Shown: one piece after another, positions 1 to 64,000 of the stretch
How positions within the stretch are numbered: position 1 is the first letter of the stretch
Layout: every line of letters starts with the position of its first letter
Assembly: GCF_014863585.1 (NCBI RefSeq)
Contig: NZ_CP062253.1
Coordinates: 4,304,501-4,368,500 of the forward strand
DNA: 64,000 bases
DNA from: Pseudomonas gozinkensis
GTDB taxonomy: Bacteria > Pseudomonadota > Gammaproteobacteria > Pseudomonadales > Pseudomonadaceae
Direction: 5' to 3'
Notes under the pieces: generated by a model
Seen by the model: only the letters and a program-made list of their open reading frames with translations
Databases searched by the model: none
What the model was told of the DNA's origin: nothing
Program-made: the position numbers and the translations under genes

Positions 1-1
1 C

Positions 2-2383
2 AACAACAGCGCGGGCTCGGTCGGCGCGGCCACCGGCGGCGCATCGTTCGCCGACATGCGCGGCATCGGCGCGAACAAGACGCTGGTGCTGCTCAACGGT
101 CGCCGGCTGGCCAACAACGCCCTGTCGGGCACCAACTCGGCCGGCGGCGCGGTGGATCTGAACATGATCCCGTTTGCCGCGATCGAGCGCGTGGAAGTGC
201 TGCGCGACGGCGCCTCGGCCCTGTATGGGACCGACGCCATCGGCGGCGTGATCAACTTCATCACCAAGAAATCCATGACCGACGGCCAGCTCACCCTCGG
301 CGGCGAAACCCCGACCCACAGCGGCGGCGGTGCGACCAAGGACATGAGTGCCAGTTGGGGTTACGGCGACCTGGAGCAGGACCGCTTCAACGTGCTCGGC
401 GTGTTCAACTACAACAAGCAGCAGAACCTCGACGCCAACGACCGCTCCTTCGCCCGCGACTACGTGCCCGGCCGTGGCCTGGACCAGACCTCCGGCACCG
501 CGTTTCCCGGCAACTACAGCCAGAACGGCAACGCCACCAACCCGCTGGCCAACAGCAATTGCAACGGTCCCAACCTGGTGGCCCGCGACGGCCTCTGCCG
601 CTTCAGCACCCGCGAATACATCGACCTGGTGCCGCAGACCGAGAAGACCTCGTTCTTCGGCAAGACCACCGGCAAACTGGCCGACGACCACAACGTCAAC
701 CTCGAATACTTCTGGTCGCGCAACAACAACGCCACCGCTGTCGGCCCGGCGCCATTGACCGGCCTGAGCCTGGATTCCTCCTCGCCCTACTACCCCGGCA
801 ACGGCATCACCCCGGCGCCCACCGGTTTCGCCCTCGACCCGACGCAACCGGTGGACGTGAACTGGCGCGAAACCGCCGCCGGCCCGCGCGAATCGAAAGA
901 CCAGAACACCAGCCAGCGCTTTCTGCTGAGCTTCGACGGTCTGGTCGGCGGCTGGGATTACAACGTCGGCGCCTCGTACAACCAGAACAAGATCGTCTCC
1001 AGCGTCACCAGCGGCTACGTCAGCGATCAGGCGATGATCGACGGTCTGGCCAGCGGCCTGCTCAACCCGTTCGGCCCGCAGACCAGCGCCGGTCAGCAGT
1101 ACATCGACCAGGCCATGTACCACGGTGCCTATTCCACGGCGGTCGGGCGGGTCGCCGGTTTCGACGGGCGGATCAGCCGCGAGATCGGTGACTGGTTCGG
1201 TGCCGGCCCGTCGGGTCTGGCGCTCGGTGGCGAGTACCGCAAAGAGAAATTCCACCAGGACTTCGAGTCATTTGCCGGCGACATCCAGAGCCTGGGCATC
1301 GACCCGGCCGGCAGCGTCGAAGGTGACCGCAGCGTGAAAGCCGCCTACGCGGAAATCAACGTGCCGGTGCTCGACAGCCTGGAATTGTCCGCCGCCGTGC
1401 GTCACGACAAATACAGCGACTTCGGCAGCACCACCAACCCGAAATACTCGTTCCGTTATCAGCCGCTCAAGGAACTGGTAGTGCGCGGCGCCTACAGCGA
1501 AGGCTTCCGCGCGCCGTCGCTGTATGAGTTGTATTCGCCGCGCAGCATCACCTACACCCAGGGCTACTACAACGACCCGGTGCTGTGTACCGGCGGCGTG
1601 GTGCAACCGGGCGGCAACGGCGGGCGCGATTGCGGTCAGCAGTTCCTCAACCAGATCGGCGGCAACGAAGACCTGGCCCCGGAAAAGGCGCGCAACGTGA
1701 CGCTGGGCTTCGTCTATCAACCGGTCAGCAATCTGTCCGTGGGCCTGGATTTCTGGTGGATTCACATCTCCAACCAGATCCAGCCGTTCCCGGAATCCAC
1801 CGTGTTCGATCAGGCCGGCAGCTACCCGGACCGCTTCGTGCGCAACGCCGACGGCACGCTCAATTACATCGTCACCGGCAACGCCAACCTCGGCATCGTC
1901 GAAACCAACGGCGTCGATGTGTCGCTGGACTATCGCTTCCCGAACACGCCGTACGGTCAATTCGGTATGGGTCTGCAAGGCACCTATGTCGACGAGTACG
2001 ACTTCCAGAGCACCATCAAGGGCCCGTTCACCGACAAGGTCGGCGACTTCAAGGGCGACGGGGTGATTGCCCGCTGGAAACACAACCTGACCGGTTCCTG
2101 GACCTTCGGCGCAGCCCGTGCGGCGCTGACCAACCGTTTCACCACCGGCTACAACGACTACGACCGCGAGACCAACGCACGGGTCGCGTCGTACTCGGTG
2201 TGGGACCTGTCGGCCGGCTACACCTTCGACAAGGTGCTGGACGTCGATGCCGGGGTGAAGAACCTGTTCGACCGCGATCCGCCGTTCTCCAACCAGGCCT
2301 ACAACTTCCAGAGCGGCTATGACCCGCGCTACACCGATCCGCTGGGCCGCACGCTGTTTGCGCGCATGACGTATCACTTCTAA
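2..2383 (+). CDS. TonB-dependent outer-membrane receptor (5' end outside window)
   Basis: The reading frame is already open at base 2, so signal peptide, TonB box and the start of the plug lie upstream of the window; about 793 residues are visible. The first visible part is plug-like: a stretch reading LVLLNGRRL, then IERVEVLRDGASALYGTDAIGGVINF, the usual plug signature of TonB receptors. The rest is a beta-barrel of alternating aromatic strands ending in TYHF, a typical outer-membrane C-terminus. It would import a ligand across the outer membrane using TonB energy. It lies 148 bases upstream of a Yej-type peptide ABC importer on the same strand, suggesting the two may handle the same peptide-like substrate; that link is inference. 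The ligand is unknown. Confidence 0.9.
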   Translation, partial: NNSAGSVGAATGGASFADMRGIGANKTLVLLNGRRLANNALSGTNSAGGAVDLNMIPFAAIERVEVLRDGASALYGTDAIGGVINFITKKSMTDGQLTLGGETPTHSGGGATKDMSASWGYGDLEQDRFNVLGVFNYNKQQNLDANDRSFARDYVPGRGLDQTSGTAFPGNYSQNGNATNPLANSNCNGPNLVARDGLCRFSTREYIDLVPQTEKTSFFGKTTGKLADDHNVNLEYFWSRNNNATAVGPAPLTGLSLDSSSPYYPGNGITPAPTGFALDPTQPVDVNWRETAAGPRESKDQNTSQRFLLSFDGLVGGWDYNVGASYNQNKIVSSVTSGYVSDQAMIDGLASGLLNPFGPQTSAGQQYIDQAMYHGAYSTAVGRVAGFDGRISREIGDWFGAGPSGLALGGEYRKEKFHQDFESFAGDIQSLGIDPAGSVEGDRSVKAAYAEINVPVLDSLELSAAVRHDKYSDFGSTTNPKYSFRYQPLKELVVRGAYSEGFRAPSLYELYSPRSITYTQGYYNDPVLCTGGVVQPGGNGGRDCGQQFLNQIGGNEDLAPEKARNVTLGFVYQPVSNLSVGLDFWWIHISNQIQPFPESTVFDQAGSYPDRFVRNADGTLNYIVTGNANLGIVETNGVDVSLDYRFPNTPYGQFGMGLQGTYVDEYDFQSTIKGPFTDKVGDFKGDGVIARWKHNLTGSWTFGAARAALTNRFTTGYNDYDRETNARVASYSVWDLSAGYTFDKVLDVDAGVKNLFDRDPPFSNQAYNFQSGYDPRYTDPLGRTLFARMTYHF

Positions 2384-2401
2384 GGATCGAGCACTGCATA
2401 A

Positions 2402-2497
2402 CCCTGTGGGAGCTGGCTTGCCAGCGATGGCGTCGTGTCAGCCGACATCGACTGCACTGACATACCGCTATCGCTGGCAAGCCAGCTCCCACATGGG
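2402..2497. repeat. REP-type intergenic palindrome
   Basis: Two inverted arms read CTGTGGGAGCTGGCTTGCCAGCGA and, about 45 bases later, TCGCTGGCAAGCCAGCTCCCACA. It is the first of nine copies of this element type in the window, here between the receptor and the yejA-type gene. Confidence 0.85.
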
Positions 2498-2531
2498 TCC
2501 TTGTTCTTTCAGAGGTTTGAGGAGTGATCTC

Positions 2532-4403
2532 ATGAGCTTTTTGCGCAACATGGCCGGCCTGCTGCTCGGCAGCGCGCTGCTGTGCAACGCGGTATCTGCG
2601 CTCGCCGGCGGCAGCTACGCGATGACGGTGTACGGCGAGGCGCCGAAATACCCCGCCGGTTTCCGGCACTTCGATTTCGTCAATCCCGATGCCCCCAAGG
2701 GTGGCTCGCTCAGCCGCGCTTCGATGGAGATCGGTCAGTACAACTACATCACCCCGTATGCCGATCAGGGCATTTCCGTAGTGCAGATCAATGACTGGGT
2801 GTATTCGCCGCTGGCGTTCCGCTCGCTGGACGAGCCCTACACCGTCTACGGTCTGGTGGCGCAAACCATGGAGCGCGATCCCGGCGGTCTGTGGGTGCGT
2901 TTCCACCTGAATCCCGAGGCGCGTTTCGCCGACGGCACACCGATCACCGCCGAGGACGTGCGCTACACCTTCGAGCTGTTGATGACCAAGGGCAGCCTGA
3001 GTTATCGCCAGCAATACGCCGATGTGCAGGACGTGCTGATCGAAGGTCCGCGACAGATTCGCTTCACCTTCAAGAACAACCTCAACCGCACGCTGGCGCT
3101 GGATCTGGCGTCGTTGCGACCGGTGCCCGAGCACTGGTGGAAAACCCGCGACTTCGCCAACGGCGGAGGCTTCGAACCCCCGCTGGGCAGCGGCCCGTAT
3201 CGAGTGAGCAAGGTCGACGCGGGGCGCAGCATCGGTTTCCAGCGCGATCCGGATTGGTGGGGCAAGGACCTGCCGGTCAGTCGCGGGATGTACAACTTCG
3301 ACAGCCTGACGGTGAATTTCTACGGCGACACCGACGTCGCCCGGCAACTGCTGCAGGCCGGCGCGTTCGACTACAACCGCGAGTTTTCCTCGTCCGGCTA
3401 CGTGGTCGGCTACGACAGCCCGGCCCTGCGTGACGGTCGCCTGCAACAGGCGATTCTCGCCCCGGACAAACCGACCAGCGCCCAGGGTTTTGTGTTCAAC
3501 CTGCAGAACCCGTTGTTCAAGGATCGCCGCGTGCGTCAGGCGCTGAGCCTGTTGTGGGATTTCGAGTGGACCAACAAGCAGATGATGCGCGGCTTCTACG
3601 TGCGCCAGAACAGCTACTGGCCGAAGAGTGAAATGGCCGCCACCGCCCTGCCCGATGCAGGGGAACTGGCGATCCTCGAACCGCTGCGCGGACAGATTCC
3701 GGACGAGGTTTTCAGCCGGGTCTATCGGGCGCCGAAAACCGATGGCAGCGGCTACATCCGCGACAAGCAGTTGCAGGCCCTGAAGCTGCTGGCCGAAGCC
3801 GGATGGACGCCGAAAAACAATCGGCTGGTGAACGCCGCCGGCGAGCCATTCGAGTTCACCTTCCTCGACGGCCAGGGTGGTTTCGACCGCATGCTGCTGC
3901 CCTACAAACGCACCCTGGCGCAGATCGGCATCACCCTGAATCTGCGGCGTATCGATTCGGCGCAGTACATCAACCGGCTCAACGCCCGGGACTACGACAT
4001 GATCGTCACCAGTTTCCCCCGCAGCGGCGATCCGATCGTCTCGCCGGGCCGCGAGTTGTACAGCCTGTATGCCTCACAGAGCGCCACACAAGTCGGCAGC
4101 TCCAATTCGATGGTGCTGGCGGACCCTGCGGTGGACCGGCTGATCGACGGCCTGGTCCAGGCCAATACCCGCGACGCCATGGTGCGTTACGCCCGCGCCC
4201 TCGACCGGGTGCTGCAATGGGGTGACTACATGATTCCCAACTACTACTCCAAAGGCACGCCGACGGTGTATCAGAACCGCTTCGGCAGGCCGCCGGTGCA
4301 GCCGATTTACAGCGAAGGCCTCGACACCTGGTGGGAGGTCTCGGCCAAGCCGCTGACCAATCAGCAGATGAGTGCTCTGCACTCGCTCGCGGGGGGCCAA
4401 TGA
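2532..4403 (+). CDS. yejA: Periplasmic peptide-binding protein of a Yej-type ABC importer
   Basis: A 623-residue extracellular solute-binding protein of family 5 (SBP_bac_5). The first ~25 residues form a Sec signal peptide ending near SALA-GG. The mature protein opens with a stretch of YejA type (YGEAPKYP, then [13 protein letters not shown]), followed by the family core ([16 protein letters not shown]). I chose the ATG at 2532, preceded by GAGGAGTG; the open frame extends upstream but would run through the REP palindrome. E. coli YejA is about the same size and feeds YejBEF with oligopeptides and microcin C-like compounds. The gene is followed directly by two permeases and a double ATPase, so the set is a complete importer. 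The substrate here is not determined. Confidence 0.9.
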
Positions 4404-4404
4404 C

Positions 4405-5469
4405 ATGTGGCGTTATCTGAGTCGACGTCTGTTGCTGATCATCCCGACGCTGCTGTGCATTCTGGTGGTCAACTTCGTCATCGTGCAGGCCGCGCCCGGC
4501 GGCCCGGTGGAACAGGCCATCGCCCGCCTGCAAGGCTTCGGCGGGCACAGCATGGGCGGCGCCAGCGAGGTCACCGCGATCGGCGGTGCCGGGCGCAGCA
4601 GCCGTGGCCTGGACCCGGCGCTGATCGAAGAGATCAAGCACCACTACGGCTTCGACAAGCCGATGCACGAACGCCTGTGGCTGATGCTCAAGAACTATGC
4701 GCAACTGGACCTGGGCAGCAGTTTCTTTCGCGGTGCGAAGGTCACCGATCTGATCGTACAGAAGCTGCCGGTGTCGCTGTCCCTCGGCCTGTGGGCGACC
4801 TTGATCACCTACCTGATCTCGATCCCGCTGGGCATTCGCAAGGCGATCAAAAACGGCAGCGCATTCGATGTGTGGAGCAGCACGGCGATCATTGTCGGTT
4901 ACGCGATGCCGGCGTTTCTGTTCGCGATCCTGTTGATCGTAGTGTTCGCCGGGGGCAGCTACGTCAACTGGTTTCCGGTACAGGGGCTGGTCTCGGACAA
5001 CTTCGACAGCCTGAGCCTGTTGGGCAAGCTCGGCGACTACCTCTGGCACCTGGTGCTGCCGGTGACCGCGCTGGTGATCGGCGGTTTTGCGACGCTGACG
5101 ATCCTGACCAAAAACAGCTTCCTCAACGAGATCAGCCGTCAATACGTGATCACCGCGCGCGCCAAGGGCCTGACCGAAAGACGCGTGCTCTACGGCCATG
5201 TGTTTCGCAACGCGATGCTGCTGGTGGTGGCCGGTGTGCCGTCGGCATTGATCGAGGTGTTTTTCGCCGGCTCCCTGCTGATCGAAACCATCTTCAACCT
5301 CGACGGCCTCGGGCGCATGAGCTACGAAGCGGCGGTGTCGCGGGACTACCCGGTGGTGTTCGGCACGCTGTTTCTGTTCACCCTGTTCGGCCTGTTGATC
5401 AAGCTGATCGGCGACCTCTGCTACACCCTGCTCGACCCGCGCATCGACTTCTCGGCGAGGACTGCCTGA
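4405..5469 (+). CDS. yejB: Peptide ABC transporter permease, YejB type
   Basis: A 354-residue inner-membrane permease starting one base after the stop of the binding-protein gene. The N-terminus ([17 protein letters not shown]) is the first membrane helix, followed by a periplasmic insert of about 110 residues and a five-helix BPD_transp_1 domain. The EAA loop that contacts the ATPase is seen as [22 protein letters not shown]. It pairs with the next gene product to form the membrane channel. The stop overlaps the next start by one base (TGATG), so translation is probably coupled. Confidence 0.92.
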
Positions 5470-6491
5470 TGTTCACACTCTCCCCTCTGGGCCGGCGGCG
5501 CATCGCGCAATTCAAGGCCAACCGTCGCGGGCGCTGGTCGCTGTGGCTGTTCATCGGGCTGTGCCTGATCTGCCTCGGCGGCGAATTGATCGCCAACGAC
5601 AAGCCACTGGTGATCCGCTACCACAACGCTTTCTACTTCCCGATCCTCAGCGATTATCAGGAAACCGATTTCGGCGGCGAGCTGCCGTTCCAGCCGGATT
5701 ACGCCAGCAGTTACGTACACAAACTGATCGAGGATCAGGGCGGCTGGATGCTGTTCCCGCCGATCCCGTTCAGCTACGACACGGTCAATTACGACCTCAC
5801 CGAACCGGCGCCGAGCCCGCCGTCCTCCAGCAACTGGCTGGGCACCGACGATCAGGCGCGGGACGTGTTGGCGCGGGTGATTTTCGGCACGCGGATTTCG
5901 ATTCTGTTTGCGCTGATTCTCACCGCCGTCAGTGCGCTGGTCGGCATCGTCGCCGGGGCGTTGCAGGGTTATTACGGCGGCTGGGTCGACTTGCTCGGGC
6001 AACGGGTGCTGGAGATCTGGTCAGGGCTGCCGGTGCTGTACCTGCTGATCATTTTGTCCGGGTTCGTCTCGCCGAGTTTCTGGTGGCTGCTGGGGATCAT
6101 GGCGCTGTTTTCCTGGCTGGCACTGGTGGACGTGGTGCGCGCCGAGTTCCTGCGCGGCCGCAGCCTGGAATACGTCAAGGCTGCACGAGCCCTGGGCCTG
6201 ACGGACAGCGAGCTGATGCGCCGGCACATTCTGCCCAACGCCATGACCTCCACCCTCACCTACCTGCCGTTCATTCTGACCGGCGCCATCGCCACCCTCA
6301 CCGCGCTGGATTTTCTCGGCTTCGGCATGCCCGCCGGCACCGCGTCGCTGGGTGAACTGATCGGACAGGCCAAGCGCAATCTGCAAGCGCCGTGGCTGGG
6401 GCTGACGGCGTTTTTTGCCCTGGCGCTGATTCTGTCCCTGCTGGTGTTTATCGGCGAAGCCTGCCGTGACGCGTTCGATCCGCGATCCTGA
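5469..6491 (+). CDS. yejE: Peptide ABC transporter permease, YejE type
   Basis: A 340-residue partner permease. It has an N-terminal helix after a basic stretch, a large periplasmic segment with the YejE-like run on LPFQPDYASSYV, and a C-terminal BPD_transp_1 domain. The EAA loop reads VKAARALGLTDSELMRRHILPNA. The ATG at 5469 overlaps the stop of the upstream permease by one base. Order and spacing match the enterobacterial yejABEF operon, supporting assignment as the second half of the heterodimeric channel. Confidence 0.92.
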   Translation: MFTLSPLGRRRIAQFKANRRGRWSLWLFIGLCLICLGGELIANDKPLVIRYHNAFYFPILSDYQETDFGGELPFQPDYASSYVHKLIEDQGGWMLFPPIPFSYDTVNYDLTEPAPSPPSSSNWLGTDDQARDVLARVIFGTRISILFALILTAVSALVGIVAGALQGYYGGWVDLLGQRVLEIWSGLPVLYLLIILSGFVSPSFWWLLGIMALFSWLALVDVVRAEFLRGRSLEYVKAARALGLTDSELMRRHILPNAMTSTLTYLPFILTGAIATLTALDFLGFGMPAGTASLGELIGQAKRNLQAPWLGLTAFFALALILSLLVFIGEACRDAFDPRS

Positions 6492-6505
6492 TCCCCGGAG
6501 CTGAA

Positions 6506-8140
6506 ATGACCGATAACCTGATTGAAATCCGCGACCTGCGCGTCGCCTTCGCCGGGCATGAAGTGGTGCACGGCGTGAACCTCGACATCCGCCGTGGCGA
6601 GTGCCTGGCACTGGTCGGCGAGTCCGGCTCGGGCAAGTCGGTGACGGCGCACTCGATCCTGCGCTTGCTGCCAGGCAAAACTGTCAGCAACACGGGCAGC
6701 ATCCGCTACAACGGCGTGGATTTGCTGCACGCCAGCGAGCAGCAGATGCGCAGCTTGCGCGGCAACCGCATCGCGATGATTTTCCAGGAGCCGATGACCT
6801 CGCTGAACCCGCTGCACACGGTGGAAAAACAGATCAGCGAAGTGCTGGAGATCCACAAGGGACTCAAGGGCCGCGCCGCGCGCCAGCGCACGCTCGATCT
6901 GCTGGAGCTGGTGGGCATTCGCCAACCGTTGCAGCGCTTGAAGGCCTATCCGCACCAGCTCTCCGGCGGCCAGCGGCAACGAGTGATGATCGCCATGGCG
7001 CTGGCCAACGAGCCGGAATTGCTGATTGCGGATGAGCCGACTACAGCGCTGGACGTGACCGTGCAGCAGAAGATTCTCGAGCTGCTGATCGAGTTGCAGC
7101 AACGCCTCGGCATGTCGCTGCTGTTGATCAGTCATGACCTCAATCTGGTGCGGCGCATCGCCCAACGGGTGTGCGTGATGCGCCACGGAGAGATCGTCGA
7201 ACAAGCCGATTGCGAAACGCTGTTCCGCAACCCGCAGCATCCTTACAGCCGCCTGCTGATCGAGGCGGAACCGTCGGGCGCGCCGGTGCCGAGTCGCTAC
7301 GATCACAACCTGCTGGAAGTGGACGATCTGAAAGTCTGGTTCCCGCTGCCCAAGGCGTTGTTCAGCCGCACCCAGGAATACATCAAGGCCGTGGACGGCG
7401 TGAGTTTCCGGCTGCAACGGGGCAAGACCCTGGGGATTGTCGGCGAGTCTGGGTCGGGCAAGTCGACGCTGGGCCAGGCGATTCTGCGGCTGGTGGAATC
7501 CGAGGGCGACATTCGCTTCGGCAACAAGCAATTGAGCTTGCTCAATCAGCGTTTGATGCGTCCGTTGCGCCGGCAGATCCAGGTGGTATTCCAGGACCCG
7601 TTCGGCAGCCTCAGCCCACGGATGTCGGTGCAGCAGATCATCGCCGAAGGCCTGCTTACACACGGCATCGGCACGGCCGAGGAACGTGAGGCAGCGGTGA
7701 TCCGCGTGCTGGAGGAAGTCGGCCTCGATCCGCAGAGCCGCCATCGTTATCCCCACGAATTCTCCGGCGGCCAGCGCCAGCGCATTTCCATCGCCCGGGC
7801 GCTGGTGCTGGAACCGGCGCTGATTCTGCTCGACGAACCGACCTCCGCGCTGGATCGCACAGTGCAGAAACAGGTGGTGGAATTGCTGCGGCAGTTGCAG
7901 ATCCGCCATGGGCTGACGTACCTGTTCATCAGCCATGACCTGGCGGTGGTGCACGCGCTGGCGCACGACTTGATGGTGATCAAGGACGGCAAGGTGGTGG
8001 AACAGGGAGCGTCGCGCCAGATTTTTGCGGCGCCGCAGCATGCGTATACCCAGGAACTCCTGAAAGCCTCCGGCCTGAAGCCTGACAAAGATCCCTGTGG
8101 GAGCGAGCTTGCTCGCGAATGCGGGGTGTCAGCCACATAA
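6506..8140 (+). CDS. yejF: Peptide ABC transporter ATP-binding protein (fused double ATPase), YejF type
   Basis: A 544-residue protein with two complete ABC ATPase halves, as in E. coli YejF. The first half has Walker A GESGSGKS near residues 38-45 and signature LSGGQ near 152; the second has Walker A near 313-320 and signature FSGGQ near 420. Each half has a Walker B ending in DEPT and a switch histidine in SHDL. It hydrolyses ATP on the cytoplasmic face to drive peptide import. The last 16 or so codons, including the stop, are supplied by a REP palindrome that starts at 8093, so the C-terminus has been replaced or extended by the repeat. Confidence 0.93.
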
Positions 8141-8187
8141 ATGCTGGCTGACACTACGCCATCGCGGGCAAGCCCGCTCCCACAGGG
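8093..8187. repeat. REP-type palindrome overlapping the 3' end of yejF
   Basis: Left arm CCCTGTGGGAGCGAGCTTGC, right arm GCAAGCCCGCTCCCACAGGG. The left arm is translated as the last residues of the double ATPase, whose TAA is at 8138-8140. Confidence 0.85.
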
Positions 8188-8307
8188 ATTGCAGTGTTTT
8201 CAAAATTATTTGTCGGGCCACTGCATCCAAACGCCTTCGTCACGGGTAGTCCCTGTAACAGCCCTCTTTCGGCTGTCAGCGGTTTACCCTTTTTCGGAGA
8301 AACACTG

Positions 8308-8829
8308 ATGAACATCACACAACTGATCGGCCTCACCGGTTTGCTCGCCGTCGCTTCGACAAGTTTTGCCCAAAGCAGTTATCCCGACGCGATCAAGGTG
8401 CCGGACGGCCACAAGATCGCGATGGAAACCACCGGGGTCGGCGAGATCACCTACGAATGCCGGGACAAGGCCAATGTCGCCGGCCAGACCGAGTGGGTGT
8501 TCGTCGGCCCGAAAGCGGTGCTCAATGATCGCAGCGGCAAACAGGTCGGCACCTACTTCGGCCCGCCCGCCACCTGGCAAGCGCAGGACGGCTCGAAAGT
8601 CACCGGCACGCAACTGGCCGTTGCGCCATCGAGCCCGGGCAACCTGCCCTATCAACTGGTCAAGGCCAATCCCGCTGAGGGCAAAGGCGCCATGAGCGGC
8701 GTGAGCTACATCCAGCGTGTCGCGCTCAAGGGCGGCGTGGCGCCGGGCAGCGAATGCACGGCGGCGAACAAGGGTAAACAGGAAGTGGTGAAGTACCAGG
8801 CCGACTACATTTTCTGGGCGGCGAACTGA
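8308..8829 (+). CDS. DUF3455 family exported protein
   Basis: A 173-residue protein with a short signal peptide (MNITQLIGLTGLLAVASTSFA, cleavage before QSSYPDAI). The mature part matches what I recall of DUF3455: a VPDGHKIAMETTGVGEITYECR opening, a WVFVGPKAVL block and a cysteine near the end (GSECTAANKGKQEVVKYQADYIFW). Function is not established. The ATG follows a good GGAGAAA ribosome site. It lies 21 bases upstream of the ECF sigma gene and probably shares its transcript. Confidence 0.8.
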   Translation: MNITQLIGLTGLLAVASTSFAQSSYPDAIKVPDGHKIAMETTGVGEITYECRDKANVAGQTEWVFVGPKAVLNDRSGKQVGTYFGPPATWQAQDGSKVTGTQLAVAPSSPGNLPYQLVKANPAEGKGAMSGVSYIQRVALKGGVAPGSECTAANKGKQEVVKYQADYIFWAAN

Positions 8830-8850
8830 GCCTGACTGGACGTTTGGCCG

Positions 8851-9405
8851 ATGCTTGCTAGATTGCAGGACATGCCATTGCCCGAAACCGCGTTCGATTA
8901 CGAAGCCCGCCTCGCCGCCTGTGCCCGCGGCGAGCGCGGGGCCCTGCGCGAATTGTATGTGCAGGAAAGTCCGCGGCTGCTGGGTGTGGCCCGGCGTCTG
9001 GTGCGTGACACGGCGCTGGCCGAAGACATCGTTCACGACGCGTTCATCAAGATCTGGGCTGGTGCGGCGGGTTTCGATCCGGCGCGCGGTTCGGCCCGGG
9101 GCTGGATGTTCAGCGTGACCCGGCATCTGGCGCTGAATGTGTTGCGCAATCACAGTCGGGAAATACCGTTACTCGAAGACGACGACGCACTCCATGTCGA
9201 TGACGCATTCGACGCACAGGCCAATTCAGCGCGCATCCACCGCTGCCTGCATCAACTGGAACCGCAACGCCGCCGCTGCATCCTTCACGCCTACGTCGAC
9301 GGTTACAGCCACGCGCAGATCGCCCAACGCCTCGACACGCCGCTGGGCACCGTCAAAGCCTGGATCAAGCGCAGCCTCAATGCGTTGCGGGAGTGCATGG
9401 GATGA
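8851..9405 (+). CDS. ECF-type RNA polymerase sigma factor
   Basis: A 184-residue sigma-70 family protein with region 2 (LVRDTALAEDIVHDAFIKIW, then ARGWMFSVTRHLALN) and a region 4 helix-turn-helix (YSHAQIAQRLDTPLGTVKAWIKRSLNALR). An alternative ATG lies seven codons in, at 8872. Its stop overlaps the start of the anti-sigma gene (ATGA at 9402-9405), so the two are translationally coupled, the standard arrangement for sigma factors held by a membrane partner. Pairing with an RskA-type anti-sigma suggests control by a membrane or envelope signal. The target promoters cannot be read from this window. Confidence 0.92.
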   Translation: MLARLQDMPLPETAFDYEARLAACARGERGALRELYVQESPRLLGVARRLVRDTALAEDIVHDAFIKIWAGAAGFDPARGSARGWMFSVTRHLALNVLRNHSREIPLLEDDDALHVDDAFDAQANSARIHRCLHQLEPQRRRCILHAYVDGYSHAQIAQRLDTPLGTVKAWIKRSLNALRECMG

Positions 9406-10097
9406 CCACCGAATCGGCGCAGGAACGCGATGAACTGGCCAGCGAATACGTGCTCGGCACCCTCTCGGCCGAAGCGCGCGCCGAGGTGCAACGGCGCTTG
9501 CCCAACGAGCCCGAGCTGCAAGCGGCGGTGGATGCCTGGGAACGGCGTCTGCTGGAACTGACCGACCTCGCCCCGGCGCATCAGCCCTCGTCGCAGTTGT
9601 GGCAGCGCATCGAACGCAGTGTCGGGCAACTCACCCACAAGAGGGCGCCAGAGATTTCCTGGTGGAACCGTCTGTCGCTGTGGCGCGGATTGAGCGCTGC
9701 CGGGTTGGCCGCGACTTTGTTGCTGGGTTCGATCCTGTTGACCCAGACCACACCGAAACCGAGCTTTCTGGTGGTGCTGGTCGCCCCACAGGACAAGGCG
9801 CCGGGCTGGGTGATCCAGGCCAGCAGTCCACGGGAGATTCAGTTGATTCCGCTGGGCGTGGTCGAGGTGCCAACCGACAAGGCGCTGGAGTTCTGGACCA
9901 AGGCCGACGGCTGGCAAGGCCCGGTGTCGCTGGGGCTGGTCAAGCCGGGGCAGGCGCTGTCGATCCCGCTGGACAAACTGCCACCGCTGCAACCGAACCA
10001 GTTGTTCGAGCTGACGCTGGAAGGCGCCAGCGGTTCGCCGATCGGCAAACCCACCGGGCCGATCCAGGCGATTGGCCGCGCGGTGAAGGTGCTTTGA
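9402..10097 (+). CDS. RskA-type membrane anti-sigma factor
   Basis: A 231-residue protein. The N-terminal cytoplasmic part (ELASEYVLGTLSAEARAEVQRRL) is the zinc-less anti-sigma fold seen in RskA/ChrR-like proteins. One membrane helix follows at about residues 94-113 (LSAAGLAATLLLGSILL), then a periplasmic RskA domain with EIQLIPLGVVEVP and a C-terminal GSPIGKPTGPIQAIG motif. It overlaps the sigma gene by four bases. It should bind and silence that sigma until an envelope signal triggers proteolysis; the mechanism is known for the family and not shown here. Confidence 0.88.
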   Translation: MTTESAQERDELASEYVLGTLSAEARAEVQRRLPNEPELQAAVDAWERRLLELTDLAPAHQPSSQLWQRIERSVGQLTHKRAPEISWWNRLSLWRGLSAAGLAATLLLGSILLTQTTPKPSFLVVLVAPQDKAPGWVIQASSPREIQLIPLGVVEVPTDKALEFWTKADGWQGPVSLGLVKPGQALSIPLDKLPPLQPNQLFELTLEGASGSPIGKPTGPIQAIGRAVKVL

Positions 10098-10209
10098 CAA
10101 ACCATCATCGGCGTCGATGTTCACCATCACGTCAATGAAGTTCTCTTAAAAACTCCCGGGCGTAACATCCGCTCCATACCAAACAAACAACACCCCCGGA
10201 GCAAAAATC

Positions 10210-10572
10210 ATGAAACGCCAAGTCATCCTCAGCATTGCCCTCTCGGTTCTGGCCTTCAACGCATTTGCCGCCAAACCGGCCCACACCATGATCGCCGAAG
10301 GTGGTTCGGATCGTCTGATTGAACGCCGCGTTGCTGAAGGTGGTTCGGATCGCTTGATTGAACGCCGCGTTGCTGAAGGTGGTTCGGATCGCTTGATTGA
10401 ACGTCGCGTTGCTGAAGGTGGTTCTGATCGTCTGCTGGAACGTCGCGTTGCCGAAGGTGGTTCTGATCGTCTGCTGGAACGTCGCGTTGCTGAAGGTGGC
10501 TCTGATCGTCTGCTGGAACGTCGCGTTGCTGAAGGTGGCTCGGATCGTCTGATTGAACGTCGCGTTGCCTGA
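10210..10572 (+). CDS. Small exported protein made of seven 13-residue tandem repeats
   Basis: A 120-residue protein: signal peptide (MKRQVILSIALSVLAFNAFA), a short linker AKPAHTMI, then seven consecutive copies of AEGGSDRL(I/L)ERRV and a final alanine. The only variation is Ile or Leu at position 9. The DNA repeats are 39 bases each and nearly identical, with silent changes only apart from Ile/Leu. It has a good ribosome site (CCCGGAGCAAAAATCATG) and a strong terminator just after the stop. I do not recognise a characterised family. It lies downstream of the sigma/anti-sigma pair with a 112-base gap and could be a target of that sigma; that is a guess. Confidence 0.8.
   Translation: MKRQVILSIALSVLAFNAFAAKPAHTMIAEGGSDRLIERRVAEGGSDRLIERRVAEGGSDRLIERRVAEGGSDRLLERRVAEGGSDRLLERRVAEGGSDRLLERRVAEGGSDRLIERRVA
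10294..10566 (+). repeat. Seven 39-bp tandem repeats inside a coding region
   Basis: Seven in-frame units of GCCGAAGGTGG...CGCGTT, each 39 bases, with no spacers. Near identity between units makes gain or loss of copies by recombination or slippage likely. Confidence 0.92.
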
Positions 10573-10599
10573 ATGAATGGCTTGATCGCAACAGCCCAG

Positions 10600-10632
10600 A
10601 AAAAACCCGGCTCCCGTCAGCCGGGTTTTTTT
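10600..10632. terminator. Intrinsic terminator, probably bidirectional
   Basis: AAAAAACCCGGCT - CCCGT - CAGCCGGGTTTTTTT: a GC-rich stem flanked by an A-run and a T-run, between the converging tandem-repeat gene and the DUF1615 lipoprotein gene. Confidence 0.92.
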
Positions 10633-10650
10633 ATTCCCTTTTGATCGTCC

Positions 10651-11739
10651 TCAGCCCTTGGCCATGCAGCGCCGATAGCGCTCGTCGACCCGTTTGGCAA
10701 ACCACGCCGTGGTCAGTTTGCGGGTGATCTTCGGGCTCTGCAGCACGATGCCCGGCAACACCGCGCGGGGCAGTGACTTGCCTTCCGCACGCTCCGCCAG
10801 CTCGAAGACCCGTTGATACAGCTTGGTCTCCTCGAAAGCCAGGCTATCGCCCTTCTCCAGTTGATCGCGGATCACCGGATTGCGCATGCCCAGCGATTTG
10901 CCGAGGGCGCGCACCGCCAGTTCGGTACTGCCCGGCATGATCGCGCCCGGGCGGATCAAGTCGCCATCCAGCGCCAGCGGAATGCCCGAAGCGCGGCTGA
11001 CCGCGTTCTGAAACGCCGCGTTGCGACTGGCGTACCAGCCCGCATTGAAGTCGGCGAAGCGGTACAGCGGCTCACGATAACTCACCGGATAACCCAGCAA
11101 ATGGGCGATACCGAAATACATCCCGCCCCGACGGCTGAACACCTCGCGGCGAATCGTCCCGTCCACCGGGTACGGATAGTCCTTGGCGTGCCGCTCGGCG
11201 AATTCGATGCTGACCTGCATCGGCCCGCCGGTATGCACCGGGTTGAAACCGCTGAACAACGTGCGGCCCATCGGCACCGAGCCGATGAAGTCGTCGAAAA
11301 TCGCGCTCAATTCCTTTTCGCTGCGGGCGGCGCTCAGGCGTTCGCTGTAGGTCTTGCCGTTGGGCGAGCGCACCTGCAAGGCGCCGCTGACCAACAGGCT
11401 CGGGATATGCACCTTGGCGGCGCGGCGGTCGATTTCGTCACGGGCGATCTTGCCCAGGCCGGGCACCGGCGGATCGACCTGGAAAGTGGACTCCTGCTCG
11501 GCGACGGCCAGCACCGAACACAGGTTTTGCGTGGTCGGGCTGATGCCCTGGGCGGCGAACGCGGCATAGATGTCGGTGGCCCAGCCCTGGCGGTCGGCGG
11601 TTTTGGCCGGCAGCAGGCGCACGATCTGCGCCTTGACCTCGGCGGGCGGGCGCGGCGCAGGTTCTTCGCTGCGTTGACCGGCGCAACCGGCCAGCACCAG
11701 CAGCGCGGCGAGGCTGACGAATAATCGAGGGGTGTGCAT
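10651..11739 (-). CDS. DUF1615 family lipoprotein
   Basis: A 362-residue protein with a lipoprotein signal peptide: LLVLAGC lipobox with the modified cysteine at residue 19. The mature sequence matches what I recall of DUF1615, with a segment CSVLAVAEQESTFQVDP resembling the catalytic-glutamate region of lysozyme-like folds and a long conserved middle (GPMQVSIEFAERHAKDYPYP). A role in cell-wall turnover is possible from that resemblance but unproven. It is a single-gene unit ending at the shared terminator at 10600-10632. Confidence 0.82.
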   Translation of the reverse strand: MHTPRLFVSLAALLVLAGCAGQRSEEPAPRPPAEVKAQIVRLLPAKTADRQGWATDIYAAFAAQGISPTTQNLCSVLAVAEQESTFQVDPPVPGLGKIARDEIDRRAAKVHIPSLLVSGALQVRSPNGKTYSERLSAARSEKELSAIFDDFIGSVPMGRTLFSGFNPVHTGGPMQVSIEFAERHAKDYPYPVDGTIRREVFSRRGGMYFGIAHLLGYPVSYREPLYRFADFNAGWYASRNAAFQNAVSRASGIPLALDGDLIRPGAIMPGSTELAVRALGKSLGMRNPVIRDQLEKGDSLAFEETKLYQRVFELAERAEGKSLPRAVLPGIVLQSPKITRKLTTAWFAKRVDERYRRCMAKG

Positions 11740-11933
11740 AACGCTTCATCCAGTCCGTTGAGCCGGGTTAACCCTACGCTCAATCGCAGGGTGCAGGATA
11801 GGACTGCGGGCCGGCGGCGCTGTTCCATCGTCCCGTTTGGCAGGCCGACTGGCCGCCCTCGCCGTCTGATCCATACTTGCTGCTGCACATTCAGTGGCAA
11901 GCCTCAGGTCAGGACACGCGAGGAGGACAGACC

Positions 11934-13463
11934 ATGAACCGCAGTGATGTTCTGATCATCGGCGCAGGCCCCACCGGACTGGTGCTGGCCCTGTGGCTGA
12001 GCAAACTGGGCGTGCGCGTGCGCATTATCGACAAGAGCTCCGCCCCCGGCACCACTTCACGGGCGCTGGCGGTGCAGGCGCGCACCCTTGAGCTGTACCG
12101 GCAACTGGATCTGGCCGATGCGGTGGTGCGCAACGGCCACCGGGTGGCGGCGGCGAATTTCTGGGTCAAGGGCAAACCCGTGGCGCAGTTGCCGCTGAAC
12201 CGGATCGGCGAAGGCCTGACGCCCTATGCCTTTCTGGAAATGTATCCGCAGGACGAACACGAGCGACTGTTGATCGACCGCCTCGAAGACTACGACGTGA
12301 CCGTCGAGCGCAACACGACGCTGGAGAGTTTCACGGAAAACGGCGACGGCCTCACCGCGCATTTGCGCCTGCCGGATGGCGAGCAGGAAATCTGTCAGGC
12401 CTGCTATCTGGCCGGATGCGACGGCGCCCGTTCGGTCGTGCGCAAAACCCTCGACACCGGTTTTCCCGGTGGCACTTATCAGCAGATTTTTTATGTCGCG
12501 GATGTGCAGGCCAGCGGCCCGGCGCTCAACGGCGAGTTGCATCTGGATCTGGATGAAGCGGACTTCCTCGCTGTTTTCCCGCTGGCCGGCGAAGGCCGTG
12601 CGCGGCTGATCGGCACGGTGCGTGACGAACGCGCTGATCGCGCCGAAACCCTGGAATTTTCCGATGTCAGCAATCGCGCCATCGAACATCTGAACGTGCA
12701 CATCGAGGACGTCAACTGGTTCTCCACCTACCGCGTGCATCACCGGGTGGCGGATCACTTTCGCAAGGGTCGGGCATTTCTGCTCGGCGATGCGGCACAC
12801 GTACACAGCCCGGCGGGCGGTCAGGGCATGAACACCGGGATCGGCGATGCAATCAACCTGGCGTGGAAACTCGCGGCGGTGCTCGGCGGCGCTGCCACGC
12901 CCGGGTTGCTCGACAGCTACGAAACCGAACGCATCGCCTTCGCCCGGCGACTGGTGTCGACCACCGACAAGGTCTTCAGCTTCGTCACCGCCGAAGGTCG
13001 TATGGCCGACCTGCTGCGCACGCGGCTGGCACCGTTCCTGATTCCGAAAATGGCGTCATTCGAGACCAGTCGCGAATTCCTGTTTCGCACTGTCTCGCAA
13101 ATCACCGTCAACTATCGGGGCATGGTGTTGAGTGAAGGCGTGGCCGGGCACGTCCACGGCGGCGACCGCTTGCCGTGGGCCCATGATGGTGAGGGCGATA
13201 ATTACGAACCGTTGCGCCATCCGTGCTGGCAGGTGCATGTGTATGGCGACACCAGCGACGAGATGATCGCCTGGTGCAACGAACACCACTTGCCGCTGCA
13301 CGTGTTCGACTGGCGTCCGGCGTTTGAAACGGCGGGGCTGGGGCGCAACGGTTTTTACCTGCTGCGCCCGGATACCTACGTGGCGATTGCCGACAACAGC
13401 GCGGATCCGAAGGTGATCGAACGGTATTTCCGTGATCACGGGATCCGGCCGTTTTTCACCTGA
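11934..13463 (+). CDS. FAD-dependent aromatic-ring monooxygenase (PheA/TfdB family)
   Basis: A 509-residue flavoprotein hydroxylase. The FAD-binding GxGxxG is at residues 8-20 (IIGAGPTGLVLAL). The middle DG motif reads CDGARSVVRKTL, and the second FAD motif is FLLGDAAHVHSPAGGQGMNTG near residue 285. The C-terminal thioredoxin-like part ends VIERYFRDHGIRPFF. Members use NAD(P)H and O2 to hydroxylate phenols and related compounds; the substrate is unknown. ATG 11934 has a clear AGGAGGAC ribosome site. No pathway genes flank it, so it looks like an isolated oxygenase. Confidence 0.88.
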   Translation: MNRSDVLIIGAGPTGLVLALWLSKLGVRVRIIDKSSAPGTTSRALAVQARTLELYRQLDLADAVVRNGHRVAAANFWVKGKPVAQLPLNRIGEGLTPYAFLEMYPQDEHERLLIDRLEDYDVTVERNTTLESFTENGDGLTAHLRLPDGEQEICQACYLAGCDGARSVVRKTLDTGFPGGTYQQIFYVADVQASGPALNGELHLDLDEADFLAVFPLAGEGRARLIGTVRDERADRAETLEFSDVSNRAIEHLNVHIEDVNWFSTYRVHHRVADHFRKGRAFLLGDAAHVHSPAGGQGMNTGIGDAINLAWKLAAVLGGAATPGLLDSYETERIAFARRLVSTTDKVFSFVTAEGRMADLLRTRLAPFLIPKMASFETSREFLFRTVSQITVNYRGMVLSEGVAGHVHGGDRLPWAHDGEGDNYEPLRHPCWQVHVYGDTSDEMIAWCNEHHLPLHVFDWRPAFETAGLGRNGFYLLRPDTYVAIADNSADPKVIERYFRDHGIRPFFT

Positions 13464-13481
13464 CTCAAGAACACCACAAAC

Positions 13482-13577
13482 CACTGTGGGAGCGAGCTTG
13501 CTCGCGATAGCGGTCTGTCAGTCAATGCAGGGTTGTCTGATACGCCGATATCGCGAGCAAGCTCGCTCCCACATTGG
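13482..13577. repeat. REP-type intergenic palindrome
   Basis: Arms CACTGTGGGAGCGAGCTTGC and GCAAGCTCGCTCCCACATTG, with TCGCGATA/TATCGCGA extending the stems. It lies between the converging monooxygenase and hemB genes. Confidence 0.87.
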
Positions 13578-13592
13578 GTGTTGTGATGTTGC

Positions 13593-14567
13593 TTAGATTC
13601 CGGCCAGGGCCAGATCCATCGCAAAGTAGGTGAAGATCAGATCCGCACCCGCGCGCTTGATCGCGCCGAGGCTTTCGCGCACTACGCGATCTTCGTCGAT
13701 CGCCCCGGCCTGGGCCCCGAACTTGATCATCGCGTACTCGCCGCTGACCTGATACGCCGCCAGCGGCAGGGTCGAGGCTTCGCGGATGTCGCGGATGATG
13801 TCGAGGTACGCGCCGGCGGGTTTGACCATCAGCGCATCGGCGCCTTCCTGCTCGTCGAGCAACGATTCGCGCAGGGCTTCGCGGCGATTCATCGGGTTCA
13901 TCTGGTAGCTTTTGCGATCGCCTTTCAGCGCGCTGCCGCCAGCCTCGCGGAACGGGCCGTAGAGCGCCGAGGCGAATTTGGTCGAGTAGGCCATGATCGG
14001 AATCTGCGTGAAGCCGGCGTCGTCCAGCGCCCGGCGAATCGCCCGCACCTGGCCGTCCATCGCTGCCGACGGTGCAATCACGTCGGCACCGGCACGCGCT
14101 GCTGCAACGGCTTGTTTGCCGAGGTTGATCAGGGTCTGGTCGTTGTCGACTTCATGGTTGTGCATCACGCCGCAATGGCCGTGGTCGGTGTACTCGCAGA
14201 AGCAGGTGTCGGACATCACGATCATTTCCGGCACGGCGTCCTTGGCGATCCGCGACATGCGCGACACCAGCCCGTTTTCGCGCCAGGTGTCGCTGCCGTT
14301 GGCGTCCAGATGATGGGACACGCCGAAGGTCATCACCGACTTGATCCCGGCCCGGGCGTAACGCTCGATCTCGCCGGCCAGTTTGCGCTCCGGAATGCGC
14401 ATCACGCCGGGCATGCTCTTGATCGGTACGAAGTCGTCGATCTCTTCTTCGACGAAGATCGGCAGCACCAGATCGTTGAGGGAAAACTCGGTTTCCTGGA
14501 ACAGGCTGCGCAGGCTCGCATTGCGGCGCAGACGGCGTGGACGTGCTTCGGGGAACTGACTGGACAT
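13593..14567 (-). CDS. hemB: Delta-aminolevulinic acid dehydratase (porphobilinogen synthase), zinc type
   Basis: A 324-residue enzyme that condenses two 5-aminolevulinate molecules to porphobilinogen in haem synthesis. Schiff-base lysines are at 197 (YSTKFAS) and 249 ([11 protein letters not shown]). The metal site has the zinc-type cysteines C122, C124 and C132 ([14 protein letters not shown]). This resembles the E. coli enzyme and differs from P. aeruginosa HemB, which I recall as a magnesium type with DVALDPFTTHG at the same place. The genome may therefore carry a second, magnesium-type hemB elsewhere. The gene stands alone between two REP palindromes. Confidence 0.95.
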
Positions 14568-14705
14568 GGGGCCTTTCCTGAAAACAGCGGATGAGACGAA
14601 AGTCGTAGGGGGCGAAGCTTATGCCTTGCGGGGATCGGGGTACAAACCTGGATCAATCAACAGTGCGTTACCCAGGACGCAATAATCATAAGAACCACCC
14701 GATGA

Positions 14706-14799
14706 CCTGTGGGAGCTGGCTTGCCAGCGATAGCAATGGGTCAATCAGCATCGATGTTGACTGTGACAGCCTCATCGCTGGCAAGCCAGCTCCCACAGG
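14706..14799. repeat. REP-type intergenic palindrome
   Basis: Arms CCTGTGGGAGCTGGCTTGCC and GGCAAGCCAGCTCCCACAGG. It lies upstream of hemB and downstream of the GST gene. Confidence 0.87.
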
Positions 14800-14820
14800 G
14801 TCAGGTGTAGAACCCTGAAA

Positions 14821-15519
14821 TCAGGACGGGATAGTCAGGCCGCGCACAACGGCCGGCCGTGCCAGGAAGCGCTCCAGCACCCGGGTGACGTTCGGGAAGT
14901 TGTTGATGCCGACCAGATCGCCGGCCTCGTAGAAGCCGATCAGGTTGCGCACCCACGGGAACGTGGCGATGTCGGCAATGGTGTAGCGCTCGCCCATGAT
15001 CCAGTCGCGCCCTTCCAGGCGGGTGTTCAGGACGCTGAGCAGGCGGCGGCTTTCTTCGACGTAGCGGTCACGGGGACGTTTGTCTTCGTAGTCCTTGCCG
15101 GCAAATTTGTTGAAGAAACCGAGCTGGCCGAACATCGGGCCGATACCGCCCATCTGGAACATCAGCCACTGAATGGTTTCGTAGCGCAGCGCACCTTCCT
15201 GGGCCAGCAACTGACCGCTCTTGTCGGCGAGGTAGATCAGGATCGCGCCGGACTCGAACAACGGCAGCGGTTTGTCTTCAGGGCCGTGGGGGTCGAGGAT
15301 CGCCGGGATCTTGTTGTTCGGGTTCAGCGACAGGAATTCCGGGGACATCTGGTCATTGGTGTCGAAGCCCACGCGGTGCGGCTCGTAGGGCAGGCCGATT
15401 TCTTCGAGCATGATCGAGACCTTGACGCCGTTGGGGGTCGGCAGGGAATAGAGCTGAATCCAGTCAGGGTACTGCGCCGGCCATTTCTGGGTGATCGGGA
15501 ACGCGGACAGATCAGTCAT
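14821..15519 (-). CDS. Glutathione S-transferase, Nu-class/YghU-like
   Basis: A 232-residue GST. The thioredoxin-like N-terminal domain carries LYSLPTPNGVKVSIMLEE and the glutathione-contacting NPNNKIPAI; an alpha-helical C-terminal domain follows (ETIQWLMFQMGGIGPMFGQ). The TPNG motif in place of a catalytic Tyr/Ser/Cys is characteristic of YghU/YfcG-type enzymes, known for disulfide reductase activity. A possible ATG lies three codons upstream (15528); I prefer 15519 because GGA sits eight bases before it. Likely roles are thiol or peroxide metabolism. Confidence 0.88.
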   Translation of the reverse strand: MTDLSAFPITQKWPAQYPDWIQLYSLPTPNGVKVSIMLEEIGLPYEPHRVGFDTNDQMSPEFLSLNPNNKIPAILDPHGPEDKPLPLFESGAILIYLADKSGQLLAQEGALRYETIQWLMFQMGGIGPMFGQLGFFNKFAGKDYEDKRPRDRYVEESRRLLSVLNTRLEGRDWIMGERYTIADIATFPWVRNLIGFYEAGDLVGINNFPNVTRVLERFLARPAVVRGLTIPS

Positions 15520-15814
15520 GTGTAGCATCCAGTCACAAAATGAAAGGCCTGAGCATAATCCACGATCAGCGCTCTGGCTCGGGTTCTTTACGCCCTCGCC
15601 CGCTGGCTTACTTAAATCCGCAACATCCTGTGGTTAACCTTCCCTCCAACCGCACAGGCTGAACGGTAAAGTGCGGCGCACTCAAGCGAATCGAACCAAA
15701 CGGGCCTCAGGGGGCTCCAAGCAAGCCATTGATGACAGGGAAAACACCCGGCGCGCCTGCACCGGTGAAGAGGTTTGTCAGCCTTAACCGAACAGACTGA
15801 AGAATCCTTATCCC

Positions 15815-16489
15815 ATGACGAACTTGATAAAAGTCGCCAAACGCTTCAAACATCGCGCGTACGTGGCCCTGCCCACCCTGCTGGCGGTGAGCGCGCTGTT
15901 CCTGTCGCTGGAATCCAGCGAAAGCCGTGCGCAACCGGTGGACGGCACCCAGACCCTGGTGTTCCTGCGCCACGCGGAGAAACCCGCCGGCGGTCTGGGC
16001 CAGCTCAACTGCCAGGGCCTGAACCGGGCCATTGACCTGTCGACCCTCCTGCCGGAAAAATTCGGCAAGGCCGACTATGTGTTCGCCGCCAACCCGACGC
16101 GCAATGTCGAGGAAGGCGAACTGGACAACTCCTACAGCTACATCCGCCCCCTGATGACCATCAGCCCGGCCGCGATCAAGCTCGGCCTTCCGGTGAACAT
16201 CGAATTCTCGGCCAACGACACCAGCGATCTGGCCCGGGAGCTGATCGAAGACAAGTACCACAACTCGACCATCTACACCGCGTGGTCCCACGGCTACCTG
16301 CCGGAGCTGATCAACAAGGTCGCGGGCAAGGCGGTCGGCGAAAAGCAGAAGATCACCGAGGACTGGGAATCCAGCGACTACGACTCGCTGTATGTGCTGA
16401 CCCTGACCTGGCACAACGGCAAGGCCAGCCTGCAGAGCCACAGCTACAAACAGGGGCTGGATAACGGGCAGGAAAGCTGTCCAACCTGA
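15815..16489 (+). CDS. Histidine phosphatase superfamily protein, membrane-anchored or exported
   Basis: A 224-residue protein. A basic N-terminus and a hydrophobic helix (residues 18-34) indicate a signal anchor or signal peptide. The catalytic phosphoryl-accepting motif is LVFLRHAEKP (R-H at about 53-54). A second histidine occurs in YTAWSHGYLP, the usual place for the superfamily. The middle lacks features that would fix a substrate. Such proteins act as phosphatases on small molecules or polysaccharides. It is a lone gene with roughly 300 upstream non-coding bases in which I see no clear regulatory site. Confidence 0.8.
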   Translation: MTNLIKVAKRFKHRAYVALPTLLAVSALFLSLESSESRAQPVDGTQTLVFLRHAEKPAGGLGQLNCQGLNRAIDLSTLLPEKFGKADYVFAANPTRNVEEGELDNSYSYIRPLMTISPAAIKLGLPVNIEFSANDTSDLARELIEDKYHNSTIYTAWSHGYLPELINKVAGKAVGEKQKITEDWESSDYDSLYVLTLTWHNGKASLQSHSYKQGLDNGQESCPT

Positions 16490-16567
16490 GTCATCCTTCG
16501 TCTGGGACGGCTCCATCGTCGGATCGCCGCCCGGACCAAGCCCGCGATGAGGCCGGCAGAAGCACCA

Positions 16568-17671
16568 TCAATTTTGCTGATTCACCCGCTCACGCAAGTA
16601 CTCGATAACGGCCTGCCGCTCCCCCGCAAACTCGATCCGACCGCCCTTCTTCTCGCGCTGAAACACATACATTGGGTCGTAATATTCGCGCAGCAAACCC
16701 TCGATCCACGGGCGGTGCAAGTCTACCGCCCCGCTGCGGCCCTGTTCCGCCAGCGCCTCTTCCATCAACACTCGCATCCGTCGATGCCGCTCGCCCCCCA
16801 GCCGTTTGTGCACATTGTCGAGGCTATCCAGCAACCGCTCCGAAAACCGCCCGAAACCCTCGTCTCCATGCACAGACTGAAACTCGGCGGACAAATCCAC
16901 CACATAATCGCGCAGGATCCGCTCGACGCGCTGCTCGAAACGGTCCTCCAGCCAGACCATCGGGTATTGCTGCATGCCCTGATAGAGCGACAGCGGCAGC
17001 GCGCAGCTCCCCACCACCCGGCTCTCATCCTCCAGCACAAACTGATCGATGCCGGCGGCACGTTTTTTCAGGAAGTCGATGGCCAGCCGGTTCTCGAAAT
17101 CGATGTTCGACGGCTGACCGGAGGCGCGTTTGCCGAAACTCGAGCCTCGGTGATTGGCATGGCCTTCCAGGTCCACGCCGTTGCGCAGTTGCACCAGCAC
17201 TTCGGTCTTGCCGGTGCCGGTCATGCCGCCCAGCAACACGAAATCACAGTCGGCCTGGGTTGATTCAAGAGTGTCGATCAGAAAACCCCGCAGCGCCTTG
17301 TAGCCACCGCCGATACGCGGGTAGTCGATACCGGCCTCCGACTTCAGCCACTGCTGGACGATCTGCGAGCGCAGGCCGCCACGAAAGCAATACAGGTAAC
17401 CGTCCGGATGCACCCGGGCAAAGTCCGCCCAGGCCTGAAGCCGTTCGGCCTTCACCGCGCCGGACACCAATTGATGGCCCAGCTCGATGGCGGCCTGCTG
17501 CCCGTGATGCTTGTAGCAAGTGCCGATCCGCTGCCGCTCGATATCGTTCATCAACGGCAGATTGGCCGCACCGGGGAACGCGCCCTTGTGAAATTCGACC
17601 GGCGCACGAGCGTCCATCAGCGGCCGGTCGTTGAGGAAGATGTCGTGATAGTCGGTGAAGTCGGCGGCCAT
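16568..17671 (-). CDS. mnmH: tRNA 2-selenouridine synthase (MnmH/SelU/YbbB)
   Basis: A 367-residue enzyme that replaces sulfur of 2-thiouridine by selenium at the wobble base of some tRNAs, using selenophosphate. The N-terminal rhodanese domain has its catalytic cysteine at 95 ([12 protein letters not shown]). The P-loop domain has [10 protein letters not shown] near 148-157. Length and both motifs match E. coli YbbB. The ATG at 17671 overlaps the selD stop by one base, and GAGGTG in the end of selD serves as ribosome site. The open frame could start one codon earlier at a TTG, which I discount. Confidence 0.95.
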
Positions 17672-18705
17672 CAATTCACCTCGACGGCGGTGCTCTTTCG
17701 CTCCAGCAGTTCACCGATGGGTTCCAGTGTCAGACCCAGTTCGGCGGCGACGGCGAGGAATTCGGCATTGCCTTCGGGAGTAACGGCCACCAACAGACCG
17801 CCGCTGGTCTGCGGGTCGCACAGCACCCGTTTGTGCAATTCCTGGACCCGCCCGACGCGGCTTGAATAGCTGTCGAAATTGCGCAGGGTGCCGCCCGGCA
17901 CGCAGCCCTGTTCGAGGTAGTACTCGACGCTCGCCAGACGCGGCACCCGATCATAAAAAATGCGCGCCGTCAGGTGACTGCCGTCGGCCATTTCCACCAG
18001 ATGCCCGAGCAGCCCGAACCCGGTGACGTCGGTCATCGCGGTGACTCCGGCCAGTTTGCCGAAACGGCTGCCGGGCTTGTTCAGCGTACACATCCAGTCC
18101 CGGGCCACGCCGATGTCGTCGGGGCGCAGCTTGCCCTTCTTCTCGGCGGTGGTGAGGATGCCGATGCCCAACGGTTTGGTCAGGTACAGCAGGCAACCGG
18201 CGGTGGCGGTGTCGTTGCGTTTCATGAAGCGCTTTTCCACCAGTCCGGTGACGGCCAGACCGAAGATCGGCTCCGGCGCATCGATCGAATGCCCGCCGGC
18301 CAGCGGAATTCCCGCCGCATCGCACACCGCGCGCCCGCCGCGAATCACCTCTCGCGCCACTTCCGGCGCCAGCACGTTGACCGGCCAGCCGAGAATCGCA
18401 ATCGCCATCAACGGATCGCCGCCCATGGCGTAGATATCGCTGATGGCATTGGTGGCGGCGATCCGGCCGAAGTCGAATGGATCGTCGACGATCGGCATGA
18501 AGAAATCCGTGGTCGAGACCACCCCGCGCTCGGCATCGATTTCATACACCGCCGCATCATCGCGCGACGCATTGCCGACCCACAGTTTCGGATCAAGATT
18601 CTGCGCCCCGCTGCCGGCCAGAATCACCTCCAGCACCTTGGGCGAAATCTTGCAGCCACAACCGGCGCCGTGGCTGTATTGGGTCAGACGGATGGGCTCG
18701 GTCAT
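17671..18705 (-). CDS. selD: Selenide, water dikinase (selenophosphate synthetase)
   Basis: A 344-residue enzyme that makes selenophosphate from selenide and ATP. The active-site loop HGAGCGCK gives C16 and K19, the equivalents of E. coli C17 and K20, so this is the cysteine form. Downstream motifs include the ATP/Mg-binding [21 protein letters not shown] and [10 protein letters not shown]. It is the first gene of a two-gene operon with mnmH, so its product is probably used at least for tRNA selenouridine. No selA, selB or selC is in this window. Confidence 0.96.
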
Positions 18706-18798
18706 GGGGACAGTCTCCTGGCAGGGAATGACGCGAATACTAGCAGAGAGCCAAATGGGGCTGCCGTGTCAATCCTTCCTAAGATAACTGAAGGCATA

Positions 18799-18827
18799 TT
18801 GACATCACCTTTCAACAAGGGAGAATC
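18799..18827 (+). promoter_or_regulatory. Possible sigma-70 promoter of the three-gene membrane/HNH cassette
   Basis: TTGACA at 18799-18804 is a perfect -35. At 16-17 bases' spacing the best -10 is a weak GAGAAT/AGAATC. The putative start site would lie about 25 bases before the ATG at 18860. Confidence 0.4.
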
Positions 18828-18859
18828 CCCGCCATATCTGAAAAAGTCAGGGATTACTT

Positions 18860-19837
18860 ATGAAATTTCGCGCCTACTGCCCCACGGAAGAAACGATTAT
18901 CGATAGTTGGCTGCGCGAAACCGCTGCCCCTTGTGCCGCAAACTTTCGCTCGACTGACATTTTCTCTTCCATCACCAGCGCTGTAGGCCGGGCATTTGAC
19001 GCGACGCGCGAGACGGTGACAGAAGCTGCGGACATCGTCGGAGATAAAGTCGGCAATCTGTATGACGCCACTGTAGAAACGATTTCCGATGCTGCGGACG
19101 TTGTAACTGAAGTAGCCGAAAAGGTCGGTGACGCTGTATCCGATGCCTACAATTCCACCGTCGAAACCGCCTCCAGCGCTGCCGATGTTGTGGCTGACGC
19201 CTACACCTCGGCTGTCGAGTCCGTGGTAGACGCGGCAGACAAAGTGGGTGATGTGCTTGGTGATGCCTACGACTTCACACGTGAAACCATAGCCAGCGGT
19301 TACGACAGCTCTCGTGACTATGTGGCCGAATTCGGCACGTCAATGGCAACCTACTGGAATGCAAAAAAAGAGCTGGAAGAGCGTAAGGAAAAAAACGCGG
19401 AAGCTCGTGGTGAAATGCGCCAGAAAGCCAAGAGTGAAATTCGGGAAAAGCGCTTCACCGAGGCACTGGCAAAAGCCAAGGCCTGCATCGATAGCCACGA
19501 AGCCTACTTCAAGATGCTGATTGCCATGCAAGCTGTCGCCCAGGCAAGTGCTGCCTGCGCCGGGGTGGCCAGCAAAGAAGATAAACAGCAGATCGACGAG
19601 TTCCTGATGGGAATGGGCGGCGGATTCCTCCCAGCGACAGTACAAAGTGCAATAAACCTGCTGTCCCTCAACCCTCCCACGCTCAAAGAAGCTTTCGTTC
19701 GCGCACGAAAAGTCGGCCCCGAGGCGCAGCCATTATTTGAAGAGATCATTGATTTCGTCACGACACTGAATGGCGAAATGAACGTGCCGCAAAAGGCGTT
19801 TCGCTCGGGATGGGCACAGTTGTCTGCCGTTGCTTGA
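18860..19837 (+). CDS. Amphipathic-repeat (LEA/apolipoprotein-like) protein of unknown function
   Basis: A 325-residue protein with no recognised enzyme motif and no signal peptide. Residues ~40-170 are a run of Ala/Asp/Val-rich amphipathic helices with recurring ETVxxAADVVxDKVGDxY-like units, reminiscent of LEA proteins or apolipoproteins that lie on membranes. Residues ~175-215 are a highly charged coiled-coil candidate (KKELEERKEKNAEARGEMRQ). A helical C-terminal domain has cysteines in KACIDSHEAYF and ASAACAGVA. ATG 18860 follows AGGGATTACTT. It is first of three same-strand genes with lower GC than their surroundings. Function is unknown; surface association with membranes is inference. 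Confidence 0.8.
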   Translation: MKFRAYCPTEETIIDSWLRETAAPCAANFRSTDIFSSITSAVGRAFDATRETVTEAADIVGDKVGNLYDATVETISDAADVVTEVAEKVGDAVSDAYNSTVETASSAADVVADAYTSAVESVVDAADKVGDVLGDAYDFTRETIASGYDSSRDYVAEFGTSMATYWNAKKELEERKEKNAEARGEMRQKAKSEIREKRFTEALAKAKACIDSHEAYFKMLIAMQAVAQASAACAGVASKEDKQQIDEFLMGMGGGFLPATVQSAINLLSLNPPTLKEAFVRARKVGPEAQPLFEEIIDFVTTLNGEMNVPQKAFRSGWAQLSAVA

Positions 19838-19850
19838 AAGGAGAAACACC

Positions 19851-21506
19851 ATGACGGATCGAATTGAACGTTTCAAAGCCCGGCAACGTCAGCAAGCAGC
19901 CTTGAGTAACACCGCACGACTTGTCGAATTGCCCGAGTCCGATATCGCTCGACAATTGCTTGAAGAACCCTTGCTCCGTACGACGGAGGACGTGTTTATC
20001 AGCGCTGATTTTTCGGTGGACTTGCACGTTGCCGACGACGAAGCAGAGGCCATTCTCAAAGGGTATTCGCAAACCTTCAACCAGCAACGATTCGATCAGT
20101 TGATCGGAGACAGCAAACGCGAAGTCTTGCAGGCCATCGCGGTGCCTTTCGGTCTGGGCCGCGTGTTGGCGGTGTACGACAAAAAAGGTGGCAACGTCGA
20201 TACCATTAACAATGCGCGAAACAAGGTGTATGCGACCGATGCTGCAGCAGACAAATATGCAGATCTGCCCAAGTACGACTCGAACAAGTTCCATGGGGAC
20301 AAGGCTTACATCGCAAAAAACGCAAAAGACACTCTCGCTCAGAATTCAGGCGTGCTCAAGGACGCCTACACCAACGAAACCTTCAGTCAGAACAAAAACC
20401 ATGACCCGCGTAACCTTGATCACACCATTTCAGCCAATGTGATTCACAACGATGCAGGACGTGTACTGGCCGATGTGGATGGGCCGACGCTGGCCAATGC
20501 AGATTCGAATCTGAACCCGACCAAAAAAGCTTTGAACCAGTCAAAGGGCAAAAAAAACGCCACTCAATTCGTCGAGGAGCTGCAAAAGAACACCCAAAGC
20601 CGCCAGGAAGAAATGCAGCGTTTGTCCGACAAAGAAGAGCTGACGCCCAAAGACGAAAATCGTCTGCGATTACTCAAGCAACAAGAGGCCATCGCACAAA
20701 CCCCCGATTTGCTCCTGGCCAAGGACAAAGCAGCGCGCGAGGCGTATGAAAAGAAGCTCAGTGATGCCTATTACAAAAGCGAAAAATTCAAATCCGACCT
20801 CGCCAAAACCAGCCTGAAGGAAGGCGGCAAGATGGCCTTTCAGCAAGCCTTCGGCGTCATGCTCATCGAATTCTTCAGCGCGACCTTCGACGAAGTTACA
20901 GATCTGTACCGCAATGGCCGATCTCATGAGTCGTTGGTGCCTGAGTTGCGGACACGTCTGGAACGCATTGCGAAGCGAGTCGCAAATCAATGGCAAACAG
21001 CCTTGGCGGCAGGCGGTGGAGGCTTCGTGGCCGGCGTTCTGGCCAACCTGGTGACAACGCTGATCAACGTCTTCGTCACCACGGGCAAACGCGCGGTGCG
21101 CATGTTTCGTGAAGGATTCATGTCACTGCTCAAGGCACTCAAAACGCTGTTGCTGCCCCCGAAAGGGCTCACATTACGTGAGGCGGCACACGAGGCAATC
21201 AAAATCACCTGCGCCGGCGGAGTCATCATCGCTGGAGTCGCACTGGAAGAAATCATCGAAAAACAGATGCTCACGATTCCCGGTCTGGGTGCCTTGGGTG
21301 CGATCTTGTCAGCCGTAATCGTCGGTGCACTGACAGGCCTGGCCAGCACTTTTGTTGTTTATCTGGTGGACAAGCTGGATCTGCTGGGCGTGAACCGAGA
21401 CCGCGAGTTGATCGCGCTCAACGAACAGTCGGATCGAAACCTGCGGCAGGCGATGGCAGAAAACGACAGATTGCTTTTGGAGCTGGAAAGTAGCCTGGCT
21501 ACCTGA
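19851..21506 (+). CDS. Membrane protein with an HNH-nuclease-like block
   Basis: A 551-residue protein starting 13 bases after the previous gene, with GGAG eight bases before its ATG. Residues ~185-236 contain LDHTISANVIHNDAGR, then SNLNPTKKALNQSKGK: an Asp-His pair, a second His-Asn-Asp, and a late Asn-x-Ser-Lys, which is the layout of an HNH (His-Me finger) nuclease. Residues ~240-320 are charged coiled-coil (EELQKNTQSRQEEMQ). Hydrophobic segments at ~385-409, 452-468 and 477-505 should span the membrane, and the tail is again coiled-coil-like. Nuclease activity is an inference from the motif. Its place between an amphipathic protein and an OmpA-domain membrane protein is unusual and suggests a defence or toxin role, unproven. 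Confidence 0.75.
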   Translation: MTDRIERFKARQRQQAALSNTARLVELPESDIARQLLEEPLLRTTEDVFISADFSVDLHVADDEAEAILKGYSQTFNQQRFDQLIGDSKREVLQAIAVPFGLGRVLAVYDKKGGNVDTINNARNKVYATDAAADKYADLPKYDSNKFHGDKAYIAKNAKDTLAQNSGVLKDAYTNETFSQNKNHDPRNLDHTISANVIHNDAGRVLADVDGPTLANADSNLNPTKKALNQSKGKKNATQFVEELQKNTQSRQEEMQRLSDKEELTPKDENRLRLLKQQEAIAQTPDLLLAKDKAAREAYEKKLSDAYYKSEKFKSDLAKTSLKEGGKMAFQQAFGVMLIEFFSATFDEVTDLYRNGRSHESLVPELRTRLERIAKRVANQWQTALAAGGGGFVAGVLANLVTTLINVFVTTGKRAVRMFREGFMSLLKALKTLLLPPKGLTLREAAHEAIKITCAGGVIIAGVALEEIIEKQMLTIPGLGALGAILSAVIVGALTGLASTFVVYLVDKLDLLGVNRDRELIALNEQSDRNLRQAMAENDRLLLELESSLAT

Positions 21507-21629
21507 CCCCCCTCTCTGCCGAGCCAGTTTTAGCTGGCCATCGAACATGGCTCGTCGTTTCACTTGCTTGGTCAATCAAGAAAAACAAACCTGCATGCAT
21601 CGCGTGCAGGCTCTTCCTCAGGAAAACTC

Positions 21630-22868
21630 GTGTCTGAATTACTTGAAACCCTTCAAAAACTTTCCTCCTTTGCAGCCAAATCAACCATTGCACTTGGCAT
21701 TCTTATCACCTGGGGTTACTGCGCTTTCCTGATCAATTTCTTCCCGACCGGCCTCAACCTGGCAGATAGCCTGGTTTTTATTTTCATAGCACTAGGGTTT
21801 GGTTTTTTGTATTCGTACTGGTTGGGAAGCAGCTTTATAGCTTTTAACTTTGCTTTCGCTGCATTCAAAGATAAAAACCTCATCGACAAAGTATTCTCCA
21901 TTTTATTCAGCTTCTTTTTCTTCAGCGCGCTTGCCCTGGTTGCTTACTTCATGCAGGACTGGGCTGCTTTCTTTGCGCCCATCGCCAGCGGATTCATCTT
22001 GTACATTGCAGTAAACCACTGGAAATCCGACCTGTCCGATACAGCTGAAAAACAAAAGCGAACACTGCAACGAATCGTTTTGCTGGTGATTGCCATCATT
22101 ATCCCGGCAGCCATGGTGCCACCGGTTTTCGGCAAGTTCATTGACGGGACCTTTGGCTTTATTGGAGTCCAGCAAAAAGACGTTTCACTGGTGTTAAGCG
22201 AAGAAAATCAAAGAATCATCAGCGACACTGCAAAAGAACTGAACCTCTCGATTTATGGCTGTACGAAGGAGGGAAACCAAACCAATATTGCTCATCACTT
22301 CAATGTCCTCTGGCACGGATTGGGCGAACGCAGTCTTGTACAACTGCTCGCCTACGATACTGAAAGCAAGAAATGGAACAAAAAAATCGCAAAAATCGAA
22401 CTGGATCGCAGCGGCGTTAAAGTCCTGACTCCGGAGAACAAGCGAAATAGTTTCAAGACCTGCTTAACCGTGAACACCGACACGCTTTTCGATATTTACG
22501 ACGACAAAATCAGCGCTAACGGGAAGAAGCAACTCGCTCAATTTACTCAGGAAACCGAACTAAGGCTGGCAGCCGATCATCTGAAGATACTTTCCGCCAA
22601 CATCATCGGCCACACCGACAGAATCCCCGTGCTCAAGCCGGGAGACTCCAATGCGGCCCTGTCCATGCGGCGCGCCGACAGCGTGTATGCAGAGATCAAA
22701 GAACTGTTTTCCGACCTGCCTGAGGCACAAGTAAAACGACTCGGACAAGGCTCGCTGGAACCCAAGTCGACATGCACCAGAGACCTGCCACTCCCTGAAC
22801 AAAAGGAATGCCTGGCGGTAGACCGACGCGTTGAGATCGAACTGAAAGTACAACTAAAAGAGCAATGA
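21630..22868 (+). CDS. Polytopic membrane protein with C-terminal OmpA-like peptidoglycan-binding domain
   Basis: A 412-residue protein starting at GTG 21630, preceded by CAGGAAAACTC; a TTG at 21564 in the same frame is less likely. About six hydrophobic segments fill residues 15-165, followed by a soluble linker and an OmpA_C domain (~280-408). Its conserved residues are visible: NIIGHTDR with Asp330, SMRRADSVYAEI with Arg348, and DRRVEIEL with Arg400, which in OmpA proteins bind diaminopimelate in peptidoglycan. The domain should lie in the periplasm. Zorya ZorB and MotB also join a membrane segment to an OmpA domain, but those have a single helix. It ends the cassette. Confidence 0.8.
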   Translation: MSELLETLQKLSSFAAKSTIALGILITWGYCAFLINFFPTGLNLADSLVFIFIALGFGFLYSYWLGSSFIAFNFAFAAFKDKNLIDKVFSILFSFFFFSALALVAYFMQDWAAFFAPIASGFILYIAVNHWKSDLSDTAEKQKRTLQRIVLLVIAIIIPAAMVPPVFGKFIDGTFGFIGVQQKDVSLVLSEENQRIISDTAKELNLSIYGCTKEGNQTNIAHHFNVLWHGLGERSLVQLLAYDTESKKWNKKIAKIELDRSGVKVLTPENKRNSFKTCLTVNTDTLFDIYDDKISANGKKQLAQFTQETELRLAADHLKILSANIIGHTDRIPVLKPGDSNAALSMRRADSVYAEIKELFSDLPEAQVKRLGQGSLEPKSTCTRDLPLPEQKECLAVDRRVEIELKVQLKEQ

Positions 22869-22907
22869 TCATTCCTTCATACGGATAGCAAACGAAAAGC
22901 AACGATC

Positions 22908-22934
22908 AAAAAAAAGCCGCCCTTGCGGGCGGCT
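22908..22934 (-). terminator. Intrinsic terminator of the autotransporter gene
   Basis: On the minus strand a GCCGCCC-GCAA-GGGCGGC stem is followed by a run of T (the A-run at 22908-22915 on the plus strand). It lies 20 bases after the autotransporter stop. Confidence 0.85.
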
Positions 22935-22953
22935 GAAGTGCTTCGCTCCTGAA

Positions 22954-25900
22954 TCAGAACCCGAGGCTGAAGCTGATGGTCATCGCATGGTCGTTGCTCT
23001 CGTTCGACAGCTGCCCTGAATAGCCGATGCCGAGTTTGCCGGTCGGGCTGATCTGGAAGTCCACGCCTGCTTCGACCACCGCGCTGTCCTTGGCAATCGG
23101 CACGCCCTGGGTGTTGAACGAGGCGCCGCCGTCGATGAAGGTCAGGTCGGCGTCGGGTTTGGTGTCGCCGAAGGCATGCCGCCAGCCGAGCGCCGCACGC
23201 GGGGTGAATTGCCCGCCGTTGGCCAGGGTGATGACCTTGCCGGCGCGCACGCCCAGGGTCGAGAAGGTGATGTCCTGATCGGCCTCGGCGCGCAGGCGGC
23301 CCACCCCGCCTTTTTCCTTGGCCTTGTCACTGTCGTAGTTGACGTATGCCAGGCCGGCGAACGGTTCCAGGGCAATCCCGGCCGCTTCGATGGCGTAGCC
23401 GACTTCACCGAACACCTGAGCGCTGCGCGCGTCGTAGTTGGCCTTCAAGCGGTCGTTGTAGGCGCCGACGCTGACGTCGCGCTTGGTCTCGATGTCGTGC
23501 CAGCTGTACGCCGCGCCGAGGCGCACTGCCAGAGCATCGAATTGCGAGTTGAGGTACGCCGCCAGGTGGTAGCTCTCGACCGTGGCATCCGAGCGACGAT
23601 CATGGGCATCCAGATCGCTGCGGGTGTAGCCGGCGGCCATGCCGACGCGCCATTGGTCATCGATCTGCTTGTCGGTGCCGAGCATGAAGCCGCTCAGGTT
23701 GCGATCCAGTTTCGCGCTGTTGCTGTCGCCGTCCGACTCGCCCCAGGCGCCGAGTGCACGGGCCCAGCCGACCATTTCGCCGTGGCAGCCGTTGCTGCTC
23801 AGCTGATTTTCGCTCGGAGCCAGGGCGCGGCGTGGATCGTCCGGAGCACTGCACGACGGCTGGCGCATACGGTCGTTGACCGCGTCCCGCACGTAGCGCG
23901 AATCCTCAAGGATTGCGCTGGCGGTGCTGGCATGGATTTCACCCGACAGACTGTCGAAGGCGTTACGAGCGCCGGCCACACTGAGGTTGACGAGTTCGTT
24001 CTGCAACGCTGCGCCCGCTGCTCCGTTGCGCATCAACGCCGAGGCAGTGTTGCGCTGGTTGCGGGTGGCCGCGACGTCGACGAACGAGTTGCCGTTGCGG
24101 CTGACTACCAGATTCACCGCGTTAGCGTCATACACCAGCGCCGAGTCAAGGAACGCATACTGCGGCAGATCGGCGGCGCTGAACGTGCCGATCACCCCGC
24201 CTCCGGCGGTGATCAGTGAGTACACGGTATTGCCGGTGAACGGTGCCAGGCTGTTGACCTGCAGACCGCCGCCCAAGGTGGCAGTACCACCGACTGCCAG
24301 TGGTGTGGCGGTCGGCGAGCTGACAGTCAGGGCCAACACACCGTCGGCGGCGTTGGTCAGGTTGCCGGCGACACTCAAGGTGCCAGCCTCGGCACCGGAC
24401 TGCACCACACCATGGTTGACCAACGAACCGACGCTGCCGTTACCGCTCAACCCGGCGCCGTTGGCCACGGTGACCCGCCCGCCGAGCGAAGCCCGGGCCG
24501 AGCGGCTGCCGACCTGCAGCACGCCCTGATCGACCGCAACGGTGCCGCTGAACGGCTGATTGCCGGTCAACAACAGGGTTGCGTCACCCCGCTTGGCCAA
24601 CGCGCCGGTACCACTGAGTACCCCGTTGAACTGACCATTGGCGTTCTGCTGGAACACCAGCGATGCTTTGTTGAGGATGTTGCCCTGCAGGCTGGTGGTG
24701 TTACCGATCAGCGTACCGCCGCTGACCGTGGTCCCGCCGCTGTAGGTGTTGGCGCCGCTGAGGATCAGGGTGCCGGAATCCAGCTTCTCGATGCCGCCAC
24801 TGCCCACCAGCGGTACGGAGATTTCCGCGCTGCCACCGGCATTCACCCGCACGGGTGCGAGACTGCCGTCCGCGCCGTTGACCGGTGTCAACGTACCGCC
24901 GGCGCCCGGAACCAGGCTGTAACCGTTGGTGAGGAACTGCAACCCGGTGAAGTTCTGATTGCCTTGCACGGTGACCGTGCCGCTCTGTCCGCCGAACACC
25001 GCGAACTGACCGCTCGACGCCTGCGCCTGAGTACCGGTCGGATCGGTCCAGTTGGTACCCGGGCCCCACACGCCGCTGCCGCCGCCGATGCTGCCGTCCG
25101 GGTTGGTGGTGCCGCCGTTCCAGAACTGCACCTCACCCGGCGTGTTCTGCACCAGCAGGTTGACCTGATTGGCCAACGCGGTTTGCAGAGTCAGGTTGGC
25201 CGCCGACACTGGCAGGCTGCCGTACACCAGACCGTTGTTGGTCAGGCTGCCGCCGTAGCTGAACAGTTGGTAGACCCCGGTGCCGAAGCCGCCGGCGTTG
25301 CTGATGTTCAGCGTACCGTCGAGGGTCAGGTTGCCGGCGACGTTGACCACGGTTGTGGAGCTGGCGGCCGAGCCGAGCGTGAAGTCCAGGTTGGTGCCGG
25401 AAGACAGTGCCAGCGAACCGACCGACAACGCGGTCGAGTGCCCGCCGCCGAGCAGTGTTGCCCCGTTGGCCAGTTGCACGGCGCCGCCGAGTTGACCACC
25501 GCCACCGAGCTTCGCACCACTGGCAACGTTGACGTTGGCACTGTTGAGCACACCGCTGACGTTCAGCGAACCGGCCTGCACCGCGGTGTTGCCGGTGAAG
25601 GTGTTGTTGCCGGTCAGCAGCAAGGCGCCAGTGCCGGTTTTGTTGAGGGTGCCGGCGCCCGTCAGGTTGCCGGTGTAGCTGCCGTCGCTGTTCTGCTCGA
25701 AGGTCAGCGCCGCGTTATTGACGATGGCGCCTTGCAGGCTGCTGGTGTCGCCACGGGTGCTGCCGCCGTTGAGCGTCGTACCGCCGCTGTAGGTGTTGGC
25801 GCCGCTGAGGACGAGGTCGCCGTTGCCGTTTTTCACCAGACTGCCGCTGCCGGTGATCGCCCCGATCAGGGTGGTGTTCTGGTTGCCGGCCAGGGTCAGT

Positions 25901-28900
25901 TGCGCACCCAGGTTGATGGCGTTGGCCAGTTGCAGCGCAGAGGTGCTGTCGAGGGTACCGTTGCCGAGCACGCTGAGGGCGCCGCTGCTGATCGCGCTGT
26001 TGTTGCCCAGGATCAGCGAGCCGCCGGACAGTTGAGTGCCGCCGCTGTAAGTGTTGCTGCCGTTAAGGGTCAGGCTCGATGCGCCGGTCTTGATCAGACT
26101 GCCGCTGCCACTGACCACACCGCCAAGGGTCAGCGCGTTGGAACCGGTGACGGTGAGTCCGCCATTGAGCACCACATCGTTGGCCAGACTGGCCGCCGTG
26201 TTGCTGTCCAGCGCCGTGCCATTGGCGGCGGTCAACACGCCAGTGCCGAGGGCGGCGTTGTTGCCAACCACGATCTTGCCGCCATTGAGCGCGGTGCCGC
26301 CGGTGTAGCCGTTGGCCGCATTGAGCACCAGGGTGCCAGTGTCGTATTTGCCCAGCGTACCGGCACCGTTGAGCGCGACGCCCACGGTGGCGGTGACATT
26401 CGGATCGACCCTTACGGTCGCATTGCCCAGCGAACCGTCGACCAGATTCAGCGAACCGGCCGTGCCGTTCTGCAGGCTGTAGCCATCGGTGACGAACTGC
26501 ATGCCGGTGATGGTTTGCGCGCCGTTGACCGTGACCGTGCCCGCGGTGCCCTGGAACACTGCGAAGTTGTTGGTCCAGGCCTGATTGGTGGTGCCGTTGA
26601 CGTCGGTCCAGTTGGTGGTGCCAGTGCCCCACGTGCCGCTGCCGCCATCCACCGAACCGTTGGCGACGAGTTGGTTGCCGTCCCAGAACTGCACGGTGAC
26701 GCCCGGTGCGGTGACCAGCAGGTTGATCTGGTTGGCCAGCGCGGTTTGCAGGGTCAGGTCACCCGGGGTGACGCTGCCCGGCACGGTGCCGATCAGCATG
26801 CCGTTGTCGGTCAGGCCGCCGGTGTAGTTGATCAACCGGTACACACCGCTGCCGAAACCGCCGATGTCGCTGACGTTGAGGGTGCCGTCGAGGGTCAGGT
26901 TGCCACCGACGTTGACCAGCGCGTTGCCGCCACCGGACACCGGCGCGCCGAGGCCGACATCGAAGTTGGAGTTGGCGTTGAACACCAGCGAATTCACCGA
27001 CAGGGTGCTGCCGGTAGCGCCGGCCAGATGACCGCCATCCGCCACGGTCACGGTCCCGCCGAGCGAACCGCCGCCGGTCAGGGTGCCGCCGCTGTTGACC
27101 AGCACACTGGCGCTGTCCAGCGAACCGCTGACGTTCAAGGTGCCGGCGTTGACCGTGGTGTTGCCGGTCAGGCTGTTGAGGCCGGTCAGGGTCAGCGTAC
27201 CGGTGCCGAGTTTGCTCAGTTCGCCCGTGCCCGTGAGCACACCGTCAAAAATACCGCTGGCGTTGTTGCCGCCGATGCTCAGCGTGTTGCCGCCGCCGAT
27301 CAGTGCGGTCCCGCTGCCGGTCAGGCTGGCGAGGCTGCCCGAGCCGCCTAGGTTGAGAGTCGCCGCAGCGCCGAGATTGACCCCGGCGTTGCTGCCCAGT
27401 GCCGAGTTGCCCAGGGTGGTCAGGCTGCCGGACTGCACATCGAAGGTGCCGCTGAAGGTGTTGTTGCCGGTCAGCGTCAGGTCGGCCAGACCGTTCTTGG
27501 TCAGGGTGCCGGCCCCGGCGATCACGCCACCGAGGGTCAGGTTGTTGTTGCCCGCCACGCTGAGGTTGGCATTGACGTTTAGGTTGTTGGCCAGTACCAG
27601 CGGCGCCGTGGTGTCGAGGGTCGACGCGCCCGCCACGGTCACCGCGCCGGAGCCCAGGCCTGACGAGGTGCCGAGGGTCACGGTGCCGGCGTTCAGCGTA
27701 GTGCCGCCGCTGTAGGTGTTGATGCCGTTGAGGGTCAGGTTGGAGGCGCCATTTTTGATCAGTCCACCGGTACCGCTGACCACGCCGCTGAGGGCCACGT
27801 CGCTGTTGCCGGTGTTGGTCAGGTTGGCGTTGAGTACCACGTTGTTGCCCAGCGACACCGAGGTGTTGCTGTCCAGCGCCGAGGCACCGGCCACGGTCAG
27901 GTTGCCCAGACCAAGGGCGCCGTTGCTGCCGGCGGTCAGGGTGCCGGCGTTGAGGGTGACGCCACCGAGGAAGTTGTTGGCCCCGCTCAGGATCAGGTTG
28001 GCCGCACCGTTCTTGGTCAGGCTGCCGGCGCCGTTGATCGCGCCTGACAACGTCAGGTTGTTGCTGCCGACGATAGCGAGGTTGCCCGCCAGGTTGATCG
28101 CATTGCCCGCACTGAAGGCGCCACTGGCATCGAGTGTGGTGCCGTTCGCCGCGTTCAGGGTGGCTGAACCCAGCGCGCTGTTCGACGCCAGAACCAGACC
28201 GCCCGCGTTCAGTGCCACCGGCCCGAGGAAGGCGTTGTTGCCGCCGAGGGTCAGGCTGGCCGAGCCGTTCTTGATCAAGCCGCCGGTGCCGGAAATGACA
28301 CCGTTGAGGGTCAGCGCATTGCTGCCGAGCACGGTCAGGTTGCCATTCAGCGTGGCAGCGTTGGCCAGGGTCGCAGCGGTGTTGCTGTCGAGTTGCGTGC
28401 CGGCATTGGCGATCAGCGCGCCAGTGCCCAGTGCGGTGTTGCTGCCGACCACCAGGGTGCCGCCGTCCAGTTGCGTGCCGCCGGTGTAGCTGTTGGCGCC
28501 GTTGAGTACCAGGGTGCCCGCGTCGAGTTTGTTGAGGATGCCGCTGCCGTCGATGTTCACACCGACCGTGGCGGTCACGCCCGGATCGACCCGCATCGCC
28601 GTGGTGCCGCCGGAGCCGTTGACGGCGGTCAGCAGCCCCGATGTGCCGTTGACCACGTTGTAGCCATCGGTGAGGAACTGCATCCCGGTGAACAGTTGCG
28701 TGCCGTTGACCGACACCGTGCCGGCCGTGCCCTGGAACACCGCGAAGTCGCCGGCCCAGGTCTGGTTCACCGTGCCGCTGGAATTGGTCCAGTTGGTGCC
28801 GCCGGCAGTCCATGTGCCGGTGCCGCCATCCACGGTGCCGTTGGCGATCGTCTGGCTGCCGTCCCAGAAACGCAGGTTGGTGTTCGGCGCCGACACGATC

Positions 28901-31900
28901 AGGTTGACCTGGTTACCCAGGGTCTGCACAAGAATGTCGCCGAGGCCGTATCCCACCGGTACACCGGCCACGGTCAAACCGTTGTCGGTCAGCGCGCCGA
29001 TGTAGTTGAACAAGCGATAGACACCGACGCCGAAACCGCCGGCATCGGTGACGTTGAGGTTGCCGTCGAGGGTCAGGTTGCCGCCGATGTTCATCAGCGA
29101 GCTGGTCGATGGCGTGGCGAGGCTTGCGTCAACATTGCTGTTGGCCGTGAGGATCAGTGACGAGGTAGACAGGGTATTGCCCGAGGACAACGCCAGATGA
29201 CCACCGCTGTTGATGGTGATGAAACCAAGCGCCGATCCGGTGCCCGTGAGGGTCGCACCGTTGTTGACGTTGAGCTGGTTGCTGGCCAGCGAACCGGTAA
29301 GGTTCAGCGTACCGCCATTGACGTTGGTGTTGCCGGTGATGCCGTTGGTGCCAGTGAGGTTCAGCGTCCCGGTGCCGACTTTGGTCAGCGCACCGCTGCC
29401 ACCGAGGTCGCCGTCGAAGGTGCTGGTGCTGTTCACGCCGCCCACGGTCAGGGTGTTGCCGCCGGCGATCTGCACACTGCCGCTGCCGCTCAAGCCGTTG
29501 AGGCTGGCGCTGCTGTTGAGATAGAGATTGGCACCGGCGCTGATGTTGGCGCCGGAGGTGTTGCCCAGCGCCCCGCTGCTCACGGTGGTGACGCTGCCGG
29601 AGGCGATGTTCAGCGCGCCGGTGAAGGTGTTGTTGCCGCTGAGCGTCAGGTCGCCGAAGCCGTCCTTGGTCAGGCTGCCGGCGCCATCGATCACGCCGCT
29701 GAGGTTCAGGGTGTTGCTGCCGGCCAGGGTCAGGCCGGCGTTGAGAGTGATGTTGTTGCCGACGCTCATGCCGGTGCTGGTATCCAGCGTCGATGCACCG
29801 CCGACCGTCAAGCCGCCACTGCCCAACGCAGCGGCCGAACCCAGTGTCAGCGTACCCGCGTTGAGCGTGCTGCCACCGCTGAAGGTGTTGGTGCCATTGA
29901 CCGTCAGGTTGGCCGCGCCATTCTTGATCAACTGGCCGGCGCCACTGATCACGCCGCCGAGGGTCAGGTCCTGGGTGCCGCCGACGCTCAGCGCTGCATT
30001 GAGCACGACCGCGTTGGCCAGGCTGACCAGCGGCGAACTGCTATCGAGGGTTGCTGCGCCACCGACGGTCAAGGCGCCGGTGCCGAGGGCCGAGCTGTTG
30101 CCGGCGGTCACTGTACCGGCGTTCAGCGTGGTGCCGCCGGCGTAGGTGTTGGTGCCATTGAGATTCAGATTGGCTGCGCCGTTTTTCACCAGGCTGCCGG
30201 CGCCGGCGACGGTTCCGGTGAGGCTCAGATCGGCGCTGCCGCCGATGTTCATCGCACCGGCCAGGTTGACCTGGTTGCCCAGAGTGACGGCCGTGTTGGT
30301 ATCCAGCGTGGTGCCGGCCGCTGCGTTCAATGCGCCGCTGCCGATCGCGGTATTGCTGCCGACAATCAGCTTGCCCACGTTCAGCGCGGTGTTGCCGAAG
30401 TAGGTGTTGGCGCCGTTGAGAATCAGGTCGGCCGGGCCGCTTTTGGTCAGGCCACCGACCCCGGAGACCACGCCCGCGAGGGTCAGCGCGTTGCTGCCGC
30501 CGATGGTCACGTTGCCGCCGAGGTTGACGTTGTTGGCCAGACTGGTCGCGGTACTGGCGTCCAGCGTGGTGTTGTTGCCGGCATTGAGGATGCCGGTGCC
30601 GAGGGCGGTATTGGAGCCGACGACCAGTGTCCCGGCGTTCAGCGACGTAGAGCCGGTGTAGGTGTTGTTGCCGGTCAGGGTCAGGGTCGAGGAGCCAGTC
30701 TTGATCAGGTTGCTGCCACCACTGATCACGCCGCCGAGGGTCAGTGGGTTGGCGCCGCCGGCGGTGAGGTTGGAGTTGAGGGCAATCGCGTTGTTCAGCG
30801 TCACGTTGGCGCTGCTGTTGAGCGTCGCACCCGCCCCGCCCACCGTCAGCGTGCCGGTGCCGAGTGCCGCGCCGTTGCCGACGGTCAGGCTGCCGGCGTT
30901 GAGCGCGGTGCCGCCGGTGAAGGTGTTGGCGCCGTTGAGGGTCAGGTTGGCGGTGCCGTTCTTGATCAACTGACTGGCGCCGCTGAGCACGCCGCCCAGG
31001 ATCATGCCGTTGCTGCCGCCGATGGCCAGGTTGCCGTTGAGGGCGACGTTGTTGTTCAGGATGACCGAGGTATTGCTGTCGAGGGTCGCGGCGCTGGCGA
31101 CAGTCAGGGCGCCGCTGCCCAGCGCGGCGGCGTTGCCGACGGTCAGGGTGCCGGCGTTCAGCGTGGTGCCGCCGCTGAAGGTGTTGGCACCGTTGAGAAT
31201 CAGGTTGGCCGCGCCGTTCTTGGTCAGCCCGCCGCTGCCGCTGACGACACCACCGAGGGTCAGGTTGGCGTTGCCGGCGATGTTCAGGTTGCCGCCCAGA
31301 GCAACGGCGTTGCCCAGCGCCACGGTGGTGCTGGCGTCGAGAGTGGTGCCCGCCGCCGTGGTCAGTGCGCCGGTACCGAGCGCGGTGTTGGAGCCGACGA
31401 TCAACGTTCCGTTGTTCAGCGCCGTGCCACCGGAGAAGGTGTTGTTGCCGCTGAGGGTCAGGTTCGCTGTGCCACCCTTGATCAGGTTGCCGGCACCGCT
31501 GATAACACCGCTCAGGCCCAGCGCCTGTGTGCCGCCAATGGTCAGCCCGCCGGCCAGCGCGACGGCGTTGGCCAAGGTCACGGCGGTGGTCGCATCCAGC
31601 GTGGTGCCGGCCGCTGCGTTCAAGGCGCCCGTGCCGAGCGCGGTGTTGCTGCCGACGAGCAAGCTGCCGCCGTTGAGCGCGGTGGTGCCGCTGTTGGTGT
31701 TGTTGCCGGTCAGGGTCAGGCTGGCGCTGCCGCTTTTGGTGATCGCGCCGGTGCCGGACACGATGCCGGCCAGGGTCAGGGCATTGCTGCCGAGCACGTT
31801 CAGCGCACCGGTGATGCCGACGTTGTTGGCCAGGGTCACGTTGCCAGTGCTGTCGAGACTGGTGCCGTTGCTGGTGTTGAGCACGCCAGTGCCCAACGCG

Positions 31901-33474
31901 TTGTTGTTGCCGACGCGCAAGGTCCCGGCGCTGAGGCTGGTGATCCCGGTGTAGGTGTTGATGCCGTTGAGGGTCAGGCTGCCGCTGCCGGTTTTGGTCA
32001 GGTTGGCGGCGCCGCTGATCACCCCGCCCAGAGTCAGCGCACCGGTGCCGGTCGCGGTCAGGGTGCTGTTGAGCGTGATCGCGTTAGCCAGCGAAATCGG
32101 CGTCGTCGCCGAAATGCTCGACGAGCCGCCAACGGTGATGCCGCCGGTGCTGAACGCCTGATTGTTGCCCACCAGCACCACACCGCCGTTGAGCACGGTG
32201 TTACCGGAGTAGGTGTTGATGCCGTTGAGATTGATCTGGCCGCTGCCGATCTTGGTCAGGCCGCCCGTGCCGGAAATCACCCCGTTCAGGGTCATGCCGT
32301 TGATGCCCTGCAGGGTCAGGCCAGTCCCGCCCAGGTTGATCTGGTTGGCCAGCGTCAAACCGGCATTGCTGGCCTGGAGGATCCCGCCGTTGGACGTCAG
32401 CACACCGCTGCCGAACGCCGCGTTGTCGTTGAACTGCGCGACACCGCCATTGAGGGTGGTCGCACCGCTGACCAATGGCCCCTGCAAGGTCCAGGTGCCG
32501 CTGTTGAGGGTCAGATTGTTGAAGTTGACGTAGGTCGCGCTGGACGCTGTACCGGTCCCGGTGGTGCCGCCGCCGAGGCCGATCGGGTTTTGCAGGATCA
32601 GCGTGTTGGTACCGGCCGCACCGCCATCGATCGTCCCGGTGGGTGCGAAGGTCAGGTTGACGCCGATCAGGCCACCGAGACCAACGGACACTTGCACACC
32701 GTCGCCGACGTTAACGCTGGAACCTGTGATCGCGTAGAAGGTGTTGGTGCTGCCCGCCCCCATCGACACGCCGCCCGTGATGTTACCGGCGTTGGTGAAG
32801 GTGTTGCCCGCCACCGACGTCTCGAACGCAACCCGGCCGTTGATCGTACCGCTGGCACTGTTAGTCATGTTGACTTGCGAGCCGCCATACACCCCGACCA
32901 CTGGGGTATCGGCCAGGGTGATGCCGCCGACCGACAGCCCGGTCGAAGTAATCGTGCCGTCGTTGGTGATGGTCGTGGTGCCCGACACCGAGTTGTTCAC
33001 CGCAATCCCCAGACCGTCGATGCTGGTCAGGTTGAGGCCGAGCAACATGCCGGTGCCGCGAATGAGCCCGGTGGTGTTGTTGGCGATGCTCACGGTGCTG
33101 GTTGCGCCGGTGCCGATGAAAGCGCCGCCACTGAGGATCGACACCAGGCCCAGCAACGCTGGGTCGATGGTCCCGGAGTTGTTCAGGTTGATGTTGGCCC
33201 CGGTCAGGTTGATGACCTTGCCGCCCAGCGTCGAGTTCATCTGCGCGCCGTTGGTGACGTTGACCGTCAGGCCGCTGGTGGCACTGCTGTAGTCATTGAG
33301 AAACAGCGGCAGGGTCGGGACACCCGAGCAGGTAATCGTGGAGCCCGCCGCCGAGCAGGTGGCGAACGCCTGCTCGCTGACACCGCCGAACAGCAGTCCG
33401 GCGACGCTCAGGTGCACAGCAAGGGACAGTGGGGAAAAACGCGAAACGAGGGCGACACCAAACCTTGCTTCCAC
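22954..33474 (-). CDS. Giant autotransporter with autotransporter-associated beta-strand repeats
   Basis: A 3506-residue type Va secreted surface protein. The start is GTG at 33474 with AGGAG seven bases upstream. A signal peptide ends near EQAFA-TCSAAG. The passenger (to about residue 3125) is a long beta-helix made of PATR units (NGANTFSGGTTLNAGTLTVG and variants), several dozen in number. It is interrupted by three related cassettes beginning FWDGxQ/FWNGG near residues 1535, 2260 and 2785. The C-terminal ~280 residues form the translocator barrel (GYTRSDLDAHDRRSDATVESYH ... SFSLGF), ending in the required aromatic Phe. Probable roles are adhesion or biofilm formation. It has its own terminator at 22908-22934. 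Confidence 0.93.
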   Translation of the reverse strand: MEARFGVALVSRFSPLSLAVHLSVAGLLFGGVSEQAFATCSAAGSTITCSGVPTLPLFLNDYSSATSGLTVNVTNGAQMNSTLGGKVINLTGANINLNNSGTIDPALLGLVSILSGGAFIGTGATSTVSIANNTTGLIRGTGMLLGLNLTSIDGLGIAVNNSVSGTTTITNDGTITSTGLSVGGITLADTPVVGVYGGSQVNMTNSASGTINGRVAFETSVAGNTFTNAGNITGGVSMGAGSTNTFYAITGSSVNVGDGVQVSVGLGGLIGVNLTFAPTGTIDGGAAGTNTLILQNPIGLGGGTTGTGTASSATYVNFNNLTLNSGTWTLQGPLVSGATTLNGGVAQFNDNAAFGSGVLTSNGGILQASNAGLTLANQINLGGTGLTLQGINGMTLNGVISGTGGLTKIGSGQINLNGINTYSGNTVLNGGVVLVGNNQAFSTGGITVGGSSSISATTPISLANAITLNSTLTATGTGALTLGGVISGAANLTKTGSGSLTLNGINTYTGITSLSAGTLRVGNNNALGTGVLNTSNGTSLDSTGNVTLANNVGITGALNVLGSNALTLAGIVSGTGAITKSGSASLTLTGNNTNSGTTALNGGSLLVGSNTALGTGALNAAAGTTLDATTAVTLANAVALAGGLTIGGTQALGLSGVISGAGNLIKGGTANLTLSGNNTFSGGTALNNGTLIVGSNTALGTGALTTAAGTTLDASTTVALGNAVALGGNLNIAGNANLTLGGVVSGSGGLTKNGAANLILNGANTFSGGTTLNAGTLTVGNAAALGSGALTVASAATLDSNTSVILNNNVALNGNLAIGGSNGMILGGVLSGASQLIKNGTANLTLNGANTFTGGTALNAGSLTVGNGAALGTGTLTVGGAGATLNSSANVTLNNAIALNSNLTAGGANPLTLGGVISGGSNLIKTGSSTLTLTGNNTYTGSTSLNAGTLVVGSNTALGTGILNAGNNTTLDASTATSLANNVNLGGNVTIGGSNALTLAGVVSGVGGLTKSGPADLILNGANTYFGNTALNVGKLIVGSNTAIGSGALNAAAGTTLDTNTAVTLGNQVNLAGAMNIGGSADLSLTGTVAGAGSLVKNGAANLNLNGTNTYAGGTTLNAGTVTAGNSSALGTGALTVGGAATLDSSSPLVSLANAVVLNAALSVGGTQDLTLGGVISGAGQLIKNGAANLTVNGTNTFSGGSTLNAGTLTLGSAAALGSGGLTVGGASTLDTSTGMSVGNNITLNAGLTLAGSNTLNLSGVIDGAGSLTKDGFGDLTLSGNNTFTGALNIASGSVTTVSSGALGNTSGANISAGANLYLNSSASLNGLSGSGSVQIAGGNTLTVGGVNSTSTFDGDLGGSGALTKVGTGTLNLTGTNGITGNTNVNGGTLNLTGSLASNQLNVNNGATLTGTGSALGFITINSGGHLALSSGNTLSTSSLILTANSNVDASLATPSTSSLMNIGGNLTLDGNLNVTDAGGFGVGVYRLFNYIGALTDNGLTVAGVPVGYGLGDILVQTLGNQVNLIVSAPNTNLRFWDGSQTIANGTVDGGTGTWTAGGTNWTNSSGTVNQTWAGDFAVFQGTAGTVSVNGTQLFTGMQFLTDGYNVVNGTSGLLTAVNGSGGTTAMRVDPGVTATVGVNIDGSGILNKLDAGTLVLNGANSYTGGTQLDGGTLVVGSNTALGTGALIANAGTQLDSNTAATLANAATLNGNLTVLGSNALTLNGVISGTGGLIKNGSASLTLGGNNAFLGPVALNAGGLVLASNSALGSATLNAANGTTLDASGAFSAGNAINLAGNLAIVGSNNLTLSGAINGAGSLTKNGAANLILSGANNFLGGVTLNAGTLTAGSNGALGLGNLTVAGASALDSNTSVSLGNNVVLNANLTNTGNSDVALSGVVSGTGGLIKNGASNLTLNGINTYSGGTTLNAGTVTLGTSSGLGSGAVTVAGASTLDTTAPLVLANNLNVNANLSVAGNNNLTLGGVIAGAGTLTKNGLADLTLTGNNTFSGTFDVQSGSLTTLGNSALGSNAGVNLGAAATLNLGGSGSLASLTGSGTALIGGGNTLSIGGNNASGIFDGVLTGTGELSKLGTGTLTLTGLNSLTGNTTVNAGTLNVSGSLDSASVLVNSGGTLTGGGSLGGTVTVADGGHLAGATGSTLSVNSLVFNANSNFDVGLGAPVSGGGNALVNVGGNLTLDGTLNVSDIGGFGSGVYRLINYTGGLTDNGMLIGTVPGSVTPGDLTLQTALANQINLLVTAPGVTVQFWDGNQLVANGSVDGGSGTWGTGTTNWTDVNGTTNQAWTNNFAVFQGTAGTVTVNGAQTITGMQFVTDGYSLQNGTAGSLNLVDGSLGNATVRVDPNVTATVGVALNGAGTLGKYDTGTLVLNAANGYTGGTALNGGKIVVGNNAALGTGVLTAANGTALDSNTAASLANDVVLNGGLTVTGSNALTLGGVVSGSGSLIKTGASSLTLNGSNTYSGGTQLSGGSLILGNNSAISSGALSVLGNGTLDSTSALQLANAINLGAQLTLAGNQNTTLIGAITGSGSLVKNGNGDLVLSGANTYSGGTTLNGGSTRGDTSSLQGAIVNNAALTFEQNSDGSYTGNLTGAGTLNKTGTGALLLTGNNTFTGNTAVQAGSLNVSGVLNSANVNVASGAKLGGGGQLGGAVQLANGATLLGGGHSTALSVGSLALSSGTNLDFTLGSAASSTTVVNVAGNLTLDGTLNISNAGGFGTGVYQLFSYGGSLTNNGLVYGSLPVSAANLTLQTALANQVNLLVQNTPGEVQFWNGGTTNPDGSIGGGSGVWGPGTNWTDPTGTQAQASSGQFAVFGGQSGTVTVQGNQNFTGLQFLTNGYSLVPGAGGTLTPVNGADGSLAPVRVNAGGSAEISVPLVGSGGIEKLDSGTLILSGANTYSGGTTVSGGTLIGNTTSLQGNILNKASLVFQQNANGQFNGVLSGTGALAKRGDATLLLTGNQPFSGTVAVDQGVLQVGSRSARASLGGRVTVANGAGLSGNGSVGSLVNHGVVQSGAEAGTLSVAGNLTNAADGVLALTVSSPTATPLAVGGTATLGGGLQVNSLAPFTGNTVYSLITAGGGVIGTFSAADLPQYAFLDSALVYDANAVNLVVSRNGNSFVDVAATRNQRNTASALMRNGAAGAALQNELVNLSVAGARNAFDSLSGEIHASTASAILEDSRYVRDAVNDRMRQPSCSAPDDPRRALAPSENQLSSNGCHGEMVGWARALGAWGESDGDSNSAKLDRNLSGFMLGTDKQIDDQWRVGMAAGYTRSDLDAHDRRSDATVESYHLAAYLNSQFDALAVRLGAAYSWHDIETKRDVSVGAYNDRLKANYDARSAQVFGEVGYAIEAAGIALEPFAGLAYVNYDSDKAKEKGGVGRLRAEADQDITFSTLGVRAGKVITLANGGQFTPRAALGWRHAFGDTKPDADLTFIDGGASFNTQGVPIAKDSAVVEAGVDFQISPTGKLGIGYSGQLSNESNDHAMTISFSLGF

Positions 33475-33793
33475 GGGTTACTCCTTTCGTGGTCAATTTC
33501 ATCCTTGAAAGCGCGCAACGGCAGGCAGATCGAACACGCGCATCAAGAGTGCGACGGTCATCACAAAAACCGTTTCATTCCCGACACACGCTAGTTGATG
33601 CCCCGCAATGGGACATTGGTTAAATGGCATTAATACTTTTGTGATAGAGCCTTCAGGAATAAGGATCCATGAGGCATTCACAGCAAAACTGGTATGAGTT
33701 ATGCAAACGTTTGCGAGGCGTCAATCCCGACACTTTCACTTCACAATCGCCCTACCCCGCCGTTACGGGGCCGATCCGCAAAAAGGACTTTGA
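33475..33793. other. Divergent intergenic region between autotransporter and tsx-type gene
   Basis: About 320 non-coding bases carrying both upstream regions. Features seen are the AGGAG ribosome site of the autotransporter (33479-33483, minus strand), an AT-richer block around 33600-33660 suited to promoters, and the palindrome GCAAACGTTTGC at 33703-33714. Short open frames here show no coding character. Confidence 0.6.
33703..33714. promoter_or_regulatory. PurR/LacI-family-like operator palindrome upstream of tsx
   Basis: GCAAACGTTTGC is a perfect 12-base palindrome with the central CG step typical of LacI-family operators, and it matches the core of the E. coli PurR box. It lies 80 bases before the start codon of the nucleoside-porin gene, a sensible target for a purine- or ribose-sensing repressor. 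The regulator is not in the window. Confidence 0.55.
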
Positions 33794-34753
33794 ATGCACG
33801 TTTTTTCCTGCCACCGCCGTCGCGGTGTGCGCACTTTTGCTGTTTCCCTGCTACTGGCCGGCGTTACCGGAGTTCTCAGTCAGACCGCACTGGCACAAAC
33901 CGCCCTGCCCGAGGAATCCGCTCAGGGCGAAGCCCTCAGCCCCGAAGCCAGCCCGCCGAAAAAAGGCGCGTACCTGTCGGACTGGTACAACCAGGACCTG
34001 ATGCTGATCGGCAGCAAGGACATCAGCTTCGGCCCGCAACCGGCCGACGACATCTACCTGGAATACGAGTACTTCGGGCGCAAGGGCCCGTTCGAGCTGT
34101 ACGGCTACATCGACATCCCGAAGATCTTCAACATCGGCAACAGTCACGACAAAGGCGTGTGGGATCACGGCTCGCCGGTGTTCATGGAGCACGAACCGCG
34201 CATCTCCATCGACTACCTTGCCGGCCGCAGCTTGGCCATCGGGCCGTTCAAGGAATGGTACGTGGCGTTCGACTGGATCTACGATCACGGCAGCCGCAAG
34301 GAGAACCGCGCCAACACGCTGTACAGCGGTTTCGGCACCGACATCGACACCCATTCGCGGGTCAATCTGTCGGCCAACCTGTACGGGCGCTACCAGTGGG
34401 AAAACTACGGTGCCAGCAACGAATATTCGTGGGACGGCTACCGTGCGCAGCTCAAGTACATCGTGCCGATCGACAAATTCAGCAACGGCGCGTCACTGAC
34501 CTACATCGGCTTCACCAACTTCGATTTCGGCTCGGACCTGCACAAAGACAACCCGGCACGCACCGCCAATGCCACGGTGGCGACCAACGTGTTGCTGTAC
34601 TCGTTCACCCACCTGCGCTTCACCCTGGTCGGGCGTTATTTCCACAACGGCGGCAACTGGGAGGACGGCAGCGAGCTGAATTTTGGCGACGGTAATTTCC
34701 GGGCGCGCTCAAATGGCTGGGGGTATTACGCGGGGGTCGGGTATCAGTTCTAA
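33794..34753 (+). CDS. tsx: Tsx-type nucleoside-specific outer-membrane channel
   Basis: A 319-residue outer-membrane protein. A signal peptide ends near QTALA-QT, followed by a Pro/Glu-rich spacer, then the Tsx core: YLSDWYNQDLMLIGSKDISFGP, YLEYEYFGRKGPFELYGYIDIPKIF and NIGNSHDKGVWDHGSP. E. coli Tsx is a 12-strand barrel that passes nucleosides; the family match is strong. The C-terminus GYYAGVGYQF ends in Phe as expected for the barrel. It is monocistronic, with a PurR-like operator upstream and a strong hairpin after the stop. Confidence 0.88.
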   Translation: MHVFSCHRRRGVRTFAVSLLLAGVTGVLSQTALAQTALPEESAQGEALSPEASPPKKGAYLSDWYNQDLMLIGSKDISFGPQPADDIYLEYEYFGRKGPFELYGYIDIPKIFNIGNSHDKGVWDHGSPVFMEHEPRISIDYLAGRSLAIGPFKEWYVAFDWIYDHGSRKENRANTLYSGFGTDIDTHSRVNLSANLYGRYQWENYGASNEYSWDGYRAQLKYIVPIDKFSNGASLTYIGFTNFDFGSDLHKDNPARTANATVATNVLLYSFTHLRFTLVGRYFHNGGNWEDGSELNFGDGNFRARSNGWGYYAGVGYQF

Positions 34754-34757
34754 TGCG

Positions 34758-34790
34758 CAAGGGATCGCAGCCATAGGCTGCGATCCCTTG
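34758..34790. terminator. Strong hairpin between converging tsx and dehydrogenase genes
   Basis: A perfect 15-base stem (CAAGGGATCGCAGCC) with an ATA loop. On the plus strand it is followed by TCGTTTT, a weak T-tract. It probably ends transcription from both sides. Confidence 0.7.
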
Positions 34791-34800
34791 TCGTTTTGCA

Positions 34801-35757
34801 TCAAGGAATCAGGATGACCTTGTCACCACTGCCCTGATTCACATCGGCATACCGCGCCAGCCCCTCGACCAGCGGCGCTTCGACCAGCCCCTGCGGCAGT
34901 GGCAGCAGGTCTTCGTCGAAGAACCGGCCAAACTGCTCCAGCATCGCCGCACAGGCTTCAACGCCATACAGCAACGAGTTGATGCCGACCACCGAACCGC
35001 CCTTGCGATACAGCGCCAGCGCCGGCAGTTGCACATGCCCATCGACCGGCGCAGCGATGATCGCGATCCGCCCGAAGGTCGCCAGTGCCGCGACCGAGGC
35101 CGGCAGCCAGAATCCGGTGGTGTCGAAGATCACGTCGGCACCACCGCGATACACCGCGTTGACCTGCGCACCCAGCTCCTCGGGTTTATCCAGCTGTATC
35201 GTCTGATAACCCTGCGCCTGCAAGTCCCTGACCTGCTCCGGCCGCCGCGCCGCCGCCAGCAACTGCGAGCCGCGCACCTTGGCCAGCGCCAAGGCTGCCG
35301 TCGCCACCGCCCCGCCGCCGATCACCAACAAACGAGTTTCAGCGCTGACCAGACTACGTTCCAGCGCATCCCACGCCGTGGTGTAAGGCACGCCAAGACT
35401 GGCGGCCTGAGTGAAACTCAGGTGCGAAGGCTTGTGCGCCACGCCATTGGCCGGCAGTTTGACGAACTGCGCATGGGAGCCGTCGGCGAAAAAGCCCAGC
35501 TCACGTCCGGTGCCCCAGACCTCCTGACCGATCAACGCCTGCGGCCCTTCGACCACGACACCGGCAAAGTCCCGACCGGGAATGCGCGGCAGCGTGGTGT
35601 ACGGGAAGCGCCCGAGCACGTTCTTCACGTCGCTGGGATTGAGGCCGGCAGCCTTGATCTGCACCAGCACCTCGTCAGCGCCCGGCATCGGTGTCGGCAC
35701 CTCGACGTAGCGCAGGGACGACAGGTCGCCGGTTTTATCGAATTGCAGTGCTTTCAT
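34801..35757 (-). CDS. Medium-chain dehydrogenase/quinone-oxidoreductase-like protein
   Basis: A 318-residue MDR-superfamily protein. The N-terminal GroES-like domain reads MKALQFDKTGDLSSLRYVEVP, then AAGLNPSDVKNVLG and IPGRDFAGVV; the nucleotide-binding motif is VIGGGAVATAALALAK. The catalytic-zinc cysteine and histidine of true alcohol dehydrogenases are not at their usual places, so it is more likely a zinc-free NADPH-dependent reductase. The ATG at 35757 follows GGAGATTTCC. It lies 31 bases downstream of the XapX gene on the same strand, possibly co-transcribed. Confidence 0.85.
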   Translation of the reverse strand: MKALQFDKTGDLSSLRYVEVPTPMPGADEVLVQIKAAGLNPSDVKNVLGRFPYTTLPRIPGRDFAGVVVEGPQALIGQEVWGTGRELGFFADGSHAQFVKLPANGVAHKPSHLSFTQAASLGVPYTTAWDALERSLVSAETRLLVIGGGAVATAALALAKVRGSQLLAAARRPEQVRDLQAQGYQTIQLDKPEELGAQVNAVYRGGADVIFDTTGFWLPASVAALATFGRIAIIAAPVDGHVQLPALALYRKGGSVVGINSLLYGVEACAAMLEQFGRFFDEDLLPLPQGLVEAPLVEGLARYADVNQGSGDKVILIP

Positions 35758-35788
35758 GGAAATCTCCACCGAAGAAAAAAGACAGGAT

Positions 35789-35962
35789 TCAGGACAACCA
35801 GCCACTGACCAGTTGCCGCCCCATCGGCCACAACTGCTCACCCGCCAGCATGCCCAACAGGCCCACCAGCGCGATGGTCGGCGGCGCCGGAGAACGGACA
35901 TCCAGCGCGCCATACAGCAGGCCGACACCCAGACCGACGCCCAGTGAAATCAGGTAATTCAT
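35789..35962 (-). CDS. XapX domain (DUF1427) small membrane protein
   Basis: A 57-residue hydrophobic protein with two helices: LISLGVGLGVGLLYGALDVRSPAPPTIALVGLLGMLAGEQL. The glycine-rich first helix, the RSPAPP turn and the LGMLAGEQ second helix are the pattern of XapX/DUF1427 proteins. Function is unknown; some members neighbour transport or redox genes. It lies between the AraC gene and the dehydrogenase gene, all on the minus strand. Confidence 0.8.
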   Translation of the reverse strand: MNYLISLGVGLGVGLLYGALDVRSPAPPTIALVGLLGMLAGEQLWPMGRQLVSGWLS

Positions 35963-36051
35963 GGGATCACTCCGCCACACGAAAGGAATGGGCTAAGTCT
36001 AGGGAAAGGCGGCGACCGGCATCGGCCAAGGACTTCTGAATTTCGGCCAAA

Positions 36052-36840
36052 TCAGCCGGCAAGCGCCCCGCCATCGAACTGCGAAGGCGCGACACCCAGC
36101 TCACGACGGAACATGTCGCTGAAACTGCTCGGCGAATAACCCAGCTCACGGGCAATCGCGCTGACCGGCACGCCCTGGATCAACTCCGCCACCGCCGTCG
36201 CCAACTGCACCTGACGCCGCCATTCGGCGAAGCCCATGCCCAGCCCTTCCTTGAACAACCGCGCCAGAGTGCGCACGCTGGCCCCGGCATTTTCGGCATG
36301 TTGCTCGAAAGGAATATCCAGCGACGGCGCGGCCATCACCGCCTGACACAGACTCATCAACCGCCGGTCGGCATCGTCCGGCAACGGGATCTTCAACTGC
36401 GAACGCCTTGCGCGTTTCAGCTCCAGCAGCGCCAGCCCGACCAACGCCTCGTAATACTCGGTATCACCGCTGTCGCCCTGCGCCACCAGCCCGACAATCA
36501 ACTCGCGCAGCAGACCACCGACCTCGATCACCTGCACCGTCTCATCCAGCGTCGCCGCCAGCGCCGGGCGCAGGTAGATATTGCGCATCTGCAAATCCGA
36601 CACCACCCGAATCCCGTGCGGCACCCCCGGCGGCAACCACACAGCCCGCTGCGGCGGCACCACCAGCGCCTCGTGCGGGGTCTCGACCCACATCACGCCG
36701 CTCATCGCATACAGCAGCTGCCCCCAGACATGCTCATGCGGCTCGATGAACAACCCGCGCGGATACGTGCGCGCCAGCGGCTGCACCGGCACATCGGTAT
36801 CACTCAGATCGGGGGGTGCAGCGAGGGCCATGGCGAGCAT
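36052..36840 (-). CDS. AraC-family transcriptional regulator with cupin sensor domain
   Basis: A 262-residue regulator. The N-terminal AraC-binding cupin shows EPHEHVWGQLLYAMSGVMWVETP and VWLPPGVPHGI. The C-terminal double helix-turn-helix contains SVRTLARLFKEGLGMGFAEWRRQVQLATA and VSAIARELGYSPSSFSDMFRRELGVAPSQF. A second ATG lies three codons in (36831). It may control the XapX and dehydrogenase genes immediately downstream; that is inferred from position only. Confidence 0.9.
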   Translation of the reverse strand: MLAMALAAPPDLSDTDVPVQPLARTYPRGLFIEPHEHVWGQLLYAMSGVMWVETPHEALVVPPQRAVWLPPGVPHGIRVVSDLQMRNIYLRPALAATLDETVQVIEVGGLLRELIVGLVAQGDSGDTEYYEALVGLALLELKRARRSQLKIPLPDDADRRLMSLCQAVMAAPSLDIPFEQHAENAGASVRTLARLFKEGLGMGFAEWRRQVQLATAVAELIQGVPVSAIARELGYSPSSFSDMFRRELGVAPSQFDGGALAG

Positions 36841-36977
36841 TCATCGGGGTTGGCGGGAGCACCATGGTAACCAGTGCGCCCCTTCCCTCGCCATTGATAG
36901 ATACCGTCGGACAATCCGAGTGAATTTTCCCGGTGCCCAGCGATCCCTCTATTACCACAGGGAGGAAGATGGGCTTT

Positions 36978-37205
36978 ATGAACAACGCAAAACTGTACGT
37001 CATCGATTACACCCTTCACGGCGCGCCGAAGTCGTTCATTATCCGCTCGGACAAAATGGACAACACCGAAGCGTGGCACTGGGCAAGCTGCGACGCAGGG
37101 GTCGGCCGCATCCCGCGCTTCGGCCGGGAGAAAGTGCAAAAGACCAGCAAGCCGATGGCAGAAAAATTCGGCGTGGAAAACGTCACATGGCGACCGGCCA
37201 GCTAA
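36978..37205 (+). CDS. Small Pseudomonas protein, DUF6555-like
   Basis: A 75-residue protein (MNNAKLYVIDYTLHGAPKSFIIRSDKMDN...WRPAS) that resembles a small family I recall from pseudomonads and usually see called DUF6555; function unknown. It has a Trp-rich centre (EAWHWASCDAG) and no signal peptide. A GGAGG lies at 36961-36965. An in-frame ATG at 36969 is too close to it, so I use 36978, although a 12-base spacing is long. Confidence 0.65.
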   Translation: MNNAKLYVIDYTLHGAPKSFIIRSDKMDNTEAWHWASCDAGVGRIPRFGREKVQKTSKPMAEKFGVENVTWRPAS

Positions 37206-37243
37206 GCTTGCGCGCAGGCGGGGACATTTTCGGGGGAACACAC

Positions 37244-37516
37244 ATGACAACCATCTGCAGCCCGGCGCGGCTGGATTACAGCCTGGATACCGCGTCCGGC
37301 AGAGTCACCAGAGGCATCGATTGCCCGGTTGGCCTGGAACCCGTCGAAAACGATCCCTACTGCTTCGCCCTGCGCGTCCCGGCCCCGCAACCGGAAGACC
37401 TCGAACAGGCCACAACCGTCGACGTCCGAGTCGAAGGCCGACGCCTGCAAGGCACCGTCCGCCACACCGAACGCCTGGACGACGACAGCCTGAAACTGGA
37501 AGTGGAGCCCGACTAG
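37244..37516 (+). CDS. Small hypothetical protein
   Basis: A 90-residue protein starting at ATG 37244 with GGGGGAA upstream. It is acidic and Asp/Glu/Arg-rich, without signal peptide or membrane segment, ending in LKLEVEPD. I do not recognise a family. It lies 38 bases after the DUF6555-like gene, so the two may share a transcript. A terminator hairpin begins inside its last codons, which supports a real gene end here. Confidence 0.55.
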   Translation: MTTICSPARLDYSLDTASGRVTRGIDCPVGLEPVENDPYCFALRVPAPQPEDLEQATTVDVRVEGRRLQGTVRHTERLDDDSLKLEVEPD

Positions 37517-37527
37517 GCTCCACTTTT
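37499..37527 (+). terminator. Intrinsic terminator overlapping the stop of the 37244 gene
   Basis: AAGTGGAGCC - CGACTA - GGCTCCACTT then TTTT. The stem includes the last codons and the TAG stop lies in the loop. Confidence 0.88.
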
Positions 37528-37540
37528 TTCATGCAGCCCG

Positions 37541-37708
37541 TTATTTGGGGTGCGCGCACTGGCAGCCCTTGCCAGAACACTCCTCACCGCTCTTGTGATG
37601 GTGCGCACAGGCCTCACAGCAATAATGTTTACCGTGCGCCACATAAGAATGCTCACCCTCCTTGATCGTGCAACGACATCCCGGACAATCGCATTTTCTA
37701 TCTGCCAT
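37541..37708 (-). CDS. Bacterial metallothionein
   Basis: A 55-residue protein with ten cysteines (6, 8, 11, 13, 30, 31, 34, 44, 49, 51) and several histidines: CDCPGCRC at the N-terminus, HYCCEAC in the middle, CSGKGCQC at the end. This is the layout of the BmtA/SmtA family, which binds Zn(II), Cd(II) or Cu(I) in clusters. Its His-rich linker (ACAHHHKSG) may add ligands. The ATG at 37708 gives the normal size; the frame extends upstream without similarity. Such genes are often metal-induced, but I see no clear operator. Confidence 0.9.
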   Translation of the reverse strand: MADRKCDCPGCRCTIKEGEHSYVAHGKHYCCEACAHHHKSGEECSGKGCQCAHPK

Positions 37709-38163
37709 GGAACAGACTCCTCTGGTGGTGGTTGTCTGAGGCCGAAAGAACAAGCCGTGCTACCAGTGTAGAAGGTGAAAACAACCCAACAACCAAACCA
37801 CTCAGTCCCACCACTCAACACGATGAGCGTTAGCTCGAGTAAAGCTTTTGATCTCAAGGCCCGTCGGCAGGCTGAGTGGAGGGATTGATCCGGGGGTGGG
37901 AGCGCAGCGACCGTGCGGCGCAGCCGCATGCATCGAGAGGAGGTGCAGCGAAGCAAACCGTAGGCGATGCCCCCGGATCAATCCCGGAGCGAAGGAACCC
38001 GAGCCACAGCGAGGGCCGTACGTCAGGGCCCAAGACCTTTGGTTACTTTGGGGCGTTTGCCAAAGTGACTCGCTGTAAGAGCGAAACCGCCAGCGGCCGC
38101 ACCCGCAGAAACGGATATGTACTCAATAACCCGATAACCTGGTCGGCCCGAAGGCCGCCAAGT
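37709..38163. other. Intergenic region containing a dispersed-repeat-like element
   Basis: About 455 bases without a gene I can support. The first ~110 bases are the metallothionein upstream region. From about 37840 to 38130 the sequence looks like a long intergenic repeat of fluorescent pseudomonads, with an internal perfect inverted repeat. An open frame on the plus strand crosses it and runs on antisense to the transporter genes; it lacks coding character. Confidence 0.6.
37881..37985. repeat. Inverted-repeat element with 16-bp perfect arms
   Basis: GGGATTGATCCGGGGG at 37881-37896 and its exact reverse complement CCCCCGGATCAATCCC at 37970-37985, separated by 73 bases. It lies inside a larger repeat-like stretch. 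Confidence 0.8.
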
Positions 38164-38619
38164 TCAAACGGCCTGGCGCACGCTGCTGCGATACATGAAT
38201 ACCAGCGCCAGCCCCAAACAAACCATCGCCAGAATCCGCGCCCCGGACAATTCGATTGCGGGGTTGCCCAGCCAGCCAAAATTGTCGATCAACATGCCCA
38301 TCCCAAGTTGCCCGACAATCACCGCCACCGTCGCCACAGCCGTCCCGACACGTGGCACTGCACCAACCATGACCATCATGTAAACGACGCCGAAGAGCGC
38401 ACCGCTGAGCTGCCATTTCGGCACGTCCAGCAGGCTGACCGCCTGGGCTGGCTCGAAAAACAGGATCAGCAGCCCCGTACTCACCGCGCCAACCACGAAA
38501 GTCAGGAGGCTACTGCGCAACACACCAACGGTTTCCCCAAGACGCCCATTGATCGCCGCCTGCACACTCAACACCGCACCGGCCAACACCACCACCGCCA
38601 ACAAAATAACCAGACTCAT
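38164..38619 (-). CDS. DMT-superfamily transporter, YdcZ/DUF606 type
   Basis: A 151-residue integral membrane protein with about five helices (LVILLAVVVLAGAVLSVQAAINGRLG opening). The AAINGRL motif and short length are typical of the YdcZ/DUF606 small drug/metabolite transporters. The ATG at 38619 lies four bases after the stop of the upstream paralogue; a GTG one codon earlier is possible. The two paralogues probably form a heterodimeric transporter. Substrate unknown. Confidence 0.85.
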   Translation of the reverse strand: MSLVILLAVVVLAGAVLSVQAAINGRLGETVGVLRSSLLTFVVGAVSTGLLILFFEPAQAVSLLDVPKWQLSGALFGVVYMMVMVGAVPRVGTAVATVAVIVGQLGMGMLIDNFGWLGNPAIELSGARILAMVCLGLALVFMYRSSVRQAV

Positions 38620-38622
38620 CAC

Positions 38623-39111
38623 TCACCCCCGCGCAATCAAAACCAAAGCCGCCACAATCAACCCCAACGCCAGCCAACGCTCAGCATTGACCTTCTTGCG
38701 CGTAGCCCCAAACCAGCCGAAATGGTCAATCAACACACTCTTGCCCACTTGCCCCGACAGAATCGCGATCATGGTCATCGCAATCCCGATATGCGGCGTC
38801 GCCAGCGTCAGCACCACCACATACATCGGCCCCAGAAACCCGCCAATCAACTGCCAGCGCGGCAGATCCGTCAGCGCCGGTCCCTTCTGCGGTCCCGCAA
38901 ACAACAACAGCAAAAACAGAATCGCCGACCCGACCCCGAAGATGCTCAAGGTCGCCCAAAAATGTCCGACCTGCTCGCCCAGCGGCCCGAGCAACCCGGC
39001 CTCCACCGACAAGCCCATGCCGGCCAGGATCACCAGCGGCAACAGCAACAAACGCAAACCCGGCCGGGCGACCGGGGCCGGCGCGGCACTCACTTCATCA
39101 AACGACTGCAT
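38623..39111 (-). CDS. DMT-superfamily transporter, YdcZ/DUF606 type (partner)
   Basis: A 162-residue paralogue of the following gene product. It has a short cytoplasmic leader (MQSFDEVSAAPAPVARPG) and then five helices, with GQVGKSVLIDHFGWFG matching GQLGMGMLIDNFGWLG in its partner. It is divergent from a LysR regulator 111 bases away, the usual arrangement of a regulator with its target transporter operon. Confidence 0.85.
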   Translation of the reverse strand: MQSFDEVSAAPAPVARPGLRLLLLPLVILAGMGLSVEAGLLGPLGEQVGHFWATLSIFGVGSAILFLLLLFAGPQKGPALTDLPRWQLIGGFLGPMYVVVLTLATPHIGIAMTMIAILSGQVGKSVLIDHFGWFGATRKKVNAERWLALGLIVAALVLIARG

Positions 39112-39222
39112 CTGAAAAACCTCTGAAGGAAACGATGGCGCGGATTATCGGCTGGTGCAGCTGTGCGATAAATGGGAGCATCCTGACAACACTTTTGCGC
39201 AACTCGCACAGCAGGACACACG

Positions 39223-40158
39223 ATGCACGGGCTCAACGAACTGGGATTCAAGGCGCTAAAGTTGTTTGTGGCGGTGCTCGACCACGGCAGTTTTTCCGAG
39301 GTCGCCCGCCGTGAGGGCGTGGCGCCCTCCTCGATTTCCCGACAGATCCAGTTGATGGAGCAAGCGCTGAACCAGCAACTGCTCTACCGCCACACCCGCG
39401 CGGTCACGCCGACCGAAGCCGGGCGCATGCTCGGCCACCACGCGCGACTGGTGCTGGTGCAACTGGAGGAGGCGGAACAGGCGTTGCAGGAACAGCAAAG
39501 CGAACCCACCGGTCTGGTACGAATCAACGCCCCGGTGGTGTTCGGTCAGCGTCATCTGACGCCATGGCTGGGCCGTTTGTGCGAGCGCTATCCGAAGCTG
39601 CAACTGGACATCCAGCAGACCGACCACTACATCGATCCGCTGCAGGAAGGCGCCGACCTGCTGTTTCGCATCGGCCCGCTGCACGACTCGAGCATGCAGG
39701 CGCGGATCCTCGCGCCACACCGCTTTCAGGTCGCGGCCAGCCCGGCGTACCTCAAGCGCTTCGGCACGCCACAGCATCCCGACGATCTCGCCCGCCACCA
39801 GTGCCTGGCCTACAAGGGCGCGACTGGCCAGCAGCGCTGGTTCTTCCGTCAGGATCAGGGCGAGTGGACGCCGTATTCGGTCAAAGGCCCGATCACCGGC
39901 AATCACGCGGACACATTGACTCAGGCCGCTGTGCAAGGGCTGGGGCTGGTGATGTTTCCGTCTTGGCTGATCGGCGAGGCGGTACGTGAGGGCACGCTGG
40001 TGCCGGTGCTGGGGGAGTATCAGGTGTCGAACAGTGTGGAGCCGCAGCAGATTTCGGTGCTGTGGCCGGGGAGCCGGCGGTTGTCGGTGAAGGTGCGGAC
40101 GGTCATCGACTTTTTTGTTGAGTGTTTTGGAGAGGTGCCCTACTGGGACAGGCCCTAA
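39223..40158 (+). CDS. LysR-family transcriptional regulator
   Basis: A 311-residue regulator. The N-terminal winged helix-turn-helix reads FKALKLFVAVLDHGSFSEVARREGVAPSSISRQIQLMEQAL. The C-terminal periplasmic-binding-like effector domain begins near GLVRINAPVVFGQRHLTPWL. It is divergent from the two YdcZ-type transporter genes and probably controls them. The inducer is unknown. Confidence 0.93.
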   Translation: MHGLNELGFKALKLFVAVLDHGSFSEVARREGVAPSSISRQIQLMEQALNQQLLYRHTRAVTPTEAGRMLGHHARLVLVQLEEAEQALQEQQSEPTGLVRINAPVVFGQRHLTPWLGRLCERYPKLQLDIQQTDHYIDPLQEGADLLFRIGPLHDSSMQARILAPHRFQVAASPAYLKRFGTPQHPDDLARHQCLAYKGATGQQRWFFRQDQGEWTPYSVKGPITGNHADTLTQAAVQGLGLVMFPSWLIGEAVREGTLVPVLGEYQVSNSVEPQQISVLWPGSRRLSVKVRTVIDFFVECFGEVPYWDRP

Positions 40159-40176
40159 ATACTCAAGCACCACCCC

Positions 40177-40272
40177 CCCTGTGGAAGCTGGCTTGCCAGC
40201 GATGAGGCCGGCAAATCCGGCATTGATATTGACTGACTTGCCGGCATCGCTGGCAAGCCAGCTCCCAAAGGG
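40177..40272. repeat. REP-type intergenic palindrome
   Basis: Arms CTGTGGAAGCTGGCTTGCCAGCGATG and CATCGCTGGCAAGCCAGCTCCC, with small deviations at the tips. It lies between the converging LysR and chemoreceptor genes. Confidence 0.83.
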
Positions 40273-40296
40273 TTTTGTGTCTGGACCAAGGTAGCT

Positions 40297-41979
40297 TCAG
40301 ATCCGGAACTGGCCGACCAGTTTGCCCAGACGCTGCCCCAGATCCGCCAGACTCCGCGAAGTCTGCGCCCCCAACTGGGTCTCATCCGCCACGTTATCCA
40401 CCGCCACCGCAATCTGATGCACGCTGCGGTTGATCTCTTCCGCCACCGCCGTCTGCTCTTCAGCGGCACTGGCAATCTGCGCGTTCATCGAGTTGATGGT
40501 CGCAATCAGATCCGCCATGGCATCCAGCGACGCACCGGCCTGATTGGCCTGAGCCGATGTACCGTCACCCGCCTCGCTGGAACGGCGCATCGCTTCAACC
40601 GCCGACTGCGTCCCCGCCTGCAAGCGGTCGATCATCCCCTGAATTTCCTGAGTGCTGATCTGCGTGCGCGACGCCAGCGCCCGCACCTCGTCCGCCACCA
40701 CCGCAAACCCGCGCCCGGCCTCACCGGCCCGCGCCGCTTCAATCGCGGCGTTGAGTGCCAGCAGGTTGGTCTGTTCTGCAATCGAGCGGATCACCCCAAG
40801 CACGCCAACAATCGACGACACATCCTGCTGCAGACTGTCGAGGGACACGCCGCTGCTGCGGATGTCGTCCACCAGCGCATGAATCTGCTTGATGCTGCCG
40901 GCCACCACGCGTTTGGCGCTCTGGCCTTCTGCGTCGGTCTGTTGCGCGGCGACGGCGGCGTTCTGTGCGCTCTTGGCGACTTCCTGGGCGGCGGCGGACA
41001 TTTCGTTGATCGCCGTGGCGACCTGATCGGTTTCGTGACGCTGACGCTCCATGGCTTGATCGGAACGCTGGGCCTGATCCGACACTTGGGTCACCAGCCC
41101 GGTCAGTTGCGAAGTCATCTCGGTGATCTGCCGCACCAGGCCATGGATCTTGTCGACGAAACGGTTGAACGAGCCGGCCAGTTCGCCGAGTTCGTCCTGA
41201 CTGGTGATGGTCAGGCGCCGGGTCAGATCGCCCTCACCCGCCGCGATGTCATCGAGGTTGGCTTTCATCAGGGTCAGCGGTCGCAGGATCGTATTGGCCA
41301 GCAGCATTCCCGCCGCCGCGATCACCAGCAGCACCACCACCGCCACGCCGACGATGCTCAGCACCACGCCCTGCATGCGCTCTTGCACCTTGGCCTCGAC
41401 CACCGCCACTTGCGCTTCGATGCCGTCGAGGTTGACCGACGTACCGACCGCCATGTCCCACTTCGCCAGGTATTCGGTGTAACCGAGTTTCGGCACCAGC
41501 ACTTGCGCATTGCCCGGCAACGGTGAGCTGTATTGCAGGTAATGGGTGCCGTCCTTCGCGACTTTCACCAGGTCGCGATTGACGTAGACGCCATTCGGGT
41601 CGCGGTTGTCCTTGAAGCTTTTGCCCACGCCTTCGGGGTCGTTGGCCTTGAACAGGCGTACGGTCTCGGAGTCGTAGCCGAAGAAGTAGCCGTCCTTGCC
41701 GTACTTGATGCTCGACAGCAGTTTGATGACCTGCGCCCGTGCATCGGCGTCACCGGGGGCGGCGTCGTCGTACAACGGTTTGATGGTGGTCATGGCCACG
41801 GCGACGTAGCTGGCCAGAGTGGCCTTGGCGTCGCCGAGCAGGCGTTCGCGGGTCTGTTCGACTTCCTTGCGCGCCTGTTCCTGAAGGATGAACAGCGTGG
41901 TCAGGCTGATGACCAGCGCAAAGAGCAAGACCGGAAGGACGGCAAGGGACAGGACTTTAGCCTTGAGACTCAGGCGCAT
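40297..41979 (-). CDS. Methyl-accepting chemotaxis protein with sCache sensor (CtpM-like)
   Basis: A 560-residue chemoreceptor. Helix 1 is at residues 8-32. A periplasmic single-Cache domain follows, with [18 protein letters not shown] and [13 protein letters not shown]. Helix 2 is near 205-230, then a HAMP domain ([28 protein letters not shown]) and a signalling domain with the hairpin tip [32 protein letters not shown]. Its position next to an antiporter gene and a TlpQ-like receptor matches what I recall for P. aeruginosa PA2652 (CtpM, a malate receptor), so an organic-acid ligand is plausible. A sigma-28-like promoter lies upstream. Confidence 0.92.
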
Positions 41980-41980
41980 G

Positions 41981-42056
41981 GGGGCTCACTCTTTTGGTTT
42001 TATTGGCGTGGATAAAGGCTTTAACGGCACACCGGAACAAAAGTTGAGTGAGCCCC
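41981..42056. repeat. 11-bp inverted repeat flanking the chemoreceptor promoter/leader
   Basis: GGGGCTCACTC at 41981-41991 and its exact complement GAGTGAGCCCC at 42046-42056. The left arm touches the ribosome-binding region of the chemoreceptor gene; the right arm overlaps the -35 of its sigma-28-like promoter. Confidence 0.75.
42021..42047 (-). promoter_or_regulatory. Sigma-28 (FliA)-like promoter of the CtpM-like chemoreceptor
   Basis: On the minus strand TCAACTTT - 11 bases - GCCGTTAA, against the consensus TAAAGTTT-N11-GCCGATAA (6 of 8 and 7 of 8 matches, exact spacing). It ends 41 bases before the start codon. Confidence 0.65.
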
Positions 42057-42069
42057 CGCAGGGGCAGTG

Positions 42070-43386
42070 TTACAGGACCATCGCGGCCACCCAGCCAAAC
42101 GCCAGCAGCGGCAGGTTGTAGTGCAGGAAGGTCGGGACCACGGTGTCCCAGATGTGATGGTGCTGGCCGTCGATGTTCAGGCCGGAGGTCGGGCCGAGGG
42201 TCGAGTCCGACGCGGGCGAACCGGCATCACCCAAGGCACCGGCCGTGCCGACGATGCAGACGATGGCAATCGGGCTGAAACCCAGTTGCACGCACAGCGG
42301 CACGAAAATCGCCGCCAGGATCGGCACCGTGGAAAACGAAGAACCGATGCCCATCGTCACCAGCAACCCCACCAGCAGCATCAGCAAGGCACCGATGCCC
42401 TTGCTGTGATTGATCCACGAGGCCGACGACTCGACCAGCGTCTGCACCTCGCCGGTGGCCTTCATCACTTCGGCGAAGCCGGAAGCGGCGATCATGATGA
42501 AACCGATCATCGCCATCATCTTCATGCCTTCGGTAAACAGATCATCCGTCTCGCGCCATTTAACGATGCCCGATGCCGAAAAGATCAGGAAACCGGCCAG
42601 CGCCCCGATAATCATCGAGTCCAGCAGCAACTGAATAATGAAGGCCGCCGCAATCGCGACACCGGCGATCAACAGGCTTCGCGGGTTGTATTGCACCGCC
42701 ACCTGCTCGACCTGCTCGATTTTCCCCAGGTCGTAAACGCGCTTCTTGCGATAACTGATAAAGGCGATGCCCAGCCCCACCAGCATGCCCAACGCCGGAA
42801 TCCCCATGGCATGGGTGACGTTGATCCCGCTGATGTCGACGCCACTGCGGGCGACGTTGGCCAGCAGGATCTCGTTGAGGAAAATGTTGCCGAAGCCCAC
42901 TGGCAAGAACATGTACGGCGTGATCAGGCCGAAGGTCATTACGCAGGCAATCAGCCGGCGGTCCAGTTGCAGCTTGGTCAGTACATAGAGAAGCGGAGGC
43001 ACCAGCAACGGAATGAACGCAATGTGAATCGGCAGGATGTTCTGCGAAGCGATCGCCACCACCCACAGCAGGCCGATCAGCAGCCATTTGACGCTGCCGC
43101 CACCGGTCGCATGCTGGCGGTCGACCATCGCCAGAGCCTTGTCGGCCAACGCATGGGCCAGACCGGACTTGGCAATCGCCACGGCGAAAGCGCCGAGCAA
43201 CGCGTAGGACAACGCCACGGTCGCCCCGCCACCCAGGCCACTGTTGAAGGCCTTGAGCGTGGCGTCGATGCCCAGACCACCGGTCAGGCCACCGACCAGC
43301 GCACCGACGATCAACGCGATCACCACATGCACCCGGGACAGGCTGAGGATCAGCATGATGCCGACCGCAGCAATCACTGCATTCAT
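42070..43386 (-). CDS. Na+/H+ antiporter-family (ion transporter superfamily) carrier
   Basis: A 438-residue inner-membrane protein with about a dozen hydrophobic segments. Its conserved patches include [33 protein letters not shown] and a late GAGS-like region [29 protein letters not shown], features of the Na+/H+ antiporter family related to YuiF and HI1107 and to NhaC-like carriers. The ATG at 43386 has GAGGTAG upstream. It corresponds in position to P. aeruginosa PA2653 and is upstream of, and co-directional with, the CtpM-like receptor, so it may carry that receptor's ligand. Substrate not known. Confidence 0.78.
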
Positions 43387-43700
43387 TTCACTACCTCGAA
43401 AACACGACGGTAAAGCCATTCACCGCCAGACAGGATGAGTCCGGGCGACAAGCCACGAGGGTCGCCAGCGGATTTGCATAGAGGGTCTTATTAGAAGGGC
43501 GCGCACTGTGCCGCAGAGCGGGCGCAGTGTCAAAGCGACCCGTCGCGCCACTGTGTAACTTTCCATGATCGAACCACTTTACAAGGCATATCTGCCACAA
43601 CATGCGTCAATTCGCCATATTGCATTTACGCCATAAAGAAAGTCGAAACGCGGCCGTTACAGTGCAAAGTCTCAGATATTTATCGAATAAGGACGTTTCC
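43387..43700. other. Divergent intergenic region between carrier and TlpQ-like receptor
   Basis: About 314 non-coding bases. The right-hand part carries a sigma-28-like promoter for the receptor (43634-43660). I see no clear site for the carrier other than its ribosome-binding sequence. Confidence 0.6.
43634..43660 (+). promoter_or_regulatory. Sigma-28 (FliA)-like promoter of the TlpQ-like chemoreceptor
   Basis: TAAAGAAA - 11 bases - GCCGTTAC, against TAAAGTTT-N11-GCCGATAA (6 of 8 in each box, exact spacing). The start codon is 41 bases downstream. Confidence 0.65.
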
Positions 43701-45848
43701 ATGTCGCTCAGACAACTTTCCATCCAATGGAAAATCACCCTGCTCGCCGGCCTCTGCCTGGCCGGTATCGTGACCCTGTTGGTGGGTCTTTCGCTGTATC
43801 GCATGGAGCACAGTTCCGAACTGGTGAAGGCTTCGAGCATGGAAATGCTCACCGAATCGGCTCAGGCCCGCATCGAATCCCAGGGTGAAGTTCAGGCGGC
43901 GGGCATTCGCCAGCAGTTCATGGACGCCTATCAATATGGCCACGGCTTCTCGCGTCAGGTGCTGTTCCTGCGTGAACAGGCCGAAAAGCGCTTCCTCGAT
44001 GCCTTCGACCTGCGCGAGGACATGACCCGTCAGGTGAAATCGGCGCTGCAGGCCAACCCGGAACTGCTCGGCCTGTCGCTGGTGTTCGAAGCCAACGCGC
44101 TGGACGGCAAGGACGAACTGTTTGCCGGCCAGGCTGAACTGGGCAGCAACGACAAAGGCCGTTTCGCCCTGTACTGGTCGCAGCCGACCCCGGGCAAAGT
44201 GACCTCGATGGCCCTGCCGGAAAGCGACATGGCCGACACCAGCACCGGCCCCAGCGGCCAGGCCGCCAACGCCTGGTTCACCTGCCCGCGCACCACGCTC
44301 AAGCCGTGCGTGATCGAACCCTACTTCTATGTGATCGACGGGCAAAAGGTGCTGATGACCAGCATCGTGTTCCCGCTGATGGTCAACGGCAAAGTCATCG
44401 CCTCGCTGTCGGTCGACATCAACCTCAACAGCCTGCAAGCAATCAGCCAGGGCGCGAGCAAAAAGCTCTACGACGGCCAGACCGCCGTGAGCATCATCAG
44501 CCCTGCCGGTCTGCTCGCCGGTTACAGCCCGGACGCCAACAAACTCAGCCAGCGCCTGGATGCCGTGGACACCATCAGCGGCGCCGAACTGCTGCGCATG
44601 CTGGCCGCCAGCACCAGCGTCAGCAGCCTGCACTCCAACGGCCAGTTGAAAGTGCTGTCGCCGTTCCAGCCGATTCCCGGCGGCCCGTCGTGGGGCGTGC
44701 TGCTCGATGTGCCGGAGAAAGTGCTGGTAAGCCGCGCCGAAGCGCTCAAGCAACAACTGGATGCCAGCAACACCTCGGGCACCCTGATCGAACTGAGCCT
44801 GGGCGGACTCGCCGCGTTGATCGGCCTGTTGCTGGTGTGGCTGATGGCACGCAGCGTGACCAAACCGATCCTCGGCGTGGCCCACATGCTGGAAGACATC
44901 GCCAGCGGTGAAGGCGATCTGACCCGTCGCCTGGCCTACGACAAGAAGGACGAGCTCGGTCAACTGGCCGGCTGGTTCAACCGCTTCCTCGACAAGCTGC
45001 AACCGATCATCGCCGAGGTGAAACGCTCGGTGCAGGATGCGCGCAACACCGCCGACCAGTCTTCCGCGATTGCCACCCAGACCAGCGCCGGCATGGAGCA
45101 GCAATACCGTCAGGTCGATCAGGTGGCCACCGCGTCCCACGAAATGAGCGCCACCGCCCAGGACGTGGCCCGCAGTGCGGCGCAAGCTGCTGAAGCCGCC
45201 AAGGATGCCGACCGCGCCACCCGTCAGGGCCTGACTGTGATCGACCGCACCACCGCCAGCATCGACACCCTCGCCGCCGACATGAGCGCAGCGATGGTGC
45301 AGGTCGAAGGCCTGGCCGCCAACAGCGAGAAGATCGGCACCGTGCTGGAAACCATCCGCGCCATCGCCGAGCAGACCAATCTGCTGGCCCTGAACGCCGC
45401 CATCGAAGCCGCCCGCGCCGGTGAAGCCGGGCGCGGTTTTGCGGTGGTCGCCGACGAAGTGCGCAACCTCGCCCGCCGCACCCAGGAATCGGTGGAAGAA
45501 ACCCGCCAGGTGATCGAGCAACTGCAGAACGGCACCCAGGACGTGGTCGGTTCGATGGGCAACAGCCATCGCCAGGCTCAGGGCAGTGTTGAACAGGTGG
45601 GTCAGGCCGTGACGGCGCTGCGCCAGATCGGCGATGCGGTGACAGTGATCAGCGACATGAACCTGCAGATTGCCAGCGCTGCCGAAGAGCAGAGCGCGGT
45701 GGCCGAAGAGATCAACAACAACGTGGCGACCATTCGTGATGTGACGGAATCGCTGTCGGGGCAGGCGAATGAATCGGCGCGGGTGAGTCAGTCGCTCAAT
45801 AGCCTGGCGAATCAGCAGCAGAGTCTGATGGATCAGTTCCGCGTATAA
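43701..45848 (+). CDS. Methyl-accepting chemotaxis protein with large Cache sensor (TlpQ-like)
   Basis: A 715-residue chemoreceptor. Helix 1 lies near residues 13-35 and a periplasmic sensor of about 340 residues follows, of double-Cache type ([15 protein letters not shown] and [18 protein letters not shown] mark the lobes). Helix 2 is near 368-388, then HAMP ([28 protein letters not shown]) and a signalling domain with the same tip as the other receptor. Length and neighbourhood match P. aeruginosa PA2654 (TlpQ), known to sense histamine and polyamines; the ligand here is inferred only. A sigma-28-like promoter precedes it. Confidence 0.92.
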
Positions 45849-45862
45849 AAAACATCGCAAAA

Positions 45863-45957
45863 CCTGTGTGGGAACCAGCCTGCTGGCGATGACGGCGTCA
45901 CATTCACCCTTATTGTGGATGGAAGACCGCTATCGCGAGCAGGCTCGCTCCCACAGG
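45863..45957. repeat. REP-type intergenic palindrome (imperfect)
   Basis: CCTGTGTGGGAACCAGCCTGCTGGCGAT ... ATCGCGAGCAGGCTCGCTCCCACAGG. The arms are less symmetrical than in other copies. It lies between converging genes. Confidence 0.75.
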
Positions 45958-45980
45958 ACGGATTTTCATTGTGCTGAGGA

Positions 45981-47294
45981 TTAGCGCCGAGGCAACTGAA
46001 TCTCCACCTTCAACCCACCCCACTCGCTTTCGCCCAGCACCAGCACCCCGCCCCACGTCTCGACGATATCCCGCACAATCCCCAGCCCCAACCCATGCCC
46101 GTGGGTCTGCTCATCCAACCGCGCCCCCCGGCTGAACACCTGAGCTCGTTGCGCTTCGGGAATCCCCGGCCCGTCGTCTTCCACGCTCAGCACAAAACCT
46201 TCCGCCGTCTCGACCACGCTCAAACGCACCTCGGCATCCGCCCATTTACAGGCGTTGTCTAGCAGGTTGCCGAGCAGTTCCAGCAAGTCTTCACGATCCC
46301 ATGGGAGTTGCAGGCCGGGCGGTGCCACGTAACTCAGTTCCAGATGCTCGCCATGAATCATGTTCAACGTCGACAGCAACCCCGGCAGCTCGGCGTCGCA
46401 ATCGAACAGCGCCCCCGGCAACGCATCGCCGGAAAGGCGCGCACGGTTGAGCTCGCGGTTCAGCCGTTGCTGAACCTGTTCCAGTTGTTCCTTGAGGATC
46501 TTGCGCAGCTCCGGGTACGCGTCGAGCCTTTCACTCGACGCCAGACTGAGCAGCACCGCCAACGGAGTTTTCAGCGCATGCCCGAGGTTGCCCAAGGCAT
46601 TGCGCGAGCGCTTGAGGCTGTCTTCGGTATGTGCCAGCAAATGGTTGATCTGCGCCACCAGCGGCTCCAGCTCCGCCGGCACCTGTTCATCGAGTTGCGA
46701 ACGCTGCCCCTGCTGCAACTGGGCAATCTGCTCGCGGGCCTTCTCAAGCGGCCGCAAGGCGCGGCGCACGGTCAGGCGTTGCAGCAACAGAATCAGCAGC
46801 AACCCGGCCAGTCCGAGGCCGAGACCGATCTGGCGCATGCGCTGGAAGCTCTCGCGCACCGGCGTGTAATCCTGGGCCACGCTGATGGAAATCGACTGGC
46901 CGAGCCGTCGATAGTCCGAACGCAGCACCAGCAGTTGCTGGCCGTCCGGCCCCAGTTGCAGGTTGCTGTGCAGGCCGGATCGCTCGAGTAACGGCAAATC
47001 CTGATCCCACAACGAGCGGGAGCGCCAATGGCTGTCGGCGAAATCGATGCGGAAATAATGCCCGGAAAACGGTCGCTGGTAGGCCGGCGACAAGTGCCGC
47101 TCATCCAGCTGCAAGCCTTGCGGCCCGCGAACCAGCGCCACCAGCAGACTCTCGCTGTCGTTACGCAGCCCGGCTTCGAGATAGCGCTGCAATCCCACTT
47201 CGAACAGCCACAGACTGGTTTGCGCCAGCAGCACGCCAACGACCACCAGCACGCTGATCAACCCCAGGCTCAAGCGGCGCTGGATCGATCTCAC
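45981..47294 (-). CDS. carS: Two-component sensor histidine kinase, CarS-like
   Basis: A 437-residue membrane kinase. Helix 1 is at residues 9-31, a periplasmic sensor covers ~32-155, helix 2 is near 156-172, then a linker, a dimerisation domain with phospho-accepting His239 ([13 protein letters not shown]), and an HATPase domain ([31 protein letters not shown]). The HALKTPL H-box is of the PhoQ-like type. Its start overlaps the regulator stop by four bases. Order with the regulator and two PepSY genes matches P. aeruginosa PA2656-PA2659, where CarSR responds to calcium; a calcium role here is inference from synteny. Confidence 0.88.
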
Positions 47295-47959
47295 GAAGCC
47301 TGTCCGCCAAACAGATAACCCTGACCGCGACGGGTTTCGATCACGCTCTTGCCGAGCTTGCGCCGCAGGTGATTGACGTGGACTTCAAGCACGTTGGAAT
47401 CACGCTCGGTCTCACCGTCGTAGAGGTGTTCGGCGAGGTGGCTTTTGGAGAGGATCTGTTCCGGGTGCAGCATGAAGTAGCGCAGCAGGCGAAATTCGGC
47501 AGCGGTCAGCTGAATGTCGGCGCCATCGCGCACGACACACTGCCGGCCCTCGTCCAGATGCAGCCCGGCGGCCTTGAGCGTCGGCTGGTTGGCCTGGCCC
47601 TTGGAGCGGCGCAGCAGCGACTGGATGCGCAAATACAATTCTTCCGGGTGGAAGGGTTTGGTCAGATAATCGTCGGCACCGGCCTTCAGGCCTTCGATGC
47701 GCTCGGCCCAGGAATCGCGGGCAGTGAGGATCAGCACCGGAATCGTCAGACCGCCGGCACGCCACTGCGCCAGCACCTCAAGCCCCGGCACGCCGGGCAG
47801 GCCAAGGTCGAGGACGATCAGGTCATAGGGCTCGCTGCTGCCCTGATAAACCGCATCGCGCCCGTCCGCCAGCCAGTCCACCGCGTAGCCCTGACGTTGC
47901 AGGCCGGCGAGCAATTCATCGGCCAGCGGTACGTGGTCTTCCACCAGAAGCAAGCGCAT
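47291..47959 (-). CDS. carR: OmpR-family response regulator, CarR-like
   Basis: A 222-residue regulator. The receiver domain has the acidic pair in LLVEDH, phosphorylation site Asp51 (IVLDLGLPG), the Thr in LILTARD and the Lys in [11 protein letters not shown]. The C-terminal winged helix carries [33 protein letters not shown] and VNHLRRKLG. It overlaps the kinase gene by four bases and starts four bases after the adjacent PepSY gene, so all are probably one operon. Confidence 0.92.
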
Positions 47960-47962
47960 CGG

Positions 47963-48274
47963 TCAATCTTCCTTGTCTTTCACGAGTTCGCCGGTATCGG
48001 CCTTCAGATGCAGCTCACGGGCCACACCTTCGACAGTCAGCAACTCGACTTCATAAATGTAGACGTCGTGTTTTTCTTCCAGCTCGACTTCCAGCAGTTT
48101 CGCACCGGGATAACGGTCCATCGCCTGCTGCAATACCTGCTCCAGCGGCAGGATCACGCCCTGCTTGCGCAGATTGAGGGCTTCGTCGGGACCCAGGTCG
48201 CGGGCCATGGCCGTCGAGCAAAACATCACCAGCGCCAACGCCGTACGGCGGGTGGCGCGAACATTAACCTTCAT
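47963..48274 (-). CDS. PepSY-domain exported protein
   Basis: A 103-residue protein with a signal peptide (TRRTALALVMFCSTAMA-RD) and a PepSY-like domain (YPGAKLLEVELEEKHDVYIYEVELLTVEG, then LHLKADTGELVKDKED). The mature start RDLGPDEALNLRKQGVI is nearly repeated in the next protein, showing a tandem duplication. It lies between the other PepSY gene (one-base overlap TAATG) and the response regulator. Such proteins often modulate the neighbouring sensor kinase in the periplasm; I see no direct evidence. Confidence 0.88.
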   Translation of the reverse strand: MKVNVRATRRTALALVMFCSTAMARDLGPDEALNLRKQGVILPLEQVLQQAMDRYPGAKLLEVELEEKHDVYIYEVELLTVEGVARELHLKADTGELVKDKED

Positions 48275-48582
48275 TACGTATCCTGATGATCCTTGAGCAC
48301 TTGCCCGCTCACCGCGTCCAGTTCCAGATCCCATTCCAACCCCTGCGGATCACGCAGTTCGATCTGGTAGATGTACTTGCCGTACTGCTCTTCCAGCTCG
48401 GTGTCGGTGATGGTCGAACCCGGGTGTTTGGCCAACGCGGTGGCGTTGAGCTTCTCGAAGGAGACGATAGTACCAGCGTCACGCAGGCGCAGGGCTTCAT
48501 CCGGGCCGAGATCGCGGGCGTGAACGGTGCTGGCGGTGAGGCCGATGATCGAGGCAAGGGTCAGGGCAGTCAGGGTTTGCAT
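48274..48582 (-). CDS. PepSY-domain exported protein (first gene of the car operon)
   Basis: A 102-residue protein: signal peptide MQTLTALTLASIIGLTASTVHA, then RDLGPDEALRLRDAGTIVSFEKLN and the PepSY part HPGSTITDTELEEQYGKYIYQIELRDPQGLEWDLELDAVSGQVLKDHQ. It is paralogous to the next gene product. It is the promoter-proximal gene of a four-gene minus-strand operon with the CarR- and CarS-like genes. The acidic tail and Glu/Asp-rich strand could bind cations, which would suit a calcium system; that is speculation. Confidence 0.88.
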   Translation of the reverse strand: MQTLTALTLASIIGLTASTVHARDLGPDEALRLRDAGTIVSFEKLNATALAKHPGSTITDTELEEQYGKYIYQIELRDPQGLEWDLELDAVSGQVLKDHQDT

Positions 48583-48700
48583 GGTGTCTCCGTATTTTTA
48601 TGTGTCGCTATGGGCGGCACCTTAACGGTGCGAACTTAACTGAAACTGAATGGCCATCATTGCCCCAGCTCAGCACCGGATCTGTTGAATCATGCAAAAC

Positions 48701-48793
48701 CCTGTGGGAGCGGGCTTGTCCGCGATGGCGTCCTTTCAACTACAGAGATGCAAGCTGTCCCGCCGTCATCGCGGGCAAGCCCGCTCCCACGGG
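48701..48793. repeat. REP-type intergenic palindrome
   Basis: Arms CCTGTGGGAGCGGGCTTGTC and CATCGCGGGCAAGCCCGCTC followed by CCACGGG. It lies between the divergent car operon and patatin gene. Confidence 0.85.
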
Positions 48794-48841
48794 TTCTGTG
48801 GTTCGCCTATAATTGCCAGCTTGCTAACGATCGAGACCGGT

Positions 48842-49921
48842 ATGACCGCCATTCACATCAAGTTCCCTGCCCTCACCCTCAAGGCCGGCCCACGGGCCAT
48901 GGCGCGCATTCGTGCCCAGGGCCTGAACGCCGCCGACGTCGGCACCCTGCCCGGCGCGGCTGGCGGACCGAAGGCGCTGGGTATTCAGGGACTGGATCTG
49001 GCGCTGTTCGGCGAGTGGCTGCCGGCGGCGCCGCGTGAGCGTTCGCTGATCGGTGCGTCGGTGGGTTCCTGGCGCTTCGCCAGCGCCTGCCTGCCGGACG
49101 CTGCCGAAGGCATCCGCCGCCTCGGTCATCTGTACACCGAGCAGAACTTCAACAAAGGCGTGACCATCGGCGACGTCAGTCGCAGCTCGCAGCGCATGCT
49201 CGATGACCTGCTCGACGGGCGCGATGCCTTGCTCCTCAACAACGCCCATTACCGCTTGAACATCATGGTGGTCAAAAGCCACGGCGGGCTGGCGGACGAC
49301 CATCGCGGCCGGCTCGGGCTGGCGTTGGGCTCGGTGATCGCCGACAACCTGCGGGGCCGGGCGCGGTTGTCGCGGCACTTCGAACGGCTGATCATCCACG
49401 ACCCGCGCCTGGCGCCGCCGGTGCATGCGCTGAATGATTTCCCGTCGCGCTTCGTCGCCCTCGATGCTGGCAACCTGCGTCAGGCGCTGCTGGCGTCCGG
49501 TTCGATCCCGATGGTCATGGAAGGCGTGCGCGACCTGCCGGGCGCCGGTGCCGGCACATACCGCGATGGCGGTTTGCTGGACTACCACCTCGACCTGCCC
49601 TACAACGGCGACGGCATCGTGCTCTATCCGCACTTCACCGACCGAGTGATTCCCGGCTGGTTCGACAAGACCCTGCCGTGGCGCAAAGCCTCAGTGGAAC
49701 GCCTGCAGGACGTGCTGTTGCTGGCGCCATCAAAGGAATACCTGGCGCGCCTGCCCTACGGCAAACTCCCTGACCGTAACGACTTCAAACGCTTCATGGG
49801 CGATGCGCCGAGTCGGCAGAAATACTGGCGCGCGGCGATGGACGAGAGTCGCCGATTGGGTGATGAGTTCCTTGAACTGACTGCCAATGGTCGCCTCGCC
49901 GAGCGCTTGCTGACCCTTTAG
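48842..49921 (+). CDS. Patatin-like phospholipase family protein
   Basis: A 359-residue protein. The patatin fold is recognised by an oxyanion-like [15 protein letters not shown] (near 38-52), nucleophile Ser73 in GASVG, and the dyad aspartate in [14 protein letters not shown]. There is no signal peptide or membrane helix, so it should act in the cytoplasm or at the inner membrane as a lipid acyl hydrolase. The ATG at 48842 is chosen because the longer open frame runs through the REP palindrome. The substrate is unknown. Confidence 0.85.
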
Positions 49922-50007
49922 TCAGCACAGCCGGGAACAAGCTGATAAACTCGCCGCCTGCCCGAATTCGCTGCGGCGAACGCCATCTGAACAGAGCTGA
50001 AATCACT

Positions 50008-50364
50008 GTGGAAATCTTCAAGGAATTTACGTTCGAATCCGCCCACCGCCTGCCCCACGTACCGGACGGCCACAAGTGCGGACGCCTGCACGGTCACTCG
50101 TTCAAAGTGGCGATTCACCTGAGCGGCGACCTCGACCCGCACACCGGCTGGATCCGTGATTTCTCCGAGATCAAGGCGATTTTCAAGCCGCTGTACGAGC
50201 GTCTGGACCACAACTACCTCAACGACATTCCGGGCCTCGAGAACCCGACCAGCGAAGTGCTGGCCAAATTCATCTGGAATGAATTGAAGCCCCTGCTGCC
50301 GGAACTCAGTGCGATCCGCATCCACGAGACTTGCACCAGCGGTTGCATCTATCGCGGCGAATAA
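50008..50364 (+). CDS. queD: 6-carboxytetrahydropterin synthase (QueD)
   Basis: A 118-residue enzyme of the 6-pyruvoyl-tetrahydropterin synthase fold. It converts 7,8-dihydroneopterin triphosphate to 6-carboxy-5,6,7,8-tetrahydropterin in queuosine (tRNA) synthesis. Zinc ligands are His13 (ESAHRL), His28 and His30 (RLHGH); the catalytic cysteine is Cys24 (HKCGR). The C-terminal ETCTSGC motif is conserved. The start is GTG at 50008, with only a weak ribosome site. Other queuosine genes are not in the window. Confidence 0.95.
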
Positions 50365-50387
50365 CCCGTCCAGAATTCGCTGAAAAA

Positions 50388-50482
50388 CCCTGTGGGAGCG
50401 AGCTTGCTCGCGAAAGCGGTTTGCCAGTGAAGCAAATGTTGCCTGACACGGCGCCTTCGCGAGCAAGCTCGCTCCCACCGGG
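50388..50482. repeat. REP-type intergenic palindrome
   Basis: Arms CCCTGTGGGAGCGAGCTTGC and GCAAGCTCGCTCCCACCGGG with TCGCGAA/TTCGCGA extending the stems. It lies downstream of queD. Confidence 0.87.
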
Positions 50483-50508
50483 ATAGAAGGCGCCTCAGTG
50501 TTTGAATA

Positions 50509-50532
50509 AACAGCCCCCGAGGCTGTTTTTTT
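50509..50532 (+). terminator. Intrinsic terminator downstream of queD
   Basis: AACAGCC - CCCGA - GGCTGTT followed by a T-run. It lies between the REP copy and the hydrolase gene. Confidence 0.85.
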
Positions 50533-50575
50533 ACGCCTATGCTTTTTGGCTCGAACCCGCCAAGAGGACAGGCCC

Positions 50576-51388
50576 ATGACGGACTGGCTGCTGGATCAGG
50601 TCTTTGATTTCAACGGACGACAGATTCGCCACGGGGTGCGCGGCGACGGCCCGCCTCTGGTGTTCGTGCACGGCACGCCTTTCTCTTCCTGCGTGTGGCA
50701 CCGCATCGCGCCGCACTTTTTCGCCACACACCGAGTGCATTACTTCGACCTGCTGGGCTACGGGCGGTCCGAGCAACCGGACGCCGATGTCTCCCTCGGC
50801 GTGCAGAACGAATTGCTCGCGCAACTGCTGGATCACTGGAATCTGCAACGCCCGGACGTGGTCGCCCACGACTTCGGCGGTGCCACCGTGCTGCGCGCTC
50901 ATCTGCTCAACGGCAAGGATTACCGCAGCCTGACGCTGATCGACCCGGTGGCGCTGATGCCCTGGGGTTCGCCCTTCGTGCAGCACGTGCGCGAGCATGA
51001 AGCGGCGTTCAGCGGCCTGCCGGATTACATCCAGCGCGCCATCGTGCCGACCTACATTCGCGGGGCGATTCACCGGGATATTCCCGATGATGAACTGGCG
51101 CCCTATGTGCAGCCGTGGCTGGGCGAACCGGGGCAAGCGGCGTTCTACCGGCAGATCGCGCAGATGGACCAGCGCTATACGCTGGAGGTGCAGCCGCTGT
51201 ACCCGACGATCCGCTGCCCGGTGCAGATTCTCTGGGGTGAAGACGATCAGTGGATCCCCATTGAACGCGGACGCGAGTTGCACAAGATGATTCCCGGATC
51301 GCAGTTTCATCCGATTCCGAATGCCGGGCATCTGGTGCAGGAGGATGCGCCTGAGGCCGTCGTTGCTGCGCTGCTGCGATTCCTCTGA
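50576..51388 (+). CDS. Alpha/beta hydrolase with Asp nucleophile (epoxide hydrolase/dehalogenase-like)
   Basis: A 270-residue soluble alpha/beta hydrolase. The oxyanion-loop motif is VFVHGTPFSS. The nucleophile-elbow reads VVAHDFGGATVLR, placing Asp99 where lipases and esterases have Ser. An Asp nucleophile is the mark of epoxide hydrolases and haloalkane dehalogenases. The acid in WGEDDQWIP and base His in NAGHLVQED complete the triad. The ATG at 50576 follows GAGGACAGGCCC. The substrate is unknown. No related pathway genes are adjacent. Confidence 0.82.
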   Translation: MTDWLLDQVFDFNGRQIRHGVRGDGPPLVFVHGTPFSSCVWHRIAPHFFATHRVHYFDLLGYGRSEQPDADVSLGVQNELLAQLLDHWNLQRPDVVAHDFGGATVLRAHLLNGKDYRSLTLIDPVALMPWGSPFVQHVREHEAAFSGLPDYIQRAIVPTYIRGAIHRDIPDDELAPYVQPWLGEPGQAAFYRQIAQMDQRYTLEVQPLYPTIRCPVQILWGEDDQWIPIERGRELHKMIPGSQFHPIPNAGHLVQEDAPEAVVAALLRFL

Positions 51389-51400
51389 TCCGAAACACAA

Positions 51401-51491
51401 CCCGTGGCCAGCCTGCTGGCGACAGGGCCGGCACATTCAACATTTGCGTTGTTTGACACACCGCCCTCGCCAGCAGGCTGGCTCCTACATT
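51401..51491. repeat. REP-type palindrome, variant core
   Basis: GTGGCCAGCCTGCTGGCGA ... TCGCCAGCAGGCTGGCTCCTAC. It differs from the other copies in its core (CAGCCTGCTGG) and has worn outer tips. Confidence 0.75.
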
Positions 51492-51625
51492 GTGCTTTGG
51501 TGGATACAGACGCACCGCTTTCGCGCCAAATCCGTAACCTCGTCTATACATAACCCCGTCAATCCGTGGCTGGCACGACCGCTGCAACCTCTTCGCGTCC
51601 TCCCCTTTCCAGCAAGGAACGCCCC

Positions 51626-52897
51626 ATGACGCAAAACGATCCCGGCAACGATTACCCCCTCAGTGAAGTGCCGATGCACGCGCGCAAGGGCCTGGCCTCC
51701 ACGGCGATGGTGCTGCTGGGCTTCACCTTCTTCACCGCGACGATGTTCGCCGGCGGCAAGCTCGGCGTGGCGTTCAACTTCGGCGAAATGCTCGCCGTCA
51801 TCGTCATCGGCAACCTGCTGCTCGGCGTGTACGCCGCAGGCCTGGGCTACATCGCCTTCAAGAGCGGGCTGAATTCGGTGCTCATGGGGCGTTTCTGTTT
51901 TGGCGAAGTCGGCAGCAAGCTCAGCGACCTGATCCTCGGGTTCACCCAGATCGGCTGGTACGCCTGGGGCACCGCGACGGCGGCGGTGGTGCTCGGCAAG
52001 TATTTCGACTTGAACGAAGCCACGGTGCTGGGGCTGATGGTGCTGTTCGGCCTGGTGTTCTGCGCCACGGCGTATGTCGGTTATCGCGGCCTGGAGATTC
52101 TGTCGTACATCGCGGTGCCAGCGATGATGTTGCTGTTGATGCTGTCGATGTGGGTCGCGACCGTGAAAGTCGGCGGCCTCGACGGATTGCTCAGCGTCGT
52201 ACCCAGCGGTTCGCTGGACTGGTCGACCGCTATCACGCTGGTGTTCGGCACGTTTGTCAGCGGCGCGACCCAGGCCACCAACTGGACGCGTTTTTCCCGT
52301 TCGGCACGGGTCGCGGTGCTGGCCAGCCTGATCGGTTTTTTCATAGGCAACGGCCTGATGGTGCTGATCGGCGCCTATGGCGCAATCGTCTATCAACAGC
52401 CCGACGTGGTCGAAGTGCTGCTGTTGCAGGGCTTCGCCATGGCGGCGATGGCGATGCTGTTGCTGAACATCTGGAGCACCCAGGACAACACCATCTACAA
52501 CTTCGCCGTCGCCGGCTGCAACCTGCTGCGCACCGGGCGCCGCAAGACCGTGACCCTGGCCGGTGCCGTGATCGGCACGGCGCTCGCGCTGCTGGGCATG
52601 TACGACATGCTGGTGCCTTATCTGATCCTGCTCGGCACGGTGATCCCGCCGATTGGCGGGGTGATCATGGCGGACTTTTTCTTCCGCTGGCGCGGGCGCT
52701 ATCCGCGTCTGGCCGACGCACGGTTACCGGCGTTCAACTGGCCGGGGCTCGCGGCCTACGCCGCCGGGACGGTCGCGGCGTTCGGCTCGCCGTGGGTCGC
52801 GCCGCTGGTCGGGATCGCCGTTGCCGCGTTAACGTATATCGCAGTGACCGGCCTGCTCGGCGCCCGCAACGCGGCCGCCCCTCTACAAGATCTATAA
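51626..52897 (+). CDS. codB: Cytosine permease
   Basis: A 423-residue inner-membrane transporter of the NCS1 family with about 12 helices. It opens with NDYPLSEVPMHARKGLASTAMVLLGFTFFTATMFAGGKLG, the CodB signature in which helix 1 forms the cytosine-binding site. It takes up cytosine with a cation. The cytosine deaminase gene starts 13 bases after the stop, so transport and deamination form one operon. The ATG at 51626 has an AAGGAACG ribosome site. Confidence 0.95.
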   Translation: MTQNDPGNDYPLSEVPMHARKGLASTAMVLLGFTFFTATMFAGGKLGVAFNFGEMLAVIVIGNLLLGVYAAGLGYIAFKSGLNSVLMGRFCFGEVGSKLSDLILGFTQIGWYAWGTATAAVVLGKYFDLNEATVLGLMVLFGLVFCATAYVGYRGLEILSYIAVPAMMLLLMLSMWVATVKVGGLDGLLSVVPSGSLDWSTAITLVFGTFVSGATQATNWTRFSRSARVAVLASLIGFFIGNGLMVLIGAYGAIVYQQPDVVEVLLLQGFAMAAMAMLLLNIWSTQDNTIYNFAVAGCNLLRTGRRKTVTLAGAVIGTALALLGMYDMLVPYLILLGTVIPPIGGVIMADFFFRWRGRYPRLADARLPAFNWPGLAAYAAGTVAAFGSPWVAPLVGIAVAALTYIAVTGLLGARNAAAPLQDL

Positions 52898-52910
52898 AAG
52901 GATTCGCCCG

Positions 52911-54146
52911 ATGCACATCATCAACGCCCGACTGCGCAACCAGGAAGGTCTGCACGAATTGCACCTCGAAGACGGCCTGATCCGCAGCATCGCGCGCCAG
53001 ACCGAAGCGCCGACCCTGGCCCCCGACGACCTCGACGCCAGCGGCAATCTGGTGGTGCCGCCCTTCGTCGAGCCGCACATTCACCTCGACGCCACCCTGA
53101 CCGCCGGCGAGCCGCGCTGGAACATGAGCGGCACGCTGTTCGAAGGCATCGAGTGCTGGGGCGAGCGCAAGGTCACCATCACCCAGGAAGACACCAAAAC
53201 CCGGGCCAGGAAAACCATTCAGACTCTGGCCGCCCACGGCATCCAGCACGTGCGCACCCACGTCGACGTCACCGACCCGCAACTCACCGCGCTCAAGGCG
53301 ATGCTTGAAGTGCGCGAGGAAAGCCGACACCTGATCGACCTGCAAATCGTCGCCTTCCCCCAGGAAGGCATCGAGTCGTTCCGCAACGGTCGCGAGCTGA
53401 TGGAAGAAGCGATCCGCATGGGCGCAGACGTGGTCGGCGGGATTCCGCATTTCGAATACACCCGCGACCAGGGCGTCAGTTCGGTGAAGTTCCTGATGGA
53501 CCTGGCCGAACGCACCGGCTGCCTGGTGGACGTGCACTGCGACGAAACCGACGACCCGCATTCACGCTTCCTCGAAGTGCTGGCCGAAGAGGCCCGCAGC
53601 CGCGACATGGGCGCCCTCGTGACCGCCAGCCACACCACCGCGATGGGCTCCTACGACAACGCCTACTGCGCCAAACTGTTCCGCCTGCTCGGGCATTCGG
53701 GGATCAGTTTTGTCTCCTGCCCGACCGAAAGCATTCACCTGCAAGGGCGCTTCGACAACTTCCCGAAACGCCGTGGCGTGACCCGCGTGAACGAGTTGCT
53801 CGAAGCGGGCATGAACGTCTGCTTCGGTCAGGACTCGATCGTCGATCCGTGGTATCCGCTGGGCAACGGCAACATCCTGCGGGTGCTCGAAGCCGGCCTG
53901 CACATCTGCCACATGCTTGGCTACCGCAACCTGCAAAGCGCGCTGGATCTGGTCACCGACAACAGCGCCAAAGCCATGCACCTTGGTGAGCGCTATGGCC
54001 TGGAACAGGGTCGCCCGGCCAACCTGCTGATCCTGTCGGCAGACAGCGACTACGAAGTGATCCGCAGCCAGGGCCTGCCGCTGTATTCGATTCGCGGCGG
54101 CAAAGTGCTGATGAAGCGGCAAATGCCGGTGGTGGAGTTCGTCTAA
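52911..54146 (+). CDS. codA: Cytosine deaminase
   Basis: A 411-residue amidohydrolase that converts cytosine to uracil and ammonia. Metal-site residues are visible: His56 and His58 (EPHIHLD), His209 (VDVHCDETDD, with catalytic Glu212), His241 (TASHTTAMGSY) and Asp308 (FGQDSIVDPWYPLGNG). Each lies about five residues before its E. coli CodA counterpart (61, 63, 214, 217, 246, 313). It forms an operon with codB and is followed by a strong hairpin. Confidence 0.96.
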   Translation: MHIINARLRNQEGLHELHLEDGLIRSIARQTEAPTLAPDDLDASGNLVVPPFVEPHIHLDATLTAGEPRWNMSGTLFEGIECWGERKVTITQEDTKTRARKTIQTLAAHGIQHVRTHVDVTDPQLTALKAMLEVREESRHLIDLQIVAFPQEGIESFRNGRELMEEAIRMGADVVGGIPHFEYTRDQGVSSVKFLMDLAERTGCLVDVHCDETDDPHSRFLEVLAEEARSRDMGALVTASHTTAMGSYDNAYCAKLFRLLGHSGISFVSCPTESIHLQGRFDNFPKRRGVTRVNELLEAGMNVCFGQDSIVDPWYPLGNGNILRVLEAGLHICHMLGYRNLQSALDLVTDNSAKAMHLGERYGLEQGRPANLLILSADSDYEVIRSQGLPLYSIRGGKVLMKRQMPVVEFV

Positions 54147-54151
54147 GGTGT

Positions 54152-54182
54152 AGAAGTCGGCGCCGCAACGGCGCCGACTTCT
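54152..54182. terminator. Strong hairpin after codA
   Basis: A perfect 14-base stem AGAAGTCGGCGCCG with a CAA loop. No T-run follows, so its efficiency as an intrinsic terminator is uncertain. Confidence 0.65.
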
Positions 54183-54260
54183 GTCGATGGACGCCCTGTC
54201 ATGCCGTAGTTCGCGCGTAGTTGCTCCGCTGCCATCCTCATTGATCCGTGAGGACGCGAC

Positions 54261-54917
54261 ATGAATCAAAAAAATACTTCCAATCCGATGGCCACGCTTT
54301 ACCAGGAAGGCCGCCAAACGTTTATCGAACTCGTACCCGATGGCGGGCCCCGGCTCGATGCCTTGTTTCATACCGTCCCGGCACTGCGCGAAATGGCTGT
54401 CGGCGTGGTGTACGGACATCTGGAATCGCGCCCCGGCCTTGATCCGCGATTACGCGAAGCGGTGTCCTTTGCCGCAATTATCGCCTCGGGCATGGTCGGA
54501 CCTCCGCTGAGCGTGCACGGCATAACTGGCCTGGCATCGGGCCTCGCACCGGGTGAACTGACTGAAGTGCTCCTGCAGGCCTCGGCCTTCGCCGGTTTCC
54601 CCCGCGCAGTCAGTGCGGCGGAGCAACTCAATCATCTGTTTGCAGATGCGGGTCTTGCATCACCGCCACCGCCCACCCCGAGAGAAGTCACGTCAGGATT
54701 TTGCGCAGATGTTCGTGCTGGCCGTTCACCGACTCCGCTGAGTGCCGCAGTGAAACGCCAATTGCGCCAGGCGGACCGTTTGGCGCTGCAAGCCTGCTCG
54801 GCGCAGGCCGTGATCGTCGAGTGCTATCAAAACCCGGAGACGCAGCCCAAAGCCCTGCTCTATGTAGAGGTGGTCGATGACACTGTTATCGCCGTGAAAC
54901 TGTTCAAGGGCCAATGA
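54261..54917 (+). CDS. Carboxymuconolactone-decarboxylase-like (AhpD fold) protein
   Basis: A 218-residue protein. Residues ~35-115 fit the CMD/AhpD fold (GLDPRLREAVSFAAIIASG, then SVHGITGLASGLAPGELTEVLLQASAFAGFPRAVSA). The CxxC pair of peroxidase-type AhpD is absent, so a decarboxylase-like or other role is more likely. The C-terminal third (residues ~165-218, RQADRLALQACSAQAVIVECYQ to the end) I do not recognise. The gene is monocistronic between the codA hairpin and the amylase gene. Confidence 0.75.
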   Translation: MNQKNTSNPMATLYQEGRQTFIELVPDGGPRLDALFHTVPALREMAVGVVYGHLESRPGLDPRLREAVSFAAIIASGMVGPPLSVHGITGLASGLAPGELTEVLLQASAFAGFPRAVSAAEQLNHLFADAGLASPPPPTPREVTSGFCADVRAGRSPTPLSAAVKRQLRQADRLALQACSAQAVIVECYQNPETQPKALLYVEVVDDTVIAVKLFKGQ

Positions 54918-54969
54918 ACGGTTTCATGGTTATGGATCGGGGCGGCTTTATCGCAAAACGATAGAGCCG

Positions 54970-54989
54970 ACCTGTCAGATCTGACAGGC
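54970..54989. promoter_or_regulatory. lux-box-like palindrome upstream of the amylase
   Basis: ACCTGTCAGATCTGACAGGC contains an 18-base perfect palindrome and fits the CT-N12-AG pattern of LuxR-type quorum-sensing boxes, close to P. aeruginosa las/rhl boxes. It lies 64 bases before the amylase ATG. A weak -10-like sequence lies near 55011-55016. It could instead act as a terminator for the upstream gene, but it has no T-run. Confidence 0.55.
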
Positions 54990-55053
54990 GACAAGCGCTG
55001 CGAGCCGGCTCACAGTAAGCCCCAAGGGATCCATCGTTCCCGGGGGGACGATC

Positions 55054-56625
55054 ATGAAAGGGACTTCACCACTTCAGCTGATTTTCGCGCTTGCCCTCGC
55101 CATCGCCGCAACTGCCGTTGCAAGCGCCGCCGTTCGCAACGGCAGCGGTGAAGAGATTCTGCTGCAGGGCTTCCACTGGAACTCCAGCCGCAATCCAACG
55201 CCCTGGTATTCGGTGCTTGCGCAACAGGCGGCGACCATTGGCAACGACGGATTCACCCTTGTCTGGTTACCGCCTCCCTGGACGGACAACTCAAGCTGGA
55301 CCGACAGCCGGGCTCAGACCTCCGGTGGTGGCGAAGGCTACTTTTGGGACAGTTTCGACAAGAACAGCCGCTACGGCAGCGATCAGCAACTCAAGGCCGC
55401 GGCGTCAGCATTGAAGAATGCCGGCGTAAAAGTCGTCTACGACGTAGTGCCCAATCACATGAACGACAAAGCAGTCTTTTCCATGTTCCCGCGCGCAAGC
55501 AATGAGTGGCGACATGACTGCGCGCAATGTGACGAAGACGACGCGTTTTTGGATGGAAGGGCGGATCTGAATACTGCGAATCCAAAAGTCTTCGAGACCT
55601 TCAAAAACGAATTCATCAATCTGCGTGACAACTACGGTGCTCAAGGCCTGCGCTTTGACTTTGTCCGTGGTTATGCGCCGGAAACCGTGGATCGTTGGAT
55701 GAACGCCTTCGGCAACCAGCAATTCTGCGTCGGCGAAAACTGGAAAAGCCCCGGCGAGTACCCGCCGGGCGACTGGCGACACAATGCGAGCTGGCAGGAT
55801 GTGCTCAAGGACTGGTCGGATCGCTCGCATTGCACGGTGTTTGATTTTGCTCTCAAGGAGCGTATGCAGAACGGCTCGCTCGCCGAGTGGCGTCACGGTC
55901 TGAATGGCAATCCGGATCCTGCCTGGCGCGCAATCGCGGTGACCTTCGTCGACAATCACGACACCGGTTATTCACCCGGCGCCTACGGTGGCCAACATCA
56001 CTGGGCGTTGCCCGATCCACTGGTCAATCTGGCTTACGCCTACATCCTCAGCAGTCCCGGCACACCGACCGTGTACTGGCCGCACATCTACGACTGGCAG
56101 CGCGATCAACTGATCCGGCAATTGATCAAGCTGCGCAAAAGCGCCGGAGTCCGCGCGGATTCGCCGGTCCGCTTCAATACCGCGTATTCGGGATTGGTCG
56201 CCACCACGTCGGGCGTGCGCGGGACGCTGGTAATAGCTTTGAAATCCGATCTGCAGCAACTGCCACAGGGGCTGGGTGCGCCGACCTTGAGCTGGGATAA
56301 CGGCGACATCCGGATCTGGAGCGGCCCTGTCGAACCGGCGACAGTTGCAGTCAAGGTGCATTGCGACAACGCCAATCCGCAACCCGGTGAACGCGTTTAT
56401 GCGGCGGGTTCATCGCTTGAGTTCGGCGCCTGGGACCCACAACATGCGATAGCGCTGACGTTGAACAACAACCGCTGGAGCACAACCGTCGAGGTGCCAG
56501 GTCAGCAAAAGCTTGAGTGGAAGTGCATCGTGCGGGGCCAGGCGCCGACAGCGGTGTATTGGCAGGCCGGCGCGAACAATGCATTCACCAGCGGTACGGT
56601 GAACGACACTGTCGGGCGCTTCTGA
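55054..56625 (+). CDS. Secreted maltotetraose-forming alpha-amylase (GH13 with CBM20)
   Basis: A 523-residue enzyme closely resembling the G4-amylase of Pseudomonas stutzeri (glucan 1,4-alpha-maltotetraohydrolase), which removes maltotetraose from starch ends. A signal peptide covers ~1-25. The GH13 barrel has VVPNH (131-135), nucleophile Asp202 (LRFDFVRGYAPE), acid/base Glu228 (FCVGENW) and Asp303 (FVDNHDTGYSPG). A starch-binding CBM20 occupies ~425-523 (VKVHCDNANPQPGERVYAAG, KLEWKCIVRG). The gene has its own start region with a lux-box-like palindrome, suggesting density-dependent secretion. Confidence 0.93.
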   Translation: MKGTSPLQLIFALALAIAATAVASAAVRNGSGEEILLQGFHWNSSRNPTPWYSVLAQQAATIGNDGFTLVWLPPPWTDNSSWTDSRAQTSGGGEGYFWDSFDKNSRYGSDQQLKAAASALKNAGVKVVYDVVPNHMNDKAVFSMFPRASNEWRHDCAQCDEDDAFLDGRADLNTANPKVFETFKNEFINLRDNYGAQGLRFDFVRGYAPETVDRWMNAFGNQQFCVGENWKSPGEYPPGDWRHNASWQDVLKDWSDRSHCTVFDFALKERMQNGSLAEWRHGLNGNPDPAWRAIAVTFVDNHDTGYSPGAYGGQHHWALPDPLVNLAYAYILSSPGTPTVYWPHIYDWQRDQLIRQLIKLRKSAGVRADSPVRFNTAYSGLVATTSGVRGTLVIALKSDLQQLPQGLGAPTLSWDNGDIRIWSGPVEPATVAVKVHCDNANPQPGERVYAAGSSLEFGAWDPQHAIALTLNNNRWSTTVEVPGQQKLEWKCIVRGQAPTAVYWQAGANNAFTSGTVNDTVGRF

Positions 56626-56639
56626 TTTCTGGATTTCAG

Positions 56640-57632
56640 TTATTTTTCGCAGCGTACTGCGGTGCCGAACAGGCGCACGCCGGTCAGTTCGCCGTCTTGT
56701 TCCTCCAGTAAAATCGGCGCCGTACCGCCCGGCATCACCACCTGCACCTCTCCCGCCGACACCCAGCCCACCCGCCACGCCGCACTCGCCACCGCACTGG
56801 CGCTGGTGCCGGATGAGGCGGTCGGGCCTTCGCCCCGTTCGAACACTCGCGCCACAATGCGTTGATCGCCAGCGCGCGTCGCCCATTGCAGATTGACCCC
56901 GGCCGGGCACGGCTGGCCGGCGCCGGTGGGCATGGCGTAGGCGATGGCGGTCAGACGGTCCGCCAGCGGTGATTCAAGCATCTGTTCGTTGCTCGGCAAT
57001 GCGGCTTCATCCTGCACCAGCGTCACGCAGTGCGGATTGCCGATGCGCACGAACTGGCTGTGCGCCCAGGGGGGATCGATTAGCGCCAGCGGCCGGACAC
57101 GGCTGACCTCCACACCGTTGAACGACACCAGTTCAACGTCGAGCGCACCGACCGCCGCCGGGCCGAAGCCGGGTTGGCCGAGGTCCAGCCAGAAGCCTTG
57201 CAGGCCCGCCACTTGCGCCGGTTTGACCGAGGTCGGCACTGGCGACTGCGCATCCTGTTTGTCGTGATGCACCCGCAGCGTCGCCCCCTCCGGCAGCATC
57301 AGCCCCTGCTCAAGCAGCGCCTGGGAGAAAATCGTCAGGCCGTTGCCGCTGCGTTCGGCCAGCGTGCCGTCGGTGTTGACGATCAGCAGATCGAAGGGCG
57401 GCGCGGATTGAAACGGGCCGATCAACAGGCCATCGCTGCGATGGGATTTGCTGCCGACGGGGCGCCGGCCTTCGGGCCAATCGCAGCACAACGCGATGGC
57501 GGCAGGGCCCCACGCCTGTCGAGACAGCGCGCATTGCGCGGCGCTGGTCGGCAAATCGATCCCGGCATCGCGCAGCGCCTGGGGCGAAACGACCCCATAG
57601 ATATTGCCGCGTGCATCGTAGAACTGCGTCAT
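56640..57632 (-). CDS. Diaminopimelate epimerase-like protein lacking both catalytic cysteines
   Basis: A 330-residue protein of the DapF/PrpF fold. In DapF the two catalytic cysteines lie in CGNG and ACGTG. Here the corresponding residues are Ser95 (ERSGNGLT) and Ser274 (TASSGTSASA). Both motifs are otherwise well kept, and GNPHCVTLV is also recognisable. A two-base epimerase mechanism is therefore unlikely. It may be an isomerase or dehydratase of another substrate, or a binding protein. It is divergent from an MFS carrier 135 bases away. Confidence 0.8.
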   Translation of the reverse strand: MTQFYDARGNIYGVVSPQALRDAGIDLPTSAAQCALSRQAWGPAAIALCCDWPEGRRPVGSKSHRSDGLLIGPFQSAPPFDLLIVNTDGTLAERSGNGLTIFSQALLEQGLMLPEGATLRVHHDKQDAQSPVPTSVKPAQVAGLQGFWLDLGQPGFGPAAVGALDVELVSFNGVEVSRVRPLALIDPPWAHSQFVRIGNPHCVTLVQDEAALPSNEQMLESPLADRLTAIAYAMPTGAGQPCPAGVNLQWATRAGDQRIVARVFERGEGPTASSGTSASAVASAAWRVGWVSAGEVQVVMPGGTAPILLEEQDGELTGVRLFGTAVRCEK

Positions 57633-57767
57633 GAACCCGCCCTTGTTTTTTCATCGCCAGGGGCGCCACTGTAAATCGCAACGCCCTGCAGACGCGAGCG
57701 GGCTCGCTCCAGCGAATGAGCTGTGCAAGGATGTCCGCTGCTGAAACGTTTTTTGCCAAGGATCGTT

Positions 57768-58919
57768 ATGACCAGCCTCACCCCTCAAGACACGTTCGTT
57801 CCCGGACGCCTCGAACAGATGTCCACGCGCATCGCTTTCTTCATCGCCGGGCTCGGCATTGCCGCGTGGGCGCCGTTGGTGCCCTACGCCAAGGCACGGG
57901 CCGGGCTCGATGAAGGGACGCTGGGTCTGTTGTTGCTGTGCCTGGGCGTCGGTTCGATTCTGGCGATGCCGCTGGCGGGAATTCTGGCTACGCGGTTTGG
58001 CTGCAAAAAGGTGGCAACCGGTGGCACGCTGCTGATCTGTGCAGCGTTGCCGTTGCTGGCGACGGTGTCGTCGATCCCGGCGTTGATCGCCACGCTGTTC
58101 ATGTTCGGCGCCGGGCTGGGCACGGTGGATTCGACGGTGAACCTGCAAGCGGTGATCGTCGAGCGGGCCAGCGGCAAGAACATGATGTCGGGGTTTCACG
58201 GCCTGTTCAGCCTCGGCGGGATCGTCGGCGCGGCGGGTGTGAGCGCCCTGCTCGGTCTCGGGCTGTCGCCACTGGCGGCGATGCTGGTGGTGGTCGTGGT
58301 GCTGATCGCGGCGCTGTTCAAGGCGGTGCCGCACATGTTGCCTTACGGCAGTGAAAGCTCGGGTCCGGCGTTCGCGGTGCCCCACGGGATCGTGCTGTTC
58401 ATCGGCGGCATGTGCTTCATCGTGTTCCTCACCGAAGGCGCAGCACTGGACTGGAGCGCGGTGTTCCTCGCCCAGGAACGCGGGATCGACACCGCCTATG
58501 CGGGGCTGGGTTACGCAGCGTTCGCGTTGACCATGACGGCCGGCCGTTTGACCGGTGACCGGATCGTCCGTGCACTGGGTGCGACACGGATCATTCTGTT
58601 TGGCGGTCTGCTGGCCGCGGCGGGATTGTTTCTGGCGACGTTCGCCCCGAGCTGGCAAGCCGCGCTGCTCGGTTATGCGCTGGTTGGTGCCGGCTGTTCG
58701 AACATCGTTCCGGTACTGTACACAGCGGTGGGCAAGCAGACGGTGATGCCGGAAAGCATCGCCGTGCCGGCAATCACCACGCTGGGTTATGCAGGGATTC
58801 TGGCAGGGCCGGCGGTGATCGGGTTTGTCGCTCACGCCAGCAGCCTGAGTTTTGCGTTTGGGTTGATGGCGACGCTGCTGGTGGCGGTGGCGATTGGCGG
58901 CAAAGCGCTTAAAGTCTGA
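57768..58919 (+). CDS. MFS transporter, YbjJ-like
   Basis: A 383-residue carrier with 12 hydrophobic segments. It starts MTSLTPQDTFVPGRLEQMSTRIAFFIAGLGIAAWAPLVP, with loop motifs PLAGILATRFGCKK (between helices 2 and 3) and AGRLTGDRIVRALG in the second half. It resembles the YbjJ-type group of putative sugar or drug exporters. The ATG at 57768 has a CAAGGATC ribosome site. The substrate is unknown. Confidence 0.87.
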   Translation: MTSLTPQDTFVPGRLEQMSTRIAFFIAGLGIAAWAPLVPYAKARAGLDEGTLGLLLLCLGVGSILAMPLAGILATRFGCKKVATGGTLLICAALPLLATVSSIPALIATLFMFGAGLGTVDSTVNLQAVIVERASGKNMMSGFHGLFSLGGIVGAAGVSALLGLGLSPLAAMLVVVVVLIAALFKAVPHMLPYGSESSGPAFAVPHGIVLFIGGMCFIVFLTEGAALDWSAVFLAQERGIDTAYAGLGYAAFALTMTAGRLTGDRIVRALGATRIILFGGLLAAAGLFLATFAPSWQAALLGYALVGAGCSNIVPVLYTAVGKQTVMPESIAVPAITTLGYAGILAGPAVIGFVAHASSLSFAFGLMATLLVAVAIGGKALKV

Positions 58920-58924
58920 GCCTG

Positions 58925-59047
58925 ATCTGATCTGTTCAGATCGTTCCCACGCTCTGCGTGGGAATGCAGCCAGGGACGCTCCGCGTCCCAAGAAAAGCGG
59001 ACACGGAGGTATTCCCACGCAGACGGTTCGACGTGGGAACAACCAGT
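58925..59047. repeat. Composite palindromic intergenic element (second family)
   Basis: It contains hairpins TTCCCACGC-TCT-GCGTGGGAA (58944-58964) and GGGACGC-TCC-GCGTCCC (58973-58989), then TTCCCACG...CGTGGGAA arms near 59013-59039, inside outer GATCTG/CAGATC arms. It is unrelated to the REP copies elsewhere and lies between the converging MFS and fecA genes. Confidence 0.75.
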
Positions 59048-59052
59048 GCAGA

Positions 59053-61476
59053 TCAGAAGCCTACGCTGGCCTGCACAAAGAACGTCCGCGGCGTGCCCAC
59101 GTAGATCCCCGAGTTGTTGTCGCTGGAGCGGGTGAAATACTGCTTGTCGAAGATGTTTTTCACCCCGGCGCCGAGCTTAAGGTTCGAGAGCTGCGAACCG
59201 AAGTCATAGCCGCCGCGCACATTCCAGGTCACGTAGCCCGGAATGTCGCCGTACTGCCCGTCCGCCGTGCCTTCGGTGATGTAGTTGCCGTTGAAGCTGC
59301 CGTCGGCGTTCACACCAGTGCCGGGGGCGCGCTGTTTGGACTGGGCGAAACCGTCGATGTTGTAGGTCCAGCGGTTGATGTCGTAACGCAGGCCGACGGT
59401 CGCCACCTGGCGCGAGTAATACGGCAAGTCGCGGCCCTTGAAGCCTGGAATCTCGCCTTCGTACGTGGCGCGGGTGTAGGTGAAGCCGGCGTTGGCGGTC
59501 AGGCCGTCGAGGCGTGGATCGAGCGCAGCCATGTCGTAGTGCACCGACGCTTCGACACCCTGGTGCTTGGTCGCGCCGAGGTTGGTCCAGCCCACGTCGT
59601 TGCTGACGTATTGCAGCTCATCGTCGAAGTCGATGTAGAACAGCGTCACTTCCCCGCCCCACACGTCATCGTTGTAGCGCGTGCCGATTTCGTAGGTCTT
59701 GGCTTTTTCCGGTTCCAGGCCATTGGCGGTCTGGTCACCCGAGCCGCCCTGGCCGAGCTGGAAGTATTGCAGGCTGCCGAACGACGTCTCGTAGTTGGCG
59801 AACAGCTTCCACGCATCGGACAGGTGATACATCACGCTCAGGGCTGGTAACGGCTCGTTGCTTTCGATGCTGCGGTTTTTCTCCGGGACGCGTTTGCCGG
59901 CGGTGTCGAGCACGGCGCGGTCGTGCCAGTCGGTGCTGATGTGTTCGAAGCGAATACCCGGGGTCACGGTCCAGTTGCCGACGTCGATCTTGTTGTCGAT
60001 GTAGACCGAGTTGGCCTCGGTGCCGCCGGTGCGGTCCTGGAACACATGACCGTCGGAGGTCTTGGTGACCACCGGCACATTGTTGACCAGCGCCAGGCGG
60101 CTCGACTGCTCGTGCATCGCCTCTTTCAAGTAACGATAACCGACGCTGACTTCCTGGGTGGTCGGGCCGACGTCGAACACTCGCGAAACGCGCGGCTCGA
60201 TGCCCAGCGTGTAGTAGGAACGCGGGAACGAGCTGAGGGTTTTCTGATCGCGGGCGGCGATGGTGCTGCCGCGAAAGCTGTCGGAATAGTAGGTCAGCAC
60301 TTCCGCCTGGGTGCGCTCGTCGATCTGCCGGATCCACTTGAACGATACGTCCTTGCGGCGGCCGCTGAAGCCGTCGTAGTCGCGGTCGGACTGGAACGGC
60401 TTGTCGTCGTACTGTTTCTGCGTCAGGCCGCCGGGCATGTCAGCGCTGGCGTCGTAGTAGTGGAAGTTGAGGCTGAAATCGTCCTGCTCGGTCGGCGCCC
60501 AGTGGGTCTTGAGGATCACGTCGTCGATGTCGTTCCCGTTGTTGCGCTCGCGGTAACCGTTGCCATTGACGCCCGAATACAACAGCGCCATACCGATGCC
60601 GTTGTCGGCGGTGCCGCCGAGGAACGCGGTGTCGATGTGTTTCCAGCCACCGTGCTGCGAGGTTTCCAGGGTCGTGCCGATTTCACCGGTGGTTTTTTCC
60701 GGGATCGCGCGGGTCACAAAGTTGATCACGCCGCCGACGTTCTGCGGCCCGTAACGCACGGAGCCGGCACCCCGGACCACGTCGATGCTGTCGAGGTTGC
60801 CGGAAGAAATCGGTGCCATCGACAGTTGCGGCTGACCGTACGGAGCGAACGCGGCCGGCACGCCATCAATCAATACGGTGGAGCGTGGCGACAGGCGCGA
60901 CGTCAAACCCCGCACGCCGACGTTCAGCGAAATATCGCTGCCGCCGGTGCCGTTGGCTTCCTGCACCTGCACGCCCGGCACGCGGCGCAGCACGTCGCCG
61001 ACGTTCATCGCGCCCTGCTCGACCATCGCTTCGCGGCGGATCACGGTGCGCGCGCCGGGGTGGTTCTGCACCACGGCGGCGTTGGCGTCGCCGAGCCAGT
61101 CGCCGACCACTTTGATGTCGGTTACGCCCAGTTCCAGCGGGCCGTTGGCAGCGGAAGTCGGGGCCGGGGACAAGGTCACCGAGCCTTCATTGATCTGATA
61201 ATCCAGACCGCTGCCTTGCAGCAACTGGCGCAAGGCCTGCTCCGGGGAAAGATTGCCGTCCACCGCCGGTGCCTGTTTACCGGCGACCAGGTCCGGGCTG
61301 AAAAACACCTGCAACGACGTTTGCTGACCCAGTTCGCTCAGGGCCTGGCCCAGCGGCTGGGCGCGGATGTGAATGGCTTCGGCGGCAAAGGCCATCGGCA
61401 CGGCGGCGTTGACCGCCAGCGCAAGCGCCAGCGGCAACCAAGGGGATTTTTTGTTTTTGGCGGTGGAGTTTTTCAC
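59053..61476 (-). CDS. fecA: TonB-dependent ferric-citrate-type receptor/transducer
   Basis: An 807-residue outer-membrane receptor. Signal peptide ~1-31; STN signalling domain ~33-105 (LGQALSELGQQTSLQVFFSPDLVAG, LRQLLQGSGLDYQI); plug ~120-240 (VLRRVPGVQVQEANGTGGSDISLNVGVRGL, DSIDVVRGAGSVRYGPQNVGGVINF); a barrel ending in FFVQASVGF. The STN domain shows it takes part in surface signalling through FecR to FecI. Gene order fecI-fecR-fecA matches the P. aeruginosa ferric-citrate system. The ligand is inferred as ferric citrate from overall similarity; another siderophore cannot be excluded. Confidence 0.88.
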   Translation of the reverse strand: MKNSTAKNKKSPWLPLALALAVNAAVPMAFAAEAIHIRAQPLGQALSELGQQTSLQVFFSPDLVAGKQAPAVDGNLSPEQALRQLLQGSGLDYQINEGSVTLSPAPTSAANGPLELGVTDIKVVGDWLGDANAAVVQNHPGARTVIRREAMVEQGAMNVGDVLRRVPGVQVQEANGTGGSDISLNVGVRGLTSRLSPRSTVLIDGVPAAFAPYGQPQLSMAPISSGNLDSIDVVRGAGSVRYGPQNVGGVINFVTRAIPEKTTGEIGTTLETSQHGGWKHIDTAFLGGTADNGIGMALLYSGVNGNGYRERNNGNDIDDVILKTHWAPTEQDDFSLNFHYYDASADMPGGLTQKQYDDKPFQSDRDYDGFSGRRKDVSFKWIRQIDERTQAEVLTYYSDSFRGSTIAARDQKTLSSFPRSYYTLGIEPRVSRVFDVGPTTQEVSVGYRYLKEAMHEQSSRLALVNNVPVVTKTSDGHVFQDRTGGTEANSVYIDNKIDVGNWTVTPGIRFEHISTDWHDRAVLDTAGKRVPEKNRSIESNEPLPALSVMYHLSDAWKLFANYETSFGSLQYFQLGQGGSGDQTANGLEPEKAKTYEIGTRYNDDVWGGEVTLFYIDFDDELQYVSNDVGWTNLGATKHQGVEASVHYDMAALDPRLDGLTANAGFTYTRATYEGEIPGFKGRDLPYYSRQVATVGLRYDINRWTYNIDGFAQSKQRAPGTGVNADGSFNGNYITEGTADGQYGDIPGYVTWNVRGGYDFGSQLSNLKLGAGVKNIFDKQYFTRSSDNNSGIYVGTPRTFFVQASVGF

Positions 61477-61574
61477 GTCGAACGGAGTCCTGTGGATCGC
61501 AAGAGTGTGCGGCTGTTAATGCAAACCAGTTGCAGTTGAACAGGAAGACGACGAACTCGAAAAAAACCTGAATT

Positions 61575-62558
61575 TTATTTTGAAATTATTTCCTGGCTGC
61601 CGTCGGCAAGGGTGCGCACGGCTACCGGAAGGATGCTCGGCAAGGCCTTGAGCAAGGCATCGGTGTTGTCGGATTTGAACACGCTGGTCAGGCGCAAATT
61701 GCCCACCGCCGGGTTGGCGACCTTCAGCGGCTTGTCGCGATAACGCGACACTTCCTCGGCAACTTCGCTGAGGCTGGCGTTGTTGAACACCAGTTTGCCG
61801 CTGCGCCAGGCCGTCAACTCTGCGGGGTTCACCGCGTAGGCCGGCGCCACTTTGCCCTGGGCATCGATCCGCGTGCCGAGGCCGGCAGTCAGGCTGATGA
61901 AATCGCCATCGGCCGCCTCACGCCCCTGCACCCTGACCGTGCCCTGCTCCACGGCGACCCGGGTCTGGGTCACGTCACGCCGTACATCGAAACGGGTGCC
62001 AGTGACCGTGACCTTGCCGCTACCGGCCTCGACCACGAACGGACGGGACGTGTCGTGCTCGACGCTGAACATCGCCTCGCCTTCGGTCAATTCGATGAGC
62101 CGCCGATCCTTCTCGAAACGCACCTGCAAGCGGCTGCGGCTGTTGAGGTCGATCATCGAGCCGTCCGGCAACGCCACATGCTTGCGCTCGCCCAGCGCGG
62201 TGGCGAATTCGGCGCTGTAACCTTGCGGGTGATTCAGACCGCTGAACAGCCCGAGCCCGAGCGCCACCGCGACCACGCTGGCCGCCACGGCATAACGCAA
62301 CAATGGGCTGCGTTCGCGCCGCGCCGGCGGGGTTTCGCAAAGGGCCTTGAGCCGTGGCGCCGGCAGCAGATCCGCTGCCGTCCACAGACCTTGCAGCAAC
62401 TGGAATTCGTCACGGTGCTGCGGATGTTCGTTCAGCCACGCATCGAAGCGCTGCTGTTCGTCGGCACTGACGGCCGGCTCCTGCAAACGCACAAACCAGC
62501 GTGCCGCGTCATCGCGCACCGTTGTTTGCCCGCACGCGCAATCACGAGTATCCATCAT
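61575..62558 (-). CDS. fecR: FecR-type anti-sigma/signal transducer
   Basis: A 327-residue inner-membrane protein. The N-terminal cytoplasmic FecR_N domain (ARWFVRLQEPAVSADEQQRFDAWLNEHPQHRDEF) should bind the sigma factor. One membrane helix follows near 88-104. The periplasmic FecR domain (VALPDGSMIDLNSRSRLQVRF, VTGTRFDVRRD) contacts the receptor's STN domain. Two adjacent ATGs open the gene; AGGA lies seven bases before the first. The longer open frame would overlap fecI and is not used. It lies 98 bases upstream of fecA. Confidence 0.92.
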   Translation of the reverse strand: MMDTRDCACGQTTVRDDAARWFVRLQEPAVSADEQQRFDAWLNEHPQHRDEFQLLQGLWTAADLLPAPRLKALCETPPARRERSPLLRYAVAASVVAVALGLGLFSGLNHPQGYSAEFATALGERKHVALPDGSMIDLNSRSRLQVRFEKDRRLIELTEGEAMFSVEHDTSRPFVVEAGSGKVTVTGTRFDVRRDVTQTRVAVEQGTVRVQGREAADGDFISLTAGLGTRIDAQGKVAPAYAVNPAELTAWRSGKLVFNNASLSEVAEEVSRYRDKPLKVANPAVGNLRLTSVFKSDNTDALLKALPSILPVAVRTLADGSQEIISK

Positions 62559-62598
62559 GGAATGTCCTGTTTGGCTGGGGATGAAAAGACGCCACGGC

Positions 62599-63099
62599 TC
62601 ATGATTGCGCCCCGTCCAGGCGATCACGCAGATGCCGCAGGGTGCGGATCATATACTTTTCCACCATGTTCTTGGACAGGCCCAGGCGTTCGGCGATTTC
62701 CGCCTGGGTCAGGCCTTCGATCTTCTGCCAGACGAAAATTCGTCGACAGTTGACTGGAAGCTCCGTGAGCGCACGTTCGATGGAATCGGCCAGCTGGATC
62801 GCATGCATGTAATGCTCCGGATCGCCGGTCGGCGACTCACTGAGATCGATCGCCTCCGACTCCATGGCGCCCCGCCGGTCCTCACGCCGATAGCCGTCCA
62901 CCGCGATGTTGCGCGCGGTCTGGTGCAGATACGCCCGGGGTTGCTGCACCGCCGACGAATCGGACTCGAGCACCCGCACAAAGGTGTCGTGCGCCAGATC
63001 CTCGGCCTGCGAGCGATTGCGCAGGCGACGGGTCCAGGTGCCGATCAACTCTTCGTAATGCTCTAGAAAGCCGGGTCTGCGGGGCAGCATGGGGATCAT
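62599..63099 (-). CDS. fecI: FecI-type ECF sigma factor
   Basis: A 166-residue iron-starvation sigma factor. Region 2 is seen as RSQAEDLAHDTFVRVL and PRAYLHQTARNIAVDGYRRED; region 4 as LPVNCRRIFVWQKIEGLTQAEIAERLGLSKNMVEKYMIRTLRHLR. An alternative ATG lies three codons in (63090); neither has a strong ribosome site. It directs transcription of the fecA-type receptor gene when the receptor is occupied. The upstream region contains a weak Fur-like palindrome. Confidence 0.93.
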   Translation of the reverse strand: MIPMLPRRPGFLEHYEELIGTWTRRLRNRSQAEDLAHDTFVRVLESDSSAVQQPRAYLHQTARNIAVDGYRREDRRGAMESEAIDLSESPTGDPEHYMHAIQLADSIERALTELPVNCRRIFVWQKIEGLTQAEIAERLGLSKNMVEKYMIRTLRHLRDRLDGAQS

Positions 63100-63125
63100 T
63101 GCGGCGTGCTGAGGAAAGGGGCGTG

Positions 63126-63144
63126 AATAGTAATGCTTCCTATT
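63126..63144. promoter_or_regulatory. Possible degenerate Fur site upstream of fecI
   Basis: AATAGTAATGCTTCCTATT has 5-base inverted ends (AATAG/CTATT) and about half the positions of the 19-base Fur consensus. It overlaps the stop of the methyltransferase gene. Iron control of fecI is expected from the family; this exact site is tentative. Confidence 0.3.
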
Positions 63145-63922
63145 AAGCCGAAGCAATGGATTCCTCGGGAATGCCGACGAAGCTGTTTTCCCCAATGCCT
63201 CCAGCGCTCGAATCCGCGGCAATCTCTGCTTTGCGCGGGCAGAACCATCCATGCATCAAACCCGCCTGAAAGAACTGGACCGGCGCCTCGAACCCCGCCG
63301 ACTCGATCAGACCGGCGACCTGCAGCGCTGGCAGAATTGCCACGTCCCGGGCATACGCCGTGCGCGCTCGCTCGAGCATTTCCGCCGGCACCTGGGCCGA
63401 TGCCATCAGGGTCATCCAGTGACACAGCAATGCTTCATAGGCCGGGGATTGAGTATCCGAGGCCAGATCAGCATTCGCCAGAACTCCGCCCGGCACCAGA
63501 CGACGGGCAATCCCGCGGAAAAAGTCGATACGCACCTGAGGATCAAGCAAAAACTGCGACACCAGAAAACAGGTCGCGCCGTCATAACCGGATTCATCCG
63601 TCAGCGTATCGAGATAGCCTTCGTGAAAACGGCAGCGGTCAATGAAACCGCCTTCTTTCGCTCGCTGACGGCACACGTCGAGCATGGCACCCGAAGGGTC
63701 GACTGCGGTGAATTGCCAGCCGGGAAACTGCTGCGCCAGATGGGCCATTTCCACACCGGTGCCCACGCCCACGCAGAGTATCCGGGCATTCTCCGGCAGG
63801 CCCGCGAATACCGAATCCAGCAGCAAATACAGGGCATCACGAAGGGGCGCCATGCCGCTCCACTGTTTGTCATAGACGGCGGATTGCTGGTCGAACAGGG
63901 CCTTGAGTGCTTGATTGTCCAT
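63143..63922 (-). CDS. Class I SAM-dependent methyltransferase
   Basis: A 259-residue protein. Motif I is ILCVGVGTGVEMAHLA (about 48-63), the acidic residue binding SAM ribose is in TAVDPSGAML, and later motifs include YDGATCFLVSQFLLD and LVPGGVLANADL. The substrate cannot be told; similar proteins act on small molecules. The stop is 43 bases upstream of fecI on the same strand, so it might read into the fec genes. No ribosome-site peculiarity is seen. Confidence 0.87.
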   Translation of the reverse strand: MDNQALKALFDQQSAVYDKQWSGMAPLRDALYLLLDSVFAGLPENARILCVGVGTGVEMAHLAQQFPGWQFTAVDPSGAMLDVCRQRAKEGGFIDRCRFHEGYLDTLTDESGYDGATCFLVSQFLLDPQVRIDFFRGIARRLVPGGVLANADLASDTQSPAYEALLCHWMTLMASAQVPAEMLERARTAYARDVAILPALQVAGLIESAGFEAPVQFFQAGLMHGWFCPRKAEIAADSSAGGIGENSFVGIPEESIASA

Positions 63923-64000
63923 GGAAAACCTTCCTCTGCATCATGATCGCGGTGAAGTTTCATTATCGCAGGGCTGTCAAGACCTCCCCGGTACAGCCTG

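Follow-up and report, generated by a model that had tools for sequence, protein, structure and literature searches.

What does a three-gene cassette, AT-richer than its surroundings, do in a Pseudomonas gozinkensis chromosome, and which of its genes belong together? We analysed a stretch of 64,000 nucleotides (the window), for which an envelope-sensing nuclease system had been proposed from the letters alone. The ORF list of the window contained the three genes, here g1, g2 and g3, on the same strand, and their coordinates agreed with the claim that g2 starts 13 bases past the g1 stop. They were also AT-richer, as had been stated: their G+C contents were 0.546, 0.533 and 0.476, respectively, where the window as a whole has 0.622, and of the 60 bases starting at 22201 only 23 are G or C. 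The features of the locus were:

17671..18705, minus strand: left flank, presumably selD (name from sequence reading, without a family search)
18749..22906, no strand assigned: inserted segment, absent from relatives G011 and G002
18793..18826, plus strand: promoter-like element before g1, GGCATATTGACATC-N14-GAGAAT (TTGACA-N16-GAGAAT)
18860..19837, plus strand: g1, 325 aa, proposed sensor and adaptor with LEA-like repeats and a putative TerB-like C-terminal domain
19409..19834, plus strand: g1 C-terminal domain, residues 184-325, common to 18 partner genes
19851..21506, plus strand: g2, proposed effector, ATG at 19851, 551 aa, PDC-M40B match (E 3.7e-60)
21630..22868, plus strand: g3, polytopic, OmpA domain, GTG at 21630, 412 aa; companion at this site, not core
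22954..33474, minus strand: right flank, autotransporter-like ORF of 3506 aa (name from sequence reading)

Homology to G011 ended at 18748 and restarted at 22907, and homology to G002 ended at 18709 and restarted at 22954. At this empty site selD directly adjoined the autotransporter-like ORF in both relatives, and the cassette is thus, by sequence comparison, a mobile insertion in the Pseudomonas chromosome. The insertion contained no gene beyond g1, g2 and g3 (ORF list and empty-site comparison), and no recognised defence gene was seen among the neighbours of g1-g2 in the window, as named by sequence reading. We take the flanking genes to be selD, mnmH and an autotransporter gene on the same footing, without family searches; the right-hand neighbour, supposed to be a housekeeping gene, was instead the autotransporter-like ORF on the opposite strand. 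The window and loci L003, L004 and L079 carry all three cassette genes as a joint insertion at a single site.

In g2 the following parts were delimited:

20178..20213, plus strand: GGN..T..N motif, residues 110-121, conserved in homologues
20343..20570, plus strand: HNH/GmrSD_C-like core, residues 165-240, with D190, H191, N220 and N229
20934..21377, plus strand: helical hydrophobic membrane region, residues 362-509 (hydropathy and model, residues 388-417 at low confidence)

Residues H191, N220 and N229 were invariant in 109/109 g2 homologues and 43/43 loci, and the catalytic residues were the most conserved positions of g2. The motif residues G113, G114, T118 and N121 were likewise kept in all 109 homologues; the motif was absent from L101 and L102. 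His199, which the original prediction had singled out for mutation along with His191, was kept in only 99 of the 109 homologues and 30 of the 43 loci and is therefore unlikely to be catalytic; unlike H191, N220 and N229 it is not invariant, and we rejected it as a catalytic residue. No HNH model matched g2 directly (Pfam, E up to 1). The g2 family profile, however, matched short relatives over the HNH positions, and Pfam GmrSD_C (PF07510) was found in 4/4 of those scanned, which bears out the HNH-like block that had been read from the letters. In the structural model, strands at residues 187-191 and 221-225 and a helix at 226-232 (block means of 91-97 there) placed the D-H, N and N/H residues of an HNH/His-Me finger in a strand-strand-helix unit, so that the model does not speak against the His-Me finger expected for residues 185-236. 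Three hydrophobic stretches (about 383-412, 447-470 and 472-509, by hydropathy) matched the roughly three membrane segments foreseen. Judged from its sequence, g2 is thus an HNH nuclease related to GmrSD_C and joined to a membrane region. Foldseek returned 45 matches for the whole g2 chain, of which none reached E 0.001 (a JetABC chain came first, with E 0.26), and no significant match for the membrane region; PDB sequence searches with g2 and profiles A2 and A3 gave no relevant match, and a PHROGs search of g2 gave none at E up to 0.01. GmrSD_C-like HNH proteins can act as general secreted nucleases, and several short g2 relatives look like such enzymes.

Homologues of g2 were patchily distributed (23/398 genomes), and a partner gene adjoined the g2-type gene in 41 of 43 loci. 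Among these 43 loci, 18 had partners with the g1-type C-terminal domain behind a varying N-terminus. This could be a set of amphipathic repeats, a membrane helix or, in one partner, JukA, which acts as the sensor in the anti-jumbo-phage system Juk. In L037, JukA was fused to the g1-type C-terminal domain (JukA E 2.4e-58); the DNA of this operon had no match in E. coli genomes. The original prediction called for conserved co-occurrence of the three genes; this was upheld for g1-g2 and failed for the trio, g3 being found in only 2/23 genomes with g2 and absent from 21/23, while three genomes carried g3 without g2. The conserved unit is therefore the g1-g2 pair, with a swapped N-terminal module on the partner of g2, and not the trio. 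We rejected g3 as a core gene, and it is probably a passenger beside the pair. Its longest ORF was 21564-22868, of which the GTG start at 21630 was used; several hydrophobic stretches (hydropathy) preceded an OmpA domain (PF00691, E 3.9e-6, residues 298-382), in keeping with the membrane helices and OmpA domain assigned to g3 earlier, and the peptidoglycan-binding Asp and Arg were seen by eye only (HTDR from residue 328, MRRA further on).

The amphipathic LEA-like repeats of g1 (about residues 33-160) were recognised by visual inspection and with the help of Pfam matches below threshold; apolipoprotein, phasin and perilipin models matched g1 and its relatives at this level. The g1 model was poor (mean pLDDT 51.4; residues 1-166 below 50), and its C-terminal domain was all-helical at low confidence (block means of about 60-83 from residue 191). 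TerB (Pfam PF05099, cut-off 24.4 bits) scored below cut-off in L082 (20.4 bits), L005 (15.0 bits) and L083 (12.2 bits) and had no match in g1, P0109, P0110, L006, L078 or L080. A tblastn search for LEA-type g1 gave no match in phage records.

A close relative, L005, sits at the left flank of the Pseudomonas defence hotspot cDHS1, beside genes that we take to be pheT, ihfA and merR (sequence reading, without a family search), and another, L109, lies within a phage tail region. Type I restriction genes stood beside E. coli class B relatives in 3/3 loci read, two of which are the same island, and WYL-type regulators were found upstream in 8/43 loci. The promoter-like element was common to the window, L003, L004, L005, L079, L082 and L109 and was not found in L006 or L083 (up to one mismatch). 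Its 14-mer matched once in the window (0.02 expected), and the element was unique in its own genome with a spacer of 13-17 bases allowed. A search of 109 genus genomes gave 0 matches; it allowed 15-20 bases before GAGAAT and so misses the window's own spacing of 14. The element and the WYL links cover a minority of the loci.

These results suggest, at a probability of roughly 0.55, that g1-g2 is a two-component membrane-associated antiphage system in which g2 cuts DNA at a surface recognised by g1; the role of the pair is most likely antiphage defence. The defence reading draws on the PDC-M40B match, the hotspot and phage locations and the JukA module on a homologous partner, as well as on the type I restriction genes beside E. 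coli class B relatives, the WYL-type regulators and the empty site. The invariance of H191, N220 and N229, the GmrSD_C matches of the short relatives and the adjacent partner genes also count in favour of the main reading. We infer the g1-g2 contact, membrane orientation, trigger, DNA as target and antiphage activity as follows. The C-terminal helices would hold g2, with its GmrSD_C-like HNH nuclease, in the membrane, amphipathic repeats would lay g1 on it, and g1 would dock onto g2 via its TerB-like C-terminal domain. Phage DNA injection or a phage-made membrane compartment may be the trigger; g1 would recognise that surface and recruit or activate g2, DNA would be cut there, and the chromosome would be spared by keeping the nuclease at the membrane. 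Of the envelope-sensing system first proposed, the HNH-membrane nuclease thus stands, the LEA-like sensor and the defence role are likely, and g3 as a core part has fallen. Counted against this main reading were the TerB scores (sub-cut-off in relatives, undetected in g1), the poor g1 model, the secreted-nuclease role open to GmrSD_C-like HNH proteins, the Foldseek null on the membrane region, the lack of a recognised defence gene beside g1-g2 in the window and the small share of loci with the promoter-like element or WYL links.

A tentative extension is modular membrane immunity, in which a TerB-like dock recruits the HNH nuclease to whatever the swappable N-terminal module targets: JukA would direct it to the infection vesicle, LEA-like repeats to altered lipid surfaces and a single helix to the inner membrane. 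Such a pair would stand beside Juk as a counterpart that cuts DNA and can reach genomes inside phage-made compartments, and phages themselves would use it against rivals. If true, this would connect an orphan candidate for defence, by domain fusion, with a sensor already known from immunity to jumbo phages, and explain how one effector can serve several sensors. It would also suggest that LEA-like amphipathic repeats, for which a stress role is the usual reading, are able to act as sensors in immunity.

Other readings of the pair fared less well. It is unlikely, though the nearest competitor, that infection frees g2 to attack the host chromosome or lets its helices depolarise the membrane, ending in death or growth arrest. 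The combination of nuclease and membrane helices would suit such an abortive response, as would SUKH-family genes, which are toxin immunity proteins and lie upstream in four loci (one Pfam-checked); these loci, however, all belong to divergent class C, and a membrane anchor fits spatial restriction. SNIPE is toxic without its anchor but not in the anchored form (PMC13190303), which also speaks against this outcome. JukB is reported to open or break the infection vesicle of the phage. We consider it doubtful that the g2 membrane region does the same, with the HNH part secondary: the L037 fusion and the helical model agree with it, but no JukB profile matched g2 (PADLOC, E up to 1), for which reason g2 as JukB was rejected, Foldseek gave no significant match, and conservation peaks at the catalytic residues. 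An exclusion module against plasmids or rival phages (superinfection or entry exclusion), spread by plasmids and phages and not defending the host as such, is improbable; relatives occur on 69 plasmid records, 7 Aeromonas jumbo phage records and L109, yet in the window, as in many other cases, the copy sits on a chromosome. This reading is compatible with the main antiphage one. It is very improbable that g1-g2 has no immune role and is an LEA-like pair that protects membranes under stress, g3 being an envelope protein. The sub-threshold apolipoprotein, phasin and perilipin matches would suit this, but the invariant nuclease site, the patchy distribution and the swapped partner modules, JukA among them, argue against it. 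To a three-gene Zorya-like system with g3 as envelope part we give almost no weight, since the joint insertion of the trio, the matches of g3 to ZorB (E 4.6e-6) and g1 to ZorA (E 1.1e-4) and an L167 protein from another genome are offset by the rarity of g3 beside g2, its presence without g2 and the limitation of the matches to the repeat and OmpA parts.

How does the cassette compare with known systems? Like Zorya, it has an OmpA-domain protein adjoining an HNH protein, and OmpA-HNH links exist elsewhere, given the L167 protein, in which a MotB/OmpA-like part and a GmrSD_C-like HNH part are combined. It differs in that it has no MotA-like or helicase gene and that g3 is not conserved with g1-g2. 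The comparison with Zorya made in the original prediction did not hold: the weak ZorA matches lay beyond position 259 of the ZorA1 and ZorA3 profiles and the ZorB matches in the OmpA part only (PADLOC), and membership was rejected, ZorA, ZorB and the helicase-nuclease set not occurring together. The match of g2 to PDC-M40B spanned residues 75-510 (PADLOC), and the g2-type gene of L092 matched at 864 bits. PADLOC has two further models for PDC-M40, A with 169 positions and C with 344; in their place the window carries a putatively TerB-like partner. In the cassette, g1 and g3 matched neither (E up to 1, cassette genes scanned), and PDC-M40A was found in 0/8 records. PDC-M40 is described as a putative phage-defence candidate and not as a validated system (PMC10855318). 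GmrSD, BrxU and SspE, the DUF1524 nucleases, share the GmrSD_C-like HNH family with g2, which has a membrane region instead of DUF262 (no Pfam match); DUF1524 serves several antiphage systems (PMC10952713). Shango and Bunzi are TerB-containing systems, to which the putative TerB-like domain of g1 in its probable defence setting would correspond, and Shango resides in cDHS1, as does L005; the g1-g2-g3 cassette differs in having no helicase or ATPase gene.

Juk and SNIPE were compared as well. Juk likewise has two genes, a sensor and a membrane effector, and the infection vesicle is where it senses phage proteins (PMC13282480); JukA appears on the g1-type C-terminal domain in L037, and g2 differs in its nuclease domain. 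No JukA match was found for g1 (PADLOC) or in its own genome (0 matches), and the 30 JukA loci L045-L074, read with flanks of about 1.5 kb, contained no g2-type ORF. SNIPE is a single protein with DUF4041 and GIY-YIG, neither of which was found in g2 (Pfam), whereas g1-g2 has an HNH nuclease and a separate partner. The proposed common logic is a membrane-bound nuclease directed against phage DNA at entry, and SNIPE, as a nuclease acting at injection (PMC13190303), serves as a precedent for such membrane-sited action. The modular arrangement, if true, predicts HNH-based phage DNA cutting at the membrane beside SNIPE, with H191, N220, N229 and the domain swaps as testable targets.

Between selD and a large autotransporter-like ORF, both named by reading of the sequence, lie three ORFs on one strand: g1, the proposed sensor; g2, the proposed nuclease effector; and g3, a polytopic protein with an OmpA domain. 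The flanking genes are:

17671–18705, minus strand: selD, left flank
22954–33474, minus strand: autotransporter-like ORF of 3506 aa with numerous similar repeats, right flank

The genome carrying the window is one contig of 6.56 Mb and, judged by named relatives, belongs to Pseudomonas. The G+C fraction was 0.546 for g1, 0.533 for g2 and 0.476 for g3 relative to 0.622 for the window. We compared the selD regions of eight relatives (L133–L140). G011 and G002 have selD directly adjoining the same autotransporter-like ORF, with the cassette absent; in the other six, an autotransporter match was not found within the stretch compared, which was short for L133. Homology to the window ends at 18748 and restarts at 22907 in G011, and ends at 18709 and restarts at 22954 in G002. 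Because homology breaks off and resumes around the cassette in these genomes, g1, g2 and g3 form a single inserted segment of about 4.2 kb. The same three genes occupy the same site in L003, L004 and L079, the latter two being near-copies with identical g1 and g2 identities to the window's genes. In G016 (L133, 1–3712), further ORFs lie upstream of selD, and therefore the site may be variable; the one ORF scanned had no Pfam match.

The original prediction of a three-gene membrane cassette did not hold as a general unit, since g3 was missing from 21 of 23 genomes with g2, but each of the four loci at the selD site has the complete trio, which counts against dismissing g3. In what was apparently the same draw of genus genomes as for g2, g3 was matched in 5/398, three of which were without g2. 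From these sequence comparisons, g3 is a companion at the selD site, and it may move independently. Close to a g3 relative in G369 (L142, 7552–11400) are a transposase-like ORF and a gene with a match to AAA_15 (AAA_15/AAA_21 ATPase). Also counting against dismissal is a possible envelope-linked nuclease fusion in another genome (L167, 1420–3225, minus strand), a 601-aa protein with a MotB/OmpA-like part (residues 286–454; best match 8vvi_A, E 9.3e-13; ZorB-like by eye) and a GmrSD_C-like HNH part (residues 487–570).

Pfam matches to the g2 protein reached E 0.14 at best; PADLOC PDC-M40B was matched at E 3.7e-60. Across g2 and 108 homologues, H191, N220 and N229 were kept in 109/109 sequences, D190 in 106 and H199 in 99; in a second count of 43 g2-type loci, window and near-copies included, H191, N220 and N229 were kept in 43/43 and H199 in 30, and the GGN..T..N motif aligned in 41. 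The family profile found full-length relatives as well as proteins matching only about positions 161–275; Pfam GmrSD_C was above cut-off in 4/4 scanned proteins of this HNH-only type, and the D-H, N and N were in register between g2 and GmrSD_C proteins in the three alignments shown. In the AlphaFold2 model (mean pLDDT 80.9, pTM 0.56; block means 91–97 across 131–310), strands 187–191 and 221–225 and helix 226–232 follow the element order of a His-Me finger. A whole-chain Foldseek search gave no hit at E up to 0.001, and hence no superposition in favour of the finger. Three hydrophobic stretches mark the helical C-terminal part, in which residues 388–417 were poorly modelled. A divergent g2-type protein without the GGN motif (L102, 1161–2933) starts with LEA-like repeats by eye; this is maybe a fusion of sensor and effector.

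Among the 43 loci, the upstream partner was linked by BLAST to g1 in 18 and was of another type in 14 (3/3 scanned matched PADLOC PDC-M09A). In a further nine loci, the neighbour was an upstream gene of SUKH type (four loci, with a Pfam check on one), a long downstream gene that looks coiled-coil-like by eye (seven loci) or the two together (two loci); the remaining two loci had none of these. Common to the 18 g1-linked partners are the C-terminal 125–142 residues. Ten hhalign comparisons between five subgroups of one to five sequences gave probabilities of 93.6–99.4; Clostridial L040 was uneven (82 and 61 vs the two repeat types, 5–12 vs the other three), and 12/12 controls fell below 1. This domain reached Pfam TerB below the cut-off of 24.4 in L082 (20.4 bits), L005 (15.0) and L083 (12.2), and no TerB match was found in six other members scanned, g1 included. 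The g1 AlphaFold2 model was poor overall (51.4), with an all-helical C-terminal domain (block means about 60–83 from residue 191).

The N-termini of these partners comprise amphipathic repeats (window, L003–L006, L079, L082, L083), one hydrophobic helix (six loci, by eye), other short hydrophobic sequences (L039, L040, L076) or, in L037, JukA (E 2.4e-58 over residues 10–238). The L037 protein accession recurred in an Enterobacter plasmid, and a Raoultella plasmid has a gene with its product name and length. Partner type required 6 changes on the g2 tree vs a shuffled mean of 24.9, a contrast inflated by near-copies. Directly 3' of the class B pair in L038, L042, L043 and L044 (7.5–7.9 kb) is a small YkgJ-family cysteine-cluster gene.

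Matches to g2 were found in 23/398 genomes of the genus sample and, mostly as HNH-only proteins, in 13/369 of the class and 15/398 of the phylum samples; relatives also occurred in 69 plasmid records. In E. coli, the class B locus from a Klebsiella plasmid was matched by 379/5426 genomes, with coverage of 80% or more in 368; three of these loci were read (two being the same island), and each has type I restriction genes no more than about 10 kb away. These relatives (L144, 10001–12919; L145; L146) carry the name 'ATP--cob(I)alamin adenosyltransferase' or are called 'hypothetical'; the former name appears to be wrong, and 'lactate permease' and 'chemotaxis protein' elsewhere look like misannotations too.

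Seven phage records represent four Aeromonas phages, each about 260 kb long; in the two read, LAh10 and D3 (L041, 4970–7566; L077, 4009–6620), the g2-type gene has a partner of PDC-M09A type, and these are defence-type modules borne by phage. In the single IMG/VR locus (L109, 4321–6417), a repeat-type g1 is followed by the first part of g2, where the contig breaks off; upstream are a major head protein and, directly before g1, a DUF1799 tail gene, and the pair resembles a moron. The repeat-type pair of L005 (g2 60% identical) is preceded by pheT, ihfA and merR, named by reading of the sequence, and tRNA-Pro, which according to PMC10250203 form the left flank of P. aeruginosa core defence hotspot 1; these flank genes had no match in any other locus compared. 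WYL-type regulators lie upstream in 8/43 loci, some with short flanks. The repeat-type g1 genes of the window, L003, L004 with its near-copy L079, L005, L082 and L109 are preceded by a promoter-like element that is unique within the window's own genome; allowing for up to one mismatch, it was not found in L006 and L083.

The membrane-anchored nuclease, the swapped partner N-terminus (one being the Juk sensor), the mobility and the hotspot and phage locations suggest an immune function exerted at a membrane, and we consider an immune role of g1–g2 probable (about 0.75). That g1 senses at the membrane and docks on anchored g2, which cuts incoming phage DNA, has slightly better than even odds. 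PDC systems are called putative in PMC10855318. The name 'PDC-M40' was not found in the literature searched, and no description of the pair was recognised in the titles and abstract openings of the matches listed. In print, the nearest working model is SNIPE (PMC13190303); by domain, it is Juk (PMC13282480).
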